Shown one piece after another: positions 1 through 64,000 of a stretch of DNA of 64,000 nucleotides. The first letter of the stretch is position 1. Every line of letters begins with the position of its first letter. Source of the stretch: Gaetbulibacter saemankumensis DSM 17032 (GTDB lineage Bacteria; Bacteroidota; Bacteroidia; Flavobacteriales; Flavobacteriaceae); the NCBI RefSeq assembly GCF_000425645.1, contig NZ_KE384430.1, forward strand, positions 1,289,492-1,353,491, in the 5' to 3' direction. The translations under genes were made by a program, and so were the position numbers. Under the pieces are notes generated by a model, which made no database searches, was not told where the DNA came from, and was given only the letters and a program-made list of their open reading frames with translations.

Positions 1-792
1 AATAAGTAATAAACTAGCCGTTACAATAACTTTAAAGCTTATCATTTGAATGAATTGTAGCATTAAAATTTTGAAATGACCTTCTCTTGATTTTAAATAG
101 TCTGCAACCAAAAGGTCGTTTTTCGATACCGCAAAATTGGTATTTCCTGAAAGTTTAAAACTTACTAAGCTCCTTGCTACTTCCTGAATCCAATGTGCAA
201 CACGGTACTTGTCTTTGGATTCTTTTAAGCTGGTTTTTAATCCTTGTCTTGCTGTGAATCTAAATATGACCAAAATAAGGGTTAAAAGTAATATCCCGAA
301 AAATATAAAAAACGGATGGTAGAATGAAAGCAGTATTAATGCAAATATAATTTGTAATACAGCTGTAGGTACATCTATTAGAATTTTAGCCAAACCTTTT
401 TGAATTATTAAGGTGTCAAAAAATCGATTTGCTAATTCTGGTGGGTAATAGTCTCTTAAATGTGACATTTTTATTTTAGGAAATCGAAAGGATAATTCAA
501 ACGAAGCACGTACAAAAATTCGTTGTTGGATAGTTTCAATTATGCGTAATTGCATCAAATGTAAACCTCCTGAAAAGGCGGTTCCAGCAGTAACTAAAAT
601 AACAAGAACAATCCATGAGGTCGAAACCTGAGCTCCTTGAATTAAGTTAATGATAGCTTGAATACCTAAAGGTAATGATAAGGCAACAATACCTGAAAAG
701 ATGGCGTAATAAAAGACTTGCATAAGGTCGCGTCGTTCAAGTTGGAGTATCCCCATAAAACGTTGCCAAGGAGACATATTTGATTCTGTCAT
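1..792 (-). CDS. ABC exporter, membrane domain (partial, cut by window edge)
   Basis: Reverse-strand reading of the first 792 bases gives 264 uninterrupted codons from an ATG at 790-792 to the window edge, so only the N-terminal part is visible. The protein begins MTESNMSPWQRF and contains several hydrophobic segments typical of an ABC exporter membrane domain (for example the stretches around residues 20-42, 55-75 and 155-185). No C39 peptidase domain precedes the membrane part. It resembles the Bacteroidota ABC transporters that sit beside an HlyD-like adaptor in type I export systems, but the ATPase domain and any partner lie outside the window. Substrate unknown. The call as an ABC exporter rests on overall resemblance, not on a visible Walker motif. 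Confidence 0.7.
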   Translation of the reverse strand, partial: MTESNMSPWQRFMGILQLERRDLMQVFYYAIFSGIVALSLPLGIQAIINLIQGAQVSTSWIVLVILVTAGTAFSGGLHLMQLRIIETIQQRIFVRASFELSFRFPKIKMSHLRDYYPPELANRFFDTLIIQKGLAKILIDVPTAVLQIIFALILLSFYHPFFIFFGILLLTLILVIFRFTARQGLKTSLKESKDKYRVAHWIQEVARSLVSFKLSGNTNFAVSKNDLLVADYLKSREGHFKILMLQFIQMISFKVIVTASLLLI

Positions 793-952
793 ATTTGTTA
801 TATTATGATATCTTAAATTGAAATAGTAGTGACAGGTATTATTTGTCTAAAACTGATCTAGATGCCAAATGCATTATTTACAGTATCCTACATAAATTTC
901 AATAAGAACTAATCTTTCGTTAAAATCAACTGTAATACTATAAAATAGTCAC

Positions 953-992
953 GAAATTATTGGCTAAATTATCGAATTTTAACAATAATTTC
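953..992 (-). terminator. AT-rich inverted repeat after safE
   Basis: GAAATTATTG (953-962) and CAATAATTTC (983-992) form a perfect 10-bp inverted repeat with a 20-nt loop, beginning four bases past the safE stop codon. It is a weak, AT-rich candidate for the 3' end of the cco operon transcript. There is no clear U-tract, so a stabilising 3' hairpin is equally possible. Confidence 0.4.
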
Positions 993-995
993 TAA

Positions 996-1697
996 TTAGT
1001 GACAGTTTATTTCACTGGATATAACATCATGCACAGGAGTTGGGGAAATGTATGGAATTCCAAGGCCTAAACCCCTAAGTATAAAAATAGCTCCAATTAA
1101 AACTACAAAAACAGGAATGACTTTTTGTATTTTTTGCTTCATAGAACTTTTTAAAAACTGACTAAAATAAATGGCAGAGGTCATTAGAGGAATGGTTCCC
1201 ATACCAAAAAGAATCATATAAAGGCTGCCTTTTAGTGCCGCACCCGAGGCTATAGCTGCAAAGATGGCCATGTAAACCAGGCCACAGGGTAAAAAGCCAT
1301 TTAAAAAACCAATGGTTAAAAAGGTGTCGTTAGTTTTCTTTTTTAAAGCAGTTCCCAGGGCTGACTTAATTTTCGAAATAAGTCTGTAAATAGGTTTGGA
1401 TATGTTGTAATTATTAAGCGTATTCTGAGGAACGATTACAAGAGCAATCATTAAAACACCCACAATAATAGAGAGTTGTTGTTGAAATCCGAATAAATTT
1501 AAACTTTTACCAATAAGTCCAAAAACCAGACCAATTATAGCATAAGCCATAATGCGTCCAAAATGATAAATAGTAATTTGGGATAGTTTTTTATAAGCAT
1601 TCGTTCGGTCTACAGGAAGCATAAAAGCAATAGGTCCGCACATGCCGACACAGTGGAAACTCCCCAGAATACCAAAAATAAATGCTGAAACTAGCAT
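996..1697 (-). CDS. Sulfite exporter TauE/SafE-like membrane protein of the cco locus
   Basis: A 233-residue polytopic membrane protein of the DsbD_2/TauE-SafE (UreH-like) type. Two related halves are visible: an N-terminal motif with HCVGMCGP near residue 16, and a second motif NGFLPCGLVYMA near residue 135. The Cys/His/Met-rich first motif is typical of members thought to move copper or reducing equivalents. It is the last gene of the cbb3 oxidase run, one base past the end of ccoH, and genes of this family routinely close cco operons in Bacteroidota. The inferred role is copper handling or maturation of the oxidase rather than sulfite export. The start ATG at 1695-1697 gives a membrane segment straight away. 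Confidence 0.82.
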   Translation of the reverse strand: MLVSAFIFGILGSFHCVGMCGPIAFMLPVDRTNAYKKLSQITIYHFGRIMAYAIIGLVFGLIGKSLNLFGFQQQLSIIVGVLMIALVIVPQNTLNNYNISKPIYRLISKIKSALGTALKKKTNDTFLTIGFLNGFLPCGLVYMAIFAAIASGAALKGSLYMILFGMGTIPLMTSAIYFSQFLKSSMKQKIQKVIPVFVVLIGAIFILRGLGLGIPYISPTPVHDVISSEINCH

Positions 1698-1698
1698 A

Positions 1699-2145
1699 TT
1701 AATAATTTATTGTTTCTTTGTATAAATAGGCTTCATTATTGTATTGCCAATCAATTTTTATGTTCCAACGACCATCTACCAAACGTTTGTCAGGTATGAG
1801 CAAATAGGGTTTAGATAATGATATTTTAGTATCAAAATCTAATTGTTTGTTAGATGGTCTATATAGGAACACATGTCCGGTAACTTTTGTAATGTCAATA
1901 TTTTGTGGAAAAGCAATTAGTAAGCCTTCATCTGTTTTTTCATAACTTACATTTTCGCTTAAATTTTGAGCGTTTTTAAGTTTGTCAATATCTTGCTGAA
2001 AATGTAGTTCTTCACCATAATAATCTTCAGTTACTAAATCGTGATTGTACTTAGAGTCCACATTCATGGTTATAATGAAATACATAATAAAGCTAATAAA
2101 ACCTATAAAAGCTAAAACAATTCCTGTTCCCCAATTTATTTTCAT
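1699..2145 (-). CDS. ccoH: FixH family protein (CcoH), cbb3 oxidase assembly
   Basis: A 148-residue protein with one N-terminal membrane anchor (WGTGIVLAFIGFISFIMYFI, about residues 5-24) and an extracytoplasmic beta-rich domain, as in FixH/CcoH. CcoH helps assemble or stabilise the cbb3 oxidase, often with the CcoI pump. Motifs near the anchor (VDSKYNHDLVTEDYYGEEL) match the family: the aspartate- and tyrosine-rich linker is characteristic. It lies between ccoG and the SafE-like gene. The 106-bp gap to ccoG holds a compact repeat-like element. Confidence 0.88.
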   Translation of the reverse strand: MKINWGTGIVLAFIGFISFIMYFIITMNVDSKYNHDLVTEDYYGEELHFQQDIDKLKNAQNLSENVSYEKTDEGLLIAFPQNIDITKVTGHVFLYRPSNKQLDFDTKISLSKPYLLIPDKRLVDGRWNIKIDWQYNNEAYLYKETINY

Positions 2146-2166
2146 AACTATTTGTTTTTTTATTTA

Positions 2167-2248
2167 GGCATTACCCTTCGTACCTTGGGTCGGGCTTTCG
2201 GAAGTCGCTCTTTTTAAGGAGCTTCAACAATTCCTCAATCCCTAATGC
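2167..2248 (-). repeat. Compact palindromic intergenic element (REP-like)
   Basis: About 80 bp just past the ccoG stop, clearly more G+C-rich than its surroundings, framed by GCATTA (2168-2173) and TAATGC (2243-2248). It contains an internal imperfect hairpin around GAAGTCGCTC...GGAGCTTC (2200-2224). From memory its wording (GGCATTACCC, GGTCGGGCTTTCGG, CCTCAATCCCTAATGC) resembles short interspersed elements found between genes in many Flavobacteriaceae genomes. Only one copy occurs in this window, so the repeat status cannot be shown here. Confidence 0.5.
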
Positions 2249-2251
2249 GAC

Positions 2252-3676
2252 TTACCTAAAACGCCTTGGGCCTAAAAAGTTGGCCGTGGTCGTTTCAATA
2301 AGTTCATCGCCTTTAAATACCCCTATTTTAATTTTATTTCTATCTCCTGTTAATACCATATTATTAATTTCTATAAACAAAGTGCCTTCAGCCATTCCTT
2401 GTTTTGGCACGGTAAAATCATCGCTGGTAGCAACCAGTTTTAGTTCTCCTTTGTGCGAAAGCAGTTTAAAGCTTACATCGCTTATATCTTTGTTGGTTTT
2501 ATTAACAAGTTTGTAGGTAAACACATTGCTAATAATATTGTTGTCTTTGTGTTCGTAAAGTTGGCCTGGTAATCGGAGAACCGTCGCTTCAACTTCATTT
2601 CTTAAAAACAGCATACCGGTTAATAAACCAATTAAAATGGTTAATACCGCTATGTAGCCTTTCATTCTGGCAGTTAGTTTAAAAGGCGTTTTGTTTTCAA
2701 TGTTATCTTCACTGGCGTAACGAATAAGTCCTTTTGGCTTATTAATGCTTTCCATAATGTGGTCACACTCATCAATACAGGCAGTACAGTTCACACATTC
2801 TAATTGGGTACCGTTTCTTATATCGATTCCCGTAGGACATACATTTACACACTGAAAACAGTCAATACAGTCACCATAACCTAGGGCATCACGATCTTCA
2901 TTTTTTCTGAATTTCTTTCTGCCATTTTCGCTCTCACCACGTTTATGGTCGTAAGCCACGACAATAGATTTGTTGTCTAGTAAGGCACCTTGAAGCCTTC
3001 CGTAAGGACAGGCTATGATGCAAACCTGCTCTCTAAACCATGCAAAAACAAAATAAAAGACTGCTGTAAATATTAATAATGAAATGAGGGTACTAATATG
3101 GCTTGTAGGACCATCGGTTATGTATTCAATTAATTGATCACTTCCTATGAGGTAGGCTAGAAATACATTTGCTATTAAAAACGAAATGAATAAAAAGATT
3201 AATAGTTTCAGTCCTTTTTTTCTAATTTTTTCAGCATTCCAAGGTTGTTTTGCAAGGCGTAATTGTTTACCTCTATCGCCCTCAATCCAATATTCAATTC
3301 GACGGAAAACCATTTCCATGAATATGGTTTGTGGACATATCCAGCCACAAAAAATACGACCAAAAGCTACGGTGAACAGGGTGATAAAAACCACACCTAT
3401 AATCATAGAAATTACAAACAAATAGAAATCCTGTGGCCAGAAGGGGAATCCGAATATATTAAATCGGCGTTCTAATATATTGAACAATAGAAACTGGTTT
3501 CCGTTTATTTTTATAAAAGGTGATAAAAATAAAAATGCTAGTAATAAATAGCTAACCCATTTTCGATATTCATAAAATTTTCCACTTGGTTTTTTTGGAT
3601 ATACCCATGCACGTTTGCCCTCTTCGGTTACCGTGCTAATAGAATCTCTGAATATTTCATTCTCTGGGGTTTCCAT
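2252..3676 (-). CDS. ccoG: Cytochrome c oxidase accessory protein CcoG (FixG/RdxA)
   Basis: A 474-residue membrane ferredoxin-like protein. Several membrane helices occupy the N-terminal half, including a CGWICPQ motif near residue 112 and CIIACPYGRLQG near residue 218. These are followed by two [4Fe-4S] cysteine clusters (CIDCFQCVNVCP near residue 270 and CVNCTACIDECD near 294), then another helix and an Ig-like C-terminal domain. CcoG is a Cu(II) reductase or assembly factor for the cbb3 oxidase. Length and order match the family. It is separated from ccoP by an 82-bp gap with a strong hairpin, suggesting different expression from the structural subunits. Confidence 0.95.
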   Translation of the reverse strand: METPENEIFRDSISTVTEEGKRAWVYPKKPSGKFYEYRKWVSYLLLAFLFLSPFIKINGNQFLLFNILERRFNIFGFPFWPQDFYLFVISMIIGVVFITLFTVAFGRIFCGWICPQTIFMEMVFRRIEYWIEGDRGKQLRLAKQPWNAEKIRKKGLKLLIFLFISFLIANVFLAYLIGSDQLIEYITDGPTSHISTLISLLIFTAVFYFVFAWFREQVCIIACPYGRLQGALLDNKSIVVAYDHKRGESENGRKKFRKNEDRDALGYGDCIDCFQCVNVCPTGIDIRNGTQLECVNCTACIDECDHIMESINKPKGLIRYASEDNIENKTPFKLTARMKGYIAVLTILIGLLTGMLFLRNEVEATVLRLPGQLYEHKDNNIISNVFTYKLVNKTNKDISDVSFKLLSHKGELKLVATSDDFTVPKQGMAEGTLFIEINNMVLTGDRNKIKIGVFKGDELIETTTANFLGPRRFR

Positions 3677-3692
3677 GGCTTTTTTTAAAGTT

Positions 3693-3741
3693 AAACCAAG
3701 ATTACCTTAATGTCTTATTTGTATAATGGTAACCTTGGTTT
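3693..3741 (-). promoter_or_regulatory. Intercistronic stem-loop between ccoP and ccoG
   Basis: AAACCAAGATTACC (3693-3706) pairs with GGTAACCTTGGTTT (3728-3741); the one non-Watson-Crick position becomes a G-U pair in the minus-strand RNA. The 14-bp stem has a 21-nt loop and no adjacent U-tract, so RNA processing or stabilisation is more likely than termination. Confidence 0.5.
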
Positions 3742-3758
3742 CTTGCTATTAATAGTCC

Positions 3759-4682
3759 CTATTCTGAGACAGTTAATGAATCAGCTGTTGTTTCTTGTGT
3801 TTCTGCCGATTCACTCACCCATAAATCTCCTTGTGGATCTTTTGGGTTTGCTGGTGTGGTACCTTGTAAGCTTAATACATAACTCGATACCTGTGCTATT
3901 TCAGATGGTTTTAATTGCTGTTTCCAGGCAATCATGCCTTTTCCAGATCTACCACCTTCACTAACTGTTTTAAAAACATGTTTTATGTCTCCACCTAAAA
4001 TCCAGTATTCATCTGTTAAATTGGGGCCAATTCCGCCACCACCATCAGCCATATGACAAGCCACGCAATTTGTCTCGTATATATTCTTTCCTGCTTCTAA
4101 GTCAGATGCATCGGTAAGTAAGGTAACCGTATTAATATCTACTAAATCTTTTGCTGTTTTTTTATAAGCTTCTATAGCTGCTTTTGCTTCGGCTAATTCT
4201 GTGTCTAACTCATCGAACTGACTAGGGCCATTAAATACATGGAATCTTAATAAATAAATAGCAGCAAAAATAATGGATATATAGAAGCCGTATAGCCACC
4301 AAGGTGGTAAATTGTTGTCTAATTCTTTTATGCCATCATAATTATGGTCTAGTATAATTTCATCTTCTTCTTCAATAGGTTTAGATCCCAGAAGCTTTAA
4401 ATATGTTTTTTTCAACCAAGTAAATTGTTTACTACTCGCTTTTTCGGCTAAAAATCGTTCTTTGGCTTCTTCATCTAATTTTTGAAGCATTACATTTTCT
4501 AGGGCACTAATAATGGCTTCAATAGCAATTAAAATTAAAAGTACCAGAAGAAGGAATAATGCGACTGCAGGGTATTCTACAAAAGCTGGTTTATCACCAG
4601 AATCAATAATATATTCTGTAAATCCAAAAATGATGAAAAATATAAGTGGTACACGTATCCACGATGGAATTAATTGTCTCAT
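3759..4682 (-). CDS. ccoP: cbb3-type cytochrome c oxidase subunit III (CcoP), mono-haem
   Basis: A 307-residue subunit with two hydrophobic segments near the N-terminus (about residues 10-25 and 37-62), a third membrane segment (WWLYGFYISIIFAAIYLL, about residues 128-145), and then a cytochrome c domain with one haem motif, CVACH, near residue 206 and an axial-type methionine in GKGMIAW. Proteobacterial CcoP normally carries two c-type haem motifs; only one is visible here. The gene overlaps ccoQ by four bases (ATGA), indicating translational coupling. Its acidic, threonine/serine-rich C-terminus is unlike a catalytic region. Function: electron entry to the cbb3 oxidase. Confidence 0.93.
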   Translation of the reverse strand: MRQLIPSWIRVPLIFFIIFGFTEYIIDSGDKPAFVEYPAVALFLLLVLLILIAIEAIISALENVMLQKLDEEAKERFLAEKASSKQFTWLKKTYLKLLGSKPIEEEDEIILDHNYDGIKELDNNLPPWWLYGFYISIIFAAIYLLRFHVFNGPSQFDELDTELAEAKAAIEAYKKTAKDLVDINTVTLLTDASDLEAGKNIYETNCVACHMADGGGGIGPNLTDEYWILGGDIKHVFKTVSEGGRSGKGMIAWKQQLKPSEIAQVSSYVLSLQGTTPANPKDPQGDLWVSESAETQETTADSLTVSE

Positions 4683-4864
4683 GATATGTCGTCGTTTTGG
4701 TTGTCTAATGGCATGTTGCTTACTTTATTGATGTAGTCTTTTTTAGCAGTAAAAACCCACCAAAAGAGAATTACAAAAAATGAGAAAAAGATAAGTAGCG
4801 ATATAATCGGGAATATTTCTATTCCAGAAATGCTATCCATATAGTTTTTTACAAATTTTAACAT
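4679..4864 (-). CDS. ccoQ: cbb3 oxidase small subunit CcoQ-like
   Basis: A 61-residue single-span membrane protein (helix about residues 17-38, ending FWWVFTAKKD) of the CcoQ/FixQ kind, which stabilises the cbb3 complex. It sits between the fused ccoNO and ccoP, with a 4-base overlap into ccoP. Sequence conservation in this family is low, so the call relies on size, topology and position. Confidence 0.85.
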   Translation of the reverse strand: MLKFVKNYMDSISGIEIFPIISLLIFFSFFVILFWWVFTAKKDYINKVSNMPLDNQNDDIS

Positions 4865-4882
4865 GGTTATTAGTTTTGATGG

Positions 4883-7075
4883 TTAATTCTGTACTGTTTC
4901 AACTTTAATGTCGGTTCCTAAGCGCTGTAAGTATGCTATAAGAGCAACAATTTCTCGGTCTTTCATTTCTGTGAAATCTTGGTCATTTTCAGCAGCATAT
5001 TTTTTGTCTGCTTCATAAGAAGCTACAAAATCGGGGTCGCTATATAAGTTTTGTTGAATTTGAGATCCTTGTTCAGTCATGCTTTGTTGTGCATTGGCAA
5101 TGTCCTCCTCAGAATAAGGTACCCCTAGAGAGACCATAGCTTTCATTTTAGCCTCTGTTTGAGATTTATCTAACGTACTGCTACTACCAGTAATTAGCCA
5201 TGGGTATCTTGGCATAATAGATCCCGATGAGGTACTTTGTGGATCGTACATATGGTTAAAGTGCCAGTTGTCTGAATATTTACCGCCAACACGATGTAAA
5301 TCTGGTCCTGTACGTTTACTACCCCAAAGGAATGGATGGTCATAAACATATTCACCTGCTTTAGAGTACTCTCCATAACGTTCTACTTCACTTCTAAAAG
5401 GACGTATCATTTGTGAATGACAGCCCACACAACCTTCACGGATGTAGATATCTCGTCCTTCTAACTCTAATGGGGTATAAGGTTTAACACTGGCAATAGT
5501 CGGGATATTCGATTTCACCATTATGGTTGGTACAATTTGAATGATACCTCCAATTAGAATAGCAATAGTTGCTAATATGGTTAATTGAATAGGTCTGCGT
5601 TCTAACCAGGTGTGCCATCCTTCATTAGCAGTACGTTTGTTGGTAACGCGTTCTAAAGCAGGAGCTTCTGCTAATTCGTCTTCTACTGTGCTACCTTGTT
5701 TAATGGTTACTATAATGTTATAAACCATAATAAGCATACCAGTAATGAATAAAGTTCCACCAATAGCCCGCATCCAATACATTGGAATAATTTCTGTAAC
5801 AGTTTCTAAGAAGTTACCATAAGTTAATGTGCCATCTGGATTAAACTGTTTCCACATACTTGCTTGGGTAAATCCAGCGACATACATTGGAAGAGCATAT
5901 AAAATTATACCTAAAGTACCAATCCAAAAGTGTAAATTGGCCAATCCAATAGAGAATAATTTAGTTTTAAATAATCGTGGAACCAGATAGTAAATCATAC
6001 CAAAGGTCATAAATCCATTCCACGCTAATGCACCCACGTGTACGTGTGCAATAATCCAGTCTGTAAAGTGGGCAATAGCATTTACATTTTTTAAAGATAG
6101 GGTAGGCCCTTCAAAGGTAGCCATACCATAACCTGTTATAGCTACTACCATAAATTTTAAAACAGGGTCAGTTCGTACTTTATCCCAGGCACCACGTAAG
6201 GTTAATAAACCGTTTATCATACCACCCCAAGAAGGCATTAGTAACATAACAGAAAAGGCCACCCCTAAGTTTTGAGCCCATTCTGGTAACGCCGTGTATA
6301 ATAAGTGGTGAGGTCCTGCCCAGATATAAATAAATATTAATGACCAGAAATGTACAATGGATAATCTATACGAATAAACCGGGCGATTCGCTGCTTTAGG
6401 AACAAAGTAATACATAAGTCCTAAGAATGGTGTAGTCAGGAAGAATGCTACCGCATTATGTCCGTACCACCATTGTACTAAGGCGTCTTGAACGCCGGCA
6501 TAAACCGAGTAACTTTTTAAAGCACTAACAGGCAATTCTAAACTGTTAAAAATATGAAGTACCGCTACCGTAACAAATGTGGCTAAATAGAACCAGATAG
6601 CTACGTACAAGTGGCGTTGCCTTCTTTTTAAAATAGTACCAATTAAATTCCATCCAAAAACAACCCAAACTAAGGCAATGGCAATATCTATCGGCCATTC
6701 TAATTCGGCGTATTCCTTAGATGAGGTGTAACCTAACGGTAGGGTTATGGCTGCTGCAACAATAATAAGTTGCCATCCCCAAAAGTTTATTTTACTTAAG
6801 GCATCACTAAACATACGGGCTTTAAGTAAGCGTTGGGTTGAATAATAAACACCCGCAAAAATCGCATTACCAACGAAAGCAAAAATGACAGCATTGGTGT
6901 GTAACGGGCGCAATCTACCAAAACTTAACCAGGATATCCCATCGGTAAGATTAGGGAATAAAAACATAAAAGCTAGTAAAAGTCCCACTAGCATCCCTAC
7001 AACACCCCATAGCATCGTTGCATAAATGAAGTTTTTTACGATTTTGTTATCGTATTGAAATTGTTGTATTTCCAT
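4883..7075 (-). CDS. ccoNO: Fused cbb3 cytochrome oxidase subunits I and II (CcoN-CcoO)
   Basis: A 730-residue fusion of the catalytic CcoN subunit (about residues 1-480) and the mono-haem CcoO subunit (about 500-730). CcoN histidine ligands are visible in RPLHTNAV, WWYGHNAV, WAGPHHLLYT and IAHVHVGALAWNG. The CcoO part has the haem motif CVGCH in EGCVGCHSQMIRPFRSE near residue 557. The enzyme is the high-affinity terminal oxidase that reduces O2 under low oxygen and pumps protons. The fusion is the usual Bacteroidota arrangement. Genes on either side are ccoS (upstream) and ccoQ-ccoP (downstream), all co-directional with short gaps, so one transcript from the FNR-type promoter at 7293-7336 is likely. 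Confidence 0.97.
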   Translation of the reverse strand: MEIQQFQYDNKIVKNFIYATMLWGVVGMLVGLLLAFMFLFPNLTDGISWLSFGRLRPLHTNAVIFAFVGNAIFAGVYYSTQRLLKARMFSDALSKINFWGWQLIIVAAAITLPLGYTSSKEYAELEWPIDIAIALVWVVFGWNLIGTILKRRQRHLYVAIWFYLATFVTVAVLHIFNSLELPVSALKSYSVYAGVQDALVQWWYGHNAVAFFLTTPFLGLMYYFVPKAANRPVYSYRLSIVHFWSLIFIYIWAGPHHLLYTALPEWAQNLGVAFSVMLLMPSWGGMINGLLTLRGAWDKVRTDPVLKFMVVAITGYGMATFEGPTLSLKNVNAIAHFTDWIIAHVHVGALAWNGFMTFGMIYYLVPRLFKTKLFSIGLANLHFWIGTLGIILYALPMYVAGFTQASMWKQFNPDGTLTYGNFLETVTEIIPMYWMRAIGGTLFITGMLIMVYNIIVTIKQGSTVEDELAEAPALERVTNKRTANEGWHTWLERRPIQLTILATIAILIGGIIQIVPTIMVKSNIPTIASVKPYTPLELEGRDIYIREGCVGCHSQMIRPFRSEVERYGEYSKAGEYVYDHPFLWGSKRTGPDLHRVGGKYSDNWHFNHMYDPQSTSSGSIMPRYPWLITGSSSTLDKSQTEAKMKAMVSLGVPYSEEDIANAQQSMTEQGSQIQQNLYSDPDFVASYEADKKYAAENDQDFTEMKDREIVALIAYLQRLGTDIKVETVQN

Positions 7076-7086
7076 AGTACTATTGA

Positions 7087-7272
7087 TTATTCTTTTTTGG
7101 TTAGTATAGATTTATTGGATTTGGTTTTAACGAGTTCGTCTTCAAAAAGCATGCGTACCGAAGGGGTGTAACTATCGTCATATTGTCCATTTTTCACAGC
7201 CATAATAAAGGCGATAAAAAAGACAATAGCTACAACTATACTAATAGCTAGTAAAATATAAATAACACTCAT
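7087..7272 (-). CDS. ccoS: cbb3-type cytochrome oxidase assembly protein CcoS
   Basis: A 61-residue protein with one N-terminal membrane helix (about residues 4-27) followed by the family-typical stretch NGQYDDSYTPSVRMLFED. In CcoS this is the QYDDLE-like region. CcoS is needed for cofactor (haem/copper) insertion into cbb3 oxidase. It is the first gene after the FNR-type promoter at 7293-7336 and lies 11 bp before ccoNO. Confidence 0.93.
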   Translation of the reverse strand: MSVIYILLAISIVVAIVFFIAFIMAVKNGQYDDSYTPSVRMLFEDELVKTKSNKSILTKKE

Positions 7273-7292
7273 ACCTAATTGAAGTTATTGGT

Positions 7293-7336
7293 CAAAAGTA
7301 AAATCAAGTCTTCTTTAAAAATATGATATTTATCAT
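7293..7336 (-). promoter_or_regulatory. FNR-type promoter of the ccoS-ccoNO operon
   Basis: The palindrome ATGATATTTATCAT (7323-7336) matches an FNR box TTGAT-N4-ATCAA at all but the outermost base of each arm. On the minus strand a perfect Bacteroidota -7 motif TACTTTTG occupies 7300-7293. Box centre to first base of the -7 motif is 29.5 bp, so the box would lie near -41.5 from the start of transcription, the class II activator position. The box also abuts the ccoI stop codon, so it gives the oxidase genes their own start independent of ccoI readthrough. Confidence 0.72.
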
Positions 7337-7338
7337 GT

Positions 7339-9714
7339 TTAATCTAATTTATTGCCTAATAAATTGGTAATCAGGGTTGTGAAAACAACAATACTTATAG
7401 AACTTAAAGGCATTAATATGGCTGCAAATACAGGCGTTAGCTGCCCAGTAACTGCAAAGTATAAACCGATAATATTATATATGAAAGAAAGTGCAAAACT
7501 CCACTTAATTACATTAATGGCTGACTTCGATAATTTTATATAATTGTATAATTCTTTGAATTTTGATGCGTCTAGAATGGCATCGCAGGCGGGTGAGAAG
7601 ACATTGACATTTTCTGATATTGCAATGCCAACATCACTTTGAGCTAAGGCGCCTGCATCGTTTAAACCATCACCAATCATAAGCACATGTGCACCTTCAC
7701 TTTGATGGAATTTTATATATTCCAGTTTATCATCTGGTTTTTGGTTGAAAAGCATTTTTGTTTTTGTAGGTAATAATTTGGTGAGATTTTCTTTTTCGCC
7801 TTCATTATCACCAGAAAGAATTACCAAATCGTAGTCTTTTTTTAATTTGTTGAAAAGTAGAGCTAATCCTTTTCTATAGGCATTGTAAAAGGTAAATTTA
7901 CCTTTATAGGTGTTATTTGTACTAACGTATACCGATGTATTTAAGGTGTTTGTTTCTTGAGTTTGCCCAACAAATGGTGCCGACCCGATCTTGATGTTTT
8001 CATTTTTATAACTAGCTTCAATACCTTTTCCTAAATATTCTTCATAAGCATCTAGGGTAAGAATATCATGTTCATCTAAAATTTGATATAAAGTACGACT
8101 TAATGGATGATTCGATCCTCGTAAAGTGCTTTTTAAGAGGGATTCTTCATCTTTTGTTAATTCTAAGCCTTCATAATTAATTTTAGTTTCCTGATTAGTG
8201 GTAATGGTACCCGTCTTGTCGAAAATTAAGGTGTTTATTTTCGCTAATTGTTCTATAACGTTCGCATTTTTTAAGTAAAACTTCTTTTTACCTAATATAC
8301 GCAGTATGTTGCCAAAAGTGAAAGGCGCAGCAAGAGCAATGGCACAAGGGCAGGCGATAATAAGTACCGAAGTAAATACGTTTAATGCAAGGGAAGCATC
8401 ATAAATTAACCAGAAGGAGGTACTTATAAGAGCGATAAATAAAATAGCAATAGTAAAGTTTTTACTTATTTTATTGGTGATGTTTGTAAAAGCTAAAGAT
8501 TTATCTTTTTTAAAGACGTCATTACTCCATAACTGGGTCAGGTAACTTTGTTCTACCGATTTTAAAACATCTACTTCAATACTTCCAAAAAGTTGTTTTC
8601 CACCAGCAAATAATTTATCTCCCGATTGTTTTGACACGGTTTTAGATTCACCCGTAACAAAGCTGTAATCAATTCGAGCTTGCCCCTTTATTAAAATACA
8701 GTCGACAGGAATTAGTTCTTCATTCCTAATGAGTAAACGATCGCCCTTTTTTATATCATAAACCTGAACAGACTCTTCAGATCCGTCATTGTTTATTTTC
8801 GTAATGCCTATGGGGAAATAAGACTTATAATCTCTTTCGAATGATAAAAAAGAATATGTTTTTTGCTGAAAAAATTTTCCAAGTAATAGGAAGAATACAA
8901 GCCCTGTGAGGCTATCGAAGAATCCTGAGCCGGTATCTAAAATAATTTCGGTAGTACTTCTTAAAAAAAGTACAACAATACCCAGGGCTATTGGAACATC
9001 TATATTTAAAAGTTTCGAGCGCAATCCTTTGTAAGCTGAAATAAAATAATCTTGAGCAGAGTAAAATACTACAGGTACAGAAAAGGCAAACATAAGCCAT
9101 CGAAACATAGGTTTAAACTGTTCTAGCCAAAATTCACCCACTTCAAAATATTCAGGAAAAGATAAAAACATAACATTTCCAAAGGCAAAACCTGCAATCC
9201 CTAATTTATAGATTAGGCTTCGGTTTACCTGCTTTTTGCCAACACTGTAATCGTCTAAACTGATGAATGGTTCATAGCCAATGCTACTTAATAAAGTCAC
9301 TAATTCTTTTAAGTTTAATAATTCTGCATTGTAGGTAACTCGAACTGTTTTTTTTCCAAAATTTACTGTGGATGCTGAAACGGCCTGATGAAGTTTGTTG
9401 AGGTTCTCTAAAATCCAGATGCAGGAACTGCAATGGATATGAGGTATGTATAAGGTAACAATTTGTGTATTATCGTTGTTAAATTCTAAAAGCTGATCTA
9501 CAATCTTTTGGTTTTCTAAAAAGTTGTACTTGCCTTCAATATCTTTAGGCGTAGAACCGGGTGCTTGCTGTAAATCATAGTAGCAAGTTAAATCGTTTTC
9601 TGAAAATATTTCATAAACCGTTTTACAACCTGTACAACAAAATGACTTGTCGTCTAATTTAATATTTGAAGTGCTTGCATCTAACCCGCAATGAAAACAT
9701 TCTTGCTTGTTCAT
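7339..9714 (-). CDS. ccoI: Copper-translocating P-type ATPase of the cbb3 locus (CcoI/FixI)
   Basis: A 791-residue P1B-type ATPase. In order it has an N-terminal zinc-finger-like segment with CFHCG and CCTGC, a heavy-metal-associated domain with HIHCSSCIW (about residue 93), membrane helices, the actuator motif VTGES, the metal-site motif ACPCA, the phosphorylation motif DKTGTIT and the hinge MIGDGLNDAGAL. CcoI exports copper to the periplasm for the cbb3 Cu-B centre. It is upstream of ccoS and divergent from the Crp/Fnr gene. A separate FNR-type site in the 106-bp divergent gap suggests its own oxygen control. The substrate (copper) is inferred from motif and neighbours. Confidence 0.94.
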   Translation of the reverse strand: MNKQECFHCGLDASTSNIKLDDKSFCCTGCKTVYEIFSENDLTCYYDLQQAPGSTPKDIEGKYNFLENQKIVDQLLEFNNDNTQIVTLYIPHIHCSSCIWILENLNKLHQAVSASTVNFGKKTVRVTYNAELLNLKELVTLLSSIGYEPFISLDDYSVGKKQVNRSLIYKLGIAGFAFGNVMFLSFPEYFEVGEFWLEQFKPMFRWLMFAFSVPVVFYSAQDYFISAYKGLRSKLLNIDVPIALGIVVLFLRSTTEIILDTGSGFFDSLTGLVFFLLLGKFFQQKTYSFLSFERDYKSYFPIGITKINNDGSEESVQVYDIKKGDRLLIRNEELIPVDCILIKGQARIDYSFVTGESKTVSKQSGDKLFAGGKQLFGSIEVDVLKSVEQSYLTQLWSNDVFKKDKSLAFTNITNKISKNFTIAILFIALISTSFWLIYDASLALNVFTSVLIIACPCAIALAAPFTFGNILRILGKKKFYLKNANVIEQLAKINTLIFDKTGTITTNQETKINYEGLELTKDEESLLKSTLRGSNHPLSRTLYQILDEHDILTLDAYEEYLGKGIEASYKNENIKIGSAPFVGQTQETNTLNTSVYVSTNNTYKGKFTFYNAYRKGLALLFNKLKKDYDLVILSGDNEGEKENLTKLLPTKTKMLFNQKPDDKLEYIKFHQSEGAHVLMIGDGLNDAGALAQSDVGIAISENVNVFSPACDAILDASKFKELYNYIKLSKSAINVIKWSFALSFIYNIIGLYFAVTGQLTPVFAAILMPLSSISIVVFTTLITNLLGNKLD

Positions 9715-9743
9715 TATATAATTTGCTCATTTAATACCTGTTG

Positions 9744-9787
9744 CAAAGATTACAAGTTATGAAAAAATTAAATATGATATTTGTTAT
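9744..9787 (-). promoter_or_regulatory. Candidate FNR-type promoter of ccoI
   Basis: ATGATATTTGTTAT (9774-9787) agrees with the ccoS box at 12 of 14 positions; one arm is intact and the other is degenerate. The minus-strand sequence AATCTTTG (9751-9744) matches the -7 motif TANNTTTG at 7 of the 8 positions (the two N included) and lies exactly 29.5 bp from the box centre, as at ccoS. No -7 motif is seen at the equivalent place for the divergent regulator gene. The site is weaker than the ccoS one. Confidence 0.55.
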
Positions 9788-9820
9788 GTTTTCTTTAATT
9801 TTACATGATAATTATAGGGT

Positions 9821-10498
9821 ATGGGAAAGTGCGAGCAATGCATAATAAAACAATTTAATTCGCTAAAGTCTTTAACCAAAGATGAGTTAGTACGAATTTC
9901 TAGTTGTAAGACTTCAAAAGTTATAAAAAAAGGAGAAGTCATCTTTGAAGAAGGGGAGATGGTTAACGGGGTGTACTGTGTTAAAGATGGTATATGCAAA
10001 TTGTCTAAATTAAGTGAAAACGGCAAAGACCAGATTGTGAAAATGGTGGTTAAAGGCGATTTACTTGGGCAACGGTCTTTGGTTACCGATGAAGCTTCAA
10101 ACCTTCAGGCTGTAGCGCTTAATGATATGGAGGTGTGTTTCATTCCGAAAAGTGAAATTATAAGTGATCTTCAGAAAAACCCTAATTTTTCTTTTGATGT
10201 GCTTAAAAGCATGGCCAATGATTTAAGAGAAGCCGATGATATTATTGTAAATATGGCCCAGAAATCTGTTCGCCAGCGTCTGGCTGAAACGTTGGTTTAT
10301 ATTCATAATAGTTTTGGAGTTAATCCGGATAAAACTCTGAGTGTATTGCTTTCTCGGGAAGATTTTGCAAATATGGTGGGGACTGCAACAGAGTCTGCTA
10401 TTCGTGTGTTATCTCAGTTTAAAAAAGAAGGCTTGATTTCGACTAAAGGAAAGCAAATTAAAATTGAAAATTTAGACGGATTAAAACGCGTTGAATAA
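9821..10498 (+). CDS. Crp/Fnr family transcriptional regulator (FNR-like)
   Basis: A 225-residue regulator. A cyclic-nucleotide-binding-type beta-barrel fills about residues 25-110, a long dimer helix follows, and a C-terminal winged helix-turn-helix contains SREDFANMVGTATESAIRVL. Cysteines lie at 4, 7, 29, 53, 59 and 106. The 4/7 pair and C106 have the same spacing as FNR C20/C23 and C122, but the FNR C29 equivalent is absent, so cluster binding through C29 of this protein is only possible. The recognition helix keeps the Glu and Arg of FNR (E...R) but has Ile where FNR has Ser. Divergent from ccoI, it is the natural candidate to bind the FNR-type boxes in this window. Confidence 0.9.
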   Translation: MGKCEQCIIKQFNSLKSLTKDELVRISSCKTSKVIKKGEVIFEEGEMVNGVYCVKDGICKLSKLSENGKDQIVKMVVKGDLLGQRSLVTDEASNLQAVALNDMEVCFIPKSEIISDLQKNPNFSFDVLKSMANDLREADDIIVNMAQKSVRQRLAETLVYIHNSFGVNPDKTLSVLLSREDFANMVGTATESAIRVLSQFKKEGLISTKGKQIKIENLDGLKRVE

Positions 10499-10521
10499 GG
10501 TTTTGTTTCATTTAAGAAATA

Positions 10522-10553
10522 AAAAAGGTTCATCTATATAGATGAACCTTTTT
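10522..10553. terminator. Perfect 32-bp palindrome, bidirectional terminator
   Basis: Perfect palindrome centred at 10537.5: the arms read AAAAAGGTTCATCTAT and its complement, giving a GC-containing stem with A-run and T-run on both flanks. It lies between the convergent Crp/Fnr gene and the end of the efflux operon, so it can terminate transcription from both sides. Confidence 0.9.
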
Positions 10554-10561
10554 GTTTTAGA

Positions 10562-10747
10562 TTACTTTTTTGCTCCCAATTTTAATAGGATGGTTTCTAG
10601 TAAGCACCATTTTGTAAAGGCAGACTGAATAAGATTAGCTCCTATAAATACGGTGAACCATAACCAGTTTGTATTCACGTACACCGTTAAGACAACACTT
10701 AATATAATGAATGTGCCTACAATAACTCTAAAATATGTGTTTAACAT
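10562..10747 (-). CDS. DUF2892-type (YgaP-like) small membrane protein
   Basis: A 61-residue protein with two hydrophobic segments (VIVGTFIILSVVLTVYV and LWFTVFIGANLIQSAF) and a C-terminal WCLLETILLKLGAKK. The pattern, with a conserved Cys after the second helix, is that of the DUF2892 inner-membrane family. A longer reading from 10792 would overlap the preceding gene by 29 bases and add a lysine-rich tail before the first helix, so I use the ATG at 10745-10747. It is the last gene of the RND efflux operon. Function unknown; relatives are often found near rhodaneses and metal efflux genes. Confidence 0.72.
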   Translation of the reverse strand: MLNTYFRVIVGTFIILSVVLTVYVNTNWLWFTVFIGANLIQSAFTKWCLLETILLKLGAKK

Positions 10748-10763
10748 GATTTTTAATTTAAGT

Positions 10764-11069
10764 TTAAATAAATTTTTCGATAGGTAGAACAATACCCCTT
10801 ATAGGATTGTCTGTTTCTAGGTTGTTATTAAATTCTGTAATAAGATTAAATAAAGGGTCTATTTTTTCAGCATCGGTAAACGAAAAAAACATAATAGATT
10901 CATTTCCTTTACTTTTACCTGAAAACCAATTGGATGCTTTTACAATTGGAGCTATATTTTTATAGCCTTCAATGTCAAATCCACTAAAGGAGTCGATATT
11001 AGCTTTTTTGAATAATGTGAGTACTTCTTCTTCAAAAGCCTCAACAGCGGTTACTATTATTAATTTCAT
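10764..11069 (-). CDS. Small PII-like protein encoded with an RND efflux pump
   Basis: A 101-residue soluble protein beginning MKLIIVTAVEAFEEEVLTLF, a beta-alpha start like that of PII/CutA ferredoxin-fold proteins, and ending in a strand-rich segment (NPIRGIVLPIEKFI). Its start codon overlaps the stop of the RND permease by one base (TAATG), so the two are translationally coupled. PII-like families linked to CusA/CzcA pumps are known, and the position fits such a sensor. I cannot see the ligand-binding T-loop residues with confidence. Alternative: an unrelated ferredoxin-fold hypothetical protein. Confidence 0.6.
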   Translation of the reverse strand: MKLIIVTAVEAFEEEVLTLFKKANIDSFSGFDIEGYKNIAPIVKASNWFSGKSKGNESIMFFSFTDAEKIDPLFNLITEFNNNLETDNPIRGIVLPIEKFI

Positions 11070-14000
11070 TAGTTATAATTTTTTCGTTCAATCATATAAT
11101 ATACTAGAGGTACTACGAGTAGGGTTAATACTGTAGATACAATGGTTCCACCCATAAGTGAAATGGCTAGACCTTGGAATATAGGGTCGAATAAGATCAC
11201 GAAGGCCCCAATAACTACGGTTCCGGCTGTTAATAAAATAGGTGTTGTACGTACAGCACCGGCTTCAATAGCGGCTTGTTTTAATGGAACTCCTTCAGCC
11301 AATCTTAGGTTTATAAAATCAATAAGTAATACCGAATTACGAACCATAATTCCAGCAAGAGCAATCATTCCTATAAATGAGGTTGCTGTAAAGAATGCTC
11401 CCATTATCCAATGGCCCAGAATAATACCTATTAATGATAGGGGGATGGCAACCATCATTACCACCGGAGCTTTAAAGTTTTGGAACCAGCCTACAATTAA
11501 AATGTAAATTAAAATTATGGCTCCTAAAAAGGCAATCCCTAAGTCTCTAAATACTTCTAAAGTTATTTGCCATTCACCATCCCATTTAACGGTGTAATCG
11601 TCTTCGTAATCTGGTTGGCCCAAATACATTTCATTAATTTCGTAACCTGCTGGTAAAGGAATTTCTTTGAGTTTTTCTTCCATCCCTAGAATAGCATAGG
11701 CAGGACTTTCTAATTTTCCAGCCATATCTGCTAAAACATAAACGACGCGTTTTTGGTTTTTTCGATAAATACTTTTAGCACTTGTGGTCTTCTTGATATC
11801 AACCATGTCGGCTATTGGAATTAAGAAACCTTGTTCAGATTTTACTTTTAATTGTGAAATATCTAAAACATTCGATTTTTCTTTTTCCTCTAATGATAAT
11901 ATTACACCAACCTGATTTACCGCATTTTCATCATATAAATTAATTAATGGTCTGTTTGCTAAAGCCATATTCATAGTATAGGCTATTTGCTGTGGTGCAA
12001 CACCATTAAGCATGGCTTTTTCTTTATTGATTTCAAATTGATACTCTGCTTGATTGTCTTCAACCATCCAATCGATATCTACTACATCATTCGTGTTTTT
12101 TAGGATGTTTTGAATGTTATTGGCTATTTCAATCTGCTTGTTATAATCAGGTCCGTAAATTTCGGCCACAATTGTTGATAATACTGGGGGGCCTGGCGGA
12201 ACTTCTACTATTTTAACATTAGCATTATATTTTGATGCTATTTTTTGGATTTCAGGACGTAATAGCTTTGCTATATCATGACTTTGCTCACTTCGGTCTC
12301 CCTTATCTAAAAGATTTACCTGAATATCGGCCATGTTGCTGCCTCCTCTTAAGTCATAATGGCGTACAAGGCCATTAAATGTAATTGGGGCTGAAGTACC
12401 AATATAATTCTGGTAATTTACTACTTCAGGACGTGTAGATAGGTATTGGCCAATTTCTTTTGTTACCACAGCAGTGCGCTCTAAGGTTGTGCCTTCAGGC
12501 ATATCGATTACTACTTGAAACTCATTCTTATTATCGAATGGGAGCATTTTTACAGCTACCGATTTAGTATAGAATAACACCATAGATCCCATAAGAAGTA
12601 CAAATGTAAACCCTAAGAAGGCCCATCGTTTTGAACGATTTTCAATTAATGGGCGTTCGAACTTATTATAGATTCTATAAATAAGCGTGGTTTCTAATGG
12701 TTTTTCCTCTTTATCTACATGCGTTTTTTTGTTCTTTTCTCTTAGGAAAATATATCCTAGATAAGGTGTGATTGTTAGTGCTACAAACAATGATAATATC
12801 ATGGCTATAGAAGCCCCTATTGGCATCGGAGCCATGTAAGGCCCCATTAAACCAGAAACAAATGCCATGGGTAATACCGATGCAATAACTGTGAATGTTG
12901 CTAATATCGTAGGATTCCCAACTTCATTAATTGCATACAGCGCAGCCTGTTTAAACGGCAGGCGTTTCATTTTAAAATGCCTGTGCATATTTTCAGCAAT
13001 AATTATGGAATCATCGACTACTATTCCGGTTACAAATACTAAGGCAAAAAGAGTGATACGGTTTAAAGTATAATCAAGCATGTAGTAGCTTAGTAGCGTT
13101 AAAGCGAATGTAATTGGTACCGATAAAAATACTACTAAACCTCCACGCCAACCCATGGCGAGCATTACTACTAAGGTAACGGCAATAATAGAACCTATAA
13201 GGTGTAGTAATAATTCAGATACCTTATGTGAGGCCGTTTCACCATAGTTTCTGGTGATTTCAACATGTACATCGTCTGGAATTAGACTACCACGTAAATG
13301 CTCGACTTTATTAATAATAACCTCAGAAATTTTCATAGCGTCTGCACCTTTGCGTTTCGCAACAGATATCGTTACGGCAGGATATTCCGATTTGTATGCT
13401 AAGTTTTCCTCACTTCCTTGCCCGAAACCTAAGCTTACATAGTTTTGCGGTACTTGAGGCCCGTCGATAATTGATGCAATCTGTTTTAAATATATGGGTT
13501 GATTTTGAGAGACTCCAACGACTAAATTTTCTACATCGGTAATGGTTTCAAGAAATTTACCCGTATTTACAATGAATTCGGTATCATTCTTGTCGAAACT
13601 CCCAGAGTTTAGCTGGGCATTATTGGCTTTTATCATTTCTGAAACCGATAAGAAATCCAAGCCACTGGCAGCAAGTTTATCTTTATCTAAAACAACTCTT
13701 AGCTGTCGGTCTCTACCTCCAATTTTATGTGTAATAGCAACATCTTTTACTTTTTTAATTTCGCTTTCAAGTTCCTGTGCCATTTGACTTAGCAAATAGT
13801 CATCGTAATTTTCACTCCAAAGCGTTAAGCCTAAAATCGGCACGTCATCGATAGCACGAGTTTTAACTAATGGAAAGGTAACACCTTGGGGCATTTTATC
13901 CATATGCTTGTTAATTTCGTTATATAGTTTTACAAAAGAACGTTCGATGTCTTCGCCTACATAGAACTGAACGATAACCATACCTTGTTCTTTCATCGAT

Positions 14001-14263
14001 GTAGAATACACATATTCTACCCCTTTGATATTCGAAATTAATTGCTCTAAAGGTTCTATGACCCTTGATTCAACTTCTGCTGGACTTGCACCCGGGTAAC
14101 CTACAAATATATCAGCCATAGGCACATCAATTTGTGGCTCTTCTTCCCTTGGGATTAAAAAAGAACTATACACTCCAATAACCATAAACACTATCATTAA
14201 GAGTACAGTAAGCTTCGATCCTATAAAGACCTTGGCAATTTTTCCTGCTAAACCTTCTTTCAT
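11069..14263 (-). CDS. RND efflux transporter permease (AcrB/CusA superfamily)
   Basis: A 1064-residue inner-membrane pump with the standard layout: first helix at about residues 12-32, a large periplasmic loop, a block of helices with the TM4 motif FVTGIVVDDSIIIAENMHRH near residue 405, a second large loop and a final helix block ending near residue 1058. It exchanges protons for export of a substrate from periplasm to outside with the adaptor and TolC partners upstream. Charged residues in TM4 (tandem Asp followed by Glu) resemble the heavy-metal/hydrophobe branch, but I do not see a decisive metal-binding methionine triad, so the substrate is open. Confidence 0.93.
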   Translation of the reverse strand: MKEGLAGKIAKVFIGSKLTVLLMIVFMVIGVYSSFLIPREEEPQIDVPMADIFVGYPGASPAEVESRVIEPLEQLISNIKGVEYVYSTSMKEQGMVIVQFYVGEDIERSFVKLYNEINKHMDKMPQGVTFPLVKTRAIDDVPILGLTLWSENYDDYLLSQMAQELESEIKKVKDVAITHKIGGRDRQLRVVLDKDKLAASGLDFLSVSEMIKANNAQLNSGSFDKNDTEFIVNTGKFLETITDVENLVVGVSQNQPIYLKQIASIIDGPQVPQNYVSLGFGQGSEENLAYKSEYPAVTISVAKRKGADAMKISEVIINKVEHLRGSLIPDDVHVEITRNYGETASHKVSELLLHLIGSIIAVTLVVMLAMGWRGGLVVFLSVPITFALTLLSYYMLDYTLNRITLFALVFVTGIVVDDSIIIAENMHRHFKMKRLPFKQAALYAINEVGNPTILATFTVIASVLPMAFVSGLMGPYMAPMPIGASIAMILSLFVALTITPYLGYIFLREKNKKTHVDKEEKPLETTLIYRIYNKFERPLIENRSKRWAFLGFTFVLLMGSMVLFYTKSVAVKMLPFDNKNEFQVVIDMPEGTTLERTAVVTKEIGQYLSTRPEVVNYQNYIGTSAPITFNGLVRHYDLRGGSNMADIQVNLLDKGDRSEQSHDIAKLLRPEIQKIASKYNANVKIVEVPPGPPVLSTIVAEIYGPDYNKQIEIANNIQNILKNTNDVVDIDWMVEDNQAEYQFEINKEKAMLNGVAPQQIAYTMNMALANRPLINLYDENAVNQVGVILSLEEKEKSNVLDISQLKVKSEQGFLIPIADMVDIKKTTSAKSIYRKNQKRVVYVLADMAGKLESPAYAILGMEEKLKEIPLPAGYEINEMYLGQPDYEDDYTVKWDGEWQITLEVFRDLGIAFLGAIILIYILIVGWFQNFKAPVVMMVAIPLSLIGIILGHWIMGAFFTATSFIGMIALAGIMVRNSVLLIDFINLRLAEGVPLKQAAIEAGAVRTTPILLTAGTVVIGAFVILFDPIFQGLAISLMGGTIVSTVLTLLVVPLVYYMIERKNYN

Positions 14264-14333
14264 TTGATTTATATTTTTTTTATTAGAACCTTAATTGCTT
14301 TTTGTTAATTGTGATTCTAAAAGTTCTGTTTAA

Positions 14334-15413
14334 TTATTGAATTGAAATTTTTGCACCATTATATAGCTTTCCTTCAGCTGAGATTATATAGCTTTCTTCT
14401 GAATTTAATCCGGATAGAACTTCTACCTGATCGCCATAGGTTCTACCCAATCGTAACCATCGTAATAAGGCCGTGTTAGTTGCACTTACTGTGTAAACTC
14501 CGGTAAGTTGTCCGTTGTTAACAATAGCCTCTTGAGGGATTAAAACTAAATTAGAATCCTGTTGTTTTTCAACTGGGAATAGTACTGTTGCAAACATGCC
14601 GGAAAGCACATTTTTTGAGGGCTTTTCTAAAGTTATTTTTACTAGATACTGGCCTCCGGTATGACGTGCGGACGAGCTAATTTCGGCTACTGTTCCTTTA
14701 AGTTCTTCTTCTACCGATTTTACTCGGGCACTTACAGTAATGCCTTTGTTAATTTGTGAAATTTCACTTTCCGGTACCATAGCTAAAATCTCGAATTGCT
14801 TAGGGTTTTCTAGGCTTATAAGGGGCATGCCTGGATTAGCCATATCACCAGATTTTACATATTTATTGGTAATAATTCCACTAAAAGGTGCTGTGATATT
14901 AGCGTATTCAAACTGCGCATTTATTTCATTTTTCATACCCTTAGCAGCTTCGAGACGAGCTTTGGCCATTTCATAATTGGCTGCAACATTATCCATTTCT
15001 TTTTGGGAAATACTTTTACTAGCAAATAGATTTGTAAAGCGTTCAAAGTCACGTTTAGCATTATTATATGCTACCGTAGCTTCAGATATGCCTGCGTTCA
15101 CTTGGGCACGTTTGGCCTCTAAGTCTGAATTATTAATTGAGACTAATAACTGACCTTGATTTACCTGATCGCCAATTTCTACATGTATCTTATTTACATA
15201 ACCCATAAATCGAGTACTTAAGTCGGCACTTTCAGTGGCTTGAATTTTACCACTAACCGTTAAGAATGGTGTGTTGTTATTTATTTTTACTGCATTTACA
15301 TGAACCTTAATGGCAGGTGTGTTATCGGTTGCCGCCTGTTTGTTATTATTTCCACAAGCAGAAAATAGTAAGGTGAACAGGGTGAAAGCGATTATGTATG
15401 TATGTTTTTTCAT
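14334..15413 (-). CDS. RND efflux periplasmic adaptor lipoprotein (HlyD/MFP family)
   Basis: A 359-residue membrane fusion protein. The signal peptide ends in a lipobox (LLFSAC, Cys at residue 20), so the protein is probably lipid-anchored. It is followed by a lipoyl-like half (TESADLSTRFMGYVNKI), an alpha-helical hairpin rich in Ala/Asn/Lys (about residues 95-165), a second lipoyl half (ITAPFSGIITNKYVKSGD) and beta-barrel/MP domains. It joins the permease to the TolC channel. It lies 70 bp upstream of the permease gene and 53 bp downstream of the TolC gene in one operon. Confidence 0.93.
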   Translation of the reverse strand: MKKHTYIIAFTLFTLLFSACGNNNKQAATDNTPAIKVHVNAVKINNNTPFLTVSGKIQATESADLSTRFMGYVNKIHVEIGDQVNQGQLLVSINNSDLEAKRAQVNAGISEATVAYNNAKRDFERFTNLFASKSISQKEMDNVAANYEMAKARLEAAKGMKNEINAQFEYANITAPFSGIITNKYVKSGDMANPGMPLISLENPKQFEILAMVPESEISQINKGITVSARVKSVEEELKGTVAEISSSARHTGGQYLVKITLEKPSKNVLSGMFATVLFPVEKQQDSNLVLIPQEAIVNNGQLTGVYTVSATNTALLRWLRLGRTYGDQVEVLSGLNSEESYIISAEGKLYNGAKISIQ

Positions 15414-15466
15414 TTAATTAGGATTTTATTTTTTTGATACTTGAGTAAGTTGAATTTGCCCAACTG

Positions 15467-16786
15467 TTAGTTGGTCATTAAATATGTTAAATAGGATTGT
15501 GCACGATTGTATTCGAAAATTGTCTGATAGTATTCCAGTTGTTTTTGGGCGAACTGCGTTTCTGCCATGAGCAAATCGGATGTTTTTTCAAGACCTTCCT
15601 TAAATCGATTGTTTTTTATGCGTAAGGCTTCTTCCGATTGTTTAAGGGCCATTTCTGTTAATTCTAATCTGTTTTTGGCATCGTTTAATTGTCTGGATGC
15701 TTGATTTAATTCCATCTGACTTTGAGATGTGTATTCTTCATAGGCTAGTTTTGAAGCTTCATAACTGGCTTTGCTTTTGTTCTTTTTACCAATACGTTTG
15801 CTGCCTTCAAAAATATTCCAACTTAGCTGGGCTCCTAACAAATAACCGTCTGTTCCTGAGTTAAATATTTTCTCGTTATGCATTTCATAACTACCAAAAG
15901 CGTTCAACCTTGGTAAATAAGCCATTCTATCTGCTTGTAGGTTGTCTTTTGCAGCTTCAGAAGCTATTTCCATTGCTTTTATGTCGGCTCTGTTTTCTGA
16001 AAGGACTAGGTTTTCGGCTTCTAATAAATGATTCGATGTTAACATCATACTTTCTTGCGGCTTAAAAATTACTTGATCATGGTTGTTTGTTAAGAATGAA
16101 ATGTAATTTGAAGCATTTTTAACGTTGCTCTTCGATTTTAGAAGTTCGTTTTTTATTTCGGTTAAATGAATTTCAACCAATAATAAATCGGCTTGTTGCA
16201 TGAGGCCTTGTTTGAAAAAATCGCTGGCTACTTTATAATTTTCTTGTGCAGCTTTAAGTGTCTCTTCCAATACACTAGCGGCTAAATATGCCAATTGAAG
16301 TTCCTGATAGGCACGTTTGGCTTCATAATGTAGGTATTCCGATTTTCTTTGTAACTGCAGGGATTGGGATTCCATGGCATGCTTAGCAGCTTTTCTTTGG
16401 TATATACCGTCTATATTAATAAGTGGTTGTTCAAAAGAAATAGCTGTAGCAAAATTGTTAGTCTGAGACGGGTTGTTTAATTTGTTCGGGTCAAAATCAC
16501 TTTGTTGAATAATTCCTTGATTTAACTTAAATCCGAATGCCATTAACGGATTTGTCGTCATAGCTCCTGTATACGAAGCCGTAATATTGGGTAAAAATAT
16601 GGCATTGGTTTGTTGATAATCGGCCTTAGCTTTTAAGAAATCTTGTTCCGATATTTTTTGAGAAAGGTTATTTTCTAGAACCATACTAATAACTTCCGAT
16701 TCAGAAATGAATTGTTCCTCCTGAGCATTGCCTTTATATAAGAGTAGAATAAATAAGATGCTAAATACAACTTTAATTTTTTTCAT
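15467..16786 (-). CDS. TolC family outer-membrane efflux protein
   Basis: A 439-residue outer-membrane factor with a signal peptide (VVFSILFILLLYKGNAQ) and two tandem TolC-type repeats rich in long amphipathic helices. The halves are visible as ALKQSEEALRIKNNRFKEGL near the C-terminus and its counterpart TLKAAQENYKVASDFFKQGL in the first half. It forms the exit duct for the RND pump encoded downstream. It is the first gene of the operon, preceded by a TAAATTTG -7 motif and two Crp/Fnr-like palindromes. Confidence 0.93.
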   Translation of the reverse strand: MKKIKVVFSILFILLLYKGNAQEEQFISESEVISMVLENNLSQKISEQDFLKAKADYQQTNAIFLPNITASYTGAMTTNPLMAFGFKLNQGIIQQSDFDPNKLNNPSQTNNFATAISFEQPLINIDGIYQRKAAKHAMESQSLQLQRKSEYLHYEAKRAYQELQLAYLAASVLEETLKAAQENYKVASDFFKQGLMQQADLLLVEIHLTEIKNELLKSKSNVKNASNYISFLTNNHDQVIFKPQESMMLTSNHLLEAENLVLSENRADIKAMEIASEAAKDNLQADRMAYLPRLNAFGSYEMHNEKIFNSGTDGYLLGAQLSWNIFEGSKRIGKKNKSKASYEASKLAYEEYTSQSQMELNQASRQLNDAKNRLELTEMALKQSEEALRIKNNRFKEGLEKTSDLLMAETQFAQKQLEYYQTIFEYNRAQSYLTYLMTN

Positions 16787-16805
16787 GTGTTTTTAATTTA
16801 TGGGG

Positions 16806-16876
16806 CAAATTTATATGAAAGCAATTGTGTTATTTGTAACTCTTGTTGCATAACTACTTGAGTAACAATTGTTACT
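16806..16876 (-). promoter_or_regulatory. Crp/Fnr-type promoter and tandem operators of the efflux operon
   Basis: A perfect -7 motif TAAATTTG reads on the minus strand at 16813-16806. Centred exactly 29.5 bp upstream is GTAACTCTTGTTGC (16836-16849), a GTAAC-N4-GTTGC dyad with one mismatch. A second, perfect 16-bp palindrome AGTAACAATTGTTACT (16861-16876) is centred 26 bp further up. The 5-4-5 layout and spacing are those of a class II Crp/Fnr site, but the half-site (GTAAC) differs from the cco/pfl boxes, implying a different family member. Confidence 0.65.
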
Positions 16877-17041
16877 GATTAATTGGTGTTGAATTTATAT
16901 GGGTGCGACTTTAATTTTTTCTATTTTATAGAAACATGAAGATTGAACTCGTAATAAAAAGGATATAGCAATAATTTATACAGGCATTAATTAAATAGAT
17001 ATCAAACATTTAAGTAGTAATTTAAAAATCTGTATTTTTAT

Positions 17042-18175
17042 ATGGCTATGAAACAGGACGATATTAATAAACAGGGATTTGTATTTAAAACTTATGAGGC
17101 ACCCAATCAATCACCGTTTGATAAGCTTTTCGAAATTTTTAAAGAGCTCATTACGCATACTTCAGGTGATTTCGATGAGGCAATAGATTGGTTGCATGAG
17201 TTGGACAAGGAATATAGATTAACCACGCCAGACTATTCTATTGATGATTTTATTGAAGACTTGAAGAAAAAAGGTTATATCCGTGAAGAAATTGATCCTG
17301 ATGGTAATTCAGGAACAGCTATAACGGCGAAGACCGAACGTGCCATAAGGCAGCAGGCCTTAGATCAGATATTCGGTAAAATCAAGCGAAGCGGGCGAGG
17401 TAATCATAGAAGTAAAAGCCCAGGACTTGGCGATGAACATACCGGCGATTTCCGAGCTTACCAGTTTGGTGATGCCCTAGATAAAGTCTCAATGACCGAG
17501 AGTTTAAAAAATGCACAGGTTAATCATGGTATTAACGATTTTGCCTTATCTGAAGAAGATTTAGTTGTTGAAGAAACACTGCATAAATCGCAGATGAGTA
17601 CGGTGCTTATGATTGATATTAGTCATAGCATGATTTTGTATGGGGAAGATAGAATCACGCCAGCTAAAAAAGTAGCCATGGCACTCGCAGAATTAATCAC
17701 CACCCGATATCCAAAAGATACATTGGATATTTTGGTGTTTGGAAATGATGCCTGGCCAATAGAAATTAAAGATTTACCTTATTTAAAGGTAGGACCATAC
17801 CATACCAATACGGTGGCGGGGTTGCAATTAGCTATGGACTTATTGCGTAGAAAACGACATACCAACAAACAAATATTTATGATTACCGATGGTAAACCTA
17901 GTTGTTTAAGATTACCAGACGGGCAGTATTATAAAAATAGTATGGGACTCGATGAGTATATTGTTAATAAATGCTATGCCATGGCACAGCAAGCAAGACG
18001 TCTGCATATACCAATTACAACGTTTATGATTGCGCGCGATAATTACCTAATGCAATTTGTCAGGGAATTTACATTTGCAAATCAGGGAAAGGCTTTTTAT
18101 ACAGGTATTAAAGGTTTAGGTGAAATGATTTTTGAAGATTACGAAACTAATAGAAAAAAAAGAATCAAAGGATAA
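17042..18175 (+). CDS. VWA domain protein, partner of an AAA+ ATPase
   Basis: A 377-residue cytoplasmic protein. An acidic N-terminal region with charged helices (residues 1-110) and a basic Gly/Arg/Ser linker (GRGNHRSKSPGLGDEH) are followed by a von Willebrand factor A domain from about residue 185 with the MIDAS motif DISHS (in LMIDISHSMILYG) and MITDGKPS. Such VWA proteins act with a MoxR/ChlI-type AAA+ ATPase, here the next gene two bases downstream. Often labelled magnesium chelatase subunit, but no chlorophyll or cobalamin genes are nearby, so the target is unknown. Confidence 0.85.
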   Translation: MAMKQDDINKQGFVFKTYEAPNQSPFDKLFEIFKELITHTSGDFDEAIDWLHELDKEYRLTTPDYSIDDFIEDLKKKGYIREEIDPDGNSGTAITAKTERAIRQQALDQIFGKIKRSGRGNHRSKSPGLGDEHTGDFRAYQFGDALDKVSMTESLKNAQVNHGINDFALSEEDLVVEETLHKSQMSTVLMIDISHSMILYGEDRITPAKKVAMALAELITTRYPKDTLDILVFGNDAWPIEIKDLPYLKVGPYHTNTVAGLQLAMDLLRRKRHTNKQIFMITDGKPSCLRLPDGQYYKNSMGLDEYIVNKCYAMAQQARRLHIPITTFMIARDNYLMQFVREFTFANQGKAFYTGIKGLGEMIFEDYETNRKKRIKG

Positions 18176-18177
18176 TT

Positions 18178-19644
18178 ATGAATATTGAAACGATAAAAAC
18201 TTTAGGCGATTTAAAACAATCTAATTATCAAAGTAAAAGTATCAAGGATGAGCTTCGTGATAATTTGATTCAAAAAATAAAGAATAAGGAAACTACTTTT
18301 GAAGGGGTACATGGTTATGAAAATACGGTAATTCCCGAATTAGAAAGGGCTATATTATCCAGACACAATATTAATCTTCTCGGATTGCGTGGACAAGCTA
18401 AAACACGATTAGCACGTTTAATGCTGAATTTATTAGATGAATATATTCCATACATCACAGGATCGGAAATAAATGACGATCCTTTTTGTCCCATTTCCCG
18501 ATATGCTAAAGAATTAATTAAAGAACATGGTGATAATACTCCTGTTTCATGGTTGCACCGCAGTGAACGATTTGCGGAGAAATTGGCAACACCGGATGTA
18601 ACGGTTGCCGATATAATTGGGGATGTAGACCCCATAAAAGCTGCTAATTTAAAATTAAGTTATGCTGACGATCGGGTTATTCATTATGGTATGATACCAA
18701 GAGCCAACCGCTGTATTTTTGTTATTAATGAACTGCCCGATTTGCAAGCCAGAATTCAGGTGGCGTTATTTAATATATTACAGGAAGGCGATATACAAAT
18801 ACGTGGCTTTAAGTTAAGATTACCTTTAGATATTCAATTTATTTTTACAGCTAACCCGGAAGATTATACTAACAGAGGTAGTATTGTTACACCGCTTAAA
18901 GATCGTATAGGATCTCAAATATTAACACACTACCCAATGGATTTGGAGACGTCTAAACGTATTACAGCTCAGGAGGCCAAATTATTAGAAGATCAGAAAA
19001 GTTCGGTTACCATTCCTGATTTAGCTCGCAATCTTTTAGAACAAATTACCTTCGAAGCACGCAAGAGTGATTACATTGATGCTAAAAGTGGAGTAAGTGC
19101 GCGTTTAAGTATTACAGCCTTGGAAAATTTATTGAGCACTGCCGAGCGCCGAGCTCTTATTGCAGGGGATGCTAATACGACCATTCGTTTATCTGATTTT
19201 ATTGGTATCATTCCATCAATAACAGGAAAGGTAGAATTAGTTTATGAGGGTGAACAGGAAGGGGCCGCTATGGTTGCCTATAATTTAATAGGAGAAGCGG
19301 TAAAAAGCATATTTGTTAATTACTTTCCAAAAATAGAGAAACTACAAAAGCAGGAAGAAGATAGTCCGTATGATGATATTGTATCCTGGTTTTTTAATCA
19401 GAAAGAAGGGTTCGAATTGTTGGATAATTTAAGAGAGAAGACTTATCTCGAGATCCTAGATTCTATTTCACCATTAGACGATTTAATTGGGAAGTATCAG
19501 CCCAACTTAGCAAAGCAAGATAGTTATTTCATGAAGGAATTTGTCCTCTGGGCACTGGCAGAATTTAAGCTACTTAGTAAAAATCGCTTTTTAGAAGGTC
19601 TTCAATTTAAAGATCCCTATGGGAGTTTTATTAGTGGAATTTAG
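18178..19644 (+). CDS. AAA+ ATPase (ChlI/MoxR-like), partner of the VWA protein
   Basis: A 488-residue ATPase with Walker A GLRGQAKT near residue 64, a Walker B-like segment CIFVINELPDL near residue 180, sensor 1 in IFTANPEDY and an arginine-rich region (PLKDRIGSQI). The Walker B acidic pair is N-E rather than D-E. The C-terminal third is helical (lid and helical domain). It resembles the proteins named magnesium chelatase or sigma-54-interacting in Bacteroidota. Two bases separate it from the VWA gene, so the pair is a tight operon, and the proteins probably form a chaperone-like machine that remodels a client not encoded nearby. Confidence 0.85.
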   Translation: MNIETIKTLGDLKQSNYQSKSIKDELRDNLIQKIKNKETTFEGVHGYENTVIPELERAILSRHNINLLGLRGQAKTRLARLMLNLLDEYIPYITGSEINDDPFCPISRYAKELIKEHGDNTPVSWLHRSERFAEKLATPDVTVADIIGDVDPIKAANLKLSYADDRVIHYGMIPRANRCIFVINELPDLQARIQVALFNILQEGDIQIRGFKLRLPLDIQFIFTANPEDYTNRGSIVTPLKDRIGSQILTHYPMDLETSKRITAQEAKLLEDQKSSVTIPDLARNLLEQITFEARKSDYIDAKSGVSARLSITALENLLSTAERRALIAGDANTTIRLSDFIGIIPSITGKVELVYEGEQEGAAMVAYNLIGEAVKSIFVNYFPKIEKLQKQEEDSPYDDIVSWFFNQKEGFELLDNLREKTYLEILDSISPLDDLIGKYQPNLAKQDSYFMKEFVLWALAEFKLLSKNRFLEGLQFKDPYGSFISGI

Positions 19645-19811
19645 TTAAATTGTCATTTTTCAAATTCATGGTTTAAATAGATAAAATTTTCAAATCTTTA
19701 TTTTAGAGTATGAATTTTTTTTATTCCAATAAAAAGCTTTGATCTAGGTTTTGTAAAATGCTATTTTTAGAGGTTTTTCGTGGTTTTTTATGTATATTAA
19801 GCAAAAACCAT

Positions 19812-19852
19812 GCGTTTTTTGATGTTTTTAATTAAAAATTATCAAAAAATGC
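19812..19852 (+). promoter_or_regulatory. Long AT-rich hairpin in the leader of the HAD-GH gene
   Basis: GCGTTTTTTGAT (19812-19823) pairs with ATCAAAAAATGC (19841-19852) with one G-U pair, and the interior TTTTTAATTAAAAA is itself palindromic, so nearly the whole 41 nt folds. It ends 18 bases before the ATG of the next gene. It lacks a GC-rich stem and U-tract, so it is a candidate translational control element or operator rather than a terminator. The rest of 19645-19870 shows no gene. Confidence 0.45.
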
Positions 19853-19870
19853 TTTAGAATAAATCTTTAT

Positions 19871-21952
19871 ATGGAAACAAACCTTAGTGATAAAATTCCT
19901 ATTAAAATTTTATCTTTTGACATTGATAATACCTTAATCGATTTTCACACTTTAAAAAGTAACTTTACCAAAATATGGAATAAGTACAAGCCACAGGATA
20001 TTTTACTTACCTATAATACAGGAAGGTTAATTGACGATGTTCTTAGACTTATTAAAAAGGGGGTTTTACCAGAACCTGATTATATTATAGGTGGTGTTGG
20101 AACGCTTATTTATGATTTTCATAATAAATGTACCGTTAAGGAATTTAATGATGTTCTTGATGAGGGCTGGGATATTGAAGCAGTTGAAGAACTCGTTCAG
20201 AATATTAATCACCCTATAAGTGAACAACCCGCTAAATTTCAACATTCATATAAACGAAGTTACTTTTTTCACGATGCCAACGATGAGCTTATTGCTAGCA
20301 TAGAGCAGGATTTTGCTGATGCTAATATGTTGGTTAATGTCGTGTACTCAGGTAATAAATTTTTAGATGTACTACCTAAATGGGCTAATAAGGGTAACGC
20401 CTTACAATGGTTGCTTAAGAAGTTAGAATTGAAACCAGTAAACGTATTGGTAGCAGGCGATAGTGGTAACGATTCAGCTATGTTTAATATGAACGGGATT
20501 CGAGGTATTGTTGTTGCAAATGCTCATGAAGAATTATATAAGTTTACAAAATACCGCCAAGTTTATCATGCCGAAGGTGATCATGGTAATGGGGTTATTG
20601 AAGGACTTGTCTATTACGACATTTTTCCAGAAGAGGCGATGAAATTGTTGGAAGAAGATCATACCGATGATTATTTTATTAAACAGGAACTTAACAATAT
20701 TGCAGATGAGGATGATAATGAAAAGCTTAATCTAATTCGAGAAGGTTATGAAAAGGCCATCATTGCTTTAAAAAAGAATATTACACCTCCAGGGTTTTCC
20801 GCTTGTTCCATTGCCGATAATGTTCCCAACGGTACAGATGAGAATTACCATAGTGTCTGGGCTCGCGATGGTGCAATTACTGTGATAGGATCATTATCGC
20901 TTATTCATGACGAAGAAATTCATACCTGTCAACGCCAGACCTTAGTAACTCTAATAGAGCACATTTCGCGTAACGGTCAAATACCATCTAATGTGCGCAT
21001 TAAAGATAATGTAGCCGATTATTCCGGAGTGGGAGGTATTTGCTCTATAGATAGTGGAATTTGGGTAGTTATTGCATTCTATGAGTACGTTAATGTAACC
21101 AAGGATATGGAGTTTCTGCGAAAATATATAGGGGATATAAAAGAAACCATGCGTTGGCTGGGGGCTCACGATAGTAATAATGATGCCTTACTTGAAATTC
21201 CGGAAGCAGGGGACTGGACCGATTTGTTTGGTGGAAGCTATAATATTTTATACGATGAAATTTTATGGTATCGTGCCAATGTATGTTTTGGCAGAATGTA
21301 TGAAATGCTCGGAAATTATGAAGAAGCAGGTGAATATATTCGATGGTCGCAGGTTATTAAAAAGGAAATATTACAAAATTTCTGGCCTTCCACGCAACAA
21401 AAATTATTTCAGTCGGTCTCTTTTGCCGAACGTCAGTTTACCTTGGGAGATACATCGTATTTAATTGCTCAAACAACGCCTTTCGATTTTAGTTGGCGCT
21501 GTGATGTTTTCGGGAATGTATTAGCTTTTTTACATGGAACAGTCGACTCTGAAAAGGCGCATCAAACTTTCAAATTTATGTTAGGTGTAGGGGTTAATGA
21601 TCCCTATCCAGTGCGTAATGTATATCCTGTTGTTACTCCGGGCGATCCTGATTGGCGACCTTATTATACTGTGAATCTGTTAAACTTACCGAATCATTAT
21701 CACAATGGTGGTATCTGGCCATTTGTTGGCGGATTTTGGGTGAAGTTTATTAATAAATTAGGACTTCGTGAAGTGGCAATTTCAGAATTATATAAGCTCG
21801 CTTTAATAAACAAAGAAGGCCTTAATGAAGAATGGGAATTCACCGAATGGGCACACGGAACTTCCGGAAAAGCTATGGGTAAAGCTTATCAGGCCTGGTC
21901 AGCAGCTCAGTATATTTCAGCTTGTAACGATTTAAAAATAATTAATAAATAA
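19871..21952 (+). CDS. Fusion: HAD-type sugar phosphatase + (alpha/alpha)6 glycoside hydrolase
   Basis: A 693-residue two-domain protein. Residues about 10-250 are a HAD-IIB (sucrose-phosphate-phosphatase-like) domain: DIDNT (Asp 17 and 19), TYNTGR, a conserved Lys in NKGNALQWL and GDSGND. From about residue 290 follows an all-helical glycosidase domain with SVWARDGA near residue 330, EAGDWTDLFG, WPFVGGFW and a C-terminal HGTSGKAMGKAYQAWSAAQY. This part resembles amylo-alpha-1,6-glucosidase/neutral-invertase type (alpha/alpha)6 hydrolases (GH133/GH100/GH15-like); I cannot assign the exact family. It is 17 bp before an SPS-like glycosyltransferase, so both probably act on one disaccharide, sucrose or a relative. 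Confidence 0.8.
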   Translation: METNLSDKIPIKILSFDIDNTLIDFHTLKSNFTKIWNKYKPQDILLTYNTGRLIDDVLRLIKKGVLPEPDYIIGGVGTLIYDFHNKCTVKEFNDVLDEGWDIEAVEELVQNINHPISEQPAKFQHSYKRSYFFHDANDELIASIEQDFADANMLVNVVYSGNKFLDVLPKWANKGNALQWLLKKLELKPVNVLVAGDSGNDSAMFNMNGIRGIVVANAHEELYKFTKYRQVYHAEGDHGNGVIEGLVYYDIFPEEAMKLLEEDHTDDYFIKQELNNIADEDDNEKLNLIREGYEKAIIALKKNITPPGFSACSIADNVPNGTDENYHSVWARDGAITVIGSLSLIHDEEIHTCQRQTLVTLIEHISRNGQIPSNVRIKDNVADYSGVGGICSIDSGIWVVIAFYEYVNVTKDMEFLRKYIGDIKETMRWLGAHDSNNDALLEIPEAGDWTDLFGGSYNILYDEILWYRANVCFGRMYEMLGNYEEAGEYIRWSQVIKKEILQNFWPSTQQKLFQSVSFAERQFTLGDTSYLIAQTTPFDFSWRCDVFGNVLAFLHGTVDSEKAHQTFKFMLGVGVNDPYPVRNVYPVVTPGDPDWRPYYTVNLLNLPNHYHNGGIWPFVGGFWVKFINKLGLREVAISELYKLALINKEGLNEEWEFTEWAHGTSGKAMGKAYQAWSAAQYISACNDLKIINK

Positions 21953-21969
21953 CTCAAAATATAAAAATT

Positions 21970-23253
21970 ATGAAGTCAATTTTAATGATCTCTTTACACG
22001 GATATGTAGGAGCAAATGCCGAATTAGGAAAACCCGATACGGGAGGACAGGTAGTTTATGTTTTAGAGTTAGCAGAACGTTTTAGTCGATTAGGGAAAAG
22101 AGTCGATTTAGTAACTCGACAGTTCGAAGATCAGCCCGAATATGACCATGTAGACGAAAATTATAGTGTATGGCGTATTCCGTTTGGAGGTAAAAAGTTT
22201 ATCAGAAAAGAGGATATGCACGATCATTTGAAAAAGTTCGTGACTAACTGTCTGGCAGCTATTAAAAAGGAACGCAAAAAATATGATATTGTTTACACCC
22301 ATTATTGGGATGCTGGTTGGGCAGGACAAAAAATTGCCGAGGAATTAGGAATTTCTCACGTACATACGCCACATTCCTTAGGTTGGTGGAAACAGCACAC
22401 CATGGGAAGTGATATGGATGAAAAGGAAATGGAAGAAAAGTATCGTTTTAAGGAGCGTATTCGTAAAGAGTATTTTGTTTATCAAATGTGTAATTATGTT
22501 ATTGCGACCACGCTGCCTCAAGTAGATTTATTAACCCAGCAGTATGACGTTTTACCTCGAAACTGTGGTATGATACCTCCGGGAATTGATGAAAATAGGT
22601 TCTTTCCTGTTCCAAGTAAGGAAAACGATAAAATACGTGCCAAATACGATATTCATCCAACCGATATTTTGGCTTTAGGCCGTATGGCCCATAACAAAGG
22701 TTATGATTTACTAATTCAGGCATTACCTACTGTTTTTGAATTATGCCCTGAAGCCCGCCTGGTAGCCGCTATTGGCGGCGATCAGTCGAAGCAGGATAAT
22801 AAGGGGATTGAAGGTTTAAAAAAATTAGCTGGTGAAATCGGGGTGTTAGATAAAATTACCTGGAAAAATTACATCGCTGATGCCGATTTGGCTAATGTAT
22901 ATCGTTCGGCAAATATTTTTGCCATGCCATCAAGATATGAACCCTTTGGTATGGTTGCTATTGAGGCCATGGCCTGTGGAACACCTAGTGTAGTAACCGT
23001 TCATGGTGGGTTGTACGATTTAATTGATTTTGGTAACCAGGCGCTGTTTGCCGATCCGCATCGTCCATTAGAGTTCGGTGCTATGATGTCGATGCCTTTA
23101 TTATATCCTAAATTACGTAATGAATTATCTGTGGAAGGTGCACGTTTTGCACGTCGTAATTTTGGGTGGACAGGTATAGCGAAACGCATTCTTACAATTT
23201 TTAATAACTCGATTAACCAACGATCTATGGAATCCAGTATTTATACCCAATAA
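21970..23253 (+). CDS. GT4 glycosyltransferase, sucrose-phosphate-synthase-like
   Basis: A 427-residue GT-B enzyme. The N-terminus MISLHGYVGANAELGKPDTG followed by GGQVVYVLELA is the signature start of sucrose-phosphate synthase and mannosylfructose-phosphate synthase. HTPHSLGWWK lies near residue 132 and the GT4 nucleotide-sugar motif EPFGMVAIEAMACGTPSVVT near residue 325. It probably joins a nucleotide sugar to a sugar phosphate; the upstream fused phosphatase would then release the free sugar. No phosphatase domain is attached to it. Product (sucrose, mannosylfructose or other) cannot be decided from sequence alone. Confidence 0.85.
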   Translation: MKSILMISLHGYVGANAELGKPDTGGQVVYVLELAERFSRLGKRVDLVTRQFEDQPEYDHVDENYSVWRIPFGGKKFIRKEDMHDHLKKFVTNCLAAIKKERKKYDIVYTHYWDAGWAGQKIAEELGISHVHTPHSLGWWKQHTMGSDMDEKEMEEKYRFKERIRKEYFVYQMCNYVIATTLPQVDLLTQQYDVLPRNCGMIPPGIDENRFFPVPSKENDKIRAKYDIHPTDILALGRMAHNKGYDLLIQALPTVFELCPEARLVAAIGGDQSKQDNKGIEGLKKLAGEIGVLDKITWKNYIADADLANVYRSANIFAMPSRYEPFGMVAIEAMACGTPSVVTVHGGLYDLIDFGNQALFADPHRPLEFGAMMSMPLLYPKLRNELSVEGARFARRNFGWTGIAKRILTIFNNSINQRSMESSIYTQ

Positions 23254-23257
23254 GGTA

Positions 23258-23836
23258 TTAATAATTGCCTTTTGTTTTAATATTATTAGCGCATAATTGA
23301 ATAATCTCAGTTATGCGCTTTTGTCTTGTAGATTCTCGTTTGGCCTGATGAAGCCAGTATAGATAGCTTTTTCTGTATGAAGGCGCAAAGTTGAGGTAGT
23401 TGTTGTAAGCTTCAGTATTGTTACCAAAGGCAATTTGTAAATCGTCAGGGATTATGCCATTTTCAACATCATCTAAAGCAGCCCAGCTTCCGTTTGCTTT
23501 GGCGATTTCAATAGTTCTTAAACCAGTTTCATGTATTAGGTTTTCGGTAATTAAGACTTCAATGTACTTTTTGTTAAGCGCGCTCCATGCGCTTTTTGGA
23601 TTTCTTGGTGAGAAGTATTGGCGCCGTTTACCATTACCTAAACTCTTTACAGTACTATCGATCCAACCATAACAAAGCGCAACTTTTACAGCTTCTTCCC
23701 AGCGCATACTTTCATTTTCGTGTTCGACTTTATAGAATATTAAATAAACCCCTTCTGCCGATTTATGGTTTTTGTCAAGCCAGTTGCGCCATTCAGAATC
23801 CGTTTTAAAATAAAGCTCAGGAAATTTCAAAGGCAT
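23258..23836 (-). CDS. YdeI/OmpD-associated family protein
   Basis: A 192-residue protein beginning MPLKFPELYFKTDSEWRNWL, with the family motifs YGWIDSTVK and RQYFSPRNPKSAWSALNKK and a C-terminal helix-rich YRKSYLYWLHQAKRESTRQ. The start at 23834-23836 overlaps the stop of the M1 peptidase gene by one base (TAATG); the longer frame from 23917 runs wholly inside that gene and is rejected. Members were linked to bacteriocin or peptide resistance, but the biochemical function is unknown. The C-terminal codons contain the terminator of the convergent glycosyltransferase operon. Confidence 0.85.
   Translation of the reverse strand: MPLKFPELYFKTDSEWRNWLDKNHKSAEGVYLIFYKVEHENESMRWEEAVKVALCYGWIDSTVKSLGNGKRRQYFSPRNPKSAWSALNKKYIEVLITENLIHETGLRTIEIAKANGSWAALDDVENGIIPDDLQIAFGNNTEAYNNYLNFAPSYRKSYLYWLHQAKRESTRQKRITEIIQLCANNIKTKGNY
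23288..23323 (+). terminator. Terminator of the HAD-GH/GT operon, inside the ydeI-like gene
   Basis: AGCGCATAATTGA (23288-23300) pairs with TCAGTTATGCGCT (23307-23319), a 13-bp stem with one T-G pair and a 6-nt loop, followed by TTTTG. It lies 35 bp past the glycosyltransferase stop and is embedded in the 3' coding end of the convergent YdeI-like gene. Confidence 0.7.
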
Positions 23837-25482
23837 TATATTTTTCTGGATTCTACATAAAAATTGGGATCGATTTTGAAATCTGAATGGTTCACATTCA
23901 GTTCCATACTTTTCCAATCAGTATTCGGGAAAATCCATTGCTCTTTAGAATCAATAGTAACTTTAATAGGCATATCAAACTTATCAACAACGTTTGTCCA
24001 TCGGTATTTTACAGTCTGATTGTTAATAGCATATTCCAGGTTTGGGATTTTGGTGGTACGCAGGTACTGGTTAAAGAATTCGGTTAAATCTATCTCGGTT
24101 TCCTGACTTAAATAATTTTCTATTTGCTCGGTAGTTACTGTTTGATGATAGAATGTTCTATTCATCCCACGTAAAATTGAGCGCCATTTATCATCATCCT
24201 CAATAAGCTGTCTTAAGGTATGTAGCATATTGGAACCTTTATAATACATGTCTCCAGAACCTTCTTTATTTACATCGTAATAACCAATTATTGGACGATC
24301 GTTTAAGATTAATTGTCTTAATCCAATAACGTATTCCGAAGCAGCCTGTTTTCCGTAGAAATAATCTAAAAATAAACTTTCAGAATAGTTAGTGAAACTC
24401 TCATGAATCCACATGTCGGCAATATCCTTATTGGTGATGTTATTGGCAAACCATTCATGTCCTGATTCGTGCACAATGATAAAATCGAATTTTAGTCCCC
24501 AGCCAGTACCCGACAAATCGCGCCCTAGATACCCTTGTTTGTAATCATTTCCATAAGTAACAGAACTTTGATGTTCCATGCCCAGATAAGGTACTTCTAC
24601 AAGTTTGTAGCCATCTTTATAAAATGGATATTGGCCAAACCAGTGTTCTAGGGCTTCCATGGTTCTTGTGGCATCTTTAAAATGAACTTTTGCTTTTTCA
24701 AGATTGTCTTTTAAAACGTAATAGTCCATATCTAAATTACCTCCTTCACCATTGTATACTTCTGAAAAGTGGGCATAATCACCAATATTGAGATTTACTC
24801 CGTAATTATTTATAGGGCTTCCCACAAACCAGCGATATGTTTTGGTATCTCCATATTGTTCAATACTTCTTAAACGCCCGTTAGAAATGTCCATTAATTT
24901 GCTCGGTACATTAACACTTATTTGCATGCTGTCAACCTCGTCGTACATATGATCTTTACACGGCCACCAAGAACTGGCTCCTAAACCTTGGCAGGAAGTG
25001 GCAATAAAATCGTTACCATTAGAGTCTTTCTTCCATGAAAATCCACCATCCCAAGGGGCACGAACCGCTTCTCTTGGGTGCCCTTCATAGTAGACATCTA
25101 TACTATTTACTTCACCTATATTTTGTGAGTCTTCGAGGGTTACGAAATGGGCATTCCCTTCACGAACAACAGCTAATTGTTTTCCTTTTTGAATCACTTT
25201 CGTGATTTGCATAGGTTCTTGTAAATCAATCTGCATAACAGAGTGTTTGTCTAAAACCTTATATTGTATGGTGTTTTTTCCTGATATAAATTTGTTCGCA
25301 GGGTCTACCTTAATATCTAAATGGTAATAGGTTAAATCCCACCAGACACGTTCAGGTGTAATGCTGCCTCTAAGGGTGTCTTGTCTAGTAAAATGATTTT
25401 TCTCTTGTAATAAACTTTGTGAGTTTCCTGATACGGATAGTATTATTGTTAAAAATAGGAATAAGCTATAACGGCTAATCAT
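23836..25482 (-). CDS. Secreted M1 family metallopeptidase
   Basis: A 548-residue protein with a signal peptide (LFLFLTIILSVSGNSQ), an N-terminal beta-rich domain and a catalytic domain with the zinc motif HESGHEWF (HExxH) near residue 340 plus the downstream glutamate in MWIHESFTNYSE. The exopeptidase-type sequence YLGMEHQSSVTYG (GxMEN-like, here GMEHQ) precedes it; the last Asn is replaced by His as in several Bacteroidota M1 enzymes. It probably trims peptides in the periplasm or at the cell surface. No T9SS domain is present. One-base overlap with the YdeI-like gene downstream. Confidence 0.9.
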   Translation of the reverse strand: MISRYSLFLFLTIILSVSGNSQSLLQEKNHFTRQDTLRGSITPERVWWDLTYYHLDIKVDPANKFISGKNTIQYKVLDKHSVMQIDLQEPMQITKVIQKGKQLAVVREGNAHFVTLEDSQNIGEVNSIDVYYEGHPREAVRAPWDGGFSWKKDSNGNDFIATSCQGLGASSWWPCKDHMYDEVDSMQISVNVPSKLMDISNGRLRSIEQYGDTKTYRWFVGSPINNYGVNLNIGDYAHFSEVYNGEGGNLDMDYYVLKDNLEKAKVHFKDATRTMEALEHWFGQYPFYKDGYKLVEVPYLGMEHQSSVTYGNDYKQGYLGRDLSGTGWGLKFDFIIVHESGHEWFANNITNKDIADMWIHESFTNYSESLFLDYFYGKQAASEYVIGLRQLILNDRPIIGYYDVNKEGSGDMYYKGSNMLHTLRQLIEDDDKWRSILRGMNRTFYHQTVTTEQIENYLSQETEIDLTEFFNQYLRTTKIPNLEYAINNQTVKYRWTNVVDKFDMPIKVTIDSKEQWIFPNTDWKSMELNVNHSDFKIDPNFYVESRKI

Positions 25483-25996
25483 GGTGAAAAATTTTGTTTA
25501 AAATTAAGGAAAAAGGTTCTTAACGCCTTGTTAATATTTCGCAATTAAATACGAATTGCCTTGCCCTATTTTGAATGTCGTATTATGAAAATTAAATAAT
25601 GACCCCATTTATAAGGATAAAGCAGGCTATTGCCAATATTGTTATTTATTATGAAGAAAAGTTAATAGAAGTATTCACGTTTAATATCATCATATCAATG
25701 TTAGGAGGTTATTTTTTGTAATGTTTTTTAATTCATACACAGACAGTCATAAAGGCGTTTTTTAGAGGTGTAATCACGCTTAACGAGTTGTTTGTTAATT
25801 TATTGCATCTTACCCTGATTAATTTGTCTGCCTATTTAGCGTAATATATCCCCTTAAATTATTTAATAAAAATTTGATATTGCAACTGACTGAAAACTAA
25901 CTAACTAAATCTAATTAAACTAAATTTATGTATTTCAATTATTTCAAGGAGAAACAAAAGTTTCTTTGCTTGCATTATTACAAGCTTAAAAAAACA
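25483..25996. other. 514-bp gene-free region between divergent M1 peptidase and T9SS protein
   Basis: No open reading frame of note on either strand. Upstream of the T9SS protein, TTTG (25791-25794) and TTAATTTG (25819-25826) faintly resemble -33 and -7 elements, but their 24-bp spacing is long and the -7 motif has one mismatch. The first ATG (25928) would add 23 charged residues before a normal signal peptide, so this part is treated as leader. Confidence 0.5.
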
Positions 25997-28900
25997 ATGA
26001 AATGGCTTATTCCATTTGCATGCCTTCTTTTAACCATTCAAATACATTCTCAAGCAGAACAGGGGCTTAAGGGTATTATTCGAAGCGGTAAAACGTATAA
26101 AGCAATTACAGAAGAAGGTGAGTTGTATTTTAAAAGAAAGCATCCAGGATTAACTAAAAAGCAATTAACAGAAGGTGCTTATAGGGATGGTGAGTTTGTA
26201 AAATTTGAACGCTGGAAGAATTTTTGGAGCAGACATCTTACACCAGATGGAAATCTCGCTGACATCTCGGCATTTTACCAAAACAAGACACTTTCAAAAT
26301 CGGGTTCTACATCAAAACTTAGTGCTACCTCATCTAGTCCTTATGCACAGGAACCATGGAGTAATATTAGTTATTCCAATTATATGGGAGGTCAAATTGG
26401 AACGGGTAGGACGACCTGTATAGGCTTTCATCCAACCGATGCATTAACATTCTATGTTGGGACAGCGAACGGTGGAATTTGGAAAACAACAGATGGTGGT
26501 CAGACGTATATTCCGCTTGGAGATGATCTTCCGTTATTATCGGTGAGTAGTATCTTGGTTAATGCTAATAATCCAAACACAATATATATATCGGTAAGTG
26601 ATCACGTATGGTATGGACACCCAGGGATAGGAGTTTATAAATCGATCGATGGAGGTTTAACTTGGGCTCCAACAGCATTAACATTTAATATGTCAGAAAA
26701 AAAGCAATTAAGTGATATTGTTGCAGACCCAGCTAACCCTGATATTATGTTAGTTACTACAACAAAGGGAACTTATAAGACTACAGATGGTTTCAATACG
26801 GTTAGTCAGGTAAATACCTATAAAACGACCTCAAGTCACAAAATAGCATTTGCTCCTGGTAGCAGCAATATCGTATATTTATGTGTAGATGCGGGACAGT
26901 TTTATAAAAGTACAGATGCCGGTGCAACCTGGACACTTAAAAAGGATTTTGGGAGCGGTCAGTTTACTTTAGCGGTAACCCCTTTAGACCCTCAACGCGT
27001 ATTTCTGTCTAAAGCAAAAGTACTTTATAGATCGTATGATCAAGGAGAAACTTTTGCGGTGAATAATGAAAAAGCTTTGCCAGAAAATGGACGTATTAAG
27101 TTTTCTCCTAATAATACCGAAACCCTGCTGACCGGAAATTTTGAATTTTGGAGATCAGATAATGCAGGTTCAACCCATACTCAAATTGCTGACTGGGTAG
27201 GCGCCGGTGGATTATACGAAATGCATGTAGATGTTAGAACTATAGTTGTAAACCCCTTAGAAAGTAACAAGGTTTATATTTGTCACGATGGGGGTATAGA
27301 TAGGTTAAATGTTGATAATAACAATTTTGAAAATCTTTCAGGAGGACTTGTTATTACTCAGTTTTATGATATAGCTACTGCACAATCCAATAATATTGTT
27401 GTTAGTGGAGGATCGCAAGATAATGGTTCGGTTTTTAAAAATGCATCAGGAACCTGGCAATACTTTGCTACTACAGGGGATGGTATGGTAACAGAAATTG
27501 ATCCTACAGATGTAAACACCATGTATTGGGAATATCAATATGGTGATATGAGAAGATGGAGTGGAGGATCCAACACAAATATATCTCCAGCTGGTCAAGG
27601 TGGTAGTGGTGCTTGGGAAACACCTTATGAGCTTGATAAAACAAACCCAAATCGTTTGGTAGTAGGCTATAAAAGTGTGTATGAAAGTACAAATAAAGGT
27701 AATAGCTGGACGATTATTGGGGATAATATTTCTGGATCTAATCTTACGGAAATTGCTATTTCCAAGTCTAACCCGCAAAAAATATATGCAGCTAGGGCAG
27801 GTGTTGTTTATGAAAAAGATGCAGCTAGCAACAATTGGACCACCCATACAATACCTACAGGTTCGATTACAGATCTAAAAGTGGATCCTACAAATGAAAA
27901 TACTATTTATATTACATTAGCTGGGTATAGTGCCGGTAATAAAGTATATAAATCTATTGATGGCGGTGCTAATTGGACTAATATATCAGGGACACTTCCT
28001 AATGTACCTGTTAATGCTATTCAAACATATGAATCGGTTCCTGGAGGGTTGTTTATAGGAACTTTTAGTGGTGTTTATTATACTGATGATAGCGCTACAG
28101 ATTGGTTGGAGTATGGACAACTTCCGCACACCGATGTAAGGGATATTGAGATTAACTACACTGCTCAAAAAGTAAGAGTTGGTACACATGGTAGGGGTAT
28201 TTTTGAGGCAAACATTAATGTAAGCGTTTGTAATGCGAGTTCTCCGGACACAGATGGTGATGGTATATGTGATTTATTGGACTCTTGTCCTAATTTAGAT
28301 AATAGTCTTATTGGAACGCCTTGTGACGATGGGGATCCAACGACCATAAATGAAGTGTATTTGGACGATTGTGGTTGTGGAAATGGTACTTATGTAACGC
28401 CTACTTATTGTTCTGCGCAAGGTAGTGCTGGAACAGGATCGGATTATATTTCAAGAGTACAATTAAATACTATTGATAATGCTTCCGAGAAATCGACGTA
28501 TTCAGATTATAGAAATCAGATTACCGATCTTGAAATTGGCCAAACCTATAATGTTACTATTTCGTTAGCCGCATATTTTACAGGTGACGTGGCTATGGCT
28601 TGGATTGATTTTGATGCTAATGGTATTTTTGATAATACTACTGAACTTATTACGTTTTCCGCATATACTAATAAAACGGCAACGGCACAGGTTACTATTC
28701 CACAAAATGCTCAAATTGGTGTAACCGGTTTTAGAGCTAGGAATATTTACGGAACGGCTGTCGATCCATGTGGTAATTACTATGGAGAGGTTGAAGATTA
28801 TGCAGTGCGAATCATAGCAGCGCCAGACACCGAAGCTCCTACAGCGCCAACAAACCTTGCCGCATCAAACATTACCGATACAACGGCTACCTTAACTTGG

Positions 28901-31324
28901 ACAGCCTCTACCGATAATGTAGGGGTAACATCTTATGAAGTATTTGAAGATGGGATTACAAGTATTGGCTCTGTTACAGGAACAAGTATGAACCTAACGG
29001 GATTAACAGTAGCAACACAGTATAACTATACTGTTAAGGCTAAAGATGAGGCAGGAAACATATCTACCGCTAGTAATACAGTAACCTTTACAACTATCGA
29101 TACTCAAGCTCCTACGGCACCAACAAATCTTGCAGCATCAAACATTACTGATAAAACTGCTACCTTAACCTGGACAGCTTCTACCGATAATGTAGGTGTG
29201 ACATCCTATGAAGTATTTGAAGATGGGATTACAAGTGTTGGCACTGTTACAGGAACAAGTATGAACTTAACGGGCTTAGTGGCAACTACCCAGTATAGTT
29301 ATATTGTTAAAGCGAAAGATGATGCTGGAAATGTGTCTCCTGCGAGTAATACATTAACTTTTACTACTGGTACCGAAACATTACCAACATATTGTTCTGC
29401 ACAGGGAACTGCCGGAACAGGATCGGATTATATTACAAGAGTACAATTAAATACTATTAACAATACTTCTGGACAAACACAGTATTCAGATTATACAAAC
29501 CTGATAACCGATCTAGCGGTTGGTCAAACCTATGATGTTACCATGGTGCTTAACCAAGCTTTTGCAAGTGATGTCGCTATGGCCTGGATTGATTTTGATG
29601 CCAATGGTATTTTTGATAACACTACCGAACTTATTACGTTTTCCGCATTTTCTAGTAATACGGCAACGGCACAGGTTACTATTCCGCAAAATGCTCAAAT
29701 TGGTTTGGTCGGTTTTAGGGCTAGGAATATTTATGGAACGGCTGTCGATCCATGTGGTAACTATTATGGAGAGGTTGAGGACTATGGGGTGAGAATAACA
29801 GCAGCACCTGTACCCGATACCGAAGCACCTACAGCACCAACAAACCTTGCTGCATCAAATATTACCGATACAACGGCTACCTTAACTTGGACAGCTTCTA
29901 CTGATAACGTGGGTGTGACATCCTATGAAGTATTTGAAGATGGGATTACAAGTGTTGGATCTGTTGCAGGAACAAGTATGAACTTAACAGGGTTAACGAC
30001 AGCAACACAGTATAACTATACCGTTAAGGCTAAAGATGCTGCTGGAAATGTTTCCACTGCTAGTAATACAGTAACTTTTACAACTATCGATACTCAAGCT
30101 CCTACGGCACCAACAAACCTTGTCGCATCAAACATTACCGATACAACGGCTACCTTAACTTGGACAGCCTCTACCGATAACGTGGGTGTTACATCCTATG
30201 AAGTATTTGAAGATGGGATTACAAGTGTTGGTTCTGTTACAGGAACAAGTATGAACTTAACGGGGTTAACAACAGCAACACAATATAATTATACCGTTAA
30301 GGCTAAAGATGCTGCTGGAAATGTTTCCCCTGCTAGTAATACAGTAACCTTTACAACTATCGATACCGAAGCACCTACAGCACCAACAAACCTTGCTGCA
30401 TCAAATATTACCGATACAACGGCTACCTTAACTTGGACAGCTTCTACCGATAATGTAGGGGTAACAACCTATGAAGTATTTGAAGATGGGATTACAAGTG
30501 TTGGATCTGTTGCAGGAACAAGTATGAACTTAACAGGATTAATGGCAGCAACACAGTATAACTATACCGTTAAGGCTAAAGATGCTGCTGGAAATGTTTC
30601 CCCTGCTAGTAATACAGTAACCTTTACAACTACTAATCAGCCTCCAGCGACCTATTGTACGGCATCTGGAACGAGTGGTACAGGAAACCATTTTATAAAT
30701 AGGGTTCAGATTAATACCATTGATAATTCATCATCTTCAAGCACCTATTCAGACTTTACCAATCTATCTACGGATCTAACACCAGGAGCCACATATACCA
30801 TGTCAATTAAATTGGAACAGGCAAGTGGACAGGACAATGCGATGGCCTGGATTGATTACAATGATAATAAGTCTTTTGAAAGTAATGAATTGATAACTTT
30901 CTCAGGTTATAAGGCTAAAGTTGCAGATGCCACGTTCACAGTGCCATCAGGGGCAAATGCAGGTAGTGTTCGACTTAGAGTGAGAAACATCTATTCGAGT
31001 TCAGCCGTCGATCCTTGTGGAAATTATGCTGGAGAAGTTGAAGACTATACCGTTATCATAAATGCGTTACCTGAGTCTCCTACGTTTGGGAATGACTCTT
31101 TTGTTTATCCAAATCCAGCTTCAACAGAATTAAACATAAAGCCTTCAAGTAGCTTAAGTGATTACAATGTAAGAATTCTTGATGTCTATGGTAATACTAT
31201 TTATAATAAAAGAAATGCTCATGAAATTGATGTGTCATCATTTCCAAATGGTTTATATATTGTAGAAATACATTATTTAACAACTTCAGTAAGGTTAACA
31301 AAAAAGGTTTTAGTTAGTCATTGA
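25997..31324 (+). CDS. Giant secreted protein: BNR-type propeller, GEVED and FN3 repeats, T9SS sorting domain
   Basis: A 1775-residue protein from the ATG at 25997 (signal peptide MKWLIPFACLLLTIQIHSQ). In order: a VPS10/BNR-like beta-propeller (about 26370-28210, with repeats like GIWKTTDGGQT, GVYKSIDGGLTW and VYKSIDGGANWT); a calcium-binding thrombospondin-3-like segment (DTDGDGICDLLDSCPN); GEVED domain 1 (about 28405-28815); FN3 1-2; GEVED 2 (about 29389-29805); FN3 3-5; GEVED 3 (about 30650-31060); and a C-terminal type A sorting domain (VYPNPASTELNI ... SFPNGLYIVEI ... KKVLV). The protein is therefore exported by the T9SS and attached or released at the surface. No catalytic residues were recognised; adhesion or glycan/protein binding is likely. 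An in-frame upstream ATG at 25928 is possible but less likely. Confidence 0.88.
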   Translation: MKWLIPFACLLLTIQIHSQAEQGLKGIIRSGKTYKAITEEGELYFKRKHPGLTKKQLTEGAYRDGEFVKFERWKNFWSRHLTPDGNLADISAFYQNKTLSKSGSTSKLSATSSSPYAQEPWSNISYSNYMGGQIGTGRTTCIGFHPTDALTFYVGTANGGIWKTTDGGQTYIPLGDDLPLLSVSSILVNANNPNTIYISVSDHVWYGHPGIGVYKSIDGGLTWAPTALTFNMSEKKQLSDIVADPANPDIMLVTTTKGTYKTTDGFNTVSQVNTYKTTSSHKIAFAPGSSNIVYLCVDAGQFYKSTDAGATWTLKKDFGSGQFTLAVTPLDPQRVFLSKAKVLYRSYDQGETFAVNNEKALPENGRIKFSPNNTETLLTGNFEFWRSDNAGSTHTQIADWVGAGGLYEMHVDVRTIVVNPLESNKVYICHDGGIDRLNVDNNNFENLSGGLVITQFYDIATAQSNNIVVSGGSQDNGSVFKNASGTWQYFATTGDGMVTEIDPTDVNTMYWEYQYGDMRRWSGGSNTNISPAGQGGSGAWETPYELDKTNPNRLVVGYKSVYESTNKGNSWTIIGDNISGSNLTEIAISKSNPQKIYAARAGVVYEKDAASNNWTTHTIPTGSITDLKVDPTNENTIYITLAGYSAGNKVYKSIDGGANWTNISGTLPNVPVNAIQTYESVPGGLFIGTFSGVYYTDDSATDWLEYGQLPHTDVRDIEINYTAQKVRVGTHGRGIFEANINVSVCNASSPDTDGDGICDLLDSCPNLDNSLIGTPCDDGDPTTINEVYLDDCGCGNGTYVTPTYCSAQGSAGTGSDYISRVQLNTIDNASEKSTYSDYRNQITDLEIGQTYNVTISLAAYFTGDVAMAWIDFDANGIFDNTTELITFSAYTNKTATAQVTIPQNAQIGVTGFRARNIYGTAVDPCGNYYGEVEDYAVRIIAAPDTEAPTAPTNLAASNITDTTATLTWTASTDNVGVTSYEVFEDGITSIGSVTGTSMNLTGLTVATQYNYTVKAKDEAGNISTASNTVTFTTIDTQAPTAPTNLAASNITDKTATLTWTASTDNVGVTSYEVFEDGITSVGTVTGTSMNLTGLVATTQYSYIVKAKDDAGNVSPASNTLTFTTGTETLPTYCSAQGTAGTGSDYITRVQLNTINNTSGQTQYSDYTNLITDLAVGQTYDVTMVLNQAFASDVAMAWIDFDANGIFDNTTELITFSAFSSNTATAQVTIPQNAQIGLVGFRARNIYGTAVDPCGNYYGEVEDYGVRITAAPVPDTEAPTAPTNLAASNITDTTATLTWTASTDNVGVTSYEVFEDGITSVGSVAGTSMNLTGLTTATQYNYTVKAKDAAGNVSTASNTVTFTTIDTQAPTAPTNLVASNITDTTATLTWTASTDNVGVTSYEVFEDGITSVGSVTGTSMNLTGLTTATQYNYTVKAKDAAGNVSPASNTVTFTTIDTEAPTAPTNLAASNITDTTATLTWTASTDNVGVTTYEVFEDGITSVGSVAGTSMNLTGLMAATQYNYTVKAKDAAGNVSPASNTVTFTTTNQPPATYCTASGTSGTGNHFINRVQINTIDNSSSSSTYSDFTNLSTDLTPGATYTMSIKLEQASGQDNAMAWIDYNDNKSFESNELITFSGYKAKVADATFTVPSGANAGSVRLRVRNIYSSSAVDPCGNYAGEVEDYTVIINALPESPTFGNDSFVYPNPASTELNIKPSSSLSDYNVRILDVYGNTIYNKRNAHEIDVSSFPNGLYIVEIHYLTTSVRLTKKVLVSH
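28824..30635 (+). repeat. Five near-identical FN3 repeats in two blocks
   Basis: Units of about 273 bp start near 28826, 29099, 29817, 30090 and 30363, each encoding APTAPTNL-ASNIT...TWTASTDNVGV. The first two are split from the last three by GEVED domain 2, which is also nearly a copy of GEVED domain 1. Long stretches are identical at DNA level, including synonymous positions, pointing to recent duplication or gene conversion. Confidence 0.85.
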
Positions 31325-31626
31325 TAGAATATAATTAGTTTTGCTTTTAAAAGAGCCCCAAAGTATGCTATTACTTTGGGGCTTTTTCTTACTTGTGTTT
31401 TACAAATTTAAAGGATATTTAAAATGCTAAGCTAGGAAGAAGACCGAAGGCTTTTCTTTCAGTATTTATTTTAAGCCAGTATTTATTTTAAGCGTTTTTT
31501 TGTCTTAATTAACCAATCAGTTAAAACGATTCTAACGATAGGTTAATATGAAAAGAGGCCCTTATTTAACTATAAAACGTTTTTTAATTTGAATTAGTTA
31601 TATGTTGTGCATTAAAAGTAATGTTA
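31325..31626. other. 302-bp intergenic region with terminator and a small tandem repeat
   Basis: Between the T9SS protein and the convergent M28 peptidase. It holds the terminator at 31354-31388 and a 17-bp tandem direct repeat CAGTATTTATTTTAAGC (31460-31476 and 31477-31493). No gene is visible. Confidence 0.6.
31354..31388 (+). terminator. Intrinsic terminator of the giant T9SS protein
   Basis: AGCCCCAAAGTA (31354-31365) and TACTTTGGGGCT (31372-31383) form a perfect 12-bp stem with a 6-nt loop followed by a T-run. Confidence 0.92.
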
Positions 31627-32958
31627 TTAGCGAATAATGCTGTTGGGGAATACCACCATGCTCTCAAAACCATCCTCGCTGACTGATGAAACGCCAAAGA
31701 AATAATTGTCAATTACAATACCTTCAAGAGTAAACTTTGAAACATCGCCAACGTAACGACTGTAATCCCAGGTAGCAGAAGTGGTATCTCGCCAGTAAAT
31801 TTTATATCCTTTAGCACCATCAACTTGGTCCCATTGTAATTTTACTGAAGGCTCAACAATGCCTCCAATAGCTACATTTTCGGGAGGAGGCGGAGCCGAG
31901 GCCAAACTTACCAGACTTATAGTATTGACAGCAGTTAGTTTTTTTGTATATTCAAAATTAACGTGTTCTAAAACATCACCATACTTCACGCCATGTTCTT
32001 CTCTAACATCCTGATGTTGTCGGATGTAATTTTCGTGTGTTTCCATAATCCGAACGGCAGGATACCCCAAATCGTTAAATGGACGATGATGGCCGCCACG
32101 ACCAAATCGATCTAATCGATAAATCATCTTGGGATTCATTTCCGGCATATAAGTGTTGGTGGTTTTATGTATATATCTGGCCAATTGACGAGAATTACCA
32201 TCAACTTCTCCGCCGTAAAACCTTCGTAGTTTTCTGGTTTCTTCAGGTTCGTTAGCAGGAACTGGTTCCGAGAAAATTCTAAAGGAGCGGTTATCAATGA
32301 CGCCATCTACACCCTGAATGTTCCCAATCATATCATTATTAAGAACACCTAGGATAGTCCAATTGTGATTTTTGGCATAATGAGCCAAACCTTGCCCTCC
32401 AAAAAGACCTTGTTCTTCACCAGAAAGTCCAACATAAACAATATTGTGTTCAAATTTATAGTTAGATAAAACTCTGGCAGCTTCAATGGTTCCAGCCATA
32501 CCCGAAGCATTATCGTTGGCACCGGGGGCGTCTGTTTTAAAGTCCATAGTATTACTAGCACGAGAATCAATATCACCACTTATTATAATATAGCTGTTGG
32601 GGTATTTGGTTCCTTTTTGAATGGCTATAACATTCACTATCCAGGCATCATGAGGAACTCGATGATTTCCTTCTTTAGTCACGAAATCTTTTTGATAAAA
32701 TACCTCTATGCAATCATTACAATTGTTAGAAATCGTTTCAAATTGTAATTTTATCCAACGTCGTGCCGCACCAATACCTCTAGTGTTTGAAAGGGTATCG
32801 CTGAAGGTGTTTCGAGTTCCAAAATTGACTAAAGTTTCAATATCGTTTTTGATGCGTTCGGCAGACACTGCATCAATCATATCATAAATTTTTTGATGCG
32901 TTTGGGCAGAAATTAGAAGCGTAAAAAATAATAAAATAAGCGTAGAGACTAGTTTCAT
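31627..32958 (-). CDS. Secreted M28 family zinc peptidase with C-terminal FN3-like domain
   Basis: A 443-residue protein with a signal peptide (LILLFFTLLISAQ). The catalytic domain has the M28 landmarks PGANDNASGMAG, SGEEQGLFGG (catalytic and ligand Glu), NNDMIGN (Asp ligand) and a late His-containing METHENYIRQHQD. The first metal-ligand motif, normally GxHxD-like (H-x-D), reads SGDIDSR, with Asp in place of the first His. After about residue 345 comes a fibronectin-like domain (PSVKLQWDQVDGAKGYKIYW). No T9SS domain. It likely cleaves N-terminal residues of peptides in the periplasm or outside; the ligand change may be a subfamily trait. Confidence 0.88.
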   Translation of the reverse strand: MKLVSTLILLFFTLLISAQTHQKIYDMIDAVSAERIKNDIETLVNFGTRNTFSDTLSNTRGIGAARRWIKLQFETISNNCNDCIEVFYQKDFVTKEGNHRVPHDAWIVNVIAIQKGTKYPNSYIIISGDIDSRASNTMDFKTDAPGANDNASGMAGTIEAARVLSNYKFEHNIVYVGLSGEEQGLFGGQGLAHYAKNHNWTILGVLNNDMIGNIQGVDGVIDNRSFRIFSEPVPANEPEETRKLRRFYGGEVDGNSRQLARYIHKTTNTYMPEMNPKMIYRLDRFGRGGHHRPFNDLGYPAVRIMETHENYIRQHQDVREEHGVKYGDVLEHVNFEYTKKLTAVNTISLVSLASAPPPPENVAIGGIVEPSVKLQWDQVDGAKGYKIYWRDTTSATWDYSRYVGDVSKFTLEGIVIDNYFFGVSSVSEDGFESMVVFPNSIIR

Positions 32959-33100
32959 AGGGTAAGAGTTTCTACTAAAATACTAAATTATACAGAGTTT
33001 TAGCTGGTCATTTTCTTCTCACATTATTTAATTTAATTAGCCATAATAGAACAGAGGACTCTGTATAAAGATAGAAGTGATTACCAAACAGCTTATAAGA

Positions 33101-33135
33101 TAAAAGCGTTTCAATAATGTATTGAAACGCTTTTA
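33101..33135 (-). terminator. Terminator of the fad operon
   Basis: TAAAAGCGTTTCAATA (33101-33116) and TATTGAAACGCTTTTA (33120-33135) form a perfect 16-bp stem with a 3-nt loop, beginning about 29 bp past the fadE stop. On the minus strand the stem ends in a run of T. Confidence 0.88.
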
Positions 33136-33163
33136 TTGTTTGAATTAGTCATCTGGTTTGCTT

Positions 33164-34975
33164 TTAAAAGCAGTATTTGTTTTCTTTAATAACCTTATCA
33201 GCTATGGTGTTTCTAAGCTCAATAATATTTGGCATATTCACATATTTAATATAGCGTTTTAATCCCATAAGCATCATGCGTTGTTCGTCGCCAGAAGAGA
33301 ATGAAATAATGGAATGTTTTCCAGCAGTTTCAATAACATCAATGGCGTGGAACAGATTTAGTTTTGCCATAGCAATTTGTTCTTTAACCTGATCTTCTCC
33401 TTGTTTCTTGGCCAATTTTTCAGCTCTTAAAATGGCAGATTCAGCTAAATATATTTGTATCAAAATATCGGATGCCGCTAACATCAACTGTTGTTGTTGT
33501 TCTATGGCTTCGCCATATTTTTGAAGTGTAGCTCCAGCAACCATTAAAAACAACTTTTTAAGGTTGTTAATAATGCCTTTTTCTTCGGAAAATAATTCTG
33601 AATAGTCTGGTGTATCAAATGAAGGAATACTCATAAGCTCCTCTTTAACAGCCATAGCAGGTGTTAAGACATCGACATGACCTTTCATGGCTTTTTTAAT
33701 AAGCATTCCTATGCAGAGCATACGGTTAATTTCATTAGTGCCTTCGTAAATTCTTGAAATACGAGCATCACGCCAAGCTGATTCTAAAGGGGTGTCTTCT
33801 GAAAAGCCCATACCTCCAAAAATTTGAATACCTTCATCGGTACATTTTTGAATGAATTCAGAGACCGCTACTTTTAAGATGGAACACTCAATGGCATATT
33901 CCTCAACACCTTTAAGTTCGGCTTCTTGTTCGGTGTCTTTACCGTTGTTTTTTCTTAGTTCAATACGGTCTTCAATATTTTTAGCTGCACGATAGCAAGC
34001 ACTCTCACCTACCCATGAATTCGTAGCCATCTCGGCAATTTTCTGACGAATGGCTCCAAAGCTTGAAATAGGGGTTTTAAATTGAACACGTTCATTGGCA
34101 TATTTTACTGATTCTGTGATGGTGCGTCTTTGGGCATCTAAACACGCTGCAGCCAATTTAATACGTCCTACGTTTAGGGCATTCATTGCTATTTTAAATC
34201 CATTGCCACGTGTAGAAAGCATATTTTCGACAGGAACAACTGTATCGTTAAAAAAGACCTGGCGCGTTGATGAGGCTCGGATCCCCAATTTATGCTCTTC
34301 TTCGCCCATTGTAATCCCATTAGGGTTTTCCGGGTCGTATTCAACAATAAAACCAGTAATGTATTTGTCGCCTTCAATACGGGCAAAAACAATCATTAAA
34401 CTGCAAAATCCCGCATTAGAAATCCACATTTTTTGACCATTAATGAGGTAGTTTTTTCCATCTTCAGATAAAACAGCCTTGGTTTTTCCTGAATTGGCAT
34501 CACTACCGGCGCTTGGTTCTGTTAGGCAGTAGGAACCAAACCATTCACCAGAAGCCAGTTTGGGAACATATTTTTGTTTTTGTTCTTCCGTACCATATAA
34601 AGTAATGGGCAAGGTGCCTATACCAGTATGAGCTCCAAAGGCCGTACTAAAGGAACCTGTCGCGCCTGATATGAAATCACATACTAGCATACTGTCTACA
34701 AAACCCATACCCATACCCCCATAGGCTTCAGGGACCGAAACACTTAAAAAGCCCATTTCGGCTGCTTTTTTCATGCATTCCTCTGTAAAGGCATAATCTT
34801 TAGCCTCAAAGCGGGGTTTGTTAGGCCAAAGTTCTCGATCGACAAATTCGGTAACAGCCTCTTTCATCATAAGTTGTTCTTCCGAAAAATCTTCCGGGGT
34901 AAAAATGTCCTCGCAACTGGTTTCTTTTACTAAAAATTGTCCGCCGCGAATAATGTCTTTATCTGTTGTTTCCAT
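33164..34975 (-). CDS. fadE: Acyl-CoA dehydrogenase, long FadE type
   Basis: A 603-residue FAD enzyme, longer than the usual 380-residue acyl-CoA dehydrogenases because of a C-terminal extension as in very-long-chain enzymes and the FadE of Bacillus. Visible family motifs are YGGMGMGFVDS, CLTEPSAGSDA, KMWISNAGF, a catalytic-region sequence FGGMGFSEDTPLESAWRDAR and RIYEGTNEINR. It performs the first oxidation of beta-oxidation. It is last in the minus-strand order fadN-fadA-fadE, with 24 bp separating it from fadA, the same set and order as the fadN-fadA-fadE operon of Bacillus subtilis. Confidence 0.92.
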   Translation of the reverse strand: METTDKDIIRGGQFLVKETSCEDIFTPEDFSEEQLMMKEAVTEFVDRELWPNKPRFEAKDYAFTEECMKKAAEMGFLSVSVPEAYGGMGMGFVDSMLVCDFISGATGSFSTAFGAHTGIGTLPITLYGTEEQKQKYVPKLASGEWFGSYCLTEPSAGSDANSGKTKAVLSEDGKNYLINGQKMWISNAGFCSLMIVFARIEGDKYITGFIVEYDPENPNGITMGEEEHKLGIRASSTRQVFFNDTVVPVENMLSTRGNGFKIAMNALNVGRIKLAAACLDAQRRTITESVKYANERVQFKTPISSFGAIRQKIAEMATNSWVGESACYRAAKNIEDRIELRKNNGKDTEQEAELKGVEEYAIECSILKVAVSEFIQKCTDEGIQIFGGMGFSEDTPLESAWRDARISRIYEGTNEINRMLCIGMLIKKAMKGHVDVLTPAMAVKEELMSIPSFDTPDYSELFSEEKGIINNLKKLFLMVAGATLQKYGEAIEQQQQLMLAASDILIQIYLAESAILRAEKLAKKQGEDQVKEQIAMAKLNLFHAIDVIETAGKHSIISFSSGDEQRMMLMGLKRYIKYVNMPNIIELRNTIADKVIKENKYCF

Positions 34976-34999
34976 GATAATAATAAGTTTAAATCTTTT

Positions 35000-36190
35000 T
35001 TAATTTAAAAATTCGAAAATGCCACAAGCTCCTTGTCCGGTGCCAACGCACATGGTAACAGCACCATATTTGTTTTTCATTTCTCGTTTACGCATTTCAT
35101 CGAATAACTGTACCGATAATTTGGCTCCTGTACAGCCTAATGGGTGCCCTAGGGCAATAGCACCTCCATTTACATTTACAAGGTCGGGGTTTAGTCCTAA
35201 TTCTCTAATTACGGCAATGGATTGTGAAGCAAAGGCTTCATTAAGTTCTATTAATTCTAAATCGTTTTGTTTTAACCCAGCTAGGGAAAGTGCTTTTGGA
35301 ATGGCCTTTACAGGACCAATACCCATAATTCGGGGTTCCACGCCTGCAGCCGCATAGCTCACTAATCGGGCAATAGGTTCTAGGTTTAATTCTTTTACCA
35401 TATCCTCACTCATAACCATTACAAATGCGGCGCCATCACTCATTTGAGATGAATTTCCTGCAGTAACACTACCACCTTGAGCGAACACTGGTCTTAATTT
35501 CGCAAGGGCTTCTAAATTGGTGCCAGCTCTTGGGCCTTCATCTTTTGTAACCGTATAAGTTTTAGTGGCTTTTTTGCCATTTTCATCAATATAGGTTTGC
35601 TCTACTTCAATAGGTGCTATTTGATCTTTAAATCTATTTTCAGCCTGGGCTTTTAAGGCTTTCATGTGGGAATGGTATGCAAATTCATCTTGGTCTTCAC
35701 GAGATACATTAAATTGTTTAGCTACCGCTTCGGCAGTATTACCCATGCCCCAATAATAGTCTTCGTGTCCTGCTTTTACGGTATTATAGTTCAGTTCAGG
35801 TTTAAATCCTGTCATAGGTACCGAACTCATACTTTCAGCGCCACCTGCAATAATACAATTGGCCATACCAGTTTGTATTTTAGCGGTGGCTATACCAATC
35901 GTTTCAATTCCAGAAGAGCAAAATCTGTTTACCGTTACACCTGGAACATCAACACTATTTAACCCAATTAAAGAGATAAATCGTGCCATATTGAGTCCCT
36001 GTGCACCTTCTGGCATGGCATTGCCGACAATAACATCGTCTATTTGTTTTACATCCAGATCAGGTAGTTCTCGCATCATGTATTGAATGGTTTCAGCACC
36101 TAATTCATCGGCTCGTTTAAAACGAAAGACGCCTTTAGGAGCTTTGCCGACTGCCGTTCTGTATGCTTTAACTATATATGCTTGTTTCAT
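35000..36190 (-). CDS. fadA: Acetyl-CoA C-acyltransferase (3-ketoacyl-CoA thiolase)
   Basis: A 396-residue thiolase with the acyl-enzyme cysteine in [11 protein letters not shown] near residue 90, the [10 protein letters not shown] motif near residue 352 (His) and the C-terminal cysteine in [13 protein letters not shown]. It cleaves 3-ketoacyl-CoA to acetyl-CoA and a shortened acyl-CoA. It lies between fadN and fadE in the operon. Length is normal. Confidence 0.94.
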
Positions 36191-36250
36191 TTTTTAAAGT
36201 CTTTAAATTTTCAGTTTAGTGGTAATAACGCTAACTCAACAAATCTTGAA

Positions 36251-38644
36251 TTAATTACGCAGTGGCTTTCCTGTTTTTAACATATGTTGAATACGTTCTA
36301 AAGTCTTTCTTTCTGTACATAAACTTAAAAAAGCCTCGCGTTCCAGATCCAATAAGTACTGCTCACTTACTAGAGTAGGTTCAGAAAGGTCACCTCCAGC
36401 CATAACATAAGCTAATTTGTTGGCTATTTTATGGTCGTGTTCACTAATGTAGTTGGAAGCTTCCATAGCATCGGTACCAACCAAGAACATACCTAAGGCT
36501 TGTTTGCCTAGTACTTTTACATCTTTACGTTTAACAGGTTTTGTATACCCTTGTTTAGCTAATAGCTTAGCATGTTCTTTAGCAATGGCTAATTGTCGGT
36601 CTTTGTTAACTACAACAATATCTTTTCCTTTTTGAAGTACACCAAGATCAAAAGCTTCGTAAGCCGAGGTGGATACTTTTGCCATACCTATGGTTAAAAA
36701 GTATTCTTGAAGCGTATTTAGTTCAACATCTCCTTTTCTAAAAGAATCTGAGGCACGAAGAGCCATTTCTTTAGAACCCCCGCCACCTGGAATCACTCCA
36801 ACACCGAATTCAACTAAACCAATATATGTTTCGGCTGCAGCTACAACTTTATCTACATGCATAGATAATTCACAACCGCCACCTAAAGTCATACCATGCG
36901 GTGCGGAAATGGTTGGGATGGCCGAATAGCGCATGCGCATCATGGTATCTTGAAAATATTTTATGGCTGCATTTAATTCATCGTATTCTTGTTCTACGGC
37001 CATCATAAATATCATGCCTATATTCGCGCCAACTGAGAAATTGGCTCCTTGGTTACCTATTACTAATCCCTCGAAATCTTTTTCTGCTAGATCAATAGCT
37101 TTATTTAATCCGGCTAAAACATCGCCACCAATGGTGTTCATTTTAGATTGAAACTCACAATTTAAAATGCCATCTCCTAAATCTTCGATAACCACACCAG
37201 AATTTTTAAAGACTTCTTTCGACTTTCTAATGTTGTCTAATATTATGAATGCATCTTGCCCTGGTTTTTTATCATAGGATTTATTTGATATATTGTAAGC
37301 ATAAGTCGCTCCCTGTTTAACATTATAAAAGGATTCAATACCAGAAGAAAGCATGTCTTTTACCCAATTGGCAACGCTCAGTCCTTCGGCTTCAATTAAT
37401 TCTATGCCTTTGTTAACGCCAATGGCGTCCCAAATTTGAAATGGCCCGTGTTCCCAGCCAAAACCAGCTTTCATGGCATCATCAATTTTATATAATTCAT
37501 CAGTTATTTCAGGAATTCTATTAGAAACATAGGCAAAAAGCGCTGAAAAATTTTTACGATAAAATATACCTGCTTTATCCTTACCAGTGATTAAAATTTT
37601 AAACCGGTCTATCACCTTATCTACCGTTTTGGTAAGCTCTAGGGTGGCAAATTTTGCTGATTTTTTGTCGCGATACTCTAGAGTGTTTAAATCTAAAGAT
37701 TTAATGGTTTTGCCTTCTTTTTTATAAAAGCCTTGTCCTGTTTTGCTACCGAGCCAATTATTCTTCATCATGGTTTCGATGAAATCGGGTAGCTTAAATA
37801 ATTCATGCGCTTCATCGTTTGGACAGTTTTCATATAACCCGTTGGCAACATGCACTAAGGTATCTAAACCAACCACATCGACCGTACGGAAGGTAGCCGA
37901 TTTTGGTCTGCCTATAACAGGACCAGTAAGTTTGTCGACTTCTTCAACGGTTAAATCGAGTTCTTTAACTTGATGAAATAAACTTTGTATTCCAAAAATA
38001 CCTATACGATTTCCAATAAAGGCCGGAGTGTCTTTTGCTATTACTGAAGTTTTTCCAAGAAACTGTTCGCCATATCCATTTAAAAAATCTAATACTTCAG
38101 GCGAAGTTTTTGGACCTGGGATAATTTCAAAAAGTTTTAAATATCTTGGTGGATTAAAAAAGTGTGTACCACAGAAATGTTTCTGAAAGTCTTCACTGCG
38201 TCCTTCACTCATGTACTGAATAGGAATACCAGAAGTGTTCGAAGTAATGAGTGTTCCTGGTGTGCGGTACTTTTCTAGTTTTTCAAATACCGTTTTTTTG
38301 ATGTCTAATCGCTCTATGACCACTTCCATAATCCAATCGGCATCAGCGACTTTGGAGATATCATCTTCCAGGTTTCCTGTACTTATTCTTTTGGAAAAGG
38401 ATGCATGGTAAATAGGTGAAGGTTTCGATTTCAAGGCTTTTTGTAAATCATCATTAACCAAGCGGTTTCTAACCACCGTATCATCCAGTGTTAAACCTTT
38501 TGATTTTTCAGAGTCGGTAAGTTCTTTAGGAATAATATCCAGTAAAAGAACTTCAACACCAATATTAGCAAAATGACATGCAATGCCACTTCCCATAATA
38601 CCGGAACCAATAATTGCAACTTTCTTTATGCGACGTTTGCTCAT
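36251..38644 (-). CDS. fadN: 3-hydroxyacyl-CoA dehydrogenase / enoyl-CoA hydratase (FadN-like)
   Basis: A 797-residue bifunctional enzyme. The N-terminal Rossmann domain starts at once (AIIGSGIMGSGIACHFANIG), followed by dehydrogenase C-terminal domains (HFFNPPRYLKLFEIIPG, DTPAFIGNRIG) and, from about residue 480, a crotonase/enoyl-CoA hydratase domain (ISAPHGMTLGGGCELSMHVD, VEFGVGVIPGGGGSKEM). This dehydrogenase-first order is opposite to E. coli FadB and like Bacillus FadN. It carries out hydration and second oxidation of beta-oxidation. One base separates it from the MarR gene upstream. Confidence 0.93.
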   Translation of the reverse strand: MSKRRIKKVAIIGSGIMGSGIACHFANIGVEVLLLDIIPKELTDSEKSKGLTLDDTVVRNRLVNDDLQKALKSKPSPIYHASFSKRISTGNLEDDISKVADADWIMEVVIERLDIKKTVFEKLEKYRTPGTLITSNTSGIPIQYMSEGRSEDFQKHFCGTHFFNPPRYLKLFEIIPGPKTSPEVLDFLNGYGEQFLGKTSVIAKDTPAFIGNRIGIFGIQSLFHQVKELDLTVEEVDKLTGPVIGRPKSATFRTVDVVGLDTLVHVANGLYENCPNDEAHELFKLPDFIETMMKNNWLGSKTGQGFYKKEGKTIKSLDLNTLEYRDKKSAKFATLELTKTVDKVIDRFKILITGKDKAGIFYRKNFSALFAYVSNRIPEITDELYKIDDAMKAGFGWEHGPFQIWDAIGVNKGIELIEAEGLSVANWVKDMLSSGIESFYNVKQGATYAYNISNKSYDKKPGQDAFIILDNIRKSKEVFKNSGVVIEDLGDGILNCEFQSKMNTIGGDVLAGLNKAIDLAEKDFEGLVIGNQGANFSVGANIGMIFMMAVEQEYDELNAAIKYFQDTMMRMRYSAIPTISAPHGMTLGGGCELSMHVDKVVAAAETYIGLVEFGVGVIPGGGGSKEMALRASDSFRKGDVELNTLQEYFLTIGMAKVSTSAYEAFDLGVLQKGKDIVVVNKDRQLAIAKEHAKLLAKQGYTKPVKRKDVKVLGKQALGMFLVGTDAMEASNYISEHDHKIANKLAYVMAGGDLSEPTLVSEQYLLDLEREAFLSLCTERKTLERIQHMLKTGKPLRN

Positions 38645-38645
38645 T

Positions 38646-39095
38646 TTATAGCGTATCTTTTTGATTGTAAATTCGTTTGTTCGAAATCATCTCGTTTATA
38701 ACCTCAGCTACTTCATAAAAGTGTTCGAGTTTTTCTTTGGAGACATTGTTTTTTATAGCGTCATTAAAGGTTAAAACTTTCTCTCTCGAGAATACCCTTT
38801 TTTCTTGTCCGAAGTCGGTTAAACGGATGATAACTCCCCGTCCATCATTTGGATTTGGATGTCTTTCTATTAAACCATTTTGTTCCATGGTTTTTAAAAT
38901 TCGGGATAAGCTTGTTGCTTCCATGCCCATTTTAGGACCTAATGCCGTTGAAGGAGTTCCTTTTTCTGGGTCTATGCTTAAAAGCGTAAATCCAGTTGCC
39001 ATCGTGCTGTCTATTTTAGCAGCTTCTTCGTTGTACATTTTTTGTACAGCGAGCCAAGTGGTTCGCAATACGTAATCGATCGTTTTATCTTTCAT
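38646..39095 (-). CDS. MarR family regulator of the fad operon
   Basis: A 149-residue winged-helix regulator. The DNA-binding part is KMGMEATSLSRILKTMEQNGLIERHPNPNDGRGVIIRLTD, of which the recognition helix and the basic wing DGRGVIIRL are characteristic of MarR. It is the first gene of the operon with fadN, fadA and fadE. Two perfect palindromes lie directly upstream at its promoter, so autoregulated repression of beta-oxidation, released by fatty acid or acyl-CoA, is the natural model. Confidence 0.9.
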   Translation of the reverse strand: MKDKTIDYVLRTTWLAVQKMYNEEAAKIDSTMATGFTLLSIDPEKGTPSTALGPKMGMEATSLSRILKTMEQNGLIERHPNPNDGRGVIIRLTDFGQEKRVFSREKVLTFNDAIKNNVSKEKLEHFYEVAEVINEMISNKRIYNQKDTL

Positions 39096-39114
39096 ATTAT
39101 CTGGTCAGTTGAAC

Positions 39115-39164
39115 CAAATATATGAAAAATTTATTATGCATGCATAATAAATTACATGTAATTT
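39115..39164 (-). promoter_or_regulatory. Promoter and twin palindromic operators of the MarR-fad operon
   Basis: A minus-strand -7 motif TATATTTG (39122-39115) lies about 20 bp upstream of the MarR start codon. Just beyond it are a perfect 26-bp palindrome centred at 39140.5 (39128-39153, core TTATGCATGCATAA) and a perfect 16-bp palindrome AAATTACATGTAATTT (39149-39164) centred 16 bp further on. The first covers the region where the -33 element would sit, as expected for repression. Confidence 0.72.
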
Positions 39165-39205
39165 TGAGGTAATCTAATAATAAGTAAAGATAATAAATAT
39201 AGAAG

Positions 39206-40999
39206 TTAACTGCTGTAAATAGAATTTATTAAGTCTTTATATTTTTCCAGGATAATTTTGCGTCGCATCTTCAAGGTAGGTGTCAGGTGACCCGCTTCTA
39301 TGGACCATATATCCGGAGTAATTCTAAACTTTTTAATTTGTTCCCATTTTCCAAAGTCTCTATTGGCTATATCTATTTCCGTTTGTATACGATTAAGCAA
39401 TTTTGTGTTATTTATGATATCGGAAATATTTTCAAATTCAATGTTATGACGTTTACCCCATTCTTTTACAAATTCAAAGTTAATTTGAATTAATGCTGCC
39501 GGCATTTTTTTGCCTTCGCCAATAACCATAACCTGATCTATAAATCGAGATTGTTTAAATTTGTTTTCTAATAGAGCTGGTGCAACATATTTACCACCAG
39601 ATGTTTTAAACATTTCTTTCTTACGATCGGTAATAGTCAGGAAATTATCATTATCCAATTCACCAATATCACCTGTATGAAAATAATCGCCAGTCATTAC
39701 TTCAGCTGTTTTTTCAGGATCTTTGTAGTAGCCCATCATGACATTAGGTCCTTTAACCAAAATTTCACCATCGTCGGCAATTTTCACCTCTACGTGGTCT
39801 ATAACGCGGCCTACTGTACCTATTTTAATACCTCCATTAAACGGGCAGTTTACAGAAATTACAGGTGAAGTTTCAGTAAGTCCGTAGCCTTCCAATATTG
39901 GCATTTTTGCAGCAGAGAAAACTCGAATTAGTCTTGGTTGCAGTGCGGCACTTCCAGACACCATCGTATTCATGTTTCCTCCTAAGGCTTCTCGCCATTT
40001 GTTAAAGATAACCTTATTGGCAATTTTTAATTGGAATTCGTACCAAAAGCCATTTTTACCGTAGGGTTCAAATTTCAGTCCTAAATTAATAGCCCAAAAG
40101 AAAAGTATTTTTTTTATTCCAGTTAATTCTGCTCCTTTTGCTACTATTTTATCGTAAACTTTCTCATATAATCGAGGAACGGCGGTCATAATTTCTGGTT
40201 TCACTTCTTTCAAGTTATCACTCATAGTGTCTATACTTTCGGCGAAATATACTTCGATACCGCAATACTGATATAAATATAGAATCATGCGTTCAAAAAC
40301 ATGACAAACCGGTAAGAAGCTTAAAGCTCTGGAATTACCATGTTCCAATGGTACGCGTGGGGTACTGTCCAATACATTTGAAACTAAGTTTTTGTGTGAT
40401 AACATCACCCCTTTAGGTTTTCCAGTGGTTCCTGAAGTGTAAATTATAGTGGCTAATTCTTCGGGTTTTATAGAATCTTTAATGGCCTTTATTTCTTCAT
40501 CAATTTTGGCGTCGTTATCAAAATCAAGAAGTGTTTTCCAGTAGTTTTCATTGGGGATTTCATCAAAAGTGTACACACCTTTAAGTTTAGTATTGTCTTT
40601 TATAGTGTTAATTTTATCCACTACTTCCTGGTCTGAAACAAAACAGTATGTAGATTCAGAATGGTTTATGATATATTCAAAATCATCAGCCGAAATAGTT
40701 GGGTAAATAGGGACATTCTGTGCTCCAATTTGTAAAACGGCAATATCTAATACATTCCATGCCGTACGGTTATTCGATGAAATAACGGCTATTTTATCAT
40801 TAGGTTTTACACCAAGTTTTAGTAACCCTCGACTTAAAGCGTTTGCATGAGCAATAAATTCTTCTGAAGACAATGATTCCCAAACACCATTGTGTTTTGT
40901 TGAGAACGCATTCTTTAAATTATATTTTTCAAGTTGATATTGCGGAAAATCAAAAATCCTGGTAACCTCTGTCATTAGTTTATTGGTAAAAGATAACAA
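39206..40999 (-). CDS. Long-chain fatty acid-CoA ligase (AMP-binding)
   Basis: A 597-residue acyl-CoA synthetase of the FAA1-like branch, with the AMP-binding motif IIYTSGTTGKPKGVMLSH near residue 190, the motif GYGLTETSPVIS near residue 373 and TGDIGELDNDNFLTITDRKK near 445. It activates long-chain fatty acids to acyl-CoA, the substrate of the adjacent beta-oxidation enzymes. It is upstream of the MarR operon on the same strand, divergent from pflB. Confidence 0.93.
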   Translation of the reverse strand: MLSFTNKLMTEVTRIFDFPQYQLEKYNLKNAFSTKHNGVWESLSSEEFIAHANALSRGLLKLGVKPNDKIAVISSNNRTAWNVLDIAVLQIGAQNVPIYPTISADDFEYIINHSESTYCFVSDQEVVDKINTIKDNTKLKGVYTFDEIPNENYWKTLLDFDNDAKIDEEIKAIKDSIKPEELATIIYTSGTTGKPKGVMLSHKNLVSNVLDSTPRVPLEHGNSRALSFLPVCHVFERMILYLYQYCGIEVYFAESIDTMSDNLKEVKPEIMTAVPRLYEKVYDKIVAKGAELTGIKKILFFWAINLGLKFEPYGKNGFWYEFQLKIANKVIFNKWREALGGNMNTMVSGSAALQPRLIRVFSAAKMPILEGYGLTETSPVISVNCPFNGGIKIGTVGRVIDHVEVKIADDGEILVKGPNVMMGYYKDPEKTAEVMTGDYFHTGDIGELDNDNFLTITDRKKEMFKTSGGKYVAPALLENKFKQSRFIDQVMVIGEGKKMPAALIQINFEFVKEWGKRHNIEFENISDIINNTKLLNRIQTEIDIANRDFGKWEQIKKFRITPDIWSIEAGHLTPTLKMRRKIILEKYKDLINSIYSS

Positions 41000-41408
41000 T
41001 GCAAAGTACGTAATTAAATGTTATTTTCATAAAGAGTGAATAGGCTTTAAAACAGTATTTTAAGAAAATTTATAAATCATTTAACAGTACGAAACGATCT
41101 GTGTCATATTATTCTTGGTTTAATTTTTTAAATAAAGAATGATGCTGTTGTTTTTATGAGTTTAATAATTTTTAAATTAAAAACATGATTAAATACTTAA
41201 AAACAACTTAAAAAGGTAAATAAAAATTATAGAAAATGATATTCGGTTAAATTTTATGAATTAACGAAAAGCAAATTCAAACGTTTTCGAAAGGTTAATC
41301 TATTCCAATACTGTGTATAGCTGATAAATATCAGTTTTTTAAGTTTTATCTCAGCGTAAATTTGTAGTGATAATTAGTGATAAAAAAACAACATTTAAAT
41401 TATAAAAA
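41000..41408. other. 409-bp divergent intergenic region between acyl-CoA ligase and pflB
   Basis: No gene is visible. The pflB-proximal 90 bp hold an FNR-type promoter (41321-41364). The rest is AT-rich. I found no clear -7 motif for the acyl-CoA ligase in the first 60 bp. Confidence 0.6.
41321..41364 (+). promoter_or_regulatory. FNR-type promoter of pflB
   Basis: CTGATAAATATCAG (41321-41334) has 6-bp palindromic arms around AA and shares the 12-base core TGATAAATATCA with the ccoS box. A perfect -7 motif TAAATTTG sits at 41357-41364, 29.5 bp from the box centre to its first base, identical to the ccoS arrangement. The ATG follows 44 bp downstream. Confidence 0.78.
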
Positions 41409-43634
41409 ATGGAATTACAAGAATTAAATAGAGATGTTTCCAAAAAGACAGTTGATGTTAGAGGTTTTGTTTTAAGAAACATAACACCTTACCTTGGAAA
41501 TGGCGATTTTTTAGTAGGACCAAGCGAGAGAACTTTAAAACTATGGGAAGTTTGTAAGAAAGCAACTCAGGAAGAACGTCAAAGAAATGGGGTGCGTTCG
41601 GTTGATACAGAAACGATTTCAACGATCAGCTCCTTTGCAGCTGGATATATTGATAAAGACAACGAAATTATTGTAGGTTTACAAACTGATGAGTTATTAA
41701 AGCGTGCCATGAAACCTTTCGGAGGATTTAAAGTGGTTCAAAAGGCTCTTGCAGAGCAAGGTGTTCAACCAAATGAAAATTTAACCGAATTATTTTCAAA
41801 ATATGTTAAAACACACAACGATGGTGTGTTTGATGCCTATAATGATGAAATTAGAAAATACCGTTCTCTTGGATTTTTAACAGGACTGCCAGATAATTAT
41901 GCACGTGGAAGAATTATCGGGGATTACCGTCGTTTAGCTCTATATGGTATTGATTATCTTATAGAAAATAAAACAGAAGATTTAGAGAATATTACTGGAC
42001 CAATGACCGAGTCGGTTATTCGTTTAAGAGAGGAAGTATCTGAGCAAATCAAGGCATTAAAAGCGATGCTTGAATTGGGTGCAAATTATGGTTTAGATTT
42101 AAGTCGTCCAGCTCAAAATGCTCAGGAAGCGGTACAATGGACTTATATGGCATACCTAGCGGCTGTGAAGGAACAAGATGGTGCAGCCATGTCTTTAGGT
42201 AATGTGTCAACATTCTTAGATATTTATATTGAAAAAGATTTACAAGAAGGTTTAATTACTGAAGTTGAAGCTCAGGAATATATCGACCAGTTTGTAATGA
42301 AGTTACGCATGGTGCGCCACCTAAGAATGAGTGCTTATGATGAGATTTTTGCAGGAGACCCTACCTGGGTAACAGAAGCTATTGGAGGTATGTTTGAAGA
42401 TGGAAGAACCAAAGTGACTAAAACTTCCTATCGTTTCTTAAATACTTTGTATAATTTAGGACCATCACCTGAGCCAAACATGACGATACTATGGTCTAAA
42501 GATTTACCACAAAACTTTAAAGAATTTTGTGCTAAAGTATCTATAGATACCTCTTCAATTCAGTTTGAAAATGATAATTTAATGCGAGCCGAGCGTGGTT
42601 CTGATGATTATGGAATTGCATGTTGTGTGTCTTACCAAAGTTTAGGAAAGTCAATTCAGTTCTTTGGAGCTAGAACAAACCTGGCTAAAACATTATTATT
42701 AGCCATTAACGGTGGACGTTGCGAAAATACGGGGACGTTAGTTGTTGAAGGTATTGAGCCGTTAGAAGGAGATACGCTTGATTTTGATACTGTAATGGCT
42801 AACTTTAAAATAGCTATGAAGGATGTGGCACGTGTGTATAACGATTCGATGAATATTATTCATTACATGCATGATAAGTACTATTACGAAAAAGCTCAAA
42901 TGGCTTTAATAGATACAAATCCATCAATAAATATCGCTTATGGTATTGCCGGGTTGTCGATTGTAGCAGATTCACTTTCAGCTATAAAATATGCCAAAGT
43001 AACACCTGTGAGAAATGAAGAAGGATTAACTGTCGATTTTAAAATTGAAGGTGAATTCCCTAAATATGGAAATGACGATGATCGTGTAGATACTTTAGCT
43101 GCCAATGCTGTAGCCGATTTCAATAATGAATTAAAGCAATTACCAGTTTATAAAGATGCAGAACCAACGTTATCTGTTTTAACCATTACATCAAACGTGT
43201 CTTACGGGAAGAAAACAGGAGCAACACCTGATGGTAGAGCAAGTGGTATTCCTTTTGCACCTGGAGCAAATCCTATGCATGGGCGCGATTGTAACGGAGC
43301 AATAGCCTCTTTAAATTCGGTAGCTAAAATTGATTATAAGAATTCTTTAGATGGGGTTTCAAACACATTCTCAATGGTTCCAAAATCTTTAGGAGCATCA
43401 GATGAAGATAAGATTGAAAACTTAACGAGTATCATCGACGGATATTTTATTAAAGGTGCGCAGCATTTAAATGTAAATGTTCTCGATAAAGAAATGTTAA
43501 TGGATGCTATGGAGCACCCTGAAGAATATCCACAATTAACAATTCGTGTTTCAGGTTATGCCGTTAATTTTGTTAGATTAACAAGAGAACAGCAACTAGA
43601 AGTCATTACACGTTCTTTCCACGAATCAATGTAG
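41409..43634 (+). CDS. pflB: Formate C-acetyltransferase (pyruvate formate-lyase)
   Basis: A 741-residue glycyl-radical enzyme that splits pyruvate with CoA into formate and acetyl-CoA. The catalytic cysteine pair is in [12 protein letters not shown] near residue 405, and the C-terminal glycyl radical loop reads [12 protein letters not shown] near residue 715. Length is that of the family. The activase gene is immediately downstream. The enzyme is oxygen-sensitive and fits the low-oxygen control suggested by the FNR-type promoter upstream. Confidence 0.97.
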
Positions 43635-43648
43635 TTTTTTTATCATTT

Positions 43649-43693
43649 GAAACATCTAAGAAAGTAGTTTTAGAACGCTTTCTTGGATGTTTC
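43649..43693 (+). promoter_or_regulatory. Strong stem-loop between pflB and pflA overlapping the pflA start
   Basis: GAAACATCTAAGAAAG (43649-43664) pairs with CTTTCTTGGATGTTTC (43678-43693), 16 bp with one T-G pair, followed by TTTT. The pflA ATG (43687-43689) lies in the 3' arm. The element could attenuate transcription, stabilise pflB mRNA and mask pflA translation, giving much more PflB than activase. Confidence 0.65.
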
Positions 43694-44460
43694 TTTTAAA
43701 ATTAAAGCCAATTAAAACTGAAGATAACATATTAAGAGTTCACTCATTAGAATCCTTCGGAACGCATGACGGGCCAGGCATTCGTTTTGTGATGTTTTTA
43801 CAGGGATGTAAGTTGAAATGTCTGTATTGTCATAATCCGGATACTATTAACACGACAGGAGGAAAAGAATATGAGGTTGAAGAGTTAGTGCAAATGGCCA
43901 TTAATTTGAAACCTTATTTTGGAAGAAAAGGTGGCGTGACTGTTTCAGGAGGTGAACCCTTATTACAATCAAAAGCCTTAATTCCTTTCTTTAAGCGATT
44001 GAAAGAGGAAGGTATTCATACCAATTTAGATACGAATGGACGTTTATTGAATCATTTTGCTATCGATTTATTAGATAATTATGCCGATTTAGTGATGTTG
44101 GATATCAAGCACATGACAGAAGAAGGGTATCAAGCATTAACGGGGCAAAGAAATAAAGAAACAACCTTCGAATTTGCTAAGCACCGTGAAGCTTCAGGTA
44201 AAACCATGTGGTTGCGTTATGTACTTATTCCGGAAATTACAAATAGACCGGAACTTTTACATGAAATGGGTAATTATTTTAAGGATTATAAAACCATTGA
44301 AAAAATTGAGCTTCAGCCATATCATAAATTAGGTATTCATAAGTGGGAAGCTTTAGGATGGGATTATGAACTAAAGGATGCTAGAGAAAACACTAAGGAG
44401 GAAATTCAACAGGCGGTTAGTATTCTAAAAGAGTATTTTAAAGAGGTTAAGGTAAATTAA
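43687..44460 (+). CDS. pflA: Pyruvate formate-lyase activating enzyme (radical SAM)
   Basis: A 257-residue radical SAM protein with the CxxxCxxC cluster motif in GCKLKCLYCHNPDT near residue 40, HSLESFGTHDGPGIRFV ahead of it and the SAM-binding VTVSGGEPLLQ. It creates the glycyl radical of PflB. The only ATG upstream of the conserved region is at 43687, placing the start inside a stem-loop. The gap to pflB is 52 bp. Confidence 0.95.
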   Translation: MFLLKLKPIKTEDNILRVHSLESFGTHDGPGIRFVMFLQGCKLKCLYCHNPDTINTTGGKEYEVEELVQMAINLKPYFGRKGGVTVSGGEPLLQSKALIPFFKRLKEEGIHTNLDTNGRLLNHFAIDLLDNYADLVMLDIKHMTEEGYQALTGQRNKETTFEFAKHREASGKTMWLRYVLIPEITNRPELLHEMGNYFKDYKTIEKIELQPYHKLGIHKWEALGWDYELKDARENTKEEIQQAVSILKEYFKEVKVN

Positions 44461-44500
44461 AAAATGAGCTGATAATACAGCGCTTATATACAATTAAGTC

Positions 44501-45757
44501 ATGAAGACACAAAAATTAAAAAATCGTTGGTTAATAGCTGCTTCAGCAGTAGGTATTCATATTTCTATTGGATCCGTTTACGCTTATTCAGTGATGACGA
44601 ATCCTGTTAAAGATGTTTTTGATGTTGATGGTAGTGTGATAAAATGGGCATTTAAAATAGCTATTTTACTGCTAGGTTTATCGGCAGCATTTTTAGGTCG
44701 TTGGGTAGAGAAAGTTGGTCCAAGAGTTAGTGGTACAACCGCAGGTCTGTTTTATGGTGTCGGAATTTTAGGTTCTGGTTTAGCCGTTCAGTTGGAATCG
44801 TTAACCTTGTTTTATCTTTGTTATGGTGTCATTGGAGGTATAGGCTTGGGTTTAGGGTATATTACACCTGTTAGTACCTTGGTGAAGTGGTTTCCCGACA
44901 GACGTGGTTTAGCTACGGGTATGGCTATTATGGGCTTTGGATTCGCTGCTTTAATATTTGGTCCTGTAATGCAAAGTTTGTTCGATGCGGTAGGGGTTGC
45001 TAATGCGTTTTACATTTTAGGTGTTATTTATATGCTTCTTATTTTGTCTTCAGCAAGTTATATAGAAAGACCTCCGGAAGGCTACTTGCCAGCAGGTTTT
45101 AAACCTGGAGAAGGGAAAGTAATAAAGGCCGATATGGCAAATATTGATGCTAATGCGTCTTTAAAAACAACAAGATTTTATTACATCTGGATTATGATGT
45201 TTATAAATATTTCAGGTGGTATTGCTATTATATCGGCAGCAAGCCCGATGATGCAGGAAAAATTAAATTACACGCCTATGGAAGCGGCAGCTGTAGTAGG
45301 TTTGATTGGAGTTTTTAATGGATTAGGTAGGCTTTTTTGGTCAAGTCTTTCAGACTATTTAGGTAGAGCAAACACTTTTGTTTTATTTTTTGCTTTTCAG
45401 ATTTTAGCTTTTTATTTTTTACCTAAATTATCAATGGAGATCACATTTTTAGTAGTATTGTTTACTGTAATTACTATGTATGGGGGTGGTTTTGCAACTT
45501 TACCAGCTTTTTTAGGAGATCTTTTCGGGACAAAGCAATTAGGCGCTATACATGGTATGGTGTTGGCAGCCTGGGGACTTGCTGGTGTTGTAGGTCCAAC
45601 TGTTTATGATGTGGTTAAAAATACCACAGGATCCTTGGATGTAACCTTAGAAGTTTTTGCTGGTTTATTCGTTATAGCATTTATTGTATCATTGTTAATG
45701 AAACGTACAGTAAATAAAGCTTATAAAAAGATGTATAAGGATTTGAAATATGCTTAG
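44501..45757 (+). CDS. OFA-family MFS transporter
   Basis: A 418-residue major facilitator with about 12 membrane segments. It begins with WLIAASAVGIHISIGSVYAYSV and has family sequences KWFPDRRGLATGMAIMGFG and GGGFATLPAFLGDLFG, as in the oxalate/formate antiporter-like branch. Lying 40 bp after pflA, it is probably co-transcribed with pflB-pflA and could carry formate, pyruvate or lactate. No FocA-type channel is present, so it may be the formate exit route; this is inference. Confidence 0.88.
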   Translation: MKTQKLKNRWLIAASAVGIHISIGSVYAYSVMTNPVKDVFDVDGSVIKWAFKIAILLLGLSAAFLGRWVEKVGPRVSGTTAGLFYGVGILGSGLAVQLESLTLFYLCYGVIGGIGLGLGYITPVSTLVKWFPDRRGLATGMAIMGFGFAALIFGPVMQSLFDAVGVANAFYILGVIYMLLILSSASYIERPPEGYLPAGFKPGEGKVIKADMANIDANASLKTTRFYYIWIMMFINISGGIAIISAASPMMQEKLNYTPMEAAAVVGLIGVFNGLGRLFWSSLSDYLGRANTFVLFFAFQILAFYFLPKLSMEITFLVVLFTVITMYGGGFATLPAFLGDLFGTKQLGAIHGMVLAAWGLAGVVGPTVYDVVKNTTGSLDVTLEVFAGLFVIAFIVSLLMKRTVNKAYKKMYKDLKYA

Positions 45758-45793
45758 TGATACTTAAACAAATTAGTTTAATTATTTTAAAAG

Positions 45794-45829
45794 AAACCTG
45801 TGAAACTAAAATTTTCTCAGGTTTTTTTT
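45794..45829 (+). terminator. Terminator of the pfl operon
   Basis: AAACCTGTGAA (45794-45804) pairs with TTCTCAGGTTT (from 45814) with one mismatch, followed by a long T-run to 45829. Confidence 0.85.
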
Positions 45830-45844
45830 ATTACAGTTAGGTAT

Positions 45845-45888
45845 ATGATTTATGTCATAAAAAACCTTATTTATTGGACTTACATTTA
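45845..45888 (+). promoter_or_regulatory. Candidate FNR-type promoter of ppdK
   Basis: ATGATTTATGTCAT (45845-45858) keeps the outer TGA...TCA of the FNR-like dyad with a G-T change inside one arm. TACATTTA (45881-45888) matches TANNTTTG at 7 of the 8 positions (the two N included) and starts 29.5 bp from the box centre, the same spacing as at ccoS and pflB. The start codon follows 29 bp downstream. Confidence 0.58.
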
Positions 45889-45917
45889 TATAGTAAAAAT
45901 TAGAAAATTATTATATT

Positions 45918-48647
45918 ATGGAGTTACTTGAAAACGTAAAAGCGCGGGTTTTTAAGTTTGGAAACAAATCTGCCGATGGTAATAGTTCAATGCGAAATTT
46001 ACTGGGAGGTAAAGGAGCTAATTTAGCTGAAATGAGTGCTATAGGGATTCCGGTGCCACCTGGATTCACCATTACAACAGAGGTTTGCACAGAATATAAC
46101 TTGTTAGGAAAGGAAGCGGTTTTCGAAATGATAAAAGATGAAGTCGAAGAAGCTATTGCTAATATAGAATCGGCTATGGGAAGTGAGTTCGGAGATAAAG
46201 ATAATCCGTTGCTTATTTCAGTAAGATCTGGAGCCCGTGTTTCCATGCCAGGGATGATGGATACGGTTTTAAATTTAGGAATGAATGATGAAGTAGTTCT
46301 TGGATTGGCTAAGAAAACAAATAACGAAAAATTTGCCTGGGATTCTTACCGTCGATTTATCCAAATGTACGGAGGTGTTGTTTTAGGTATGAAACCTGAA
46401 TCGAAAGAAGATATCGATCCATTCGAAGAAATCATGGAGCATCTAAAAGAAAAACGCGGTATAGTATTAGATACTGAATTTTCTATTCAGGATTTACAGG
46501 ATTTGGTTTACGACTTCAAAGACGCGGTTAAAAAGCGCACAGGACATGATTTTCCAACAAATCCTTGGGATCAATTGTGGGGAGCTGTTATTGCTGTGTT
46601 TAATAGTTGGAATGGCGATCGTGCAGTATATTATAGAAATATGCACGGATATCCTGCTGACTGGGGTACTGCTGTAAATGTTCAGGCCATGGTTTACGGA
46701 AATATGGGTGATCATTCTGGAACAGGTGTTTGTTTTACACGTGATGCCGGTACCGGAGAAAATGTCTTTAATGGTGAGTATTTAATCAATGCACAAGGAG
46801 AAGATGTGGTTGCGGGTGTTCGTACGCCACAACAAATTACGAAATTAGGTTCTCAGCGTTGGGCAGAATTAGCTAAAATAGAAGAAGAAGATCGTGCGGA
46901 AAATTATCCTTCTCTGGAAGAATTGATGCCTGGCATTTTTAAGGAGTTAAATGAGTATCAGGATATTTTAGAAAAACATTATCGTGATATGCAGGATATG
47001 GAGTTCACTATACAGGAAGGAAAATTGTGGATTCTACAAACCAGAAATGGTAAGCGAACCGGAGCGGCCATGGTAAAAATTGCGATGGATTTACTTAAAG
47101 AGGGTATGATTGATGAAAAAGAGGCTTTGTTATTAGTGGAACCAAATAAGTTGGATGAATTATTACACCCGGTATTCGATCCTAAAGCTCTAAAACGAGC
47201 TAATATTATAGCTCAGGGGTTGCCAGCTTCACCAGGAGCAGCAACTGGTAAAATAGTCTTTTTCGCAGATGAAGCGAGCAAATTTAAAAGTAGCATTTTA
47301 GTTCGAATAGAAACCTCGCCAGAAGATTTAGAGGGTATGAATATTGCCAAAGGTATTTTAACTGCAAGAGGAGGCATGACTTCACATGCCGCCGTGGTAG
47401 CACGTGGTATGGGTAAATGCTGTATTTCTGGAGCAGGTGCTTTAAAAATAAATTACAAAACCAGAACCCTTACAGTTGGAGATCATGAGTATCACGAAGG
47501 TGATTGGATTTCATTAAATGGTTCTACTGGTAATATTATTGAAGGTAAAGTAGCAACCAAAGAACCAGAATTAAGTGGCGAATTTGCCGAACTTATGGAG
47601 CTCGCAGATAAGTATGGGGTTATGAAAGTACGTACCAATGCCGATACACCTAATGATGCTAAAGTGGCTCGAGGGTTTGGAGCTCAGGGTATAGGTCTTA
47701 CTAGAACTGAACATATGTTTTTTGAAGTGGACCGTATCAAGGCTATGCGTGAAATGATTTTGGCTGATACCGTAAAAGGACGTAAGCAAGCTTTAGAAGA
47801 ATTATTGCCTATGCAGCGTGAAGATTTTGAAGGTATTTTTGAAGCTATGGAAGGTTTGGCGGTAACCATTCGATTGTTAGACCCCCCATTACACGAGTTT
47901 GTGCCGCATCAGTTAGCAACTCAAAAAGAATTGGCCGAAGAAATGCATATCTCGCTTCAAGCGGTAAAAAATAAAGTAGCCGAATTAGAAGAGTTTAATC
48001 CGATGTTAGGGCATAGAGGTTGTCGTTTGGGTAATACCTATCCGGAAATTACTGAGATGCAAACACGTGCCATTATTGAAGCAGCGCTTAATTTAAAAGA
48101 GCGTGGTATTATTTGTAAGCCTGAGATAATGGTGCCATTAGTTGGAACTGTTAAAGAATTTGAAGAACAGGAATCTATAATTAGAAATACAGCTGATACT
48201 ATTTTTGAAGAAAGAAATGATAAAATTGAGTATTTGGTTGGAACTATGATTGAAATTCCTCGTGCCGCTTTAATGGCCGATTTAATTGCTGAAAAAGCAG
48301 ACTTCTTTTCTTTCGGAACTAATGATTTAACTCAAATGACTTTTGGATATTCCCGTGATGATGCCGGTAAGTTCTTGCCAATATACATCGAAAAAGGTAT
48401 TTTAAAAGTTGATCCGTTTGAAGTACTCGATCAGGAAGGCGTTGGACAATTAGTTAAAATTGGAACTGAAAGAGGTAGAAGTACAAAACCAAACTTAAAA
48501 GTTGGTATCTGTGGTGAACATGGTGGAGAACCTAGTTCTGTAGAATTCTGTTACCATACCGGTATGGATTACGTAAGTTGTTCGCCATACCGTGTGCCAA
48601 TTGCCCGATTAGTTTCAGCGCAGGCCGCTATAAAAGCAACATTATAA
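45918..48647 (+). CDS. ppdK: Pyruvate, phosphate dikinase
   Basis: A 909-residue enzyme interconverting pyruvate, ATP and phosphate with phosphoenolpyruvate, AMP and pyrophosphate. The N-terminal ATP-grasp part starts with LLGGKGANLAEMSAIGIPVP; the swivelling phosphohistidine domain has GGMTSHAAVVARGMGKC near residue 490; the C-terminal PEP-binding barrel includes SFGTNDLTQMTFGYSRDD and the GICGEHGGEP motif. Length fits PPDK rather than PEP synthase. It sits beside the pfl operon under a similar candidate FNR-type promoter, suggesting use at low oxygen, when PPi-linked glycolysis saves ATP. Confidence 0.97.
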   Translation: MELLENVKARVFKFGNKSADGNSSMRNLLGGKGANLAEMSAIGIPVPPGFTITTEVCTEYNLLGKEAVFEMIKDEVEEAIANIESAMGSEFGDKDNPLLISVRSGARVSMPGMMDTVLNLGMNDEVVLGLAKKTNNEKFAWDSYRRFIQMYGGVVLGMKPESKEDIDPFEEIMEHLKEKRGIVLDTEFSIQDLQDLVYDFKDAVKKRTGHDFPTNPWDQLWGAVIAVFNSWNGDRAVYYRNMHGYPADWGTAVNVQAMVYGNMGDHSGTGVCFTRDAGTGENVFNGEYLINAQGEDVVAGVRTPQQITKLGSQRWAELAKIEEEDRAENYPSLEELMPGIFKELNEYQDILEKHYRDMQDMEFTIQEGKLWILQTRNGKRTGAAMVKIAMDLLKEGMIDEKEALLLVEPNKLDELLHPVFDPKALKRANIIAQGLPASPGAATGKIVFFADEASKFKSSILVRIETSPEDLEGMNIAKGILTARGGMTSHAAVVARGMGKCCISGAGALKINYKTRTLTVGDHEYHEGDWISLNGSTGNIIEGKVATKEPELSGEFAELMELADKYGVMKVRTNADTPNDAKVARGFGAQGIGLTRTEHMFFEVDRIKAMREMILADTVKGRKQALEELLPMQREDFEGIFEAMEGLAVTIRLLDPPLHEFVPHQLATQKELAEEMHISLQAVKNKVAELEEFNPMLGHRGCRLGNTYPEITEMQTRAIIEAALNLKERGIICKPEIMVPLVGTVKEFEEQESIIRNTADTIFEERNDKIEYLVGTMIEIPRAALMADLIAEKADFFSFGTNDLTQMTFGYSRDDAGKFLPIYIEKGILKVDPFEVLDQEGVGQLVKIGTERGRSTKPNLKVGICGEHGGEPSSVEFCYHTGMDYVSCSPYRVPIARLVSAQAAIKATL

Positions 48648-48675
48648 TTCTCGATGACTAATTCGTAATTAATCA

Positions 48676-48712
48676 AAAAAGCCTGAGATTATACGATAAT
48701 CTCAGGCTTTTT
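48676..48712. terminator. Bidirectional terminator between ppdK and purL
   Basis: AAAAAGCCTGAGATTAT (48676-48692) and ATAATCTCAGGCTTTTT (48696-48712) form a perfect 17-bp stem with a 3-nt loop, with A- and T-runs serving both convergent genes. Confidence 0.95.
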
Positions 48713-48731
48713 AGTTTATAATGGTTAAGAA

Positions 48732-51700
48732 CTAATGGTTTTCAATCCATAGTCTTGCATTTACAAAAGCTTCTAGCCAAGGTGTAACTTCATCTCGTCT
48801 GCCATCAGGGTAATTAGCCCAGTTCCATTGGAACGTTGAGCGTTCAATATGAGGCATGGTAACTAGATGGCGCCCTGTTTTATCACACATCATGGCCGTG
48901 TTAAAGTCAGAACCATTTGGATTGTGTGGATAACCTTCATATCCGTATTTAGCAACGATATGATATTTATCTTCGCTATAAGGTAAGCTAAATTTACCTT
49001 CACCATGAGAAATCCAAACTCCTAAAGTAGTACCAGCTAAAGTTGATAGCATGATAGAATTGTTCTCTTGGATTTTTACAGAGGTAAAAGAGCTTTCGTG
49101 TTTATGAGAATTGTTATGAACCATTTTACCATGAATCTCATGGTCTGGGTTAATCTCTTCTAACTCCATAAATAATTGACATCCGTTACAAATACCAACA
49201 GATAATGTATCTTCCCGATTAAAGAAGTTCTGAATCGCTTTATTTGCTTTTTCGTTGTATTTAATCGCGCCTGCCCAACCTTTTGCCGATCCAAGAACAT
49301 CAGAGTTAGAGAAGCCCCCAACAGCTCCTAAGAACTGAATGTCTTCGAGCGTTTCACGACCAGAAATTAAATCAGTCATGTGAACATCTTTTACATCAAA
49401 ACCAGCAAGGTACATAGCATTTGCCATTTCGCGTTCCGAGTTACTACCTTTTTCTCGTAATATAGCAGCCTTTGGTCTGTTCCCGTTTAATTCAGGTAAT
49501 TTTCCTGTAAAATGTTTAGGGAAAGTGTATTTAAGTGGTTGATTTTTATAATTATCAAAACGATCTTGAGCTAATCCATTGGCCGTTTGTTTTTGGTCTA
49601 ATAAATAAGACGTTTTATACCAAACATCGCGTAAACGAGATACAGTCATAGTAAACACGTCTGTACCATTAATAACACTTAAAGTGTCCGATACTGTAAC
49701 TTTACCAATATTAAAGAATGCTATGTTTGCTTCAGATAAAACGCTTTCAATCGAATCGTCTTTAGCCTGAATTACAATACCTGCATTTTCAGCAAACAAT
49801 ATTTTGAATGAATCTTTTTCAGCTAAAGCGGTGACATCTAATTCGGCTCCAATATGCGTGTCGGCAAAACACATTTCTAATAAAGTAGTCACTAAACCTC
49901 CGGAAGCAACGTCGTGTCCAGCTACAATTTGTTCTTCTTTTATTAAATTTTGAACCGTGTTAAATACATTTTTAACATATGCAGCATCTTTAACATTAGG
50001 GGTGTCTTTCCCTATTTTATTAACAACTTGCGCAAACGAGCTACCACCAAGTTTAAAGCTGTCTTGAGAGATGTTAATATAGTAAATGTTACCTGCATTC
50101 TTTTTAAATACAGGCTCTACCACTTTATTAATATCGTTACAGCTACCTGCAGCCGAAATAATAACGGTACCAGGAGCAATAACATCTTCGTTAGGGTATT
50201 TTTGTTTCATCGATAAGGAATCTTTACCGGTTGGTACGTTAATTCCTAAATCGATCGCGAATTCTGAAACGGCCTCAACAGCTTCATACAGTCGAGCATC
50301 TTCACCTTCATTTTTACAGGGCCACATCCAGTTTGCTGAAAGAGAAACCGATTGTAAACCATCTTTTAATGGTGCCCAGATGATATTAGTTAAAGACTCA
50401 GTTATAGAGTTTCTACTACCTGCAACCGGGTTAATTAAACCTGAAATAGGAGAGTGTCCTATTGAGGTTGCAATACCTTCTTTGCCTTTAAAATCTAAGG
50501 CCATTACACCAACGTTGTTAAGTGGGATTTGTAAAGGTCCAACACATTGTTGTTTAGCTACTTTACCACCTACACAGCGGTCTACTTTATTTGTTAACCA
50601 GTCTTTACAAGCTACAGCTTCTAATTGTAAAACCTGATCTAAATAATCATAGAATTTATTTGAAGTATAGTTAACGTCGCTATAATTTCTGTTAATAGTT
50701 GAATCGGTAATAGTTGTTTTTGGTGAACTACCAAACATATCTTCCATGCCTAAGTCCATAGGTTTGCGACCGTTTGATTTCGATTCGAAAGTAAATCGAT
50801 CGTCGCCAGTTACATCACCAACGGTATACATTGGAGAACGCTCACGCTCGGCGATACGTTGAAGGGTGTCAATATGTTTTTCGCCAATAACTAGTCCCAT
50901 ACGTTCTTGAGATTCGTTACCAATAATTTCTTTATCTGATAGCGTTGGGTCTCCCACAGGAAGCGCATCTAAGTCGATTTTTCCACCGGTGTCTTCTACT
51001 AACTCAGATAGACAGTTTAAGTGACCACCAGCTCCGTGATCGTGTATAGATACGATAAAGTTTTCTTCGCTTTCAACCATACCTCGAACGGCATTTGCAG
51101 CACGCTTTTGCATCTCCGGATTAGAACGTTGCACAGCGTTTAATTCGATGCCTGAAGCAAATTCTCCTGTATCGGCGCTTGATACAGCCGCACCGCCCAT
51201 ACCAATACGGTAGTTTTCACCACCAAGTATAACTATTTTATCACCTGTTTGAGGGGTGTCTTTTAAAGCTTGATCTTTTTTGCCATAACCAATACCACCA
51301 GCTTGCATGATAACCTTGTCGAAACCAAGTTTACGCGCATCTTCTTCATGTTCGAAAGTTAATACAGAACCACAGATTAATGGTTGCCCGAATTTGTTTC
51401 CGAAGTCAGAAGCTCCATTCGATGCTTTAATTAAAATATCCATGGGTGTTTGGTATAGCCAATCACGTTCTTCTACAGCTTTTTCCCATGGTCGGTTTTC
51501 TTCTAAACGTGAGTAAGACGTCATGTATACCGCGGTTCCAGCTAAAGGTAAAGAGCCTTTTCCTCCTGCTAGTCTATCACGAATTTCACCTCCAGAACCA
51601 GTTGCTGCACCATTAAAAGGCTCTACAGTAGTTGGGAAGTTATGAGTTTCTGCTTTTAATGAAATAACAGAATCGAATTCTTTAATGGTATAAAAATCAG

Positions 51701-52388
51701 GAATATCTGCACGTTTAGGAGCAAATTGCTCAACTTTTGGACCTTCAATAAAAGCAACGTTATCTTTATAAGCCGAAACTATGGTGTTCGGATTTGTTTC
51801 AGATGTTTTTCTAATTAATTTAAATAAAGAAGTTGGCTTTTCTTCACCATCTATAATAAACGTACCGTTAAATATTTTATGGCGACAATGCTCACTATTC
51901 ACTTGAGAGAATCCAAAAACTTCAGAATCGGTTAATGGACGTCCAATTTTTTTAGAAACATTCTCTAAATATTCTACTTCCTCATCACTTAAAGAAAGTC
52001 CTTCCTGAATGTTGTAAGCTGCAATGTCTTCGATATCTAAAATAGGTTCTGGCTCGATATTTATAGTAAAAGATTCTTGGTTTAAGCCATTAAACTTTTC
52101 TGAAATCATAGGGTCGTAATCCTTGAAATCTTCACTTACAGCTTCAAACTCCTCAATTCTTATAATATCTGAAATCCCCATGTTTTGAGTGATTTCAACA
52201 GCATTGGTACTCCAAGGCGTTATCATAGCAGCTCTTGGACCTACAAAATATGCATCTAAAGATGTTTGATTTATTTTAGGTTGATTGCCAAAAAGCCAGT
52301 TTAATTTGGAGATACTCTCGGTAGATAATTCTTTTGTTGTTTGAACGGCAAATACTTTGCCGGTTACGTTTCCAAAGAAATGAATCAT
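48732..52388 (-). CDS. purL: Phosphoribosylformylglycinamidine synthase (single-chain PurL)
   Basis: A 1218-residue long-form FGAM synthase of purine synthesis, with the N-terminal domain, two AIRS-like synthetase halves (FGFSQVNSEHCRHKIFNG near residue 160; GNRPKAAILREKG at the glutaminase start) and a C-terminal glutaminase domain with nucleophile Cys in SVGICNGCQLFMELEE. Length fits the large PurL of Proteobacteria and Bacteroidota. It is monocistronic here. A -7-like TATTTTTG at 52428-52421 is 33-40 bp upstream of the start. Confidence 0.96.
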   Translation of the reverse strand: MIHFFGNVTGKVFAVQTTKELSTESISKLNWLFGNQPKINQTSLDAYFVGPRAAMITPWSTNAVEITQNMGISDIIRIEEFEAVSEDFKDYDPMISEKFNGLNQESFTINIEPEPILDIEDIAAYNIQEGLSLSDEEVEYLENVSKKIGRPLTDSEVFGFSQVNSEHCRHKIFNGTFIIDGEEKPTSLFKLIRKTSETNPNTIVSAYKDNVAFIEGPKVEQFAPKRADIPDFYTIKEFDSVISLKAETHNFPTTVEPFNGAATGSGGEIRDRLAGGKGSLPLAGTAVYMTSYSRLEENRPWEKAVEERDWLYQTPMDILIKASNGASDFGNKFGQPLICGSVLTFEHEEDARKLGFDKVIMQAGGIGYGKKDQALKDTPQTGDKIVILGGENYRIGMGGAAVSSADTGEFASGIELNAVQRSNPEMQKRAANAVRGMVESEENFIVSIHDHGAGGHLNCLSELVEDTGGKIDLDALPVGDPTLSDKEIIGNESQERMGLVIGEKHIDTLQRIAERERSPMYTVGDVTGDDRFTFESKSNGRKPMDLGMEDMFGSSPKTTITDSTINRNYSDVNYTSNKFYDYLDQVLQLEAVACKDWLTNKVDRCVGGKVAKQQCVGPLQIPLNNVGVMALDFKGKEGIATSIGHSPISGLINPVAGSRNSITESLTNIIWAPLKDGLQSVSLSANWMWPCKNEGEDARLYEAVEAVSEFAIDLGINVPTGKDSLSMKQKYPNEDVIAPGTVIISAAGSCNDINKVVEPVFKKNAGNIYYINISQDSFKLGGSSFAQVVNKIGKDTPNVKDAAYVKNVFNTVQNLIKEEQIVAGHDVASGGLVTTLLEMCFADTHIGAELDVTALAEKDSFKILFAENAGIVIQAKDDSIESVLSEANIAFFNIGKVTVSDTLSVINGTDVFTMTVSRLRDVWYKTSYLLDQKQTANGLAQDRFDNYKNQPLKYTFPKHFTGKLPELNGNRPKAAILREKGSNSEREMANAMYLAGFDVKDVHMTDLISGRETLEDIQFLGAVGGFSNSDVLGSAKGWAGAIKYNEKANKAIQNFFNREDTLSVGICNGCQLFMELEEINPDHEIHGKMVHNNSHKHESSFTSVKIQENNSIMLSTLAGTTLGVWISHGEGKFSLPYSEDKYHIVAKYGYEGYPHNPNGSDFNTAMMCDKTGRHLVTMPHIERSTFQWNWANYPDGRRDEVTPWLEAFVNARLWIENH

Positions 52389-52420
52389 TTTAGATATGTT
52401 ATGGTTGAAATTTTAAATTG

Positions 52421-52428
52421 CAAAAATA
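52421..52428 (-). promoter_or_regulatory. Candidate -7 promoter motif of purL
   Basis: Minus-strand TATTTTTG matches TANNTTTG perfectly, at a suitable distance from the purL start. No -33 TTTG or activator box is evident upstream. Confidence 0.4.
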
Positions 52429-52503
52429 CACTTTTTTAGTCATTTAAATCTGCTTTTTTTAGGAAAGCCTAGACTATTATTAACAAGGTATTAAACAAGG
52501 GAA

Positions 52504-53364
52504 TTAAAAGTGTTTTTTTAGAATGTTTATAACAGAAGCGTGATATGAACTCCCAAATAAATTTAGATGCACCAATAGATAGTAAAGCTGGTAAATGTCC
52601 ATGCGTGCATTAGAATATTCATTCGTGGGATGAATAGAGTAATAAGCTTGGTAAAAACTGTTTCCAAAACCCCCGAAAAGTTTAGTCATGGCAATATCAA
52701 CTTCATTATGGCCATAATATACAGCAGGATCTATGAGATAAGGTATGCCATCTTTTGATATTAAATAATTACCACTCCATAAATCGCCATGTAGTAATGA
52801 GGGTTTCAAGTTATTTAATAATAATTCTAAAGTCTCAAAGATTCGATTTTCTGAAGGGTATTCTGATGGTTTTAATAGGTTTTTTTTAACAGCTAAGTCC
52901 AGTTGAGGTTTTAGGCGCTCTTTAATGTAAAATTCAACCCAAGTTTCATGTGTTGCGTTTGATTGTGGTAAATTACCAATAAAGTTATTTTGGTCTAGTC
53001 CGAAATCTTCAGTAAAGGAGTTGTGTAAATCTGCTAGTTGGGTTCCTAAAAGTTCAAAATCTGAATTTGTAGCTGATTTTGTTTCTATGTATTCCAAAAC
53101 TAAGAACGCGTAATCATGGTAGATGTCACAATGGAAAACCTTTGGTGTGCTAATCGTGTTGGTGCTTTGTATTGATTTTAGTCCGTTTACTTCCGATTGA
53201 AATAACTGCAAAGCATTTTCTGAGGAATTTATTTTTAAAAAATAGGAGTGGTTAATTGTTGAAATAACAAAAGCCGAAGAAATATCACCGCCAGAAATTG
53301 GTTGAAGACCCTCTATTTGAGTATTTAAAATATTTGAAAGATAGGTTTTGAAATTGGCGTCCAT
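52504..53364 (-). CDS. Fructosamine kinase family protein
   Basis: A 286-residue kinase-fold protein of the fructosamine-3-kinase/APH-like family, with GGDISSAFVIST near the N-terminus (P-loop-like), the catalytic motif LLHGDLWSGNYL near residue 193 and LIDPAVYYGHNEVDIAM (metal-binding Asp). It phosphorylates ketoamines to help deglycate proteins. It lies between purL and the endonuclease with no strong operon link. Length is normal for the family. Confidence 0.9.
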   Translation of the reverse strand: MDANFKTYLSNILNTQIEGLQPISGGDISSAFVISTINHSYFLKINSSENALQLFQSEVNGLKSIQSTNTISTPKVFHCDIYHDYAFLVLEYIETKSATNSDFELLGTQLADLHNSFTEDFGLDQNNFIGNLPQSNATHETWVEFYIKERLKPQLDLAVKKNLLKPSEYPSENRIFETLELLLNNLKPSLLHGDLWSGNYLISKDGIPYLIDPAVYYGHNEVDIAMTKLFGGFGNSFYQAYYSIHPTNEYSNARMDIYQLYYLLVHLNLFGSSYHASVINILKKHF

Positions 53365-53421
53365 AATTTGAAATTAAAAAAAAACGGTCCTTTAAGTAAA
53401 AGGAAGCTTAGAATTATTTTT

Positions 53422-54465
53422 TTAGCGTTTAACAAGTTTTTTGGTTAATGTGCCAGATTCTGTTGTTAGTTTTACTAGATAAATTCCAGTTTTCAAATGA
53501 GTAATGTTAATTTTTGAATTGTTGGTACTTATATTTGTTTTACTTAATAACTGACCTATTGCATTATAGAATTCTACCTGTGTGGGTTGTTTTGTTTGTA
53601 TGTTTAGATAATTTTCCTGATTAGGGTTTGGGTAAATTTTAATAGTATTCACAAAGAAACTTTCGGTGCTAAGAATGTTCCCCCAAGTGTCGGTAGCTTC
53701 TGGTCCTCCCCAAATTGCCGTTGCTAAAGCTGGATTGTCAATAAAAGGATTTCTGTTGCCTTGAGCATAAGTGTTTAAAGTATTTTCGTGAAACTCATTA
53801 CGCTGTATTTCGTAATTAGAAACTTCATCTTCTGAATTCCATTGTAGGAATAAATCAATCATACTATCAGGTGTACTCACGGCACTTCCAACTCCAACAT
53901 TAATGGGTAAACATTGGTCGCCATAACGTAAATACATGTACATGATGATTCTTGCTACATCACCTTTCCACTCATCACCGGGATACCATCCGCCTGTTAC
54001 ATTACCTAAATTACCAGATCCTGAAGCGAATTTTTGATTTCCTCTAGTGCCATTTCTTTGAACATCAGAAGCTCTAATATGATGACCATCTGCACCCGGA
54101 CCGGAATTATCCATAACGGGAGTTGCTAAAGATTTGGCGTAAACATGTTCTCGGTTGTAGTCACAGGAATTCCCACCGTTACTGTTAATGTCTCTTTCTA
54201 AATCGTTGGTGCAATCAATATCACTGCCATTTTCCCATCCATATACTAAAAGTACTTTAGTGCTGTTGCTAGGGTTAATGTCTGTAGCCTTCGTGGCATC
54301 CCACCCATAGGAAAGTATGTTGGTATGCGTGGTTGTAATTAGGTCTGCTAAATCCTGTTTTAAAGCTAAACCGGTTTTACTAAAGTCTATACTGTTGTAA
54401 TAGGCTTGTTGCCTAAAAACAAAAGCAGAAATAAAGGTGAAAATAATAGTATAAAGTTGTTTCAT
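53422..54465 (-). CDS. Secreted endonuclease I family protein with T9SS sorting domain
   Basis: A 347-residue protein from the ATG at 54463-54465 (MKQLYTIIFTFISAFVF signal-like start; the earlier ATG at 54481-54483 would add six residues). The nuclease region has CDYNREHVYAKSL, GADGHHIRASDVQRN and RGNQKF, typical of the EndA/NucM endonuclease I fold with His-metal chemistry. The C-terminus (KIYPNPNQENYLNI ... LKTGIYLVKLTTESG ... KKLVKR) is a T9SS type A sorting domain. It likely degrades extracellular DNA. The expected Ala-x-Ala cleavage site is not clear: VFRQQAYY has Arg just before the QQ. Confidence 0.88.
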   Translation of the reverse strand: MKQLYTIIFTFISAFVFRQQAYYNSIDFSKTGLALKQDLADLITTTHTNILSYGWDATKATDINPSNSTKVLLVYGWENGSDIDCTNDLERDINSNGGNSCDYNREHVYAKSLATPVMDNSGPGADGHHIRASDVQRNGTRGNQKFASGSGNLGNVTGGWYPGDEWKGDVARIIMYMYLRYGDQCLPINVGVGSAVSTPDSMIDLFLQWNSEDEVSNYEIQRNEFHENTLNTYAQGNRNPFIDNPALATAIWGGPEATDTWGNILSTESFFVNTIKIYPNPNQENYLNIQTKQPTQVEFYNAIGQLLSKTNISTNNSKINITHLKTGIYLVKLTTESGTLTKKLVKR

Positions 54466-54520
54466 CCAAATCCTGTTTTTCATTAGGGTATGGATGGAAT
54501 AACTTACTAGTAAGCCTAAA

Positions 54521-55735
54521 TTACTTTTTCTTCTCTAGTAATGCCATATAGAAGCCATCGTATCCAGATTTGTGAGACAATACTTTCTTGTCTTTAACAA
54601 ATATAAAATCTTTTCCGGAATCAGATTTTAAGAAATCATCAACTTGTTGCTGATTTTCAGATGGTAATATAGAACAAGTCGCATATACTAATTGGCCGCC
54701 GGGTTTTACCATTCTTGAGTATTGCTGAAGAATTTCTTGTTGGGTTTTTTTAATCTTGTCAATGAAATCAGGCTGCAATTTCCACTTGGCATCAGGGTTT
54801 CTACGTAGCACACCTAAACCAGAACATGGGGCGTCGATAAGAACTCTATCGGCTTTATCGTAAAGTTTTTTTATCACTTTTGTCGATTCGATCGCACGTG
54901 TTTCAATATTATGGGCTCCGTTGCGTTTTGCACGACGTTTTAATTCATTCAGTTTATTACCATAGATATCCATAGCAATAACCTGCCCTTTGTTTTCCAT
55001 AATTGAAGCAATGTGCAAGGTTTTGCCTCCCGCGCCAGCACATGTGTCTACAACGCGCATACCAGGTTTTATGCCTAATAGAGGAGCAACCAACTGGGAT
55101 GACGCATCTTGAACTTCAAAAAAACCATTTTTAAATGCTTCGGTTGAGAATACATTTGCCCGCTCTTTAAGTTTTAAAGCGTCTGGATAATCTTCAAGAA
55201 ACTCTGTTTCAATATTTACATCGAATAATTCGGACTGTAATTTTTCCTTAGTTGTTTTTAAGGTATTAACACGAAGCACAACATCGGCTTGTTCATTTAA
55301 AGCGGCAATTTCTTTAGTCCAAACTTTGGTTCCTAATTCTTTTTCACCTAATTCGTCAATCCAATCAGGAATTGATTCTTTGAATTTTCTAATTTTAGAT
55401 AGTTCGTCAAAACGTCCTTTTATTTTGCGAGTTGGGGTGTTTTCAAAATATTTCCAATCCGGTAGTTTAATACCTTTAAGTGTTGCCCAAACGGCAAACA
55501 TACGCCAAATATTATCTCGGTCGAACGGCTCTTTAACTTCTGCGATTTCAGCATATAAACGTTTCCAACGTACTATGTCGTAGGTTGTTTCCGCTACAAA
55601 GGCACGATCTCTAGCGCCCCAACGCTTATCACGTTTTAAGAGCTGTTGAATCACCTTATCGGCATATTTTCCTTCGTTAAAAATTAAAGTCAATCCGTCT
55701 ATAACGGCAAAACATAAATTTCTGTGTAATCGCAT
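54521..55735 (-). CDS. RsmB/NOP family RNA m5C methyltransferase
   Basis: A 404-residue methyltransferase from the ATG at 55733-55735 (MRLHRNLCFAVIDGL). A NusB-like N-terminal part is followed by a Rossmann domain with VVDTCAGAGGKTLHI, the motif DAPCSGLGVLRRNPD and the catalytic YATCSILPSENQQQV. It likely methylates a cytosine of 16S rRNA. An ATG at 55756 would add seven residues, but it overlaps the -7 motif at 55754-55761 and so would not be in the mRNA, which supports the shorter start. Confidence 0.9.
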   Translation of the reverse strand: MRLHRNLCFAVIDGLTLIFNEGKYADKVIQQLLKRDKRWGARDRAFVAETTYDIVRWKRLYAEIAEVKEPFDRDNIWRMFAVWATLKGIKLPDWKYFENTPTRKIKGRFDELSKIRKFKESIPDWIDELGEKELGTKVWTKEIAALNEQADVVLRVNTLKTTKEKLQSELFDVNIETEFLEDYPDALKLKERANVFSTEAFKNGFFEVQDASSQLVAPLLGIKPGMRVVDTCAGAGGKTLHIASIMENKGQVIAMDIYGNKLNELKRRAKRNGAHNIETRAIESTKVIKKLYDKADRVLIDAPCSGLGVLRRNPDAKWKLQPDFIDKIKKTQQEILQQYSRMVKPGGQLVYATCSILPSENQQQVDDFLKSDSGKDFIFVKDKKVLSHKSGYDGFYMALLEKKK

Positions 55736-55753
55736 CTTGTATAAATAAGGCTG

Positions 55754-55761
55754 CAAAGTTA
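55754..55761 (-). promoter_or_regulatory. -7 promoter motif of the RsmB-like gene
   Basis: Minus-strand TAACTTTG (55761-55754) is a perfect TANNTTTG match. A transcript starting a few bases further on would begin downstream of the ATG at 55754-55756 and have a short leader before the ATG at 55733-55735, so it decides the start codon. Confidence 0.55.
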
Positions 55762-55839
55762 CACTTAAAAAGTCGATTTGTTAAATCTGTTAACCGATAA
55801 TTAGGAATGCTTTACTATTTTTAAACCAAATTAAATTTA

Positions 55840-56886
55840 ATGAGAGCTTTTTTATATACGTTTATTGGTTGTTTATTCATAGTTTCATGTAAATCGGAAG
55901 ATAAATTTAAACCACGAACATTCAATGGTGTCGAGTTTGTTACCTTACTGGAAGATTCTTTATTAAGTGTACGTGCGATTGATATTTTAAACGATGGAAG
56001 CTTGTCTTTTGCTGCCAATAACGGGGCTTATGGACTATACAGCCCTAAAACAAAAATGTTTCAAACTAACATCCAGAGGCACGATAGTTTGAATTTACAT
56101 TTTAGAGCGGTGGCACATACTGCGACGGATTTTTTTATGTTGAGTATTGAAAATCCTGCATTGTTGTATAAGACAGGAGATTCTGGTAAAATGACTTTGG
56201 TTTATGAAGAACAAGGACAAGGAGTGTTTTACGATGCGATGACTTTTTGGAATAATCGAGAAGGAATAGCTGTTGGAGATTATGTAAATGGATGTTTATC
56301 AATAATTATTACACGTGATGGAGGAGCCACATGGATGAAAATAAGTTGTTCAGAATTACCTGGTGCAGAAGCAGGTGAAGGGGCCTTTGCAGCGAGTAAT
56401 ACCAACATAAAAGTTTTGGGTAATAAGGCATGGATTGGTACGACCCATGGTAATATTTATTATTCTGAAGATAAAGGGAAGTCTTGGAAGCTTATTAAAA
56501 CACCTATAGTTAAGGCTGGGGATACTGAAGGTATTTATTCTATTGATTTTTATAATGAGCATATTGGTTTTGCTATTGGTGGCGATTACATGAACCCTGA
56601 GATTGATAGTGCTAATAAAATGCTTACAGTAGATGGGGGCAAGACCTGGGAATTGGTGGCAGCCAATAAAAACCCGGGATACAGAAGTTGTGTGCAGTAT
56701 ATTCCTAAAGGGGAAGGAAAGGAATTGGTAGCAGTTGGATTTAAGGGTATAGATTATAGTAATGATGGCGGTTTAACCTGGAAACATTTAAGTGATGAAA
56801 GTTATTATACTATACGGTTTATAAATAACAAAGAAGCTTATGTTGCCGGTTCTGGAAGGATTTCTAAAGTGACTTTTAGGGAATAA
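55840..56886 (+). CDS. YCF48/BNR-like repeat lipoprotein
   Basis: A 348-residue protein with a lipoprotein signal (FIGCLFIVSCKSE, lipobox Cys near residue 17) and WD40/YVTN/BNR-like propeller repeats: ITRDGGATWMKI, YSEDKGKSWKLI, TVDGGKTWELV and SNDGGLTWKHL. The repeats are of the plant YCF48/sortilin type. Such proteins may be assembly or stress factors, but the function here is unknown. It is a lone gene, divergent from the RsmB-like gene. Confidence 0.85.
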   Translation: MRAFLYTFIGCLFIVSCKSEDKFKPRTFNGVEFVTLLEDSLLSVRAIDILNDGSLSFAANNGAYGLYSPKTKMFQTNIQRHDSLNLHFRAVAHTATDFFMLSIENPALLYKTGDSGKMTLVYEEQGQGVFYDAMTFWNNREGIAVGDYVNGCLSIIITRDGGATWMKISCSELPGAEAGEGAFAASNTNIKVLGNKAWIGTTHGNIYYSEDKGKSWKLIKTPIVKAGDTEGIYSIDFYNEHIGFAIGGDYMNPEIDSANKMLTVDGGKTWELVAANKNPGYRSCVQYIPKGEGKELVAVGFKGIDYSNDGGLTWKHLSDESYYTIRFINNKEAYVAGSGRISKVTFRE

Positions 56887-56911
56887 AAAAGAGCTAAATA
56901 GCTCCTTTTTT
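56886..56911. terminator. Short bidirectional terminator
   Basis: GAGCTA (56891-56896) and TAGCTC (56899-56904) with flanking A- and T-runs sit between the convergent lipoprotein and ECF-module genes. Confidence 0.75.
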
Positions 56912-57345
56912 TATTTTCTAGGTTGCCCCATTCGTTTTCGATATTGTTCAAACATTTTGTGTTTAAATTCGTCTTCTGCTTTTTTAAGTAGTAAGACTTT
57001 TTTGGCCGGAATTATATTTGATAGATTTTCAAGATTTTTAATTCGCAGGATGTGTTTTTTGTCTTCTATTACTTTAATATCGTTTAAAATTGATTTAGCT
57101 TCAGCTTCGGTGAGTTTATCTGGGTTAAAGGTTCTTCTTATTCTGTTTAATTCCTCTCTTAATTTGAAAAACTCATGTTCAAACGTATTGTAGACTGGCC
57201 AGAATTCTTGGGCTTCTTTTTCAGATAGATTAAGTTGTTCTGTTATGTATGCTATTTTTAACGTTTTTATGCGCTCATGGTGATTTTGTCCAAATGAGCT
57301 GAAGGATAATGCTATTATAATGGCTAGGGTGAATATCTTTTTCAT
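56911..57345 (-). CDS. Sensor of ECF-type sigma factor (Spy/CpxP-like periplasmic protein)
   Basis: A 144-residue secreted protein from the ATG at 57343-57345 (MKKIFTLAIIIALSFSSFGQ signal). The mature part is a highly charged helical protein with LNLSEKEAQEFWPVYNTFE and repeated Lys/Glu-rich stretches, as in Spy/CpxP-like and "sensor of ECF-type sigma factor" proteins. The longer frame from 57387 overlaps the upstream gene and is rejected. It is the third gene of an ECF sigma module; a direct role in stress sensing is inferred from position. Confidence 0.8.
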   Translation of the reverse strand: MKKIFTLAIIIALSFSSFGQNHHERIKTLKIAYITEQLNLSEKEAQEFWPVYNTFEHEFFKLREELNRIRRTFNPDKLTEAEAKSILNDIKVIEDKKHILRIKNLENLSNIIPAKKVLLLKKAEDEFKHKMFEQYRKRMGQPRK

Positions 57346-57364
57346 AATTTTAAATATTAAGATA

Positions 57365-57865
57365 TTAATTCGATATGATATCTTCAAGGTCTATATTCTC
57401 AAAAATAAAATCCTGTAAATCTTCAGAATCAATTTCAAGGTTCACAGGGGAGAAATCATCAATATCATCGTCTGATAATAGAGATGCTATTTCGTACGAA
57501 TCAACAATATTTTCATTAATTAAATAGTTTTCTACAGTATCAATATCTAAATTACTCCATACAGTGTTTTTATTATTGAATGTTATGCTAAATAATATTA
57601 CAATAGCTGCAGCAATACCAGAAAGGTAGGCTAATTGTTTTTTATTTATAATTGAAATTACCCTGGTTTTCTTTGTTTTGGTTATTTGAGTCAAAATCGA
57701 ATCTTCTAAAGTATCAAAATAATTATCTGGTACTTTAAAGCCTTGGTTTGTGGTTTGGGTTTTTAGTTTTATTTCATCAACAAGATAATCTTCAAGGGTG
57801 TCGAAATAATTTTCGGGTACTTTAAAACCAGTCCTTTTTATGCTATGTAAATCTTTTTCTTTCAT
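57365..57865 (-). CDS. Membrane protein of ECF module, putative anti-sigma factor
   Basis: A 166-residue protein with an N-terminal cytosolic part carrying two copies of a short motif (GFKVPENYFDTLEDYL and GFKVPDNYFDTLEDSI, about 35 residues apart), one membrane helix (LAYLSGIAAAIVILFSITF) and an acidic C-terminus (DDDIDDFSP, DLEDIISN). The location between the sigma gene and the periplasmic protein, and the single-span topology, fit an anti-sigma factor. It has no recognised zinc anti-sigma motif. The duplicated motif may be the sigma-binding element. Confidence 0.72.
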   Translation of the reverse strand: MKEKDLHSIKRTGFKVPENYFDTLEDYLVDEIKLKTQTTNQGFKVPDNYFDTLEDSILTQITKTKKTRVISIINKKQLAYLSGIAAAIVILFSITFNNKNTVWSNLDIDTVENYLINENIVDSYEIASLLSDDDIDDFSPVNLEIDSEDLQDFIFENIDLEDIISN

Positions 57866-57897
57866 CTTTATATAAGACTTCTTTTTTTTCTAAAGGT

Positions 57898-58440
57898 TTA
57901 ATCTTTGGTAAGATAGCCTTGTATTTTCTTTACAGCTATATGATAGCTTGCTTTTAGAGCACCTTCACTGGTCTCTAAAATTTCTGATATTTCTTTAAAT
58001 TTTAAATCATCAAAATATTTCATGTTAAAAACTAGTTGTTGTTTTTGGGGTAGTGTGGCTATGGCTTTTTGTAATTTAAATTGAATGTCATCACCTTCGA
58101 AATATTCATCAGCTTTTAAATTATTAATGGCTAATAATTGTGCTTCTTCATTTGTGGTTTGAAGTCTTTTGGCTTGTTTATTTATAAAAGTAATGGATTC
58201 ATTGGTTGCAATACGATACATCCATGAAAATAGTTGGCTTTCGCCTTTAAAGTTATCGATGTTTTTGTAAACTTTTATAAAAGTGTTTTGTAGCACATCA
58301 TCGGTATCGTCATGAGATTTTACAATATTCCGAATGTGCCAATACAAACGTTCTTTATAGAGTCTTATTAATTCTCTAAAAGCTTGCTCTCTATCGGTAT
58401 CCGATTTTAATTGTTCTACTAGTTGCAACTCGTCAATCAC
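57898..58440 (-). CDS. ECF-type RNA polymerase sigma factor
   Basis: A 180-residue sigma-70 family protein. Region 2 is DTDDVLQNTFIKVYKNIDNFKGESQLFSWMYRIATNESI and region 4 is ATLPQKQQLVFNMKYFDDLKFKEISEILETSEGALKASYHIAVKKIQ (each longer than a motif, given here by core residues DVLQNTF and EGALKASYH). It is the first gene of the three-gene module. The extracytoplasmic sensor and anti-sigma candidates follow, giving an envelope-stress or redox-type circuit. Target promoters are not identifiable. Confidence 0.93.
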   Translation of the reverse strand: MIDELQLVEQLKSDTDREQAFRELIRLYKERLYWHIRNIVKSHDDTDDVLQNTFIKVYKNIDNFKGESQLFSWMYRIATNESITFINKQAKRLQTTNEEAQLLAINNLKADEYFEGDDIQFKLQKAIATLPQKQQLVFNMKYFDDLKFKEISEILETSEGALKASYHIAVKKIQGYLTKD

Positions 58441-58673
58441 AAAAATGCTTTGGATGTTAGACTAATAAAAATACTAAAAGTTTAAAGGAAATTTAATTTA
58501 TTCAAAAGGAAATATTTGTAATCTATTTATTATAAAAAAAAACAAACTAACCGATTAAAGCCAAAAAATAACGATAAAATACAGTTTTTTCTTGTGGGAA
58601 CTGTTTTTTTGTTTTATGTTTGTATCAGAAACCTACTTATGATGTTAGATGTCCCCAAGTCTGACAAAGAACA

Positions 58674-58709
58674 AAAAAAGGATAGAAACCCAAATCTCTA
58701 TCCTTTTTT
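58674..58709 (-). terminator. Terminator of the MsbA-like ABC exporter gene
   Basis: GGATAGA (58680-58686) and TCTATCC (58697-58703) with six A and six T on the flanks form the stem, 22 bp past the stop on the minus strand. The 290-bp gap to the sigma gene shows no other feature. Confidence 0.85.
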
Positions 58710-58730
58710 GTTTTGTAAATGTTTATGTTA

Positions 58731-60560
58731 TTATTCAAAACTTTGCATTTCAACTAATTTTTGATAAACACCTTTTTGTGCAATTAATTCACTGTGCTGT
58801 CCTTGTTCTACAATTTCACCTTTGTTTAATACGATAATTTTATCGGCATTTTGAATGGTAGATAAGCGGTGTGCTATAACAATAGAGGTTCTGTTTTTCA
58901 TCATATTCTCTAGTGCTAGTTGAACTAGTCGTTCGCTTTCCGTATCTAATGCTGAAGTAGCTTCATCTAAAACCATGATTGGAGGACTTTTTAAAACAGC
59001 ACGAGCAATACTTAATCGTTGTTTTTGTCCGCCAGAAAGTTTGTTTCCTGCATCACCAATATTTGTTTCTATTCCATCTGGTAAGGTCTTAACAAATTCC
59101 CAGGCATTGGCCACTTTTAAAGCATCGATAACCTCTTCATCTGTAGCATCGTCTTTACCTAATTTCAGGTTGTTTTTGATGCTGTCGTTAAATAAAATAG
59201 CATCTTGTGTTACAATACCTAATTGTTGCCTAAGTGATGTTGTTTTTAAATCACGAATGTCTGTGCCATCAATTAAAATAGCACCTTTATTAACATCATA
59301 AAAACGGGTAATTAAGTTGGCAATGGTCGATTTTCCACTGCCAGATTGCCCGACAAGAGCGACAGTTTCTCCTTTTTTAATATTTAAAGAGAAGTTCTTT
59401 AAAACATATTCATTTTGATATTTAAACGAGATGTTGTCAAATTTAATATCAGAATCAAATCCAGTTTTAATAAGGGCATTTTCTTTATCTTTTAAAGGGT
59501 TAGGTGAATCAATGATTTCCTGAATACGCTCTGCAGCCGCATTACCTTGTTTTATATTGTATAATCCTCTTGAAATGGCTTTAGCTGGCACCATAATATT
59601 ATAGGCTAATCCCATATAAGCGATAAATGAACTACCATCTAACGTGCCTTCTACTAAAACTAATTGTCCGCCATACCACAGTAGAATCGATATCACCAGA
59701 ATTCCTAAAAATTCACTAGTAGGGGAAGCCAGATTCTGACGGTTTAATAATTTGTTTGAAAAATGATAAAATCTTGATGTAGAATCTTCAAATCGCTTGA
59801 TGAATTTATTTTCTCCATTAAATCCTTTTATTATACGTAATCCGGTTAATGTCTCTTCTAATGTAGATAAAATAACACCTTGTTCCTGTTGAACACGATC
59901 TGATTTTCGCTTTAAGCTTTTTCCTATTCTTGAAATAATTATACCAGATAGCGGAATAAATACAAAAACAAATAAGGTGAGTTTTGTGCTAATAAGAAGC
60001 ATCATGATAATGGTGAAAAGAATCATAAGTGGCTCCCTGGCGATAAGCTCTAAAACAGGTAGCATAGAATATTGTAATGTAGCCACATCGTTAGTAACAC
60101 GTGCCATGATATCTCCTTTCTTTTGTTCTGAAAAATAGGATAGAGGCAGGTCTACGGTTTTAGAGTATACGGCATTTCTTAAATCACGTACAACACCATT
60201 TCTTAAAAAGACCATGAAATAATTTGCTAAATAGCCAAAGATGTTTTTAGCTAAAAACAGTACGATAATTAAACTTACAACTAACAGAAGTGCTTTCTGA
60301 GGTTCATTATCGGCATGTAAACTTACCTGATATGCCAGATAATCTTTGTAATAATCTTTTAAATCAGAAATACCCGTATAAACTGGTTCAGTAATAATGT
60401 TAGCAGGGTCTTTCTTTTCGAACAATATATCTAACATTGGAATCAGGGCTATAAAAGATAAGGCTCCAAACAAGGCATATAAAACGTTCGAAATAATGTG
60501 TCCTAAAGCAAAACTCTTGTATGGTTTGGCATACTTTAGGATATTAATAAATTGATTCAT
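58731..60560 (-). CDS. ABC transporter ATP-binding/permease protein (MsbA-like)
   Basis: A 609-residue half-transporter. Six membrane helices cover about residues 1-320. The ATPase domain has Walker A LVGQSGSGKSTIANL near residue 395, Q-loop VTQDAILFNDS, signature LSGGQKQRLSIARAV and Walker B ILMVLDEATSAL-like (IMVLDEATSALDTESE) near 520, with HRLSTI H-loop. It resembles MsbA-type flippases for lipid or lipopolysaccharide export. It is a separate gene from the neighbouring phosphoglucomutase, with a hairpin in between. Substrate not determined. Confidence 0.92.
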   Translation of the reverse strand: MNQFINILKYAKPYKSFALGHIISNVLYALFGALSFIALIPMLDILFEKKDPANIITEPVYTGISDLKDYYKDYLAYQVSLHADNEPQKALLLVVSLIIVLFLAKNIFGYLANYFMVFLRNGVVRDLRNAVYSKTVDLPLSYFSEQKKGDIMARVTNDVATLQYSMLPVLELIAREPLMILFTIIMMLLISTKLTLFVFVFIPLSGIIISRIGKSLKRKSDRVQQEQGVILSTLEETLTGLRIIKGFNGENKFIKRFEDSTSRFYHFSNKLLNRQNLASPTSEFLGILVISILLWYGGQLVLVEGTLDGSSFIAYMGLAYNIMVPAKAISRGLYNIKQGNAAAERIQEIIDSPNPLKDKENALIKTGFDSDIKFDNISFKYQNEYVLKNFSLNIKKGETVALVGQSGSGKSTIANLITRFYDVNKGAILIDGTDIRDLKTTSLRQQLGIVTQDAILFNDSIKNNLKLGKDDATDEEVIDALKVANAWEFVKTLPDGIETNIGDAGNKLSGGQKQRLSIARAVLKSPPIMVLDEATSALDTESERLVQLALENMMKNRTSIVIAHRLSTIQNADKIIVLNKGEIVEQGQHSELIAQKGVYQKLVEMQSFE

Positions 60561-60585
60561 TAAAAAAGAAATGTTTATTTATAAA

Positions 60586-60616
60586 ACATGCTTTTATGAA
60601 AATCATAAAAGCATGT
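60586..60616 (-). promoter_or_regulatory. Perfect stem-loop between the phosphoglucomutase and MsbA-like genes
   Basis: ACATGCTTTTATGA (60586-60599) and TCATAAAAGCATGT (60603-60616) form a perfect 14-bp stem with a 3-nt loop. It may end the phosphoglucomutase transcript. If the -7 motif at 60632-60625 (TATCTTTG, perfect) is used, the hairpin would also be the very 5' end of the ABC transporter mRNA. Confidence 0.5.
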
Positions 60617-60624
60617 AGATTTTG

Positions 60625-60632
60625 CAAAGATA
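60625..60632 (-). promoter_or_regulatory. Candidate -7 promoter motif of the MsbA-like gene
   Basis: Minus-strand TATCTTTG is a perfect TANNTTTG match, eight bases past the phosphoglucomutase stop (TAA at 60640-60642). No -33 element is obvious. Confidence 0.35.
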
Positions 60633-60639
60633 TGGCTTA

Positions 60640-62370
60640 TTAAATTAATTTCATGTCTTTTAAAATAGCTTCTGCTTTGGTGTCTAAATCCCCTTCGGTA
60701 GCGTTGAAATTTTCAGCAGAATCCAAAGTGGTATTTACGCTTACATAGAACTTGATTTTAGGTTCTGTTCCACTTGGTCTTAAGGCTACCTGGCTTCCAT
60801 CTTCGGTATAATATATAAGTACATTGGACTTTGGGATGTCTATTGGAGTAATGGCTCCTGTAATCATATCTTTGGAAGTCGATGACTGGTAGTCTTCAAT
60901 TTTTGTCACTTTAGATCCGTTGATTTCGGTAAATGGATTTTCACGAGCGTCAACCATCATTTGTTTAATTTCTTCAGCACCCTCAATACCTTTCTTCGTT
61001 AACGAGACTAATTTTTCTTTGTAGAAGCCGTGCTCTAAATAAAGTTTAATTAATTCGTTAAAGAACGAGCTGTTCTGAGATTTCGCATAGGCCGCAATGT
61101 CGCATGCTAATAATGTTGATGTAACAGCATCTTTGTCGCGTACAAAATCACCAACCATAAATCCAAAACTTTCTTCACCACCACCAATAAAGTTTAATTC
61201 AGGGAAATCTTTAATAAGTTTAGCAATCCACTTAAATCCTGTTAATACAATTTTGCTATCTACACCATAAGCCTTAGCAAGTGTATTAAGCATTGGTGTT
61301 GATACGATGGTTGAAGCGATAAACTCTTTACCTTCTATTTTACCATCCTTTTTCCATTGTTTTAATAAGAAATCAGTCATCATGAGCATGGTTTGATTTC
61401 CATTAAGTAATTGTAATTCGTTATTAGAATTTCTTACGGCAACGCCTAGTCGGTCACAATCAGGATCGGTTCCTATAACAATATCGGCATTAACTTTTTC
61501 AGCGAGTTCTAGAGCCATTTTTAGAGCTGCCGGTTCTTCTGGGTTAGGCGATTTTACTGTTGGAAAATCTCCATTAGGAACTTCCTGCTCTTTTACAATA
61601 TGAATATTTTTAAACCCTGCACGTTTTAGTGTTTCAGGGACTGCTGTGATTGAAGTTCCATGAAGGGAAGTGAAAACGATCGATAAGTTATCTTTGGCTT
61701 CTTGTGAAGCTGCAACACTTCCTTGTTTTACAGATTCGTTAATAAAGGCATCGTCCACATCTTTTCCAATGAAAGTTATAAGATTCTCATTGGCTTCAAA
61801 TTTAATATCACTGTATTGCAGATCGTTAATCACACTAATAATTTCACCATCCTGAGGCGGTACCAACTGTCCACCATCTTGCCAGTAAACTTTGTAACCA
61901 TTATATTCAGGTGGATTATGAGAAGCCGTTAATACAATACCACAATGACAATTTAAATGTCTTACAGCGAAGGATAATTCTGGTGTTGGACGCAAGTCTT
62001 CAAATAAATAAACTTCAATGCCGTTTGCCGAGAATACATCGGCTACTACTTTGGCTAATGACTTACTATTGTGTCTGCAATCGTAAGCAATTACGGCTTT
62101 AGGAGTTTCATTTGGAAACAATTTGTTCAAATAATCACTTAGTCCTTGTGTGCTTTTTCCAAGCGTATACTTATTAATGCGGTTGGTGCCAACCCCCATG
62201 ATACCTCGCATACCACCCGTGCCGAATTCTAGATCTTTATAAAAACTCTCTTGGATGTCTTTTGGATTATTAGCTATACTATCCTTAATAATCTCTTGAG
62301 TTTCATTATCGAAAGTAGGGGTTAACCAAGTGTTTATACGTTCTAAAATTTTTGGTTCGATATGTATCAT
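60640..62370 (-). CDS. Phospho-sugar mutase (phosphoglucomutase/phosphomannomutase)
   Basis: A 576-residue alpha-D-phosphohexomutase with the catalytic serine in [17 protein letters not shown] near residue 148, the Mg-binding [14 protein letters not shown] near residue 300, sugar-binding [13 protein letters not shown] near 395 and a phosphate-binding [13 protein letters not shown] near the C-terminus. Length and the N-terminal [20 protein letters not shown] match the PgcA-like branch that converts glucose 1-phosphate and 6-phosphate. It could feed the nucleotide-sugar and disaccharide pathway elsewhere in this window. Confidence 0.93.
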
Positions 62371-62442
62371 GATATGTAATAAATGTAAATTTTTGTAAAA
62401 TATTAATCTGTTGGTTTGATGAGAATTGAAGGGTTAAAGTTA

Positions 62443-63393
62443 TTAATTTAAATTCAATTCATCTTTAATCAAATAGCGTTTTTTGTCTTGTTTGGTTCGT
62501 AATATAATTTCTCCTAGAAAGCCTGCAACAAAGAACTGGGTTCCGATAATCATAGTTGAAAGTGATAGGAAAAATTGGGGTCTTTCTGTAATAAGTCGAC
62601 CTGTAGGATTAAGAAATAATTTATCAATCCCCAGATATATAGCAAAGGCGAAACCAATTATAAACATGAGTACACCTAAGGCACCAAATAAGTGCATGGG
62701 TTGTTTTCCAAAACGAGAAATAAACCAAATGGTAATTAAATCTAGAAAACCATTTATAAAGCGGTTCATGCCAAATTTGGTAACGCCATATTTTCTGGCT
62801 TGGTGCCGTACTACTTTTTCGCCAATATTGGTAAAACCGGCATTTTTAGCTAACACTGGTATATAACGGTGCATTTCACCATTAACATCAATATTTTTTA
62901 CTACAACAATGTTATAAGCCTTCAATCCGCAATTAAAATCATTGAGTTTTACGCCTGAGGTTTTTCTAGCCGCCCAATTAAATAGCTTGGATGGTAAATT
63001 TTTAGCGATAACAGAATCGTAACGTTTTTTCTTCCAGCCAGAAACCAAATCAAAATTACCCTGTGCTATCATGGCATATAGTTCCGGAATTTCATCTGGG
63101 TTATCTTGTAAATCGGCATCCATGGTAATGACCACATCACCTTCTGCTTTATCAAAGCCGGCATGTAAGGCTTGCGACTTACCAAAATTCTTTAAAAAAC
63201 GAATGCCTTTTACAGCAGGATTTTTCGATGCTAAATCCTGTATGGTTTGCCAGGATTTATCGGTGCTGCCATCATCAATAAAGATGATTTCATATGAAAA
63301 ATGATTGGATTGCATGACTTTTGCAATCCAATCGTGTAATTCTGTTAAAGAGTCTTGTTCGTTAAGTAGTGGTATGACTACTGATATATTCAT
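62443..63393 (-). CDS. Glycosyltransferase family 2 protein, membrane-bound (DPM1/GtrB-like)
   Basis: A 316-residue GT2 enzyme. It opens with ISVVIPLLNEQDSLTEL, has the nucleotide-binding IFIDDGSTDKSW and the DxD-type motif ITMDADLQDNPDEIP, then two C-terminal membrane helices (about residues 230-255 and 268-290). Such proteins transfer a sugar to polyprenyl phosphate or to a lipid carrier. Its donor and acceptor are unknown. A TAATTTTG -7 motif at 63428-63421 lies upstream, so it is probably independent of the DUF4199 gene. Confidence 0.92.
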   Translation of the reverse strand: MNISVVIPLLNEQDSLTELHDWIAKVMQSNHFSYEIIFIDDGSTDKSWQTIQDLASKNPAVKGIRFLKNFGKSQALHAGFDKAEGDVVITMDADLQDNPDEIPELYAMIAQGNFDLVSGWKKKRYDSVIAKNLPSKLFNWAARKTSGVKLNDFNCGLKAYNIVVVKNIDVNGEMHRYIPVLAKNAGFTNIGEKVVRHQARKYGVTKFGMNRFINGFLDLITIWFISRFGKQPMHLFGALGVLMFIIGFAFAIYLGIDKLFLNPTGRLITERPQFFLSLSTMIIGTQFFVAGFLGEIILRTKQDKKRYLIKDELNLN

Positions 63394-63420
63394 TTAGAGA
63401 CTTTCAAAATGTTAGAGCTT

Positions 63421-63428
63421 CAAAATTA
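63421..63428 (-). promoter_or_regulatory. Candidate -7 promoter motif of the GT2 gene
   Basis: Minus-strand TAATTTTG matches TANNTTTG perfectly and lies about 30 bp before the start codon, just past the DUF4199 stop. A -33 element is not evident. Confidence 0.4.
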
Positions 63429-63434
63429 CAGAAT

Positions 63435-63965
63435 TTATTCGGTCTCCGGTTGATTTTTTTTCATGGCTGCCGCAACAATTAGTCCGATGATGCTAAAAAA
63501 TACGGTATATCCTGCAAGTCCTTTTAATATGCTTCCTAATGAATATTGATCTTGCGTTTCAATTTGTTCAACAGATTGGGCAATCGCTTCAGCAGGCGTG
63601 TTAAATCCTTTTAGCATGTCTACTGTTTTTTCAATGGTTTTTTGTTTTAAAACATCGGCTGCTTCTGTGTCAATGAAATTAAAAAGTAAATAGGAAACAA
63701 ACGTGCTTATCGTTAATCCAATAATTATGGTAATAAAATATGCTGTGAAAACTTCTTTAAACGTGGCAAAGCCATTTTGAAGTTGCTTTACTTTTGCTAC
63801 AGAAATAATTCCTAAAGTAATAATAGCAAATATTATAAATAAGCCAAACCACATATTGGTTAACCAATCTAGGTTAATGGCATAGGCTAAAACCGTTAAT
63901 AAAGCTAATAAGGCACCTAAATACAGGCCGAAATTAATTGCTGAGGATTTAGTTGATTTTTCCAT
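63435..63965 (-). CDS. DUF4199 domain-containing membrane protein
   Basis: A 176-residue protein with four hydrophobic helices (about residues 11-28, 32-53, 72-95 and 146-166), and a glutamate/lysine-rich stretch between the third and fourth. It is the DUF4199 type often encoded directly upstream of a polyprenyl-phosphate GT2 in Flavobacteriaceae; the linked pair is seen here. Function unknown; a membrane partner of the GT2 is a guess from gene order. Confidence 0.85.
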   Translation of the reverse strand: MEKSTKSSAINFGLYLGALLALLTVLAYAINLDWLTNMWFGLFIIFAIITLGIISVAKVKQLQNGFATFKEVFTAYFITIIIGLTISTFVSYLLFNFIDTEAADVLKQKTIEKTVDMLKGFNTPAEAIAQSVEQIETQDQYSLGSILKGLAGYTVFFSIIGLIVAAAMKKNQPETE

Positions 63966-64000
63966 GAAAATAAGTTTATTTTGTGAGTATAAAAGTAAGC

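Follow-up and report, generated by a model that had tools for sequence, protein, structure and literature searches.

The locus and its two genes

The window, a 64,000-nucleotide stretch of the Gaetbulibacter saemankumensis DSM 17032 genome, contains two adjacent genes on the same strand (Table 1). The first is an exactly delimited, 693-residue open reading frame that runs from an ATG to its stop codon and joins a HAD phosphatase domain to a glycosidase-type hydrolase domain. The second begins with an ATG 17 bp downstream and encodes a GT4 glycosyltransferase. The fusion is real, as indicated by its exact reading frame, its Pfam domain matches and its recurrence in other genomes; because near-full-length matches recur across genomes, it is not an artefact. 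The structure model of the fusion, built from 24 close sequences, is poor (mean pLDDT 54.3, pTM 0.45). Upstream of the fusion, a gTATATTAAGC-like stretch is common to the window and a subset of 39 aligned upstream regions, and the printed part of this alignment, the one method applied, contains no motif common to all.

Table 1. Coordinates of features at the locus, in window positions
Feature	Position	Strand	Basis
226-bp interval separating the fusion from the MoxR-type AAA gene before it; putative promoter region for the fusion-GT4 pair	19645-19870	+	
Fusion gene, HAD sucrose-phosphatase-type + GH100-like hydrolase	19871-21952	+	ORF; Pfam, NCBIfam and PDB matches; homologues
HAD-IIB domain, sucrose-6-phosphate phosphatase type, ~residues 1-262	19871-20656	+	S6PP match, 1s2o, invariance
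Asp17	19919-19921	+	HAD residue, invariant in 20 sequences
Asp19	19925-19927	+	HAD residue, invariant in 20 sequences
Linker, ~residues 263-280, less conserved than both flanking domains	20657-20710	+	Alignment; approximate boundaries
GH100-like hydrolase domain, ~residues 281-689	20711-21937	+	Pfam GH100 and GDE_C, 5goo, kept Asp/Glu
Asp451, putative general acid	21221-21223	+	Identical in 38/38 sequences
Glu659, putative base	21845-21847	+	Identical in 38/38 sequences
SPS-type GT4 glycosyltransferase, 427 aa	21970-23253	+	Pfam, NCBIfam, PDB, alignment

Domain assignments and conserved residues

The N-terminal domain matches Pfam S6PP across residues 12-250 (215.2 bits, cut-off 20.3) and, among solved structures, the Synechocystis sucrose phosphatase (SPP) 1s2o (E 3.6e-26). 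Its best-matching families are those of sucrose phosphatases, though its scores fall below the NCBIfam equivalog cut-offs (TIGR01485, 158.1 versus 183.65 bits). The HAD motifs of SPP, comprising DxD, the Thr/Gly of motif II, the Lys and GDSxxD, are all present in alignment with the Synechocystis enzyme, and Asp17, Asp19, Thr50, Gly51, Lys174, Asp197, Asn200 and Asp201 are invariant in 20 sequences. A conserved SPP serine (Ser44 in Synechocystis, Ser54 in Arabidopsis SPP2) is replaced by Leu53 in the window, by Met in genomes G274 and G796, and by Pro in G816 and Paracoccus. According to PMC5113954, activity was undetected in Arabidopsis SPP2 carrying Ser54Ala.

The C-terminal domain matches Pfam GH100 (residues 527-684, 53.6 bits, cut-off 23.6) and, about equally, GDE_C (residues 465-681, 52.1 bits, cut-off 21), as well as the alkaline invertase 5goo (E 9e-8). 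It contains the motif YHNGGIWP at residues 610-617. All 38 hydrolase domains in the alignment, one true GH100 among them, have Asp451 and Glu659, which we take to occupy the positions of the InvA catalytic pair. The original prediction had offered, as one option, that this domain is a repurposed binding module; the conservation of both acids makes that less likely. Yet in G483, one of the 30 carriers found in Flavobacteriaceae, a TGA follows residue 620 (window numbering) and precedes the Glu659 position, with the frame remaining open for 71 codons beyond it; the other 29 have no inner stop. Either the end of the hydrolase has been lost in this genome or the TGA is a sequencing error.

The domain could instead sense or bind the product and thereby regulate the phosphatase, without being a working hydrolase of that product. 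If two opposing activities worked in one chain and neither was restrained, nucleotide sugar would be wasted, and both the stop codon in G483 and the role of the plant SPP C-terminal domain in dimerization, as described in PMC5113954, are compatible with a regulatory function. We nevertheless consider it unlikely, given the identity of both acids in all 38 domains and the observation that the hydrolase part is more alike than the HAD part between the window and its relatives in 52 of 53 fusion rows (a count that includes duplicates and the window itself). We lean towards both domains of the fusion being active.

In the hydrolase tree, the fused domains group with those of Deinococcus, Variovorax and loci L029, L031 and L115 (97/93), and not with a clade of stand-alone hydrolases from sucrose-uptake-like loci (L099-L114 rows), to which the window domain is 25-29% identical. 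Two Deinococcus relatives, 33-35% identical, are named GH100 in their records. L031 and L115 adjoin GH130 mannoside-phosphorylase-type genes, and a GH38-type (GH38 C-terminal-domain) gene is found close to the D. taeanensis relative; these neighbors suggest mannose chemistry in the branch of the fused hydrolases.

In Pfam, the glycosyltransferase matches both GT4 domains and the GT-B model of sucrose synthase. When the window's GT4 is aligned with 18 close relatives (19 sequences in all), Gln27, Lys80, His135, Lys141, Arg163, Arg238, Lys243 and Glu324 are invariant. Among the positions of the sucrose-phosphate synthase (SPS) TeSPS that bind UDP, glucose or the phosphate of the acceptor, PMC7264703 names His158, Glu331, Arg178, Arg249, Gln51, Arg105, Arg253 and Ala48. 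Under a presumed chain-numbering offset, the first five of these are kept (as His135, Glu324, Arg163, Arg238 and Gln27), most of them being common to MshA as well, and the other three are changed (Arg105 to Lys80, Arg253 to Asn242 and Ala48 to Thr24).

Family scores slightly favor MshA over SPS. NCBIfam gives 214.2 bits for MshA (TIGR03449, cut-off 462.5) and 204.5 bits for SPS (TIGR02472, cut-off 576), both far below their cut-offs; the PDB search gives 155.4 bits for MshA versus 144.8 and 135.9 bits for SPS. Identity of the GT4 clade to SPS and to MshA is the same, at 27-30%, and the window's enzyme is about equally distant from the solved SPS chains. In the tree, its clade of seven rows (100/100) joins neither family. 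The SPS rows themselves split into two groups, one of which (TeSPS) joins MshA; consequently, the tree does not decide between the two families.

These scores and the tree position would fit a GT4 that makes another phosphorylated glycoside, MshA-like with an inositol-phosphate acceptor, whose product the fusion then processes. The acceptor site argues otherwise: Gln27 and Pro325 match the solved SPS chains, whereas Met and Ser occupy these positions in the two MshA rows, so that the MshA acceptor-site Met and ESFG motif are absent and the window has Gln27 and EPFG. The same Gln and Pro also occur in a Streptomyces GT4 with no assigned role. Together with the SPP type of the phosphatase and the fructokinase-like and GH32-like neighbors described below, this makes an MshA-like product highly improbable. 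The label 'SPS-like' for the GT4 is fair though not certain.

Distribution and gene neighborhoods

We surveyed Bacteroidota genome samples and plasmids and ran one species-genome scan for close relatives. Of the 397 Flavobacteriaceae genomes in the sample, 30 gave a near-full-length match to the fusion, and the species-genome scan returned 25 fusion loci at 78-90% identity. Outside the class, whole-length fusions occur in two genomes, G274 and G796. In the phylum sample of 395 genomes, G000 and G274 carry the whole fusion, and the same two carry a close GT4 (E <= 1e-40). After removing 10 duplicates from 53 rows, the GT4 gene is the next same-strand reading frame in all 43 distinct fusions.

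A PfkB fructokinase-like gene, whose closest solved relative (2qhp) was deposited as a fructokinase, directly follows the GT4 in 17 of the 43 distinct loci (15 by neighbor count, plus L023, where the GT4 is split, and L128). The original prediction had suggested that the system could be self-contained; this is partly right, as PfkB, which would complete the cycle, is a direct neighbor in those 17 loci, but in the window's own genome it lies ~207 kb from the pair. On the 5' side, a MoxR-type AAA gene immediately precedes 38 of the 43 distinct fusions and is farther off in L009 and L023; none was seen near L025 (Lutibacter), L098 (G274), L142 (G561) and L173 (G796). We considered a link to the upstream VWA and MoxR-type AAA genes; in the window 226 bp separate the AAA gene from the fusion, and we treated these genes as a separate unit.

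Similar parts occur in other arrangements. G816 encodes the HAD, GT4 and hydrolase as three separate, adjacent, same-strand genes. Its hydrolase is sister to the fused ones (100/100), but its HAD is only 28% identical, so we regard this split operon as a parallel and not as a proven ancestor. A plasmid of Paracoccus sp. TOH carries an S6PP-type HAD, a GT4 of this clade (58%) and a GH32-like protein (24.6 bits, cut-off 22.1); there, a fructofuranosidase-family hydrolase occupies the slot of the GH100-like domain. On the Acidithiobacillus plasmid p6, MFS, PfkB, true GH100 (624.8 bits) and SPS/S6PP genes adjoin.

The stand-alone relatives of the hydrolase domain were compared at 19 loci, picked from matches in the phylum and Flavobacteriaceae samples (14 of the 16 Flavobacteriaceae matches were taken with flanks, leaving out G552 and G767, and the short loci L028-L031 were excluded from neighbor counts). 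PfkB lies within four genes in 16 of the 19, LacI is near 14, a TIGR01301-type (sucrose-symporter-like) gene near 13 and a TonB receptor near 10; three also contain a trehalase. The window's genome holds the same kind of sucrose-uptake-like locus (identity to L099: LacI 54%, TonB 47%, symporter 54%, PfkB 47%), with a sucrose phosphorylase (TIGR03852, 358.7 bits, cut-off 334.4) in place of the hydrolase.

The product could be mannosylfructose or another hexosyl-fructoside, made by the same architecture from GDP-mannose (or another donor) and fructose-6-P, released by the HAD domain and cleaved by the hydrolase to mannose and fructose. The Agrobacterium mannosylfructose pathway likewise consists of a GT4 and a HAD. 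Fructokinase-like and GH32-like neighbors suit any fructofuranoside, the GT4 is about as far from one solved SPS chain as from another, and the fused branch includes the hydrolases beside GH130 and GH38-type genes. Against it stand the sucrose-symporter-like genes beside the stand-alone clade and the description of GH100 invertases, in PMC4390843, as alpha-glycosidases that split sucrose. We hold mannosylfructose or another such hexosyl-fructoside to be improbable as the product. The acceptor is quite probably fructose-6-P, and the donor sugar is rather likely glucose.

A proposed sucrose cycle and its relation to known systems

We propose, with a little better than an even chance of being correct, that the fusion and the GT4 encode a make-and-break cycle for sucrose. 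The GT4 would transfer glucosyl from NDP-glucose to fructose-6-P, yielding sucrose-6-P; the HAD domain would strip the phosphate and so free sucrose; its GH100-like partner in the fusion would split this sugar into glucose and fructose; and PfkB, encoded by the next gene in many relatives and elsewhere in the window's genome, would return fructose to fructose-6-P. With the releasing and splitting steps fused, the protein could set the size of the sucrose pool, conditions favoring one activity or the other, and the pool would serve as a compatible solute or a short-term carbon store. This pool-setting role is a tentative proposal, somewhat short of an even chance.

The original prediction was right that, next to an SPS-type GT4, one chain combines a last-step phosphatase with a hydrolase domain, in which the two catalytic acids are in fact retained. 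That this chain releases and then splits the same disaccharide is where the gene neighborhoods point, with one disaccharide both made and split, and the acceptor and donor are deduced from sequence comparison.

Alternatively, the pathway could be a one-way overflow route, in which the fused hydrolase turns new disaccharide straight into free hexoses, so that the system would provide neither a store nor an osmolyte. The two steps do share a chain, and beside the fusion, where most unlabelled neighbors are unannotated, we recognized neither an exporter nor a salt-response gene. We consider such a route very unlikely; the missing trehalose-phosphate synthase of the clade weakly fits a solute role.

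Trehalose-phosphate synthase (PF00982) is found in none of the 30 fusion genomes and in 130 of the 367 others (Fisher p 6e-6); by genus, it occurs in 0 of 22 fusion genera with 7.5 expected. In a quickly built rpoB tree that covers 80 genomes from the 397 (30 with the fusion, 28 with PF00982 and 22 that were listed for neither and taken to lack both), the fusion needs five changes and all 30 carriers fall within one clade of 34. Consequently, the absence counts as about one event. An independent-pairs test yielded two pairs, too few to show anything. PF00982 is also absent from seven further genomes (0/7), four of which belong to the clade but do not carry the fusion and three of which lie outside the class and have the parts, and it is present in 5 of 16 Flavobacteriaceae genomes with a stand-alone hydrolase. 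As support for trehalose replacement, the co-occurrence is weak. It is conceivable, though less likely than not, that a protective disaccharide is held at its level by one polypeptide whose two activities oppose each other (with tuning through salt, turgor or the binding of sugar, for instance) and that this cassette has replaced the trehalose-phosphate pathway in one Flavobacteriaceae branch.

If the sucrose cycle is correct, heterotrophic Bacteroidota would be able to make and break down a non-reducing disaccharide in one complete cycle, and antagonistic enzymes would share a chain, which is rare; the sugar's level would be decided at a single protein that is easily purified and tested. The locus also highlights a clade of GT4 enzymes and a subfamily of GH100-like hydrolases as targets for substrate assignment, and it would let such genes be annotated more informatively than as 'HAD hydrolase'.

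Compared with SPS and SPP systems, the locus likewise pairs a GT4 with a HAD-IIB phosphatase; most catalytic positions agree, and the steps follow in the same order. It differs in that the phosphatase there is fused to the GT4 or to a plant S6PPc domain, and here to a hydrolase; in addition, its GT4 forms a separate deep clade and its HAD domain has Leu for Ser44. GH100 alkaline/neutral invertases (5goo, 5z73, CINV1) share the above-cut-off Pfam GH100 match, the aligned Asp/Glu and the HNGG motif, but the window's domain is equally like GDE_C, is part of a larger chain and is 19% identical to the full Acidithiobacillus GH100. It probably represents a new subfamily or a neighboring family.

On Acidithiobacillus sp. 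AMEEHan plasmid p6 (NZ_CP118751.1), PfkB, GH100 and SPS/S6PP also stand side by side, but GH100 is its own gene and it is the GT4 that carries the fused phosphatase-like domain, with an S6PP match that starts at profile position 31 and no aligned DxD. Mycobacterial OtsB1 similarly combines, within one large protein, a part resembling a disaccharide phosphatase with additional domains, including a glycosidase-like part, but it belongs to the trehalose family. In PMC11046441, OtsB1 is reported to be without phosphatase activity. The same source describes Synechococcus PCC 7002 spsA-sppA-frkA-amsA, where genes for sucrose synthesis, cleavage and fructokinase lie together, and PMC8527097 describes SPS-SPP-sucrose synthase clusters in Methylococcus Mc7 and Methylocaldum; as described there, cleavage is by amylosucrase or sucrose synthase, as separate proteins. 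The original suggestion that the cycle could be undescribed is too broad for clusters that combine synthesis and cleavage; for the fusion it agrees with the titles and abstract openings of the literature searched, in which no such fusion is named. The parts were already known; their joining on one chain seems to be new.

The gene pair and its conservation

The window comes from a 3.09 Mb, 11-contig genome (G000) of the Flavobacteriaceae type, and its closest named relatives in a species-genome scan are Flavobacteriaceae. The original prediction had placed a fusion gene and an adjoining GT4 glycosyltransferase gene at coordinates that proved exact, both on the + strand with 17 bp between them. 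The fusion's HAD-IIB domain belongs to the sucrose-phosphatase type, scoring 215.2 bits against Pfam S6PP and E = 3.6e-26 against Synechocystis sucrose-phosphate phosphatase (SPP) 1s2o, and its hydrolase domain matches the Pfam families GH100 (53.6 bits) and GDE_C (52.1 bits) near-equally, both above cut-off. The closest solved relatives of the GT4 are MshA and the sucrose-phosphate synthases (SPS) of T. elongatus and H. orenii. Judged from sequence, we consider it slightly more probable than an even chance that these proteins form a make-and-break sucrose cycle, where the GT4 would produce sucrose-6-P, the HAD domain would release sucrose and the hydrolase domain would split it into glucose and fructose.

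The fusion turned up at 78-90% identity in 25 loci of the species-genome scan, and near-whole-length matches were found in 30 of 397 sampled Flavobacteriaceae genomes. Outside the class, two genomes carry such a match: G274, found among 395 genomes of the phylum, and G796, found among 195 genomes of G274's class. Close GT4 relatives (E <= 1e-40) occur in only two of those 395 genomes, G000 and G274, which are also the two with a whole fusion. Neighbours were counted across 43 distinct fusions (53 rows less 10 duplicates). The GT4 is the next same-strand ORF in all 43, an AAA gene lies directly upstream in 38, and a PfkB gene directly follows the GT4 in 15, or in 17 when adding L023 (a MAG locus whose GT4 is split) and L128 (its protein identical to that of the short locus L027). 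We saw no functional link between the VWA and AAA genes and the fusion. In Tamlana nanhaiensis, the cluster and its neighbours appear twice on one contig with coinciding gene coordinates in the shared part, perhaps an assembly duplication.

Coordinates of the genes and loci discussed
Feature	Location	Strand	Content
Fusion gene	window 19871-21952	+	693 aa; HAD-IIB domain, then hydrolase domain
GT4 gene	window 21970-23253	+	427 aa; GT4 glycosyltransferase
VWA and AAA genes	window 17042-19644	+	genes for a VWA-domain protein and a MoxR-type AAA ATPase, immediately upstream of the fusion in most carriers
Repetitive protein	window 25928-31324	+	1798 aa; repeats TYCSAQG..., APTAPTNLAASNIT...; secretion-type C-terminal end
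PfkB copy	G000:C1:1101785-1102663		68% identical; ~207 kb from fusion
Second G000 locus (L174)	G000:C1 ~1159000-1167300 (L174, 4048-12226), outside window		LacI-type regulator, TonB receptor, sucrose-symporter-like MFS, PfkB kinase, sucrose phosphorylase
Tamlana nanhaiensis, L006	NZ_JTDV01000010.1, 1-16606		cluster and neighbours
Tamlana nanhaiensis, L007	NZ_JTDV01000010.1, 183453-205501		cluster and neighbours
Tamlana laminarinivorans, L009	8372-9760		462-aa secreted-looking protein between AAA gene and fusion; sorting-type C-terminal end
Acidithiobacillus sp. AMEEHan plasmid p6, L180	2098-7549		compact sucrose-type cluster: PfkB, GH100, SPS with degenerate phosphatase domain, two short HAD genes
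G483 fusion, L125	9551-11419 and beyond		TGA-interrupted frame

Active sites of the three domains

All 38 aligned sequences have the hydrolase domain's Asp451 and Glu659, which we take to be the equivalents of InvA's catalytic pair, and likewise Arg332, Asp333, Asp394 and the HNGG motif at 611-614. In G483, one of the 30 carriers, residue 620 (window numbering) is followed by a TGA, ahead of the catalytic Glu, and the frame stays open for 71 codons beyond it; the TGA may be either a genuine loss or a sequencing error. This stop speaks for a reading where the hydrolase domain senses the product and regulates the phosphatase rather than cleaving, which we regard as improbable beside a catalytic pair kept throughout the alignment.

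In the HAD domain, Asp17, Asp19, Thr50, Gly51, Lys174, Asp197 and Asp201 are invariant across 20 sequences and align with SPP, whose phosphate is bound by Asp9, Thr41, Gly42 and Lys163 according to PMC5113954. The one departure is at SPP Ser44, which is Leu53 in the window and Met or Pro in distant relatives; the same paper reports no detected activity for Arabidopsis SPP2 Ser54Ala.

The GT4 alignments keep the positions of TeSPS Gln51, His158, Arg178, Arg249 and Glu331 and change Arg105 to Lys, Arg253 to Asn and Ala48 to Thr (roles of these positions from PMC7264703). Gln27 and Pro325 are SPS-like and differ from both MshA rows; they are also present in a Streptomyces GT4 without an assigned role. 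SPS and MshA both share 27-30% identity with the GT4 clade, the SPS rows form two tree groups, one joined with MshA, and the GT4 falls far below the NCBIfam cut-offs for both. Since each protein family has a tested feature that is absent or unclear, we do not claim strict SPP, SPS or GH100 membership.

Neighbours, relatives and the choice of sugar

A fructose-containing disaccharide, with sucrose as the simplest, is favored by the neighbours and relatives taken together. The best solved relative of the PfkB gene is 2qhp, deposited as a fructokinase. In G816, of G274's class, separate genes for the HAD, GT4 and GH lie next to one another on one strand (locus L172; 28, 58 and 54% identical, respectively), and the GH tree makes this GH the sister of the fused domains (100/100); the three functions appear to belong together even unfused. 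A Paracoccus sp. TOH plasmid carries an S6PP-type HAD and a GT4 of the window's clade (58%) after a GH32-like protein (24.6 bits; cut-off 22.1), so that a predicted hydrolase of a different fold, from a fructofuranosidase family, occupies the GH's place. Genes for an MFS protein, PfkB, a true GH100 and an SPS/S6PP protein are direct neighbours on Acidithiobacillus plasmid p6. Stand-alone GH relatives are 22-29% identical to the GH domain (Bacteroidota rows); in their 19 fetched loci, PfkB lies within four genes in 16, with a LacI gene in 14, a sucrose-symporter-like gene in 13, a TonB receptor in 10 and a trehalase in 3. Locus L174, probably for sucrose uptake, has a sucrose phosphorylase (TIGR03852, 358.7 bits; cut-off 334.4) replacing the GH; related Flavobacteriaceae have a GH100-like hydrolase in loci of this kind.

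The GH tree places the fused domains with Deinococcus, Variovorax, L029, L031 and L115 (97/93), apart from the clade of sucrose-uptake-like loci. GH130 genes adjoin the L031 and L115 hydrolases, so mannose may be the other half of the disaccharide. Mannosylfructose, made by the same architecture from a mannose donor, is nevertheless an unlikely product in our estimate. Both the stop in G483 and the GH130 neighbours, once confirmed, slightly lowered our confidence in the sucrose cycle and slightly raised that in mannosylfructose and in a sensing domain.

Physiological role and known systems

The trehalose-phosphate synthase match PF00982 is found in 0 of 30 fusion genomes versus 130 of 367 others, and was likewise not found in G274, G796 and G816. 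An rpoB tree was built from 80 of the 397 genomes (30 with the fusion, 28 with PF00982 and 22 taken as neither). All 30 carriers fall within one clade of 34, so that the absence of PF00982 counts as about one event, and an independent-pairs test on this tree could not establish an association. Sucrose taking trehalose's place as a solute is compatible with these counts, which are not proof of it.

Clusters joining sucrose synthesis and cleavage have precedents, as described in two papers: spsA-sppA-frkA-amsA in Synechococcus PCC 7002 (PMC11046441), and methanotroph clusters that combine sucrose synthesis with sucrose synthase as the cleavage enzyme (PMC8527097). Among the titles and abstract openings listed in searches of the openly licensed PMC literature, none named a phosphatase-invertase fusion. 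We file SPS/SPP-type sugar metabolism as the known part and, as the new part, the putative union of the releasing and splitting steps in one chain.
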